NCBI GenBank assembly: GCA_027622495.1
Contig: JAQBYL010000002.1
Span: forward strand, 1 to 35,293
Direction: 5' to 3'
From: Pseudomonadota bacterium
Lineage (GTDB): Bacteria; Pseudomonadota; Gammaproteobacteria; Pseudomonadales; Azotimanducaceae
DNA: 35,293 nt
Shown: piece after piece, positions 1-35,293 of the stretch
Position numbering within the stretch: the stretch's first letter is position 1
Layout: the number at the start of each line of letters is the position of its first letter
The notes under the pieces: model-generated
The model's database searches: none
Told to the model about the DNA's origin: nothing
Seen by the model: only the letters and a program-made list of their open reading frames with translations
Made by a program: the position numbers and the translations under genes

Positions 1-94
1 TCACGCGGAATAGTCCGAGCCGATTCAGCTTGGCTTTGAGCGCCGGTCCGACGCCTTTCAGATGTTCAACGGCCAGATCGGCTGCGGCGTTCAC
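1..94 (-). CDS. recG: ATP-dependent DNA helicase RecG, N-terminal fragment (continues past window start)
   Basis: Reverse-strand translation from GTG at 94 gives MNAAADLAVEHLKGVGPALKAKLNRLGLFRV, resembling the RecG N-terminal wedge/HhH start; lies downstream of spoT-ridA as in related gammaproteobacteria. Confidence 0.72.
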   Translation of the reverse strand, partial: MNAAADLAVEHLKGVGPALKAKLNRLGLFRV

Positions 95-104
95 TGGCCG
101 TTCG

Positions 105-494
105 CTAGTCGATCACCATGATGGCCTCGACTTCGAATGCAGCGCCCCTGGGTAACTGCGCCACGCCCACAGCGGCGCGTGCCGGGTAAGGGTCGCTGAA
201 GAACTCGGCCATCACGGTGTTCACCACCGGAAAGTTAGCGAGATCGGTCAGATAGAGAGTCAGCTTTACCAGGTTGCTGAAGTCGCCACCGGCGGCCTCG
301 GCGACGGCGGCAAGGTTGTGGAACGCCTGCCGTGCCTGGGCCTCAAAGTCGCCCTCCACCAGGTTCATGGTGTCAGGATTCAAGGGGATCTGACCAGACA
401 GGTAAATGGTGGTGCCACCAGACACGGCCAATGCATGTGAGTAAGGGCCGATGGCCTTTGGCGCAGCGGGTGCTGCGATGATGGTTTTAGGCAT
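105..494 (-). CDS. ridA: RidA family enamine/imine deaminase
   Basis: 129 aa; APKAIGPYSHALAVSGGTTIYLSGQIPLNPDTM and C-terminal RGAAFEVEAIMVID are typical RidA/YjgF motifs. Confidence 0.93.
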   Translation of the reverse strand: MPKTIIAAPAAPKAIGPYSHALAVSGGTTIYLSGQIPLNPDTMNLVEGDFEAQARQAFHNLAAVAEAAGGDFSNLVKLTLYLTDLANFPVVNTVMAEFFSDPYPARAAVGVAQLPRGAAFEVEAIMVID

Positions 495-497
495 GGT

Positions 498-2690
498 TCA
501 GACCGAAATCCTGTTGATAGAAACCACGTCGGCGACACTGCGTACGCGCCGCATGACTTTGGCCAGATGATCGCGGTTCATGACCGAAGTCACAACCACG
601 ATGCTGCTGAGTTGAGCGTTGCGTTCTTCAACATTGATCCGTTCCAGACCGGCGTCGGCATCGGTGATTGCCAACGCAATCTCTGCGATAACACCTTTTT
701 TGTGGGTGACTTCGATCCGCAGGTTGGTGAGAAATTCGCCCTCGGTCGTCTTGGTCCAGCGTGCCGGGATGATCTCGCGCGGGGTCCGGCGGCGGATCTC
801 CGCCATGTTTCGGCAAGTTTCAGTGTGCACCACAAACCCCTTGCCGGGGGTCATGTGCCCCACAATCGCATCGCCCGGAACCGGCCCGCAACAGCGGCTG
901 TAGTTGATGACCAGACCTTCGCCACCGCCAAGCGCCATGGGTCCGGCGTGCTCCACGGGCACCGCTTCGTAGTCCGGGTTGTCTGCCGCCAGCAGATGTT
1001 GAGCGACGACGTAACTCATCAGAGCGCCGTTGCCGATTGCCGATAGCAGTTCGTTCAGCTTCTTAACACCGAATTCTTTGAACACCCGGCGCAAGCGGCG
1101 GAAGTCCAGATCATTGATGCTGGTCTGGGCGTGGCGCAGCGATTGATTGAGCAGTTTACGGCCCAGGGCAATGGACTCGGTCTGCAACTGACTCTTGAGT
1201 GCGTGACGGATACCGGCACGCGCTTTGGAGGTCACCACAAAGGTCAGCCAGTCCGGCTGCGGTCGCGCTTCTGCCGATGTGATGATCTCTACACTTTGAC
1301 CACTTTGCAGCTGTTGCGAAAGCGGTGCGAGGGTGCGATCGATGCGGCAGGCCACACACTGATTGCCCACATCGGTGTGCACCGAGTAGGCGAAATCCAC
1401 GGCCGATGACCCTCTGACCAGGCTCATGATGTCGCCCTTGGGGGTGAAGACATAGACTTCGTCAGGAAACAGGTCGACTTTAAGATTTTCAATAAACTCA
1501 AGCGGATTGCCCGCACGACGTTGCAGATCGAGCAGGTCTTTGAGCCACTGCCGGGTGCGCCGATTACCCTGCATCGGATCTTCTTCTGCCTTGTAGAGCC
1601 AGTGCCCGGCGATGCCGTACTCGGCGACCTGGTCCATCTGTTTGGTCCGGATCTGCACCTCGATGGGAATGCCGTGCATACCGAAGAGTGTCGTATGCAG
1701 GCTCTGGTAACCGTTGACTTTGGGGATGGCGATGTAATCTTTGAAACGGCCGGCCACCGGCTTGTAGAGACTATGCACAATACCGAGAGTTCGGTAGCAG
1801 GCGTCTTCCTGCTCAACCACTACGCGAAAGCCGAACATGTCCATGATGTCCTTGAACGACTTGTGCTGAGATTTCATCTTACGGTAGATCGAAAACAGGT
1901 GTTTCTCGCGACTCTGAACGGTTGCAGCGATGCCCTCGCGGTTGAGACTTGCCTGGATCGAGGTGGCAATGTCCTCCAACAGGGCCTTGCGATTGCCGCG
2001 TATTTTTGCGACCGCTCTGCCGATCCGATCGGCCCGCAGGGGATACAGGGCGTGGAACCCCAGTTCTTCGAACTCCACTTTGACCGCGTTCATCCCCAGC
2101 CGGTTGGCGATCGGAGCATAGTAGTCGAGGGTTTCCCGGGCGATTCGCCGGCGCTGTTCATCCGACATCACACCGATCGTGCGCATGTTGTGCAGTCGGT
2201 CAGCGAGCTTGACCATGATGACCCGGATGTCTTTGGCCATGGCCAGCGCCATTTTCTGAAAGTTCTCGGCCTGCGCTTCGGCTCTGGATTGAAAAATGGT
2301 GGAAAGCTTGGAAACACCGTCGACGATCTCCGCCACCGGCTCGCCGAAACGGCTGCCAAGTGTTGACTTGGCGATCCGGCTGTCTTCGATTACGTCATGC
2401 AACAGCGCCGCCATGATGGTGCTGTGATCCATGCGCATTTCGGCCAGTATCTGCGCCACCGCCAGAGGATGGGTGATGTAGGCATGGCCGGTGCGGCGGA
2501 ATTGCCCGTCATGGGCGTGAAAGGCGTAGTCGTAGGCGCTGTTTATGCTGCTGACCTGCTCTTCGGGAAGATAGGTCAGAAGGAGTGCCTTCAGAGAGGT
2601 GAGGGTTGCGGGAGCTGCGATCGCACTCTGGCTCGCCTGTTCGGCGAGTGCTGTAACAAATCGAGAGTCAGAAACCGAAGTTTTCTTCAT
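498..2690 (-). CDS. spoT: Bifunctional (p)ppGpp synthetase/hydrolase SpoT
   Basis: HD-domain motif [11 protein letters not shown], synthetase motif [22 protein letters not shown] and ACT-like C-terminus. The ORF call begins at 2756, but ATG at 2690 (MKKTSVSD) has a GAGGAG RBS and only slightly overlaps rpoZ. Confidence 0.95.
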
Positions 2691-2946
2691 CTCCTCTACC
2701 ACTACTGAAGGTGACCCGCACCGGTTGATCCTCGGTGGAGGCATCGTTCGCGTCAAGCATCTCCGGGGAGATCAGGCCTTCTGCGATTTCGCGCAAGGCA
2801 ATCACGGTTGGCTTGTCGTTTTCTTCCGGTATCAGGGGATCGACACCATAACGGCGCATCTGACGGGCGCGGCGGGTTGCCAGCATGACCAGTTCGAAAC
2901 GATTGTCGACGTGCTGCAGACAGTCTTCAACGGTGATACGAGCCAT
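2668..2946 (-). CDS. rpoZ: DNA-directed RNA polymerase subunit omega
   Basis: 92 aa from ATG at 2946: [30 protein letters not shown]; position between gmk and spoT. Confidence 0.96.
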
Positions 2947-3002
2947 CAGTAACCTCAAGTGAGCCCGCGTTCGAAGGCGGAGCGGAGAATGAAGAGGCGC
3001 GG

Positions 3003-3031
3003 AGTCTACCGACGCCAAGTCAGCCTGACAA
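3003..3031 (-). promoter_or_regulatory. Candidate sigma70-type promoter for rpoZ-spoT
   Basis: On the minus strand TTGTCA-N17-TAGACT, overlapping the 3' end of gmk and about 57 nt upstream of the rpoZ ATG. Confidence 0.4.
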
Positions 3032-3637
3032 GAGGTCGACCAGGAGTGGCTTGAGCCGCTCACGCTGCCGCGTGATCCCAAGTCTCGCGGCCTGGATGAT
3101 TGCCTGCAGGTCAGTGACGGCGGTTTCGAATACGTCGTTGACCACCAGATAGTCGTAGTCGGTGTGGTGGCTCATCTCCTGGACGGCCTTTTCGAAACGG
3201 TGTTCGATCACGTCATCGTCGTCCTGCTTGCGAGCCACAAGGCGAGCTTTCAAAGTCGCCCTGGAAGGCGGCAGGATGAAGATGCTTAACGTCGCCGGCA
3301 GTCTGGATCGCACTTGCGCAGCACCCTGGTAGTCGATTTCGAGGATCACGTCTCTTCCCGCAGTAAGCTGGCCGGCCACGGCTTCACGACTCGTTCCGTA
3401 GCGATGTCCGAACACCTCTGCGTGTTCTAAAAACGCATCGCTGCCCACCATGCGTTCGAATTCGTTCGGGTCGACAAAGTGATAGTTAAGGCCGTCGATC
3501 TCCTTGGACCGGCGCGCACGGGTCGTGTGTGAGACTGCCACCGTGAGCCCCGCATCCTGGGCCAGGAGTGACTGTACCAGACTTGTTTTGCCTGCTCCGG
3601 AGGGAGCAGAAATCATAATCAGAAGACCTTGCGTCAT
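3020..3637 (-). CDS. gmk: Guanylate kinase
   Basis: P-loop [36 protein letters not shown]; synteny gmk-rpoZ-spoT. Confidence 0.97.
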
Positions 3638-4500
3638 TCGATGTTCTGCACCTGCTCGCGGATCTGTTCAATGATCACCTTCAAGTCTATCGCCTTCTGC
3701 GAGCATTGAACCTGAGCGCTCTTAGACCCAATCGTGTTGGCTTCGCGGTTCAGCTCCTGTGTCAGAAAGTCCAGTCGACGACCGTGCGGTCCGGCTTGAG
3801 TCAGATGGCTTCTTGCCCCTTCCACGTGGATCGCCAGGCGGTCCAGTTCTTCCGCAATATCGGCCTTCTGCGCGAGCAGAACGACTTCAGCCTCAAGCCG
3901 TTCGGAGTCAACGGAGGCCGCTACATCGGCCAGACGCTGACGCAGTTTGTGGGCAAGTTCCTGAGCAACCGTTGCGGTCAATGCGCGCAGCTCGCTGATG
4001 ATCCGGTCGATCTCATCAAGCCGTTCAACAATAACCTGAGCCAGCGCCGTGCCTTCGCGAAGTCGGTGGGCAAGTAGGTCAGACAGGGCCTGCTCAAACA
4101 GATCCGTCACTGCTGCCACGGTGTCGGCTTCACCCATGGGCATCGGGTTGATCAGGATACCCGGCCAGCACAACAGCTCAAGGGCTGTGGGCGCGGGACT
4201 TTCGGGGGCATCGCGCTGCACCTGTTCAAGGGTTGCCAGCAGCTGCATCAATGTAGGACGGTGGATCTCCTGGGCACCCGCCTGGGCCAGGGTGTCGATC
4301 CGAAGGGATCCATCCACCTTGCCGCGTTTAAGATGTTTGCGTGCTGTTTCTCGCAAGGCATGTTCGACCAGCCGCAATGACTCCGGCAATCGAAACTGCA
4401 CCTCTAAAAACCGGTGATTGACGCTGCGCAGTTCCCAGACAAGCGTGTTTGAGCCTGTTTCAGTCTGAACTCGGGCGAATGCCGTCATGCTTGCAATCAT
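3634..4500 (-). CDS. yicC: YicC family endoribonuclease-like protein
   Basis: [40 protein letters not shown] and C-terminal [14 protein letters not shown]; stop overlaps gmk start. Confidence 0.94.
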
Positions 4501-4610
4501 CGTACTACCTCCTTAAGCCGCGAATTCTAACCCAAGCGCCGCGCTCGGGACTTATACTTGTGGTTTGGTGTTTGTCATCCGACGAACCCGCGCAACAAAC
4601 GGAGACAGGA

Positions 4611-5318
4611 ATGCAGAAGGCCAGGCCAAGTGGGCGCGCACCGGACGAAATGCGAAAGGTAAAGCTCACACGCGGTTTCACCAGCCATGCTGCAGGGTCG
4701 GTTCTGGTTGAATTTGGCGAGACCCGGGTATTGTGCACCGCCTGTGCTGAAACCACTGTCCCGGCATTTTTACGAGGCAAAGGCCAGGGCTGGATTACAG
4801 CCGAATACGGCATGCTGCCAGGATCCACCCACCCACGGGTTGACCGCGAAGCCGCGCGCGGTAAACAAAGCGGTCGAACCGTGGAAATCCAGCGCTTAAT
4901 CGGCCGATCATTGCGCGGTATGGTTGACATGAATGCGCTCGGTGAAAATACCATCCGGCTCGATTGCGATGTGCTTCAGGCAGATGGCGGAACCCGCACG
5001 GCATCGATTACCGGGGCTGCGGTCGCGCTTAAAGACGCCATGGATGCACTCGGTGTTCAGCAGGCATTCAGGGGGTTTGTGGCATCAGTATCGGTGGGGA
5101 TCTGGGCTGGAACGCCAGTGCTCGATCTTGATTATGCGGAAGATTCGAACGCCGATACCGATATGAACGTAGTGGTCCTCGACGGCCACGGTTTTATGGA
5201 AATTCAAGGCACAGCAGAAGGTGCTGCGTTCCGGAGCGCTGAGCTTACGGCCATGCTTGATCTTGCCGAAAAAGGCACAGCACAGTTGATCGAGCTGCAG
5301 AAGCAGGCGCTGGGCTGA
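4611..5318 (+). CDS. rph: Ribonuclease PH
   Basis: ATG at 4611: [44 protein letters not shown]; RNase PH motifs; upstream of pyrE as in E. coli. Confidence 0.96.
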
Positions 5319-5344
5319 GTGGTTAGCAAACAGGAGAACGGCCC

Positions 5345-6058
5345 TTGACCGAGATACAGACCGAGATACAGACCGAGACACAGACCGAGATACAGACCGA
5401 GACACAGATCGCAGCACGACTGATTGATCGCATGATCAGCGATGGCGTACTCAAGTTCGGTGAATTTACGCTTAAGTCGGGCCGCGTGAGCCCCTACTTT
5501 TTCAACCTCGGGGAGTTGTCATCGGGAAGTTCGTTAACGCTGCTTGGTGAGGCGTATGCGCAGACAATTGTTGAGCTTAAGGTTCCGGTGGACGTGATTT
5601 TCGGTCCCGCCTACAAAGGCATACCCATTGCCGTGGCGACTGCCTGTGCTCTGGCCAGCCGTGGTATCGATGTCGGTGTTGCCTACAATCGCAAAGAAGC
5701 CAAAACCCATGGTGAAGGGGGTCAGTTTGTGGGCGCGCCCGTTCAGGGTAACGTTCTGATTGTCGACGATGTTCTGACCGCGGGGACCGCGGTTCGTGAA
5801 GCAATCGCGCTGATCGGGCAGACCGATGCCACAGTGGTTGGCCTGGTGGTGGCGATGGATCGTCAGGAGAGACTGCAAAACGGGTCTGTGCAGACTGCAC
5901 TGCGCACCCTCGAGCAGGAATTAATGATAAGTGTGACAAGCATCGTCAACTTGCAGGAAGTGATCGACTATCTTGGACACAATGGAAAGCCTCGAGTTGA
6001 CGGGCGGTCGATACTGGATGGTATGCGGGCCTATCAACACCAGTACTGTGTACTCTGA
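5345..6058 (+). CDS. pyrE: Orotate phosphoribosyltransferase
   Basis: VLKFGEFTLKSGRVSPYFFNLG and PRPP motif VLIVDDVLTAGTAVREA; TTG start preceded by AGGAG at 5332-5336; N-terminus contains repeated TEIQ/TETQ units. Confidence 0.95.
   Translation: MTEIQTEIQTETQTEIQTETQIAARLIDRMISDGVLKFGEFTLKSGRVSPYFFNLGELSSGSSLTLLGEAYAQTIVELKVPVDVIFGPAYKGIPIAVATACALASRGIDVGVAYNRKEAKTHGEGGQFVGAPVQGNVLIVDDVLTAGTAVREAIALIGQTDATVVGLVVAMDRQERLQNGSVQTALRTLEQELMISVTSIVNLQEVIDYLGHNGKPRVDGRSILDGMRAYQHQYCVL
5348..5407 (+). repeat. In-frame 12-bp tandem repeat, 5 units (ACCGAGATACAG / ACCGAGACACAG)
   Basis: Direct reading: five consecutive 12-nt units differing only at T/C in position 8; translates to TEIQ TEIQ TETQ TEIQ TETQ. 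Confidence 0.97.
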
Positions 6059-6083
6059 TCGAGGCAGATGAGTCTGCATCTTG

Positions 6084-6734
6084 ATGAAAAAACATTTTGG
6101 AAAGTTGACTTTGCTGCTAACGCTCAGCTTGTTGATTGCAACACAGGTGAGCGCTGCTACCCGTCTGTATCGCTATGTGAATGATCAGGGCAATGTTGTG
6201 GTGTCCTATTCAATTCCGAGCGATCGGGTCAAGTATGGTTATGAAGTGCTTGATGGTGAGCGGTTTGTGGTCATCGAAGTGATCGAGCCGCAACTTTCAG
6301 ATGAAGAGGCGGCGCGTCGAACACAGCGAAATCTGGCGATTGCGAATTGTGAGGTGGCGATGAAGCGTGTCAGAGCCCTTTATCGTTCGCTCGATGACAT
6401 TGACCGGGCGGAAAACCGGGCTGTCGCGTCCATGGATAACCTGCTCGCCAACACCGATGCCAATCTAAGCCAGCTGCGCAAACAACTAGGTGAGATGCAG
6501 GAGCGTGCCGCCGGCATCGAACGTCAGGGCCGCGTGATACCCGAGACATTGCTTGAGAGTATACGGTTGTCCGAAAGCCAGATCGATGGGCTCGAAAACG
6601 ACGTTAAAAAGCGCGCAGTGGCCCAGGCGAAGGCGCGGACTGGCTTCAACGAAGATCGACGGTGGTACGCGCTCGGTGATTGTGTTCTCGCGGGTGGGGC
6701 CAATGCCCACGTTGAGCATGAGGATCTCGAATAG
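6084..6734 (+). CDS. DUF4124-like domain-containing secreted protein
   Basis: Signal-peptide-like N-terminus MKKHFGKLTLLLTLSLLIATQVSAAT followed by RLYRYVNDQGNVVVSYSIPSDRV (DUF4124-like), then a coiled-coil-like region. Confidence 0.75.
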   Translation: MKKHFGKLTLLLTLSLLIATQVSAATRLYRYVNDQGNVVVSYSIPSDRVKYGYEVLDGERFVVIEVIEPQLSDEEAARRTQRNLAIANCEVAMKRVRALYRSLDDIDRAENRAVASMDNLLANTDANLSQLRKQLGEMQERAAGIERQGRVIPETLLESIRLSESQIDGLENDVKKRAVAQAKARTGFNEDRRWYALGDCVLAGGANAHVEHEDLE

Positions 6735-6752
6735 ATCGCAACGCGTTGACCT

Positions 6753-8223
<1,471 letters not shown>

Positions 8224-10881
8224 TCACCGGAATTTAAGATTTGGATCAATGTTACCCAATTGTGCCTCGAACAGGTTCTGGATTCGATCCATGCTGGCCT
8301 CATCATCCGCTTCAAAGCGAAGTGTCAGGACCGGGCTTGTGTTCGATGGACGAACCAGACCCCAGCCGTGGGCGTAGTCGACCCGAATGCCATCGATGTC
8401 TGTTGTTGCACCGTCACCGAAGTCAGCTTCATCTCTGATCCGCTCCATAATCGCAAATTTTTCTGCCTCGCCAACTTTTATTTTGATCTCCGGCGTGGTC
8501 AACGTCTGTGGGAACTGGTCAAACAGTTCAGCAACGGTCTGTGCTTCTGCCGACACGATCTCAATAAGCCTCGCAGCACAGTAGAGGGCGTCATCAAACC
8601 CATACCAGCGTTCGCCGAAACAGATGTGCCCACTGAACTCACCAGCGAGCAATGCGCCGGTTTCCTTTATCTTGGCCTTCATGTGACTGTGACCCGTCTT
8701 CCACATGATCGGTCGTCCGCCGTACTCGCAGATCAGGGTGCTTAAGTGCCGTGAACATTTGACGTCATAGATGACGTCCGCGCCGGGATTGCGGCCAACG
8801 ATGTCTTGTGCAAACAGCATCAGGAGTTTGTCCGGCCAGATGATCTGACCGGTGTTGGTAACCACGCCGAGACGATCTCCGTCGCCGTCGAACGCAAGCC
8901 CCAGATCGGCCTCTTCGTCGGTGACCACGGTCATCAGATCTTCCATATTTTTCGGATCTGCCGGATCAGGGTGATGATTGGGAAAGTCGCCATCCACATC
9001 ACAGTACAGCGGGATCACTTCGCAGCCGAGTTCTGTGAGCAGTCTGGGAACCAGTTGACCGGCCACACCGTTGCCACAATCAACCACCACTTTGAGGGGT
9101 GCCGCCACCACCACGTCGTCCAGAATGCGATCAACGTAGGCCTGATCCACGTTGACCTTAGTGACACTGCCATCGCCCGACGTCAGGTCGTTGTCGATGA
9201 TGCGGGTTTTGAGGGCCTGGATACGCTCCTCGGCCAGAGTCTCCCCCGCCAATACCATTTTGAGGCCGTTGTACTCGGGTGGATTGTGACTGCCGGTGAT
9301 CATGATACCGCTGCTGGTTTTCAGCGTGTGGGTGGCAAAGTACATGAGCGGGGTGGGGGTCTGACCGATATCGATAACGTCAATACCGCCTTCGGTCAGA
9401 CCGCGGGTGAGTTGCGTCTGCAGATCGTCGCTCGAGTGCCGTCCATCGCGCGCCAAGATGACACTGGCCTGATCAAGCTCCAGGGCCTGTGCTGCAAAAG
9501 CGCGCCCGATCCAGTAAACGACGTCTGCGTTTAAGTTGGTAGCGGTGATGCCGCGGATGTCATAGGCGCGGAAAATTTCGTCTTCAAGGACCAGACCGGT
9601 CTCCAGCGGCCCCACATCTTCAGTGACCTCCATCTCCAGACTGCCGTCAGCGATGGAGGTGGGCATCACGTCCAGAAAGTCGTTGTCGTTATCAATTGAA
9701 TCTTTAGTCGCGGGCTCATCACCGAGCAGCGAATCTACAGACTCATTAGCGGTTTTTTCCGCGGCCAGCACCGCCGAACGGCTGCGGTTGGCGACCACCG
9801 CGGGAATTTCGCGGCACATCTGCAGAATCTTTTCGGCTTCGTGTTCAACCATTTCGATCGTGAAAAACTGCGACATGGCCGGTTGGCGTGAAAGAAAGGC
9901 GCGAATCTGATTGGCCAGAACCACGAGGTCAGTACGCGTGCGTCGCGCGTATAACTTGAAGCCAAGAATGACACCACCAAGGGTGATCACCGAAGCCACC
10001 GTCAGCGCAATCAATACCTCGTTGACGGTGATGATGTCGACCAGCGCCGCAGGCTCATAGGACAGTGACCAGTTTGTCGCATCCAGTTCACCGGCCTGTG
10101 CGAGCTCAGCCTGACCAGCATCGCCGTAGGCGATGACGGGCATCGGTTCTGCCCCCGGGAACGCCTGGATGACTTTGACTAAACCATTCAGCCCGGCAAA
10201 CTTTTTTAGAGGCTCATAAAAATAATCGGCTGAGAAAATCACGAACAGGACACCAATCTGAGTGTCGCCACGGGTGATAGGTTGCGCGGCATAGACCTGG
10301 GTGCGTTGTGAAAGGGACAGTTCCGGACCAACAAAGATGCCTTTCTCAGCCCGTTTTACAACGTCGAGGGCGGCATATGACAAAGGCGTGGTTTCGTGCT
10401 TATCGACTTTGCCTGCGCCGGAAGGGATGGCATCGACGCGTAGCGCATAGGAGATGGAGCCCGCAAGACCGGTGTTATCGACCGTTCCCGTGTAGGCGTC
10501 CAGTGCGGTGATGACCGCAGGTGATGCCGCCAGCACCTCCATGTCGCGTCGCAGGGTCGCAATACGGCCGTTGAAAAATCCCTGCAGACCACTGTGAATC
10601 GCAACCGCTTGATTCTGCTGATAAACGCTGTTGCCTTTTTCCACCAGCATGGACCACAAGATCAGAAAAGCACAGAAGACTCCTGCCAGGGTAATTGCAG
10701 TGGTCACACCCACAGACAACCAGATGCCATCGCTCGGGGTCGCTGCCTTGGCGGGCTTTTTCGGTGTCGGGTCTGCGGATGGCTCATCTGGCTTGTCGTC
10801 TTCGGGTGGCACATCGATTTCAGGCGTCTGTGCAACCTGACGCAGCGGCGGATCGGCAAACTTTTTGCGGGCGGTGGCCAA
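8224..10881 (-). CDS. algC: Phosphomannomutase/phosphoglucomutase with N-terminal membrane-anchored extracytoplasmic domain (AlgC-like)
   Basis: Catalytic-serine motif GIMITGSHNPPEYNG, metal loop FDGDGDRLG, sugar-binding GEFSGH; about 425-aa N-terminal extension with two TM segments. TTG start. Adjacent to argB and coaBC as in Pseudomonas. Confidence 0.88.
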   Translation of the reverse strand: MATARKKFADPPLRQVAQTPEIDVPPEDDKPDEPSADPTPKKPAKAATPSDGIWLSVGVTTAITLAGVFCAFLILWSMLVEKGNSVYQQNQAVAIHSGLQGFFNGRIATLRRDMEVLAASPAVITALDAYTGTVDNTGLAGSISYALRVDAIPSGAGKVDKHETTPLSYAALDVVKRAEKGIFVGPELSLSQRTQVYAAQPITRGDTQIGVLFVIFSADYFYEPLKKFAGLNGLVKVIQAFPGAEPMPVIAYGDAGQAELAQAGELDATNWSLSYEPAALVDIITVNEVLIALTVASVITLGGVILGFKLYARRTRTDLVVLANQIRAFLSRQPAMSQFFTIEMVEHEAEKILQMCREIPAVVANRSRSAVLAAEKTANESVDSLLGDEPATKDSIDNDNDFLDVMPTSIADGSLEMEVTEDVGPLETGLVLEDEIFRAYDIRGITATNLNADVVYWIGRAFAAQALELDQASVILARDGRHSSDDLQTQLTRGLTEGGIDVIDIGQTPTPLMYFATHTLKTSSGIMITGSHNPPEYNGLKMVLAGETLAEERIQALKTRIIDNDLTSGDGSVTKVNVDQAYVDRILDDVVVAAPLKVVVDCGNGVAGQLVPRLLTELGCEVIPLYCDVDGDFPNHHPDPADPKNMEDLMTVVTDEEADLGLAFDGDGDRLGVVTNTGQIIWPDKLLMLFAQDIVGRNPGADVIYDVKCSRHLSTLICEYGGRPIMWKTGHSHMKAKIKETGALLAGEFSGHICFGERWYGFDDALYCAARLIEIVSAEAQTVAELFDQFPQTLTTPEIKIKVGEAEKFAIMERIRDEADFGDGATTDIDGIRVDYAHGWGLVRPSNTSPVLTLRFEADDEASMDRIQNLFEAQLGNIDPNLKFR

Positions 10882-10948
10882 TTGAAAAGCCTTTTAATCG
10901 AATGCGTCCATGGTAGTGGGCGGCGGAAAAGCTGACCAGTCGAAAGGC

Positions 10949-12220
10949 CTAAATACTTGCTGATGCGTGGTTAGGAAGCGCTAACCTTGTCACAAATATG
11001 CGAACCAGTTGGTCGAGCAACGCTTGCGCAAGCTGATCCTTGCTCTGAAGCTGCAATGCGAGTTCGCCTTCGTCCCAGATCAGCGTGGCGGCGTTATGAT
11101 CGCTATTGAAGCCGATACCGGCCTGCGATACGTCGTTCACCACGATGGCATCGAGTTGTTTACGCAGGCGTTTCTCCCGGGCCGCGGGTAGCGCGTTTTG
11201 CGTTTCAGCGGCAAACCCGACCACCAGCGGTGGATTGGCAGCTTGCGCGACGCTTGCGATCACGTCCGGGTTTTCGGTCAGCTCCAGGGTCATTGTGTTG
11301 CTGCCGCGAACCTGTTTCTTGATCTTCTGTTCTGCGGCTGCCAGCGGCCGGTAGTCGGCCACTGCGGCCACGCCAATGAAGATGTGCTGACCCGGCAGAT
11401 CTGCCTGAACGGCGTCGAACAGATCCTGGGCACTGTTGATGTCAATCCGCCGACATCCTTGCGGGGTCGGCAGATTGGTGGGGCCACAGATCAGGGTCAC
11501 GTCCGCCCCGGACCTGGCCGCCGCCGCGGCAATGGCGAACCCCTGCTTGCCGGAGCTGTGATTGCTGATATAGCGCACCGGGTCGATGGCTTCCCGGGTG
11601 GGACCGGCGGTGATCATAACCCGCAGCCCTTCAAGGATCGGAGGTGCAAAAACCTTTTCCAGAGCACCCACCAGCGCGTCTGGTTCAAGCATGCGACCGG
11701 GGCCGAAATCCCCGCAAGCCTGGGCTCCTTCACCAGGGCCGATAATGCCAACACCATCATTGATCAGGGTGGCCACATTGCGTGCCGTCGCCGGGTGTTT
11801 CCACATAGCCTGGTTCATGGCGGGGGCGATGAGAATCGGTGCATCGGTGGCAAGACACAGGGTACTGAGCAGGTCACCGGCGAGCCCTGCAGCAAGCTCG
11901 GCGAGAAAGTTTGCCGTTGCTGGCGCAACCATGATGGCGTCGGCCCAGCGCGCAAGCTCGATATGCCCCATGGCGGCTTCTGCGCCTTCGTCCCACAAAT
12001 CGTCGCGGACGGGCCGGCCAGACACTGCCTGCAGCGTGGTGGCGGTCACGAACTGATGCGCGCTTGCCGACATCACGACCTGCACATTCGCACCGATTGA
12101 GGTGAGTGCTCGCACAAGCGCAGGCGCTTTGTACGCTGCTATTCCGCCGGTAATCCCGACGATAATGTTACGACCGGCCAAACCCACCGGTGGTGCGCCG
12201 CTAATCTGAATGTTGCTCAT
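10949..12220 (-). CDS. coaBC: Bifunctional phosphopantothenoylcysteine decarboxylase/phosphopantothenate-cysteine ligase
   Basis: GITGGIAAYKAPALVRAL, APAMNQAMWKHPAT, ITAGPTREAIDPVRYISNHSSGKQG; ATG at 12220 (MSNIQISG) is a plausible start. Confidence 0.96.
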   Translation of the reverse strand: MSNIQISGAPPVGLAGRNIIVGITGGIAAYKAPALVRALTSIGANVQVVMSASAHQFVTATTLQAVSGRPVRDDLWDEGAEAAMGHIELARWADAIMVAPATANFLAELAAGLAGDLLSTLCLATDAPILIAPAMNQAMWKHPATARNVATLINDGVGIIGPGEGAQACGDFGPGRMLEPDALVGALEKVFAPPILEGLRVMITAGPTREAIDPVRYISNHSSGKQGFAIAAAAARSGADVTLICGPTNLPTPQGCRRIDINSAQDLFDAVQADLPGQHIFIGVAAVADYRPLAAAEQKIKKQVRGSNTMTLELTENPDVIASVAQAANPPLVVGFAAETQNALPAAREKRLRKQLDAIVVNDVSQAGIGFNSDHNAATLIWDEGELALQLQSKDQLAQALLDQLVRIFVTRLALPNHASASI

Positions 12221-12254
12221 GTTTTGTTGCCCGAAGACCAACTTTTGATACGGC

Positions 12255-12953
12255 ATGTTAATCGAAAACGGACGGCAGGCGATGCAGGCTCGTGAGTGTT
12301 TACTCGAACAAGGCGACAGTACGCTCAGTGACGCTCAGTTGCTGGAAGTGTGTCTGCGGACCGGGCACACGGGTATGCGGGTCAACGAGTTTGCACAGGC
12401 GTTGCTTGAGCGCTTTGGCGGGATTGGCGGTTTGCTCGATGCATCTGTCGCTGATCTACGTCGCCAGAAAGGCCTCGGGCCATCGAAGATCGCGACCTTG
12501 AAAGCCATGCTTGCCCTGGCGGAGCGCTACCATCGAGGGGTGGTGCGCAATCGTGAACTCATGGTCGGCTCAGATCAGGTGCTGGGCTTTCTGCGTGGGT
12601 GCTTTGCCGGTGCCCGTCGCGAGATATTTGCCTGTATGTTTCTCGACACACGCCACCGTCTGATCGAGTTCGAGAAGTTGTTTTTTGGCTCAATCGATCG
12701 GGCTACCGTTCATCCGCGTGAGATCGTCCGTCGGGCCCTGGAGCTTGACGCTGCGGCTGTGGTGCTTGCTCACAACCACCCATCCGGTATACCAGAGCCC
12801 AGCCTCAGTGATCTGAATCTGACCCAGTCTCTGGTTGAGTTGTTAAAGCAACTGGACATCGTCGTCCTTGATCATGTGATTATCGGGGCGGGTAACAGCG
12901 CGGTTTCATTCGCCGAAAGAGGTCTGATTCAGGCAGGCGCCATCAGCGGTTGA
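12255..12953 (+). CDS. radC: RadC family JAB/MPN-domain protein
   Basis: LLEQGDSTLSDAQLLEVCLRTG, helix-hairpin-helix, JAMM motif HNHPSGIPEPSLSDLNLT; upstream of rpmB. Alternative start ATG at 12282. Confidence 0.92.
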   Translation: MLIENGRQAMQARECLLEQGDSTLSDAQLLEVCLRTGHTGMRVNEFAQALLERFGGIGGLLDASVADLRRQKGLGPSKIATLKAMLALAERYHRGVVRNRELMVGSDQVLGFLRGCFAGARREIFACMFLDTRHRLIEFEKLFFGSIDRATVHPREIVRRALELDAAAVVLAHNHPSGIPEPSLSDLNLTQSLVELLKQLDIVVLDHVIIGAGNSAVSFAERGLIQAGAISG

Positions 12954-12977
12954 TTCAACTGAAACTACAAGCCTCGC

Positions 12978-13007
12978 TTGCCCCCGATGGGGCCGTTCTG
13001 GTATAAA
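12978..13007 (+). promoter_or_regulatory. Candidate sigma70-type promoter for rpmB-rpmG
   Basis: TTGCCC-N18-TATAAA, ending 36 nt upstream of the rpmB ATG. Confidence 0.4.
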
Positions 13008-13043
13008 CGCGCCCTCATTTTTTCAGCTAGAGCAATTTGGGCC

Positions 13044-13280
13044 ATGTCGCAAGTATGTCAGGTGACCGGGAAGCGTCCGATGTCAGGAAACAACGTCAGT
13101 CACGCGAATAATCGTACTCGGCGCCGTTTTTCGCCAAATTTGCACACCCATCGTTTCTGGGTCGAAAGCGAGAACCGTTTTGTGCGGTTGAAAGTGTCGG
13201 CAAAGGGTATGCGTATCATCGATAAAAAAGGCATCGACCAGGTTCTTTGCGACCTGCGCACTGCTGGTCAGAAGGTCTAA
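13044..13280 (+). CDS. rpmB: 50S ribosomal protein L28
   Basis: [45 protein letters not shown]-track start at 12978 is too early. Confidence 0.97.
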
Positions 13281-13290
13281 GGGGAACGTT

Positions 13291-13446
13291 ATGCGAGACA
13301 AAATCAAACTGGTATCGAGCGCCGGCACCGGTCACTACTACACAACCGACAAGAACAAGCGCAATACCCCGGACAAGCTGGAAATGAAAAAATATGATCC
13401 GGTTGTTCGTAAACACGTCATCTACACAGAAGCAAAAATCAAGTAA
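13291..13446 (+). CDS. rpmG: 50S ribosomal protein L33 (missing from the supplied ORF track because it is short)
   Basis: Manual translation, 51 aa: [51 protein letters not shown]; follows rpmB. Confidence 0.97.
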
Positions 13447-13537
13447 ACCCACGCTTTAAGCCCCCACGCGGCGTATTCGCGTCGCCTCCAGGTGCCCCAC
13501 CAGCAATGCGGTGGCAGCGCGACCGCGCTGCTTGTGA

Positions 13538-14368
13538 ATGCCAGAACTTCCCGAAGTAGAAACCACCCGGCGAGGCCTTAAACCCCATGTCGTGGGGCAG
13601 CGCCTGTCTGGGTGGGTGGTGCGTAATCCCAACCTGCGCTGGCCGGTTGCGATACCGGTGGTGTTGCGTGATCAGGGGGTTCGCGCGCTTGAGCGACGGG
13701 GTAAATATCTGTTGTTTCGCTTTGATGCGGGTACCTTGATCGTTCATCTGGGGATGTCAGGCAGCCTGCAGGTGGTCCGGCCGGATCAGGCGGTGCTGAA
13801 ACATGACCACGTGGACCTGGTTCTGAGTAATCAGCACATCGTGCGGTTTAATGATCCACGTCGTTTCGGCTGTGTGCTCTTTCACCCTGCCCAGCCCGAA
13901 CCGCATTGGCTACTGCAAAGCCTCGGCATTGAGCCTTTTGATGCAGGGTTTGACGGCGCGTACCTGAAAAAAGCCGCCCGCGGCAGACGCGTTGCCGTCA
14001 AGAACATGATCATGGACGGTCGTATTGTCGTAGGGGTGGGCAACATCTATGCGGCTGAATCGCTGTTTCTGGCGGGCATTCGCCCTACGGTGGCCGCCCA
14101 CCGCGTCACTGGTTTCGCGTTTGATGCACTGGCCGGGAGCATCAAGCAGGTCTTGAGCCGCGCGATCGAATCCGGTGGAACCACGCTGAAAGACTTTGTC
14201 GGTGCCGAAGGGCGGCCAGGCTACTTTGCTCAACATCTCAATGTTTATGGTCGTGGTGGAGAGCCCTGCTGGACCTGTGGCACGGTGCTGAAAAGCATTA
14301 TTCTGGGCCAGCGGGCCACCGTTTTTTGCCCGAAATGCCAACGCAGCCAAGGTTTTGCACGGCGGTAG
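13538..14368 (+). CDS. mutM: Formamidopyrimidine-DNA glycosylase
   Basis: [14 protein letters not shown]-terminus, zinc finger [25 protein letters not shown]. Confidence 0.97.
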
Positions 14369-14424
14369 TGGTACATTGCCAGCCGCGAATAGGGTTGAAG
14401 ATAAAAGGATCGCGAGATAAAGGG

Positions 14425-14724
14425 ATGAGCATAATGAAGAACCTGATCCAAGCTGTATTGGTCGTCTGTCTGATCATTTCCATGCCGGTATTTGCCGCCG
14501 AAGGCGAACAACCGAAGGCCATGGCCATGGCGGCCGATCTGGTCGTCGCCCGTCCATTTGGGATCGTCATCACCACCGTGGGGACAGCTGCATTTGTGGT
14601 CAGCCTGCCTTTTACACTGCTTGGTGGGAACGTTGGAAAAGCCGCACAGGCTCTGGTGGTTGAGCCAGGCAAAGAGACCTTTGTCCGTTGTCTCGGTTGC
14701 CGCATGTCGGGCCGAGACAAGTAA
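14425..14724 (+). CDS. Small predicted exported/membrane protein of unknown function
   Basis: ATG at 14425: [28 protein letters not shown] (signal peptide-like), hydrophobic segment [22 protein letters not shown]-terminal CLGC. Confidence 0.7.
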
Positions 14725-14728
14725 GCAC

Positions 14729-15208
14729 TCAGCGTTGGGCTAACTCTTTAACCACGGCCGGGTGAACGAACTTTGACACATCGCCGCCGAGCGATGCGAT
14801 TTCGCGCACCAGCGTCGAAGAGATAAACGATGTGGTCTGGGACGTCGGCAGAAACACATACTCGATATTCGAATCCAGTGACTGATTCATTTCGGCCATC
14901 TGAAATTCGTAGTCGAAGTCGGTAACCGTTCGCAGACCCCGCAGGATGTAGCCTGTTCCCTTGGATCGCGCGAAGTCGACCAGCAGATTGTTGAAGCCTT
15001 CCACCGAGACACGATCGCCGAATTCGGCGAGCACCGTGTTACACAGCCGAATCCGATCTGCCAGATGGGCTGCTGGATTTTTCTGTGCTGACGTGCCGAT
15101 CGCCAGGACCACATGATCAAAAAGCTTTAACGCCCGTTTGACCAGATCAGTGTGACCGTTCGTTATCGGATTAAACGAACCTGGATAGACAACAACCTTC
15201 ATACTCAC
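14729..15208 (-). CDS. coaD: Phosphopantetheine adenylyltransferase
   Basis: KVVVYPGSFNPITNGHTDLVKRAL, ISSTLVREIASLGGDVSKFVHPAV; alternative start ATG at 15202. Confidence 0.96.
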   Translation of the reverse strand: MSMKVVVYPGSFNPITNGHTDLVKRALKLFDHVVLAIGTSAQKNPAAHLADRIRLCNTVLAEFGDRVSVEGFNNLLVDFARSKGTGYILRGLRTVTDFDYEFQMAEMNQSLDSNIEYVFLPTSQTTSFISSTLVREIASLGGDVSKFVHPAVVKELAQR

Positions 15209-15241
15209 CTCTCCTCCCCAGGGTTGCGGATGGTAACGGGG

Positions 15242-15814
15242 TCACCTGCCGGTCGCAAGAAGCCCGAACTGGCTTTCTCCGGCGGTGGCGGACTTGATCA
15301 CCGACCACGAACCTGTTGTCAGATCGGGCGCCCCATGGCGGTTGTATTCCACATAAATAAGCGCCCGTTCGCTCAAAAGTGACCGTGAGGTCAGTAAATC
15401 GAGCGACTTCGAGATCAGCGCAGGTGAGTCAAAGGGCGGATCCAGAAATACCAGGTCGAAGGGCGAGTTCTGATCGCAGGCATAGTGTTTGAGGAAGGTA
15501 AGCGCTCGCGCATGGTGAATGCGTGCCGCGGCTGCGTTAAGGTCTAGGGCGCTTGCTTTGAGCGCCCTGACGGTGGCTGCGTCCTGATCGACAAACGTGG
15601 TACTTGCCGCTCCCCGAGAGAGCGCTTCGAAACCAAGACAACCACTACCGGCAAAAAGATCGAGACAGCGTGCGTCGGCGACATCCGCGACCAGCCAGTT
15701 GAACAATGTTTCCCGGGCACGACCGAGGGTCGGGCGAAGCGGACTGCGGGGCGGAAACCTGAGCTTTCGTCCCTTCCACATACCACTGATAATGCGCACC
15801 TGATTCTGCGCCAT
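15242..15814 (-). CDS. rsmD: 16S rRNA (guanine966-N2)-methyltransferase RsmD
   Basis: MAQNQVRIISGMWKGRKLRFPP, RPTLGRARETLFNWL, DLFAGSGCLGFEALSRGA, catalytic DPPF. Confidence 0.94.
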   Translation of the reverse strand: MAQNQVRIISGMWKGRKLRFPPRSPLRPTLGRARETLFNWLVADVADARCLDLFAGSGCLGFEALSRGAASTTFVDQDAATVRALKASALDLNAAAARIHHARALTFLKHYACDQNSPFDLVFLDPPFDSPALISKSLDLLTSRSLLSERALIYVEYNRHGAPDLTTGSWSVIKSATAGESQFGLLATGR

Positions 15815-15842
15815 AAACCAATACTCGCAACAACTGGAGCGC

Positions 15843-16805
15843 ATGTTGAGCGAAGCGGAAGTAAAAAACGACAAAGGATTCTGGAGGCGCCTGAAGGCGG
15901 GCCTTGGCAAGACGCGGTCTCAGCTTGCAACCGGGGTGGGCAATCTGTTGCTGGGCGAACGCGAGATCAGCGAAGACGTGCTCGACGATCTGGAGACGTC
16001 CCTTCTGCTCACCGATGTCGGGGTCAGCACCACCAAAGAGGTCATGGACGCTCTGCGGCTGCGGGTGTCGCGCAAAGAACTCAATAACACCGCCGCGCTG
16101 CATGGCGCATTGGCGAAGTTGTTGAAAGAGCTGCTGGCACCGCTGGTTCGCCCGTTCGAAATTCGTAAGGATCGGCCGTTCATCATATTTTTTGTAGGCG
16201 TAAACGGAGTGGGGAAGACCACAACCATTGGCAAGCTGGCTCGAAGGCTCACGGCCGAGGGGTTGAGTGTGCTGCTGGCAGCGGGAGATACCTTTCGCGC
16301 GGCGGCCGTTGAGCAACTCAAGGTATGGGGTGAGCGCAACGAAATCCCGGTGATCGCGCAGGCCAGTGGTGCAGATTCGGCATCGGTGGTGTTCGATGCG
16401 ATCAAGGCAGCGCAAGCGCGTAAGGTAGATGTGGTTCTGGCAGATACGGCCGGACGTCTGCAGGACAAAACCAACTTGATGGAAGAACTTAAAAAGATCC
16501 ACCGGGTGGTCAATCGGTTCGATGCAAACGCTCCCCATGAGGTTATTCTGGTCCTCGATGCGGGGATTGGGCAGAACGCCATCAGTCAGGCGAAAGCATT
16601 CATTGAGGCGGTCGATGTGAGTGGATTTGTGCTGACCAAGCTCGATGGCAGCGCCAAAGCCGGGGTCATATTCGCGATCGCCGCGGAGCTCAAGAAAATG
16701 GGCCTCACCAAGCCCGTGTATTTCATCGGCGTGGGCGAGCGTGTGGAAGACCTGCGGCCCTTCGACGCAGGAGATTTTGTGGACGCCCTGTTGGCGAACG
16801 AGTGA
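15843..16805 (+). CDS. ftsY: Signal recognition particle receptor FtsY
   Basis: SRP GTPase motifs GVNGVGKTTTIGKLA, DTAGRLQ, TKLDGSAKAGVIF; followed directly by ftsE. Confidence 0.96.
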   Translation: MLSEAEVKNDKGFWRRLKAGLGKTRSQLATGVGNLLLGEREISEDVLDDLETSLLLTDVGVSTTKEVMDALRLRVSRKELNNTAALHGALAKLLKELLAPLVRPFEIRKDRPFIIFFVGVNGVGKTTTIGKLARRLTAEGLSVLLAAGDTFRAAAVEQLKVWGERNEIPVIAQASGADSASVVFDAIKAAQARKVDVVLADTAGRLQDKTNLMEELKKIHRVVNRFDANAPHEVILVLDAGIGQNAISQAKAFIEAVDVSGFVLTKLDGSAKAGVIFAIAAELKKMGLTKPVYFIGVGERVEDLRPFDAGDFVDALLANE

Positions 16806-17474
16806 ATGGGACGGATCGAGTTTCACCAGGTCAGTAAACGATTCCTGAGTGGTCTGGATGCTCTGCAGGACATCTCCGCGTCTTTCGATGCAGGATCGAT
16901 GACGTTTCTCACCGGCCATTCCGGCGCCGGGAAGACCACCTTTCTGAAGCTGCTGTTGTGCCTTGATCGTCCCACCGGCGGGCAGATCCTGGTGAATGAC
17001 GTCAACGTCACGCAGATTCGCGAATCCCGCCTGCCTTTCTACCGGCAGCAGATGGGCGTGGTTTTTCAGGACCACCATCTGCTTAGCCATCGGACAATTT
17101 TTGAAAACGTCAGTCTGCCGCTGCGGGTCACCGGGTTGCGTCCGCGTGATATCGGGCGAAGGGTTCGTGCGGCGTTATCAGCCGTGGGGCTGTTAAAACG
17201 CGAACGCTTCTACCCTAACCAGCTGTCCACCGGCGAACAGCAGCGCGTCGGGATCGCAAGAGCCGTGGTGGCAAGACCGCGCATACTGCTGGCCGATGAG
17301 CCCACCGGAAATCTGGATCCAGAACTGTCGGCCGATATCATGAATCTGTTTTTGCAGTTCAATCAGGTAGGCACCACGGTGATTATTGCGAGCCACGATC
17401 GGGCTCTGATCGATCAGATGGGCAAGCGCATCATGGAGCTCTCCCATGGTCAGATCATCAAAGACGTAAGCTAA
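16806..17474 (+). CDS. ftsE: Cell division ATP-binding protein FtsE
   Basis: Walker A GHSGAGKTTFLKL, signature LSTGEQQRVGIARA, Walker B ILLADEPTGNLDP; start abuts ftsY stop (TGAATG). Confidence 0.96.
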   Translation: MGRIEFHQVSKRFLSGLDALQDISASFDAGSMTFLTGHSGAGKTTFLKLLLCLDRPTGGQILVNDVNVTQIRESRLPFYRQQMGVVFQDHHLLSHRTIFENVSLPLRVTGLRPRDIGRRVRAALSAVGLLKRERFYPNQLSTGEQQRVGIARAVVARPRILLADEPTGNLDPELSADIMNLFLQFNQVGTTVIIASHDRALIDQMGKRIMELSHGQIIKDVS

Positions 17475-17485
17475 GTGAGACGAGG

Positions 17486-18442
17486 GTGAAAGAACCGCGC
17501 AAAGCTCGTGACCCGTGGCCGCGAAAGCGACAGGGACCGCTGGCCTGGATTCGTGATCATATCCGGGTGGCCACGGAAGCCAGTCACTTCTTGAGCGCTC
17601 GCCTCGCCGCGAGCCTGGTGGTGTGGTTGCTGGTCGGTATAGCACTTGCATTACCGGCGGGTCTGTTTCTGCTGCAGGTCAGTCTGTCGGGCCTGACGCA
17701 AGTCTGGGATGGGCGCCCGGGGGTTTCGTTGTATTTCGATCTGGGGGCAGAAAACATCACAACGGTCGCCGACGAACTTCGCGGTCTGTCAGAAGTAGAC
17801 TCGGTCACGGTGGTGACGCAAGAACAGGCACTGGAGGAATTCCAGCGTCACTCCGGTGTGTCGGACGCCCTTGCGCTGCTCGAGGCCAATCCCCTGCCCG
17901 CCTCGATCCGGGCCACCATGTCGCCTGGAGCCAGCCTTGAAGACCTTGAAGCGCTGGCGCTGCGTATGCGTGCAGGTGCCGGTGTGTCCGAGGTGGTGGT
18001 GGAAAAGACCTGGCTGCAGCGCGTCAACGACATTTCGGTCGTCGTGCGACGTCTGGGCCTGATTCTGGGAGCCCTGTTCGGGATCGGTGCAGTTCTCGTT
18101 ACAACCACCTCTGTCAGGCTTGCGATCGAATCGCGCCTCGAGGAGCTGCGGGTCCTCAAACTGGTTGGGGCCACGGCCGGTCAGATGCGCCGGCCTTTCA
18201 TTTATTTCGGCGCGCTTTACGGTATCGGCGGCGGGATTGTCGCTGCGATGCTGCTGAGCCTCGCACTGATTGCCATTGAGACACCGTTGGCAGATCTGCT
18301 CGGCAGCTATGATCGAGACCTGGAATTGGCCGGTTTTGACCCGATATTCATCCTGTGGCTGTTGGGAATTGGCGGAGGTCTCGGTGTGACGGGTGCCCTG
18401 ATCGCTGTAAGACAACGGGTGTCAACGTTAGAAATATTTTAA
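17486..18442 (+). CDS. ftsX: Cell division permease-like protein FtsX
   Basis: Four hydrophobic segments, downstream of ftsE and upstream of rpoH; motif SRLEELRVLKLVGATAGQMRRPF; GTG start. Confidence 0.94.
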   Translation: MKEPRKARDPWPRKRQGPLAWIRDHIRVATEASHFLSARLAASLVVWLLVGIALALPAGLFLLQVSLSGLTQVWDGRPGVSLYFDLGAENITTVADELRGLSEVDSVTVVTQEQALEEFQRHSGVSDALALLEANPLPASIRATMSPGASLEDLEALALRMRAGAGVSEVVVEKTWLQRVNDISVVVRRLGLILGALFGIGAVLVTTTSVRLAIESRLEELRVLKLVGATAGQMRRPFIYFGALYGIGGGIVAAMLLSLALIAIETPLADLLGSYDRDLELAGFDPIFILWLLGIGGGLGVTGALIAVRQRVSTLEIF

Positions 18443-18483
18443 ATATCAGATAGATAGATAATCATAAGGAACTTAAACGGGGA

Positions 18484-18510
18484 TTAGCACTCTACGGGCG
18501 AGAGTGCTAA
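18484..18510 (+). promoter_or_regulatory. CIRCE element (HrcA operator) upstream of rpoH
   Basis: Perfect inverted repeat TTAGCACTC-TACGGGCGA-GAGTGCTAA, identical to the consensus CIRCE arms with the canonical 9-nt spacer. Confidence 0.92.
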
Positions 18511-18544
18511 AATTCTGCGTCGTGTTACCGGAGGTATCACTTTT

Positions 18545-19396
18545 ATGTCGACCCAAGTTATGAATCTGAGCGCACTGGCCCCAGGTAAGGATCTGGATGC
18601 TTACGTGAATACCGTGCGGTCTTTCCCCGTTCTGAGTGCCGAGCAGGAACGCGATCTGGCAGAACGGTTTATCTATCAGAATGATCTTGAGGCTGCCCGT
18701 GAGCTGGTGTTGTGTCATCTGCGTTTTGTGGTTCACCTGGCTCGCACCTATCGCGGTTATGGTCTGGCGGAAGGTGATCTGATTCAGGAAGGCAACGTCG
18801 GGCTGATGAAAGCCGTCAAGCGGTATGACCCTGAGCGCGGTGTGCGGCTGGTGTCGTTTGCCGTTCACTGGATTCGCGCGGAGATGCACGAGTTCATTCT
18901 GCGTAACTGGCGCATCGTCAAAGTCGCCACCACCAAAGCTCAGCGAAAACTGTTTTTTAATCTGCGTGGGGCCAAAAAGCGTCTGGCCTGGCTCACAGAA
19001 GAAGAAACCAATGCGCTGGCTGAAGAGCTTGGGGTGTCGAGCGCCGAAGTCACCCGCATGGAAAGCCGACTCAGCGCAAACGACATGGCCTTTGATGGCT
19101 ACGAAGGCGACGATGATGAGCGTAGCACTGCGCCCATGTACTTCCTCGAATCAGTCGGGAGCGATCCGGCGGAGTTGATCGAAGCGCAAGACTGGGAGCG
19201 CAGTTCGTCGGCAAAACTTGCGCAGGCACTGGGTGCGTTAGACGAGCGCAGCCGCGATATCGTTGCGCGACGCTGGCTCAAAGATGACAAAACAACCCTC
19301 ACGGATCTGGCAGCGGACTACGATGTCTCGGCCGAGCGAATCCGGCAGCTGGAAAAGAACGCGATCAAAAAGCTGAAAGAGGCGATTGCGGCCTGA
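18545..19396 (+). CDS. rpoH: RNA polymerase heat-shock sigma factor sigma-32 (RpoH)
   Basis: [84 protein letters not shown], RpoH-box region; follows ftsYEX; RBS GGAGG at 18530-18534. Confidence 0.97.
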
Positions 19397-19417
19397 TTCT
19401 TACAGGCTCGATGAGTC

Positions 19418-19783
19418 ATGGGTCAGCGAGCTTTCGCGATTGGTGGCTGCTTTTACGGCTTGACTGGGGTTGGCCTGGGCGCGTTTGGCGCGCATGGTCT
19501 GGCGGGATTGGATCCAGCCAGACTGGCAAGCTGGGACAACGCAGTCACCTATCAACTTCTGCACGCGGTTGCTTTACTCGTCATTGCCCGATTTGCTGAT
19601 AACGTTGCCTGGCGGGTTGCCGGTTGGAGCTTCCTGACGGGCGTTCTACTCTTTTCTGGCAGTATTTATCTGCTCATCCTTGGTGGTCCCCGCATACTCG
19701 GGCCCATCACCCCGGTGGGTGGTGTCGCATTTTTAATCGGCTGGGCCGCACTGCTTTATTCGGCGGTAAAACACAACAGATGA
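19418..19783 (+). CDS. DUF423 family membrane protein (YgdD-like)
   Basis: LTGVGLGAFGAHGL...WDNAVTYQLLHAVALL; hydrophobic segments. Confidence 0.88.
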   Translation: MGQRAFAIGGCFYGLTGVGLGAFGAHGLAGLDPARLASWDNAVTYQLLHAVALLVIARFADNVAWRVAGWSFLTGVLLFSGSIYLLILGGPRILGPITPVGGVAFLIGWAALLYSAVKHNR

Positions 19784-20466
19784 AACCGGAGAAGATAGCA
19801 GAGCTCCCTGCGCCTCTTTCAGGACCGCCCCCTTCGAGTACACGAACCCGAACCCGCGGGCGCCTGACCGCCTCGCAGCGGCGCAGCCTCGAGGTGTTCG
19901 CTGCAAGCTGGCAGGTTGCCTCCGACGTTGTCTGGGCTTCGTCGTTCGAAAGGCCTGCTCCGATGGGTGTGGAAATCGGTTTCGGGATGGGGCCAGCGCT
20001 CATCGAGTGGGCGCAGACGGCACCTGCAATGAATCTGGTTGGCATCGAAATCTACCGCCCTGGAATCGGCGCGCTACTCGGATCCATCGAAAGTGCGGGC
20101 CTCACCAACGTTCGCGTCCTCGAAGGTGAGGCGAGCGGGTTACTCGAAACGAGTTTCGAGGCGGCGTCGATTGATGAGATCAGGATTTTCTTTCCAGACC
20201 CGTGGCCCAAGCGCAAGCATCACAAACGCAGATTGATTCAGCCGCACATGGTCGCGGTGATCGCCGACCGGCTCAAACCCGGTGGCCGGCTGTGGATGGC
20301 AACCGATTGGGCGGACTATGCGCAATGCATGACCAGGGTTGTGAGCGGGCAAAGCAACCTTCAGGCCGTGGACGCGACGGATCATCGGGTTCCCACGCGC
20401 TACGAAAGTCGGGGTCGAAGGCTCGGTCATCGGGTCTTCGATCTGGTCTATCAGAGAAAAGTCTGA
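19780..20466 (+). CDS. trmB: tRNA (guanine46-N7)-methyltransferase
   Basis: GVEIGFGMGPALIEWA, LVGIEIYRPGIGALL, FFPDPWPKRKHHKRRLIQ; ATGA overlap with the DUF423 stop. Confidence 0.95.
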   Translation: MKPEKIAELPAPLSGPPPSSTRTRTRGRLTASQRRSLEVFAASWQVASDVVWASSFERPAPMGVEIGFGMGPALIEWAQTAPAMNLVGIEIYRPGIGALLGSIESAGLTNVRVLEGEASGLLETSFEAASIDEIRIFFPDPWPKRKHHKRRLIQPHMVAVIADRLKPGGRLWMATDWADYAQCMTRVVSGQSNLQAVDATDHRVPTRYESRGRRLGHRVFDLVYQRKV

Positions 20467-21557
20467 AGCACCGCGTCCAGATGCCGGTAACCGAAGGCAG
20501 TGGTCGCAAAGCGGTCGGGCTGAACCAGACCCAGATCGACGTTTTTTTGCCAGGTTGGCAGCAGGTGTTCCAGAGCAAGACCCGTTGCCTCTTCAAAGCG
20601 CGTAAACGGCACACCGTCAACCAGGCGCAGCACATTCATCAGAAACTGGACCGGCACATCAGTGTGCGAGACACCGCTGGTCACGGTGTGGGTTGGGTCT
20701 GTCAGATACAGGCGTGGTGAGCGTGGTTTTTCAGTTCGCAACACCTGAACGCCAGAGCGCATACCGTGCGCACCGGCGCCTACCCCCAGATAGTCAGCGA
20801 AAGTCCAGTAGGTCAGATTGTGCCGGCAGCGTTTCCCCGGGCGCGCATAGGCGGAGACTTCGTAACGCGTAAAGTCTGCGTCCGCGAGCAGACGTACACC
20901 CTCGGTTTCCATTTCTTCAATAACATTATCCACCGGCAGCGGCGGCGGTCGGCCGGCGAACTCAGTTCGCGGTTCAATGGTCAGCTGATACCAGCTGATA
21001 TGGTCCGGCTCAAGATCAATTGCGATCTTGAGATCGAGCAGTGCCTGATCAGTGCTCTGCTGCGGTAAACCGTACATCAGATCAAGGTTGAGGTTAGTGA
21101 ACCCGGCGGCGCGGGCGTTTTGAACACAAGTCCTGGTCTCATCATTGCTGTGTATACGGCCCAGACGTTTGAGTGCTGCGTTGTCAAAACTCTGTGCACC
21201 GAAGCTCAGGCGATTGATCCCACTTGCCAGATAAGCTTCCCAGGAATGGTGCTCCGCAGTCCCAGGGTTGGCTTCCATGGTGACTTCCGCATTGGCAGCT
21301 AGATCTGCTGCGCTTAACAAAGAAGCAAACGTACTGGCGGAAAACAGGCTCGGGGTACCCCCACCGAAAAATACCGAACTGAAAACAGGCGGTCGCTGAT
21401 GGTGCAGATCCTTGTGCAGGGCAGCCAGGTATTCGGCTTCAGGCAACGCATCTTTCAACGGGTGGGAGTTGAAATCGCAGTAGGGGCACTTCTTAACGCA
21501 CCAGGGAAAATGAACGTACAGACCGGTGTCGGCAGACCGGCCGGTTGAGGTGGTCAT
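20451..21557 (-). CDS. hemW: Radical SAM heme chaperone HemW
   Basis: LYVHFPWCVKKCPYCDFNSH (radical SAM CX3CX2C), FFGGGTPSLFS, GLPQQSTDQALLDL; ATG at 21557. Confidence 0.94.
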   Translation of the reverse strand: MTTSTGRSADTGLYVHFPWCVKKCPYCDFNSHPLKDALPEAEYLAALHKDLHHQRPPVFSSVFFGGGTPSLFSASTFASLLSAADLAANAEVTMEANPGTAEHHSWEAYLASGINRLSFGAQSFDNAALKRLGRIHSNDETRTCVQNARAAGFTNLNLDLMYGLPQQSTDQALLDLKIAIDLEPDHISWYQLTIEPRTEFAGRPPPLPVDNVIEEMETEGVRLLADADFTRYEVSAYARPGKRCRHNLTYWTFADYLGVGAGAHGMRSGVQVLRTEKPRSPRLYLTDPTHTVTSGVSHTDVPVQFLMNVLRLVDGVPFTRFEEATGLALEHLLPTWQKNVDLGLVQPDRFATTAFGYRHLDAVLQTFL

Positions 21558-22210
21558 GACGTTTTCTGCAACGCCTGACAAAGGATCGCAGCAGCCTGAC
21601 CACGATGGCTGATCTGGTTTTTTACGACCGGGTCGAGCTGCGCTGCGGTCAATTTCCGATCTGGCAGATAAAACACTGGATCGTAGCCAAATCCGCTGCT
21701 GCCTTGTGGTTCACTCAGTACCTGCCCATGCCAGGCCGCAGTTGCGATCAGCGGACACGGATCGTTGGCGTGGCGCATATACACCAGCGCGCAAAAAAAG
21801 TAGGCAGAACGGTCCTGGTGGTCTGCAAGGGCACTTAATAGCGCGCGGTTGTTGGCGGCGTCAGTCGTTTCAGTGGTTAAAGTTTCATGAGTCAGTGTTT
21901 CAGGGGGCGCCGGATCTGCTGACTTTGCAGTCCCTGCAGATCTCGCAGCATAACGGGCCGAGTAGATACCAGGGGCACCGTCCAAAGCGTTCACCACCAG
22001 ACCTGAGTCATCAGCGATGGCGGGCAGACCGGATTCGTGGCTGACATGCCGCGCCTTAAGGAGCGCATTTTCGACGAAGGTCAGGCCGGTCTCATCGATG
22101 CTTTCGATGTTGTATGCGTTCTGGTTGTGCAGCTCGATGTTCGCTTTGGCAAGGATCAACCCCAGCTCACGGAGCTTGTTCGCGTTCTGGCTTGCCAGGA
22201 CGACTTGCAT
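21554..22210 (-). CDS. rdgB: RdgB/HAM1 family non-canonical purine NTP pyrophosphatase
   Basis: VVLASQNANKLREL, ADDSGLVVNALDGAPGIYSARYA, GSSGFGYDPVFYLP, NQISHRGQA. Confidence 0.95.
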   Translation of the reverse strand: MQVVLASQNANKLRELGLILAKANIELHNQNAYNIESIDETGLTFVENALLKARHVSHESGLPAIADDSGLVVNALDGAPGIYSARYAARSAGTAKSADPAPPETLTHETLTTETTDAANNRALLSALADHQDRSAYFFCALVYMRHANDPCPLIATAAWHGQVLSEPQGSSGFGYDPVFYLPDRKLTAAQLDPVVKNQISHRGQAAAILCQALQKTS

Positions 22211-22626
22211 TATTCGTCCCAGTACAGGGTCTGATTGAATCGAACGGTCAGGGGGGGCGAGTTCTCGGGCGTTACCTTGAGGTCAAAGCGGAGCAGTTCC
22301 TGATCGGTGTAACGCAAAGTCGCAATATAATAGATGGCACTGCCTTCGGTGATCTTTCGAAAACTTAACCCCAGAGCCTGACCCAGCAGGTTGGTTGCAT
22401 GGCCACTGACACTTGCGTTGGCTGGTTTGTCATCAACATCCAGCAGAGTGATATTGATCGCCCCCACATCGCGGCTGCGTTTTATAGAGTAGAGTGCGGC
22501 GATGGGGGGTTTTAAGAAGGTCGACGGAAAAGCCGAGTAATGGACCTTCCAGTCACCGAACACCTGAACCTGTTCTGCGTTCGCGGTGAGTGGTGCCAGC
22601 AGAGCAAGCGCGAGCCAAAACCTCAT
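22210..22626 (-). CDS. DUF4426-like domain-containing protein
   Basis: Signal peptide-like N-terminus [53 protein letters not shown]; lies between metW and rdgB as in Pseudomonas-type genomes. Confidence 0.78.
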   Translation of the reverse strand: MRFWLALALLAPLTANAEQVQVFGDWKVHYSAFPSTFLKPPIAALYSIKRSRDVGAINITLLDVDDKPANASVSGHATNLLGQALGLSFRKITEGSAIYYIATLRYTDQELLRFDLKVTPENSPPLTVRFNQTLYWDE

Positions 22627-23225
22627 CTTCGTTTCTCACGACCCAGACGATAGAAGGCAAGCGTGCCAAAGACGTTGGGAAAGCGATTGATCAGCAGGCC
22701 GTTCTGATAGCGTGCATCAACCACGAAACGCTCGATGATGCGAAAACCCTCCTGCAGACACAAACCCTCAAAGTCGGCGAATGTGCACAAATGAATATTG
22801 GGTGTGTCGTACCAGCTGTGCGGAAGATGCTCGGCGACCGGCATTTTACCTTTGAACAGAAGATGCAGCCGGCAGCGCCAGTGACCGAAGTTAGGAAACG
22901 TCACCACACACTCTTCGGCGATCCGCAGCATTTCGTGCACCAAGAGGTGTGGCGACTGCACTGACTGAAGTGTTTCGGTCATCACCACCATGTCGAAACT
23001 GTCGCTCTGAAAGTTTGCGATCCCCTTGTCCAGGTCCTGCTCCAGAACATTCACCCCCTTTGCAAAACAGGTGGCGATATTGCTCGGGTCGACGTCCAGG
23101 CCATAACCGTTGACCTGTTTGTCATTCTGCAGGTGGGCGAGCAGATCACCTTCTCCGCAGCCCAGGTCGAGAACCCGCGCTCCCGGGTTGACGCGATCGG
23201 CAATAATCTGCAGATCAGCGCGCAT
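22623..23225 (-). CDS. metW: Methionine biosynthesis protein MetW
   Basis: [59 protein letters not shown]; longer start at 23267 possible. Confidence 0.94.
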
Positions 23226-24393
23226 CGGGTATCTGTGCACTGGTGCAGGCGCCAACTTCATCGGCAACCTGGTTCATCCAGATCCCGAATGCTTCGGTAT
23301 AACGATCGATAGGGAGCAGAAACGAGTCGTGGCCGTGATCGGATTGAATGATCGCGCTGGCGACGTTCTTTCGCGCACGAACCAGGGCATCGACGATCTC
23401 GGTTGACCGATGGGTCGAAAAGCGCCAGTCCGAAGGGAAAGAAAGCACCAGAAACTTGCACTGCGCCTGTGCCAGAGCGCGATCGAGGCTATCGTCAAAA
23501 TCCCGAGCAGGATCAAAATAGTCGAGTGCCCGGGTCATCAGCAGATAGGTATTCGCGTCGAAGTGTCTGGAAAAAGCGCGGCCCTGATAATGCAGATAAC
23601 TTTCGACCTGAAACTCCACGTTGGTTGCGGACGCAATATCACCGGATTTGATCTCTCGGCCAAATTTTCGACCCATGCCGTCAGGACTTAAGTAGGTGAT
23701 GTGACCAACCATTCGGGCAAGACCAAGGCCGCGGTCGGGGTTGGTGTTTTCATGGGCATAGTAGCCATTCCGAAAATCCGGATCCGAGGTGATGGCGTGC
23801 CGCGCTACTTCGTTGAAAGCGATGTTTTGTGCCGAGAGCTTGGCGGCGCAGGCGATCAGGACAGCGGCGTGCACGCGTTCGGGGTGGCTGATCGCCCACT
23901 GCATGGCCTGCATGCCCCCGAGACTTCCGCCAACGATGGCTGCGAACTTCTCAATCTTAAGATGATTGGCAAGCAAGGCCTGGCTTTCCACCCAGTCATT
24001 GACCGTGACGGTGGGGAACAAGGGGCCGAACTGTTGACCGGTGTCTTTATTGATTGTGCGCGGACCGGTGGATCCGGAACAGCCGCCGAGATTGTTGCAG
24101 CTGACAACGTAAAACCGATTGGTGTCGATGGCCTTGCCAGGACCGATACAGACGTCCCACCAGCCGGGTTTGGCATCGTCCACGCTGTGAAAGCCGGCGG
24201 CGTGGTGATCACCGGAAAGAGCGTGGCAGATCAGCACCGCATTGTTGCGATCGCTGTTGAGCGTTCCATAGGTTTCGTAAACCAGCTCAAAGCCATGCAG
24301 AACCCGATCGCACTGCAAGGTGAAATCATCGGGATGCACGAAGGCTGCGGGCTTGACGACCCCTACAGAATCCGCTGGAAGCGCGCTGGGCAT
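23215..24393 (-). CDS. metX: Homoserine O-acyltransferase MetX (acetyl- or succinyl-)
   Basis: [20 protein letters not shown], catalytic-elbow [14 protein letters not shown]-terminal [12 protein letters not shown] track extends to 25143 but ATG at 24393 is the plausible start. Confidence 0.94.
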
Positions 24394-24398
24394 GGAGG

Positions 24399-24950
24399 TT
24401 AAAGGACCGCCTGAAACAATGTCGGCAACAGGCGTTCGATGATGCCGATCACGAGGAAAATCAGAATGGGCGAGAAGTCGATACCGCCAAGCGCCGGGAT
24501 CAGACGCCGGGCCGGAGCAAGCAGCGGTTCGGTGATCTGCTGAAGGAGCATCAACGCAGGGTGATAGTTGCCGGGCGCGATGAAGCTCACCACGATCACG
24601 ATCAGGATCGACCACTTGAAAACCGACAGGAGCAGCAGCAGAACGTGCAGCAGCCCCTGCCCGATGAGGGCCACAATACTGCCGGTGTACGCGTTGGCGA
24701 TCAGGGTGAGGGTGAAGAGCATCAGCATTGCAGTCAGCCAGGCAGCGACGAATGCCGCGATGTCCAGATTCTTGTAGCCAGGCAGCATTGCGCGCAGTGG
24801 TTTGAGCACCGGATCGGTGACCTTGGTAATGCCCTGGCTGATCGGATTGTAAAAGTCGGCGCGACAGGCCTGCAGCAGAAAGCGGGCGACAAACAGAAAG
24901 CTCGCAATCTCGAATAGAAAGCGGATGACGTAATGCAGCGCGTCGTTCAT
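24399..24950 (-). CDS. yggT: YggT family membrane protein
   Basis: Duplicated hydrophobic module [36 protein letters not shown] ... [38 protein letters not shown]. Confidence 0.93.
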
Positions 24951-25765
24951 GGTTGTCCAAATTCCCGAGCCAGTTCTTGTGCACGTAGCGCCGCGTTCCT
25001 GACGGCATCTTCAATGTGTCGCGCCACGTCCGCCGCCGCCAGAGTATTGAGTGCGCGCTCGGTGGTTCCCCCTGGGGAGGTGACATTGACGCGCAGTGTA
25101 GCGGGTTGTGTATCCCCCTCGCGAGCCATAAGCGCTGCACCATAAGCAGTCTCGATGGTCAGTTCACGCGCGAGCTCGTGGGTTAAACCAAGATCGACGC
25201 CTGCCTTGATCATTGCTTCCATCACATAAAAAAAGTACGCAGGCCCACTGCCGGAGACCGCCGTGACCGCATCGATCTGTGTTTCATCCGCGACCCATAC
25301 CGTTTTGCCCGCCGCCTTCAGAATCCGGTCCGCTACTTCACGCGCCCTTGCGTCCACCGCCGCGTTAGCGATGAGGGCGGTGATACCAGCGCGCAGCAGG
25401 GCGGGTGTATTGGGCATGCAGCGAACGACTGGCTGACCCGCCGGACACCAGCTCTCGATGCTGGCGATCGGCACACCCGCACAGATCGAGATGATGAGCT
25501 GATTGGGTTGAAGATCCGGTAGTGCGGTTAAGACCTGACCGAGGACCTGTGGTTTTACCGCGGCCACCACCACGTCTGCGCCTCTTACCATCAGAGTATT
25601 GTCTTCGCTTACGGTAACGCCGAGTGCGGCAAGTGCTTCGCGCTGGGCGGGCACCGGATCGGCGGCGCGTAAGCCCGAGGGCGGATGCTGGTCTGCCAGC
25701 AGGCCGCGGATGAGACTCGATGCCATGTTACCGGCACCAATGAAACAGATGGTCGGTGGATTCAA
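24947..25765 (-). CDS. proC: Pyrroline-5-carboxylate reductase
   Basis: [58 protein letters not shown] start. Confidence 0.96.
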
Positions 25766-25774
25766 ATGTTCGCC

Positions 25775-26473
25775 TCAGTCAGTTCGTTCGCCAAAGATTG
25801 CCGTGCCGATCCGGACCAGTGTCGATCCGGCTGCAACGGCCATGTTCAGATCCTGGGTCATGCCCATGGACAGTGTATCCCACGCCGGGCTCATGCTTAA
25901 CGCAACCGTATCGAAGAGCGCCCGCATTTGCCGGAAGCTGCCGGCAGCATCGCCGGCTTCTGAGAGAATGGTCATGAGCCCGCGCAGCTTGAGATTGGGC
26001 AGATCCACAATGGCCGCGATCAATTCATCCAGATCTTCACTGAGCACGCCGGATTTGGCCGGGTCATTGTCGATATTGACCTGCAGGCAGACATTCAGCG
26101 GCGCACCCGCTCCACGTTGTTGACTCAAGCGCTGCGCAATCTTGACCCGGCTCACGGTGTGAACCCAGTCGAAGTGCGCGGCGATGGCGGCGGTTTTGTT
26201 GGACTGAATCGAGCCGATGTAGTGCCACACGAGGGGCAGGCCACTAAGCGCTCTGATTTTCGAGAGCGCTTCCTGAAGATAGTTCTCGCCGAATTCTGTC
26301 AGACCTGCCCGATAGGCTTTTTGCACCGTATCGGCTGACTGGGTCTTTGAGGCAGCCACAAGCCGCACCGCCTGACGGGGTCGACCCGCGCTGTGACAGG
26401 CTGCAGAGATCTCACCCTCAACGACCCTGATCCGGGCTTCGAGGGTATTTTGCAGGTGAGAGGTAGCCCCCAT
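25775..26473 (-). CDS. yggS: PLP homeostasis protein (YggS family)
   Basis: VRLVAASKTQSADTVQKAYRAGLTEFGENYLQEAL, WHYIGSIQSNKT, LSMGMTQDLNMAVAAGSTLVRIGTAIFG; adjacent to proC. Confidence 0.94.
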   Translation of the reverse strand: MGATSHLQNTLEARIRVVEGEISAACHSAGRPRQAVRLVAASKTQSADTVQKAYRAGLTEFGENYLQEALSKIRALSGLPLVWHYIGSIQSNKTAAIAAHFDWVHTVSRVKIAQRLSQQRGAGAPLNVCLQVNIDNDPAKSGVLSEDLDELIAAIVDLPNLKLRGLMTILSEAGDAAGSFRQMRALFDTVALSMSPAWDTLSMGMTQDLNMAVAAGSTLVRIGTAIFGERTD

Positions 26474-26605
26474 CAAACCCGCCAACTTTGTCGCATATTT
26501 CGCACGTGGACTCGCTCATAAGACCCGGATCGTGGTGCATCCTGAGTATTGAGAATAGTATAGCCGCGGATTTGCTGAGTCCTTACAAGCTGACAAGGAT
26601 TGCTG

Positions 26606-27640
26606 ATGGATATCACTGAACTTCTGGCGTTCAGCGCCAAACAAGGCGCATCGGACCTGCACTTGAGTGCCGGGTTGCCGCCCATGATCCGGGTTGATGG
26701 TGATGTTCGACGCATCAATCTACCGGCGCTCGAACACACTGAAGTACATGGTCTCATCTACGAGATCATGAACGACAAACAACGCAAGGACTTCGAAGAA
26801 TTCCTCGAAGCCGACTTCTCTTTCGAAGTTCCTGGTGTCGCGCGCTTTCGTGTCAACGCATTTAACCAGAACCGCGGTGCCGGTGCGGTCTTCCGGACGA
26901 TCCCTTCGAAAGTTCTGACCATGGATGACCTCGGCATGGGGCAGGTATTCAAGGATATCGCCATGGTGCCGCGTGGTCTGTGCCTGGTGACCGGACCAAC
27001 TGGCTCCGGAAAGAGTACAACGCTTGCTGCCATGGTCGACTTTGTTAACGACAATCGTTACGACCATATCCTGACCATCGAAGACCCGATCGAATTTGTG
27101 CACGAATCCAAGAAGTGTCTGGTCAACCAGCGCGAAGTACACCGCGACACCCACGGCTTCAACGAAGCTCTGCGATCCGCCTTGCGTGAAGACCCCGACA
27201 TCATTCTGGTGGGCGAATTACGCGATCTCGAGACCATTCGTCTTGCGTTGACAGCGGCAGAAACCGGCCACCTGGTGTTCGGCACGCTGCATACGACCTC
27301 GGCCGCAAAAACCATCGACCGGGTGGTAGACGTGTTCCCGGCCCAAGAAAAAGAAATGATCCGTTCGATGCTCTCTGAATCGCTGCAGGCGGTGATCTCT
27401 CAGACCCTTCTAAAGAAGGTCAACGGCGGCCGGGTTGCCGCACACGAGATCATGATCGGCACAGCGGCAATACGGAACCTCATCCGTGAAGGCAAAGTCG
27501 CTCAGATGTATTCGGCCATTCAGACCGGCGGCGCTCTAGGCATGCAGACACTGGATCAGTGTCTTGAGGAACTGGTCGCCAAACGCTTGATCACCCGGGA
27601 CATCGCGCGGGAAAAAGCCAAACAACCAGACAACTTCTGA
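26606..27640 (+). CDS. pilT: Type IV pilus retraction ATPase PilT
   Basis: MDITELLAFSAKQGASDLHLSAGLPPMIRVDGD, Walker A GPTGSGKSTTLAAM, AIRNLIREGKVAQMYSAIQTG. Confidence 0.97.
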   Translation: MDITELLAFSAKQGASDLHLSAGLPPMIRVDGDVRRINLPALEHTEVHGLIYEIMNDKQRKDFEEFLEADFSFEVPGVARFRVNAFNQNRGAGAVFRTIPSKVLTMDDLGMGQVFKDIAMVPRGLCLVTGPTGSGKSTTLAAMVDFVNDNRYDHILTIEDPIEFVHESKKCLVNQREVHRDTHGFNEALRSALREDPDIILVGELRDLETIRLALTAAETGHLVFGTLHTTSAAKTIDRVVDVFPAQEKEMIRSMLSESLQAVISQTLLKKVNGGRVAAHEIMIGTAAIRNLIREGKVAQMYSAIQTGGALGMQTLDQCLEELVAKRLITRDIAREKAKQPDNF

Positions 27641-27655
27641 TCATCTGGAACAGGT

Positions 27656-28801
27656 ATGGAATTCGAAAAACTTCTCAAACTGGTGGTCGAGAAAGGCGGT
27701 TCGGACCTGTTCATCACGGCCGGCAAGCCCGCCATGATCAAGATCAACGGCAAACTGCAGCCCGCGACCAAGGGTGCTTTGTCACCTGAGCAGGCAAAGG
27801 ACGTCGTGCTCGGTGTCATGAATAAAGAGCAGCAGGAAGAATTTCTCAAACACCACGAGTGTAACTTCGCGATCAATACTCAAGGGCTCGGCCGCTTCCG
27901 GGTGAGTGCGTTCTTTCAGCGCAATCTGGTCGGCATGGTATTGCGTCGGATCGAAGTCAACATACCGCAGATCTCAGATCTGGGTTTGCCGGACATTCTC
28001 AAAACGCTTGCCATGACCAAACGCGGTCTCATCATCTTTGTCGGCGCCACCGGAACCGGTAAATCCACATCGCTTGCATCGATGATTGGTTATCGGAACG
28101 AACACTCCGACGGCCACATCATCAGTATTGAAGATCCCATCGAATTCATTCATCAGCACAAAGGCTGCATCATTACCCAGCGTGAGGTGGGGGTAGATAC
28201 CGAGAGTTTCGAGGTAGCACTCAAGAACACCCTGCGCCAGGCACCCGATGTGATCATGATCGGCGAGGTCAGGACCCGCGAAACCATGGAACATGCAGTT
28301 GCGTTTGCCGAAACCGGCCACCTGTGCCTGTGTACGCTGCACGCCAACAACGCTAACCAGGCGCTTGACCGGATCATCCATTTCTTTCCAAGCGACCGGC
28401 ATGACCAGGTGTGGATGGACCTGTCATTGAACCTGCGTGCCATGGTTGCTCAGCAGCTGGTGCCCACGGTCGACGGCCAGAGCCGCCGCGCAGTCATCGA
28501 GATCCTGATCAATTCACCTCTGGTGTCTGACCACATACGCAAAGGCGACGTGCACCTGCTGAAAGAATTGATGGCCAAGTCCAACGAAATTGGCATGCAG
28601 ACTTTCGACCAGGCCCTCTATCGGCTCTATGCGGAACGCGAGATCACTTATGAAGCGGCCCTTGCGCATGCGGACTCGCCGAACGATCTGCGTCTGATGA
28701 TCAGGCTTGCCGGCGACAGTGAAAATGATCTGGCTACAGACACCACTTCGTTCAGTCTTGAAGAAGACGAAGACGACGGTCTGGTCGCTTACCGGCGCTG
28801 A
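27656..28801 (+). CDS. pilU: PilT-dependent retraction ATPase paralogue PilU
   Basis: MEFEKLLKLVVEKGGSDLFITAGKPAMIKINGKLQP, Walker A GATGTGKSTSLASM, acidic C-terminal tail; tandem with pilT. Confidence 0.95.
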   Translation: MEFEKLLKLVVEKGGSDLFITAGKPAMIKINGKLQPATKGALSPEQAKDVVLGVMNKEQQEEFLKHHECNFAINTQGLGRFRVSAFFQRNLVGMVLRRIEVNIPQISDLGLPDILKTLAMTKRGLIIFVGATGTGKSTSLASMIGYRNEHSDGHIISIEDPIEFIHQHKGCIITQREVGVDTESFEVALKNTLRQAPDVIMIGEVRTRETMEHAVAFAETGHLCLCTLHANNANQALDRIIHFFPSDRHDQVWMDLSLNLRAMVAQQLVPTVDGQSRRAVIEILINSPLVSDHIRKGDVHLLKELMAKSNEIGMQTFDQALYRLYAEREITYEAALAHADSPNDLRLMIRLAGDSENDLATDTTSFSLEEDEDDGLVAYRR

Positions 28802-29178
28802 TTCAACCAGGTCTCGGCGATCACCTGAGCCGACACCGCATGACGGTCGTCGGCCGCACGCCAATCCGCTTCCTTAGAAGATAACCTTTCGTCGACCATT
28901 TCTACATGCACGGTGTAGCGGCGTTCAAGTTGGCGGGCAAACCTTCTGGCGGCAATGCTCATGTCGCTTTCGCTGTCGTCCATGTTCAGCGGTAGACCCA
29001 CCAGGGTGTAGACCGGTTGCCAGGTTTTAAAGAGCTCATCCAGGATCGGCCATTCGGGTTTGCCTGCTTTTGCACCGATTGTTTTAAGTGGCCGGGCTGT
29101 ACTGGTTATGGTCTGACCGAGCGCACAACCGATATAGCGCAAACCGAAATCAAAACACAGCAGGTAGCCGTCAGGCAT
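28789..29178 (-). CDS. ruvX: RuvX/YqgF family Holliday-junction resolvase-like / pre-16S rRNA nuclease
   Basis: LLCFDFGLRYIGCALGQ, VGLPLNMDDSES, VEMVDERLSSKEA; ATG at 29178. Confidence 0.92.
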   Translation of the reverse strand: MPDGYLLCFDFGLRYIGCALGQTITSTARPLKTIGAKAGKPEWPILDELFKTWQPVYTLVGLPLNMDDSESDMSIAARRFARQLERRYTVHVEMVDERLSSKEADWRAADDRHAVSAQVIAETWLNQRR

Positions 29179-29746
29179 GTCCTGCTTGACCCGCGATGAG
29201 GGAGAAGTTGATGCCGAGGAGTTGGGCCGCACGGGTGACTTTCTGATCGTCTTGAACATTAAAGATGACGTCCGCGGATCCAGGACAGGTCAGCCAGGCG
29301 TTTTGTTTGATCTCTTCTTCAAGCTGGCCTGCTCCCCAGCCAGAGTAGCCGAGCGCAATCAGGTAGTGTTCGGGCCCTTCATCCTGGCCAAGCCGTTCAA
29401 GCAGATCCACGGCGGTTGACAACATCAGACCGTTGTTGAGATCCATTGAAGTATCAAAGAGATCCATACGGCCGTCCATGCTTCGGGCGGAATGCAGAAC
29501 GAAGCCCTGCTCGGAGGCGACCGGGCCGCCTTCGTAAACGGGGGTCTGCAGCAGTCGATTGTCGGCTTTGAAACCGGCGTGGCTCAAAAGCTCAAACAGC
29601 GACATGTCTGTGCGTCGGTTGATCATGAGACCCATGGCACCATCCTCGGTGTGCTCACAGAGGTAGGTGATGGTGTCACCAAAGTAGGTGCCCAGCAGAT
29701 TCGGCATGGCCAGCAGGAACTGGTTTTTGAGCTGGCCTTCAGCCAC
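29171..29746 (-). CDS. yqgE: YqgE/AlgH family protein
   Basis: LKNQFLLAMPNLLGTYFGDTITYLCEHTEDGAMGLMINRRTD, ALGYSGWGAGQLEEEIKQNAWL; GTG start. Confidence 0.95.
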   Translation of the reverse strand: MAEGQLKNQFLLAMPNLLGTYFGDTITYLCEHTEDGAMGLMINRRTDMSLFELLSHAGFKADNRLLQTPVYEGGPVASEQGFVLHSARSMDGRMDLFDTSMDLNNGLMLSTAVDLLERLGQDEGPEHYLIALGYSGWGAGQLEEEIKQNAWLTCPGSADVIFNVQDDQKVTRAAQLLGINFSLIAGQAGHA

Positions 29747-30608
29747 TTAGCTGGGTGCCCTGGCGGGAGAACTGCCAGGTCCGGATGATTTCAAGCTGAT
29801 CGTATTTCTGGCGCATCTCTACCGGAAAATCCTGAAAAGGAGCGGCCAGGCGAACCGTTCGAAGCGCTGCCTGATCGAGTGCCTCCACACCTGAAGACTC
29901 AAGGATACGAACTTCTTCCAGGGTTCCGTCGAAGCGGATCACCACCAGCATGCGTAAATCACCGTGCCCACTCCCGGACGGGTAGTTCGCGTTGCCGATC
30001 CGTTCAACGCGCTGACGCCAGGCGTTCAGGTACCCGGCCTCCACCGCGGTTTTAGTGCTCACACTGGTCAGACGCTTGACCCTGGGCGCCTTGGCATTGG
30101 CTTGTTCTTCCTGGGTGATGCGGGCTTCCAGAGCAGCAATTTCCTTGATCAGGTCTTCGTAGGTCTGGTTGTCACTCAGGATCGGGGAGACGGTTTCTTC
30201 GGTGGGGATTGCGTCAAACACAGTGACTGAGTCTTCGCTGGCCATGCGCGTGTTCAGGATCGCTTTAGCCTGGTCCAGAGTTTCTGGTGTTGCGGACAGG
30301 GGGTCGGTCATCACATCGCGCTGCGTGTCTTCGTTGAAGTGCACTTCCTGGCGGGTGGTCGTTTCCATGAGCTGCGATTCGCTACCGCTACCCTGCTGAT
30401 TGGCAGAGGCGAGAAAATCGGCGTCTTCGGGCTCCTCGCGGTCATTGGACTGGGCCAGTGTGACCTCGACGGTTATGTCGTTGGCATCATTCGCGCTTGA
30501 GGTAAAACCCACCCCGAGGATCAGGGCGGCATGCATCGATGCTGCAATGAACAGAGTAAACCCGAGGCGATCGCGCGGGGTGACGCCGGCCTGCGCACTT
30601 ACCGACAT
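29739..30608 (-). CDS. Energy transducer TonB-like protein
   Basis: Single N-terminal TM (LGFTLFIAASMHAALILGVGF), long charged linker, TonB C-terminal module RIGNANYPSGSGHGDLRMLVVIRFDGTLEEVRILESSGVEALDQAALRTVRLAAPFQDFP. Confidence 0.87.
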   Translation of the reverse strand: MSVSAQAGVTPRDRLGFTLFIAASMHAALILGVGFTSSANDANDITVEVTLAQSNDREEPEDADFLASANQQGSGSESQLMETTTRQEVHFNEDTQRDVMTDPLSATPETLDQAKAILNTRMASEDSVTVFDAIPTEETVSPILSDNQTYEDLIKEIAALEARITQEEQANAKAPRVKRLTSVSTKTAVEAGYLNAWRQRVERIGNANYPSGSGHGDLRMLVVIRFDGTLEEVRILESSGVEALDQAALRTVRLAAPFQDFPVEMRQKYDQLEIIRTWQFSRQGTQLSG

Positions 30609-30618
30609 CGTGCGCTCG

Positions 30619-31608
30619 CTAGAGCTGGGCTTCCACATGGTCGAGAAGCATAGAGGCAATATCCAGAGAAAACTGTGCATCCAGTTCGCGTATGCAGGTA
30701 GGACAGGTAACGTTTACCTCCGTCAGATAGTCGCCAATCACATCGATCCCCACAAACGCAAGACCCCGTGCTTTCAGTTCTGGACCAACCTGGTGCGCGA
30801 TCCATCGGTCCCGTTCAGACAACGGCTGGCCGACACCGGTTCCACCTGCTGCCAGGTTGCCACGAGCCTCACCCGCCATCGGCACGCGCGCCAGGGCATA
30901 GGGTACAGGTTCGCCGTTGATCATCAGTATGCGCTTATCGCCGAGCGCAATCTCAGGCAGATACACCTGCCCCATGATCTGCGATGTGCCACCGTTGGTG
31001 AGAGTTTCGAGGACCACTGAGAGGTTAGGGTCGCCGTCCATGATGCGAAAAATTGATTTCCCCCCCATTCCGTCGAGCGGTTTGAACACGACGTTCGGAT
31101 GGGTTTTCTTGAATGCGGTGAGCACAGAAAGATTGCGGCTGACCACCAGATCGGGACAACACTGCGGAAAAGCGGTAGCAAAGAACTTTTCGTTGCAGTC
31201 ACGCAATGATTGCGGTCGGTTGAAGACTTTGGCGCCCAGAGATTCTGCGCGCTCAAGCAGATAGGTTGCGTAGATGTACTCCATGTCGAACGGCGGATCC
31301 TTGCGCATCATGATCACGTCGAAATATGTCAGTGGCTGTGCATTGGCAGCGCTTTGCTGGTACCAGCTGGCACCGGCTGCCTTCTGCCGTTGTGCAACCT
31401 TGGGGTCCAGATTTTCTGCAAACTCATCACTCAATTTAAGCGCTCTTGTCAGCGCCATCGGCTGCCGCTCACTTAAGAACAGATCCTCGATGCCCACGTA
31501 ACTGATTTCCCAGCCGCGCATCTGAGCTGCACGAATCATGGCGAGGGTCGAGTCTTTTTTGAGCGACAGGCTCTCAAGCGGGTCCATCACGAATGCGATG
31601 CGGGTCAT
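30619..31608 (-). CDS. gshB: Glutathione synthetase
   Basis: IAFVMDPLESLSLKKDSTLAMIRAAQMRGW, VFKPLDGMGGKSIFRI, FVGIDVIGDYLTEVNVTCPT. Confidence 0.96.
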   Translation of the reverse strand: MTRIAFVMDPLESLSLKKDSTLAMIRAAQMRGWEISYVGIEDLFLSERQPMALTRALKLSDEFAENLDPKVAQRQKAAGASWYQQSAANAQPLTYFDVIMMRKDPPFDMEYIYATYLLERAESLGAKVFNRPQSLRDCNEKFFATAFPQCCPDLVVSRNLSVLTAFKKTHPNVVFKPLDGMGGKSIFRIMDGDPNLSVVLETLTNGGTSQIMGQVYLPEIALGDKRILMINGEPVPYALARVPMAGEARGNLAAGGTGVGQPLSERDRWIAHQVGPELKARGLAFVGIDVIGDYLTEVNVTCPTCIRELDAQFSLDIASMLLDHVEAQL

Positions 31609-31871
31609 TGGATGAGGATCCTTGAAATAAAGTGCTCAAAATACCGGGATGGGTACTGAGCAGCAACCTGCATGAGAACCCTATCCCGTGGTTGAGCCGT
31701 GTGCCTAGTTGCGTTTGCCCCGATCAGGTACAAAAGCGCTGTCCGGTTTGTTTATCCGGCCTGTAGTCGCCTTAGGCACGGCGTAATGTTTTGCGTCTTC
31801 GCTTACGGCAGGGGTTATCGGTCACTTTGTAGTCTGACAAGACTTGGTGTGGCCGCAGATAAGGACACTAA

Positions 31872-32249
31872 ATGGAAGATGAACTTCAAGGCGTTAAAGT
31901 GCTGGTGATTGATGATTCCAAAACAATCCGACGCAGTGCCGAGACTTTGCTGTCCAAGGCCGGATGCGAAGTGATTACTGCCACGGACGGTTTCGATGCG
32001 TTGGCCAAGATCAATGACTCCAAACCCGAAATCATCTTCGTCGACATCATGATGCCACGTCTGGACGGTTATCAGACCTGCGCACTCATTAAGAACAACA
32101 AGGCCTTCAGATCCACACCGGTGGTGATGCTTTCAAGCAAAGATGGCCTGTTCGACCGCGCCAAGGGTCGAATCGTCGGTTCGGATCGATACATAACCAA
32201 ACCGTTCAGCAGAGATGATCTGCTGCAAACCATCCGCACGTTGGTCTAA
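31872..32249 (+). CDS. pilG: Twitching motility response regulator PilG
   Basis: CheY-like receiver VLVIDDSKTIRRSAETLL, FVDIMMPRLDGYQTC, KPFSRDDLL; first gene of a pilGHIJ-chpA cluster adjacent to gshB. Confidence 0.94.
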   Translation: MEDELQGVKVLVIDDSKTIRRSAETLLSKAGCEVITATDGFDALAKINDSKPEIIFVDIMMPRLDGYQTCALIKNNKAFRSTPVVMLSSKDGLFDRAKGRIVGSDRYITKPFSRDDLLQTIRTLV

Positions 32250-32262
32250 AAGGAGTTGAGGC

Positions 32263-32628
32263 ATGGCGCGCATACTTGTTGTCGATGATTCACCCAGTGA
32301 GACTCATCGCTTCGTCCACACTCTTTCAGGGGTCGGTCACCAGGTACTGACAGCTGACTGTGGTGCAGATGGCGTGGAGATGGCAGCAAGCGAGCTGCCG
32401 GATGTGATTCTGATGGATGTGGTGATGCCCGGTATAAACGGGTTTCAGGCCACACGTCAGATCAGTCGGAACGAAACAACGTCGCATATCCCCATCATTA
32501 TTGTTTCGACTAAAAATCAGGAAGCAGATCGGATCTGGGGAACCCGACAGGGCGCCCGCGAGTATCTGACCAAGCCGGTGAATGACCGGACCCTGCTCGC
32601 CACAATCAACAATGTGCTGAACGGCTGA
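32263..32628 (+). CDS. pilH: Twitching motility response regulator PilH
   Basis: Receiver domain ARILVVDDSPSETHRFVHTL, VILMDVVMPGINGFQATRQI, GAREYLTKPV. Confidence 0.93.
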   Translation: MARILVVDDSPSETHRFVHTLSGVGHQVLTADCGADGVEMAASELPDVILMDVVMPGINGFQATRQISRNETTSHIPIIIVSTKNQEADRIWGTRQGAREYLTKPVNDRTLLATINNVLNG

Positions 32629-32635
32629 ACGACTT

Positions 32636-33181
32636 ATGGTAGCCAGTCAGGCACTCACCATCTTAGGTGACATCGAGCAGTCCACCTTAAAGAACTCCGT
32701 TCCAATGCCGCGCAGAGAAGCGGTGCGATCGGAGTGGCAGGGCTTAGGTTTTCAGATCGGCGGTATGCGTCTGGTTGCACCCATTGCAGATGTCGGCGAA
32801 CTGATGAAGGTTCCCAGGCTCGCGAGGGTGCCGGTCGTAAAACCGTGGATGCGCGGGATCGCCAATAACCGCGGTCGATTAGTCCCGATAGTCGATCTGC
32901 ATATCTACCTCGGCATAGAACCGGTGCTGCCAGTGAATCAATGGCGGGTGCTGCTTGTTGAACACCAGCAGATGACGGTTGGTTTGATTGTTGAACAGTC
33001 GCTGGGCATTCAGCACTTTCTGGAAGACAGCTTCGAAGCAGGCTCGAACGAGAACCTTGGCGCATTGACGCCGCATATAAAAGGCACGTTCAGGCATGGG
33101 GGAAGAGTTTTCTACCACGTCCGGCTGAAAACGATTTTCGAAGACGCGAACTTTTTGGACGTGGAACTGACACAAGGATAG
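32636..33181 (+). CDS. pilI: CheW-like chemotaxis adaptor PilI
   Basis: CheW-fold pattern GFQIGGMRLVAPIADVGELMKVPRLARVPVVKPWMRGIANNRGRLVPIVDLHIYLG; cluster position. Confidence 0.92.
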   Translation: MVASQALTILGDIEQSTLKNSVPMPRREAVRSEWQGLGFQIGGMRLVAPIADVGELMKVPRLARVPVVKPWMRGIANNRGRLVPIVDLHIYLGIEPVLPVNQWRVLLVEHQQMTVGLIVEQSLGIQHFLEDSFEAGSNENLGALTPHIKGTFRHGGRVFYHVRLKTIFEDANFLDVELTQG

Positions 33182-33215
33182 CGCCGATCTTAACGGGCGA
33201 ATAAAGGAACTTTAG

Positions 33216-34439
33216 ATGAAGAACATGTCCCCCTTACTTGGAATCATGATGTTGACACTGGCCGGTGCCGTCGCCGGAGCAGGGTATTTTATTGTTGCCC
33301 AGGGTATCGACCTCATGGCCAATGCAGGCATGGTCGCTATTTTTGCGGCATTGATCGGTGTCGCGATTGCCGCTGTTGTAGTCACCGGCAACACCAAGCG
33401 TCAGCTTGGTATGCAGGCGGCTCAGAACGAACGAAACCAGGCAGCGATACTTCAGCTGCTCGACGAGCTGGCTGAGCTGGCGGAGGGGAATCTGACCGTT
33501 CGCGCATCTGTCACCGAAAATTTCACCGGTGCCATAGCGGATTCCATCAACTATGCGATCGACGCGCTTCGTGGTCTGGTATCGAACATCTACGATGTAT
33601 CGGAACAGGTTTCGAAAGCGGTGAATGATACGCAAGGTACCGCACGCATCCTGACCGCAGCTGCGGAAAATCAGGCACGTGAAATTGGTGCTGCATCCCG
33701 CGCTATCAATGAGATGGCGGCGTCAATTGATCAGGTATCTTCCAATGCCGCAGAATCTGCGTCAGTTGCGGAGCGCGCGGTCGAGATTGCCCACACCGGT
33801 TCGCAGGTTGTGCACGACACGATCAATGGTATGGACACCATCCGCGGCCAGATCCAGGAAACGTCCAAACGAATCAAACGTCTCGGTGAGAGCAGCCAGG
33901 AAATCGGTGATATCGTTTCGCTGATCAATGACATTGCCGACCAGACCAACATTCTGTCGTTGAATGCTGCCATACAGGCGTCGATGGCAGGGGATGCCGG
34001 GCGTGGTTTTGCTGTGGTTGCGGACGAAGTCCAGCGCCTGGCAGAACGTTCGAGCGCTGCAACCAAACAGATTGCTGCTCTGGTCAAGACCATTCAGACT
34101 GACACCAACGAGGCGGTCATATCGATGGAACAGACCACCTCGGAGGTTGTCGGTGGTGCGAAGAGAGCACATGATGCCGGTGTTGCGCTCGAAGAGATTG
34201 AATCAGTGTCAGCATCGCTCGCCGAACTGATTCAGAACATCAGCAATGCAGCACGCCAGCAGTCGTCAACAGCGGCCGATGTTTCCAGCACCATGAACAC
34301 GATTCAGGAAATCACTGCCCAGACCGCAAACAGCACTGAAATTACCGCGAAGTCCATCGGTGATCTTGCCGGTATGTCCCGCGAGATGCGTGAATCGGTG
34401 CAAGGCTTCAAACTTCCGGAACGGAGAGCGTCTGCCTGA
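33216..34439 (+). CDS. pilJ: Methyl-accepting chemotaxis protein, PilJ-like (short form)
   Basis: MCP signalling hairpin IGDIVSLINDIADQTNILSLNAAIQASMAGDAGRGFAVVADEVQRLAERSSAATKQI; cluster position; only 407 aa with two closely spaced N-terminal TM segments. Confidence 0.9.
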   Translation: MKNMSPLLGIMMLTLAGAVAGAGYFIVAQGIDLMANAGMVAIFAALIGVAIAAVVVTGNTKRQLGMQAAQNERNQAAILQLLDELAELAEGNLTVRASVTENFTGAIADSINYAIDALRGLVSNIYDVSEQVSKAVNDTQGTARILTAAAENQAREIGAASRAINEMAASIDQVSSNAAESASVAERAVEIAHTGSQVVHDTINGMDTIRGQIQETSKRIKRLGESSQEIGDIVSLINDIADQTNILSLNAAIQASMAGDAGRGFAVVADEVQRLAERSSAATKQIAALVKTIQTDTNEAVISMEQTTSEVVGGAKRAHDAGVALEEIESVSASLAELIQNISNAARQQSSTAADVSSTMNTIQEITAQTANSTEITAKSIGDLAGMSREMRESVQGFKLPERRASA

Positions 34440-34452
34440 GAAGCACTGACTG

Positions 34453-35293
34453 ATGAATACAAGGACTGAACATTTTGCGCTCGAGTGGGTTAGCCACGAG
34501 ATCAGTGCGACGCTGGAACAGGCACACATAGCCCTCGAGCAATTTGCTCGCGAGGGTGATGAAACGCAGCTGCGCAGCTGCCTGACAAACCTGCACCAGG
34601 TGCATGGCACCCTGATCATGATCGAGCTGCCCGGTACCGCCACACTAGCCGATCATCTTGAGAGATTGGCCCAGGCTATGATGGCCGGGCAGGTCAAAAA
34701 CAGCGATTTCGCTAACCAGGCGCTCATGCAGGGCATACTTGAATTGCCTGCGTACATCGAACAGGTTCGCAGAGGCGGTCCGGATTCGAGCGTTCCGATG
34801 TTGCCACTGGTTAATGAAATCCGGATTCTGCTGAACCTTGCACCCAGAAAAAGCGGTGGAGATTATCAGGCTGAAGTGCCTGAGCAGGTGCTCAGGGTAT
34901 TTGACGCGATCGACGGTGTAGAAAAGGCGCGTAAAATCCGTGCTGCCTACCAGCAGTTGCTGCTGACCATCCTGCAGGGTGATCGCAGTGAAAGGACCAT
35001 CGGGTTGCTTGGCAAGGTAGCAAAGGGGCTGACACGCATATGCATTGACACTCAGATTGAAGTCCTTTGGCGTGCATTCGGGGCATTTGTCGACAGCCTT
35101 TCCTCTACCCAGAAAAGCTTTTCATCAGACGATCTCAAACTGCTCCGGCGGGTCGACTCCGAGATGCGTGATCTGGCGGATACCGGACGCGAAGCGCTGA
35201 AACATCGCATATCCCCGGTGCTTGCCAGCCAACTGGTTGATGCGGCAAGCCGAAATGGCGTTGACGCAGAACTGCTCGAGCGAATCCGTACCC
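34453..35293 (+). CDS. chpA: ChpA/PilL-type hybrid chemotaxis histidine kinase, N-terminal part (runs off window end)
   Basis: Open frame from ATG 34453: MNTRTEHFALEWVSHEISATLEQAHIALEQFAREGDETQLRSCLTNLHQVHGTLIMIELPGTATLADHLERLAQAM, an Hpt-like repeat typical of ChpA; directly downstream of pilJ. Confidence 0.87.
   Translation, partial: MNTRTEHFALEWVSHEISATLEQAHIALEQFAREGDETQLRSCLTNLHQVHGTLIMIELPGTATLADHLERLAQAMMAGQVKNSDFANQALMQGILELPAYIEQVRRGGPDSSVPMLPLVNEIRILLNLAPRKSGGDYQAEVPEQVLRVFDAIDGVEKARKIRAAYQQLLLTILQGDRSERTIGLLGKVAKGLTRICIDTQIEVLWRAFGAFVDSLSSTQKSFSSDDLKLLRRVDSEMRDLADTGREALKHRISPVLASQLVDAASRNGVDAELLERIRT

Follow-up and report, generated by a model that had tools for sequence, protein, structure and literature searches.

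The sigma-32 gene rpoH in the DNA studied here (the window, a stretch of 35,293 nucleotides) is preceded by an exact CIRCE, and we consider it quite probable from the sequence data that this HrcA operator overlies two rpoH promoters, which would be derepressed together with groESL when unfolded protein occupies GroEL. HrcA is the repressor that acts at CIRCE, and its activity needs GroEL. The CIRCE is itself an ordinary member of its family, and it is the composite promoter that is worth attention.

We envisage that in unstressed cells GroEL-matured HrcA would occupy CIRCE and keep RNA polymerase off two overlapping starts, one a sigma-70 promoter (TTAGCA-N18-TAAAAT) with its -35 and most of its -10 within CIRCE, and the other a sigma-E promoter (GGAACTT-N16-TCTAC) with its -10 within CIRCE. 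Once unfolded protein occupied GroEL, HrcA would become inactive and groESL and rpoH would be derepressed, after which sigma-32 would switch on the remaining heat-shock genes. Envelope stress, acting through sigma-E, would raise rpoH fully only with HrcA off. We infer that HrcA binds at this site, that both promoters are used and that both are blocked: because CIRCE overlaps both promoter signatures, bound HrcA should shut out the housekeeping input to sigma-32 and the envelope-stress input alike, and with polymerase excluded from both starts, the joint release of rpoH and groESL on GroEL titration, and the confinement of full sigma-E action to that state, would follow. Sigma-32 may also be under post-translational control.

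The operator and the predicted HrcA regulon

The gap between ftsX (17486 to 18442, the start approximate) and rpoH (18545 to 19396), both on the forward strand, contains at 18484-18510 the sequence TTAGCACTC-TACGGGCGA-GAGTGCTAA, to which we assign no strand. It has the two 9-nt arms and 9-nt spacer of a CIRCE operator, and all 18 arm positions agree with the consensus. The site starts 42 nt past the ftsX stop and ends 34 nt 5' of the rpoH ATG, which has a GGAGG ribosome binding site (18530-18534, forward strand). The 283-aa product has the Pfam sigma-70 regions 1.2, 2 and 4, and the RpoH that matches it best in each sampled member of the family shares 54-73% identity with it. An RpoH match was present in 39/39 genomes in the search of relatives, and the best named relatives of the protein are in Halieaceae and Alcanivorax, at 62-65% identity only, a similarity that indicates the order to which these groups belong and no particular family.

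An earlier note on this DNA had reported the exact CIRCE upstream of rpoH and held a chance match to be negligible, and both statements stand. At up to three mismatches the window has one CIRCE match and 100 dinucleotide shuffles of it have none, the whole assembly has only two, and shuffled palindromes of the same composition gave 2 matches in 30000 trials, which together rule out a chance match.

The assembly is a fragmented draft (4.15 Mb in 546 contigs, 92% complete). The absence of hrcA from the genome was considered and rejected, as the gene is present on contig C79 (198 bits), intact, with both the winged-helix DNA-binding and the C-terminal HrcA domains, and adjoining grpE, which is where the earlier note had proposed to look for it. 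The note had also proposed a search for CIRCE before groESL, and the second of the two sites in the assembly is indeed on C52, 42 nt 5' of the groES start, with one mismatch, the rpoH site having none. No CIRCE was found near hrcA-grpE at up to four mismatches, and autoregulation of hrcA-grpE was rejected for that reason. With CIRCE only at rpoH and one groES, the predicted HrcA regulon is thus one groESL operon and rpoH. The same assembly has another groES (C266, 1582-1857, L386) with no CIRCE (best score 7 mismatches), either a second groESL copy or, possibly, contamination.

Two candidate promoters in one operator

In an alignment of 245 rpoH CIRCE sites there are conserved letters outside the arms. 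Together the 3' arm and the next three bases make up an extended -10 of sigma-70 type (TGCTAAAAT), the arm supplying the TG. TAnnnT is present in the -10 register in 225 of the 245 sites, with TAAAAT or TAATAT the commonest forms, and the extended -10 is near-universal in gamma-titled and beta-titled sites alike. In the window the -35, TTAGCA (18484-18489, forward strand), lies within the 5' arm, and after a spacer of 18 comes TAAAAT preceded by TG, the extended -10 TGC-TAAAAT occupying 18505-18513 of the forward strand with its first six bases in the 3' arm. The match is 9/12, in the form expected of such promoters (TGnTAnnnT and, 16-18 nt away, a -35), and this is the only sigma-70-like site in 18000-18700.

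The second set of letters is of sigma-E type. GGAACTT is sharply enriched 16 (15-17) nt 5' of CIRCE, as is TCTAA at CIRCE positions 8-12; at this distance, which is the usual sigma-E spacing, the two would together make a sigma-E promoter. The -35 is recognisable in 154/244 rpoH sites (63%), and the final A of the -10 is present in 136/154 sites with the -35 vs 25/90 without it (covariation p = 5e-22). In the case of the window the -35, GGAACTT at 18468-18474, is a perfect consensus and is followed after 16 nt by TCTAC at 18491-18495 (both on the forward strand), which straddles the boundary between the CIRCE 5' arm and the spacer and matches the consensus TCtaA at 4/5 positions, with C at the last. 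The pair thus has the GGAACTT, the 15-17 nt and the TC-rich -10 of a sigma-E promoter. The genome has an rpoE gene (TIGR02939, 303.7 bits against a cut-off of 236), located 171 bp from a contig end, and RseB was not found in the draft assembly. With regard to the earlier proposal that the sigma-32 regulon is nested under HrcA, the predicted HrcA operator at rpoH agrees with it, but it is too simple, since a sigma-E-type promoter overlaps that operator and rpoH therefore has at least two predicted inputs.

The groES operators serve as a control. CIRCE is present at 30/30 groES loci in hrcA-positive genomes (L356-L385), with the TAnnnT register in 4/30 and a sigma-E-type -35 in 1/30. The composite layout is therefore restricted to rpoH and does not belong to CIRCE as such. 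The operator-promoter register at groES is unlike that at rpoH: in the relatives the groES CIRCE mostly follows directly on a CTATTA/CTATGA-like box and does not contain the -10.

The alternative that survives best is that HrcA only trims the sigma-70-type promoter, the sigma-E-like motif being unused or independent of HrcA and sigma-32 being set mainly post-transcriptionally as in E. coli. Sigma-32 in E. coli is controlled largely at translation and by turnover, and 37% of the CIRCE-rpoH sites have no recognisable sigma-E -35, chiefly those of beta type (the -35 is seen in 21/54 beta-titled vs 39/48 gamma-titled sites). We nevertheless think this explanation unlikely. The sigma-E motif is at a fixed offset (-16, +-1) with sigma-E spacing and its halves covary, and several hrcA-negative relatives keep GGAACTT-N16-TC at rpoH with no CIRCE, which would be the expectation for a separate sigma-E layer that outlasts HrcA. 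Also, over its first 241 nt (18520-18760) the predicted mRNA folds no better than shuffles (z = +1.39) and no thermometer is evident, in what is a weak test, blind to the specific E. coli structure.

Association of the rpoH operator with hrcA

We favour HrcA control of both promoters, and for the operator itself the distribution across genomes is informative. The class sample is 232 evenly drawn genomes, of which 173 have hrcA and 73 have the strict composite pattern. For pattern-negative genomes rpoH was located and its upstream DNA scored for the best CIRCE, with a threshold of three mismatches; the count omits six hrcA-positive genomes in which rpoH had no match and two whose contigs were truncated. 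CIRCE precedes rpoH in 152/165 hrcA-positive genomes (~92%) vs 6/55 hrcA-negative genomes (Fisher p = 5e-30, a value that overstates independence because the genomes are related). A predicted HrcA operator at rpoH is the rule among the sampled hrcA-positive gammaproteobacteria, and as the arrangement is so widespread we reject the idea of an organism-specific oddity.

Within families, hrcA-positive and hrcA-negative pairs differ in CIRCE in the same direction in f26, f65, f98, f101 and f114; f30 and f127 do not follow, and in f141 neither member has CIRCE. The class count includes 13 hrcA-positive genomes with no CIRCE at rpoH. Six hrcA-negative genomes still have a CIRCE-like rpoH site, which is decayed in G103 and G220; near-perfect sites with hrcA undetected are those of G156 (L318), G149 (L200), G234 (L324) and G052 (L315). 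Some of these cases may be assembly gaps, and for G052 this is likely since a congener has hrcA.

The earlier note had asked for conservation of the site in relatives, and CIRCE is indeed kept across genera and is mostly absent from the sampled members of the order that have no hrcA. Among 25 genomes of the family, CIRCE with up to three mismatches precedes an rpoH gene in 19, a four-mismatch remnant does so in 3, and 3 have none. The six with a remnant or no CIRCE at rpoH are all hrcA-positive, and most have a second rpoH-like gene. Some family members with two rpoH genes, which are outside the class count, have hrcA and no rpoH CIRCE. Among the relatives G001, G002, G008, G014, G019, G021, G023 and G024 (L333-L350) several have two rpoH-like genes, and in such genomes one copy has retained its CIRCE or shows it eroded or lost, and the other has none. 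In the rest of the order, seven families are sampled by hrcA-negative genomes with no CIRCE at rpoH, and four with hrcA have CIRCE; the members with neither are G025, G031, G032, G033, G035, G036 and G037. A scan of named genomes found an RpoH motif with a suitably spaced CIRCE ahead of it in at least 119 stretches, with Alcanivorax, Rheinheimera, Pseudoalteromonas, Nitrosomonas europaea, Thioalkalivibrio, Variovorax, Comamonas, Stenotrophomonas, Dyella, Methylobacter and a Geobacteraceae bacterium among the matches listed.

HrcA control of rpoH, which the earlier note had predicted, is well supported at the level of sequence because hrcA is intact, CIRCE is present at groES, and the site is conserved across genera and lost where hrcA is lost. 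The presence of hrcA, the conservation and the co-occurrence all agree with that prediction, and what has changed is that the arrangement is not an unusual one.

These data also bear on whether CIRCE is a relic, once bound by HrcA and now kept only as promoter sequence, which we regard as very improbable. CIRCE is in part -35 and -10 sequence, so the need for a promoter could alone keep some bases, and a few hrcA-negative genomes do retain it. However, promoter need does not explain the near-invariant G4, C5, A6 and T8 and the GAGTGC of the 3' arm, hrcA-negative genomes lose CIRCE while they may keep the sigma-E promoter, and the window's genome has both an intact hrcA and a perfect CIRCE. That the inverted repeat works as a hairpin in the leader RNA of rpoH, affecting message stability or attenuation, and not as a DNA operator is if anything less credible still: CIRCE can occur in transcribed leaders in other bacteria and transcripts begun at the sigma-E start would carry a portion of it, but the extended -10 ending at 18513 places the sigma-70 start downstream of CIRCE, the arms are conserved in their letters and not in pairing alone, and the presence of CIRCE tracks hrcA.

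Comparison with known systems

Accounts of bacterial heat shock usually treat HrcA repression and sigma-32 activation as two alternative or parallel systems. If the predicted control of both promoters by HrcA is correct, the sequence record would put them normally in series where gammaproteobacteria have both, with sigma-E feeding into the same DNA. We extend this tentatively: in most HrcA-bearing gammaproteobacteria (beta included) one CIRCE may overlap sigma-E and sigma-70 promoters and give HrcA a veto, envelope stress then raising sigma-32 only once cytoplasmic GroEL was already overloaded, and HrcA-less lineages such as E. coli may have kept the sigma-E promoter free of that veto. In E. 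coli sigma-E drives rpoH from P3, a promoter of the GGAACTT / TC type, as is predicted here. To our knowledge E. coli has neither HrcA nor CIRCE, whereas in the window the sigma-E -10 lies within the operator. Classical HrcA/CIRCE control of groESL, as in Bacillus, Caulobacter and others, has the same operator and repressor, and the C52 site is the equivalent in the window's genome.

The closest precedent comes from Geobacter sulfurreducens, for which Rodionov et al. (2004; PMC545781, Table 8) predicted a CIRCE upstream of rpoH. That case is like the window in operator consensus, in having rpoH as target, in distance (listed as -51) and in the groESL sites. It differs in that G. sulfurreducens also has CIRCE before hrcA-grpE-dnaKJ, a site that the window's genome does not have. 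It is a single deltaproteobacterial case, and the passages of PMC545781 on it do not describe a promoter overlap. In a literature search that covered subscription literature thinly, we found no text on near-universality in hrcA-positive gammaproteobacteria or on the interlock with a sigma-E promoter. Novelty is provisional, as Permina and Gelfand 2003, or a paper on Geobacter RpoH, may report HrcA at rpoH more widely. The arrangement in series, with sigma-E entering at the same DNA, offers a picture open to test of the way in which sigma-32 levels would be set in those relatives of E. coli that have HrcA, and of what the loss of HrcA would have removed.

Elsewhere in the window, at 8224-10881 on the reverse strand, there is an 885-aa ORF that resembles phosphomannomutase/phosphoglucomutase and has a long N-terminal extension that is membrane and sensor-like.
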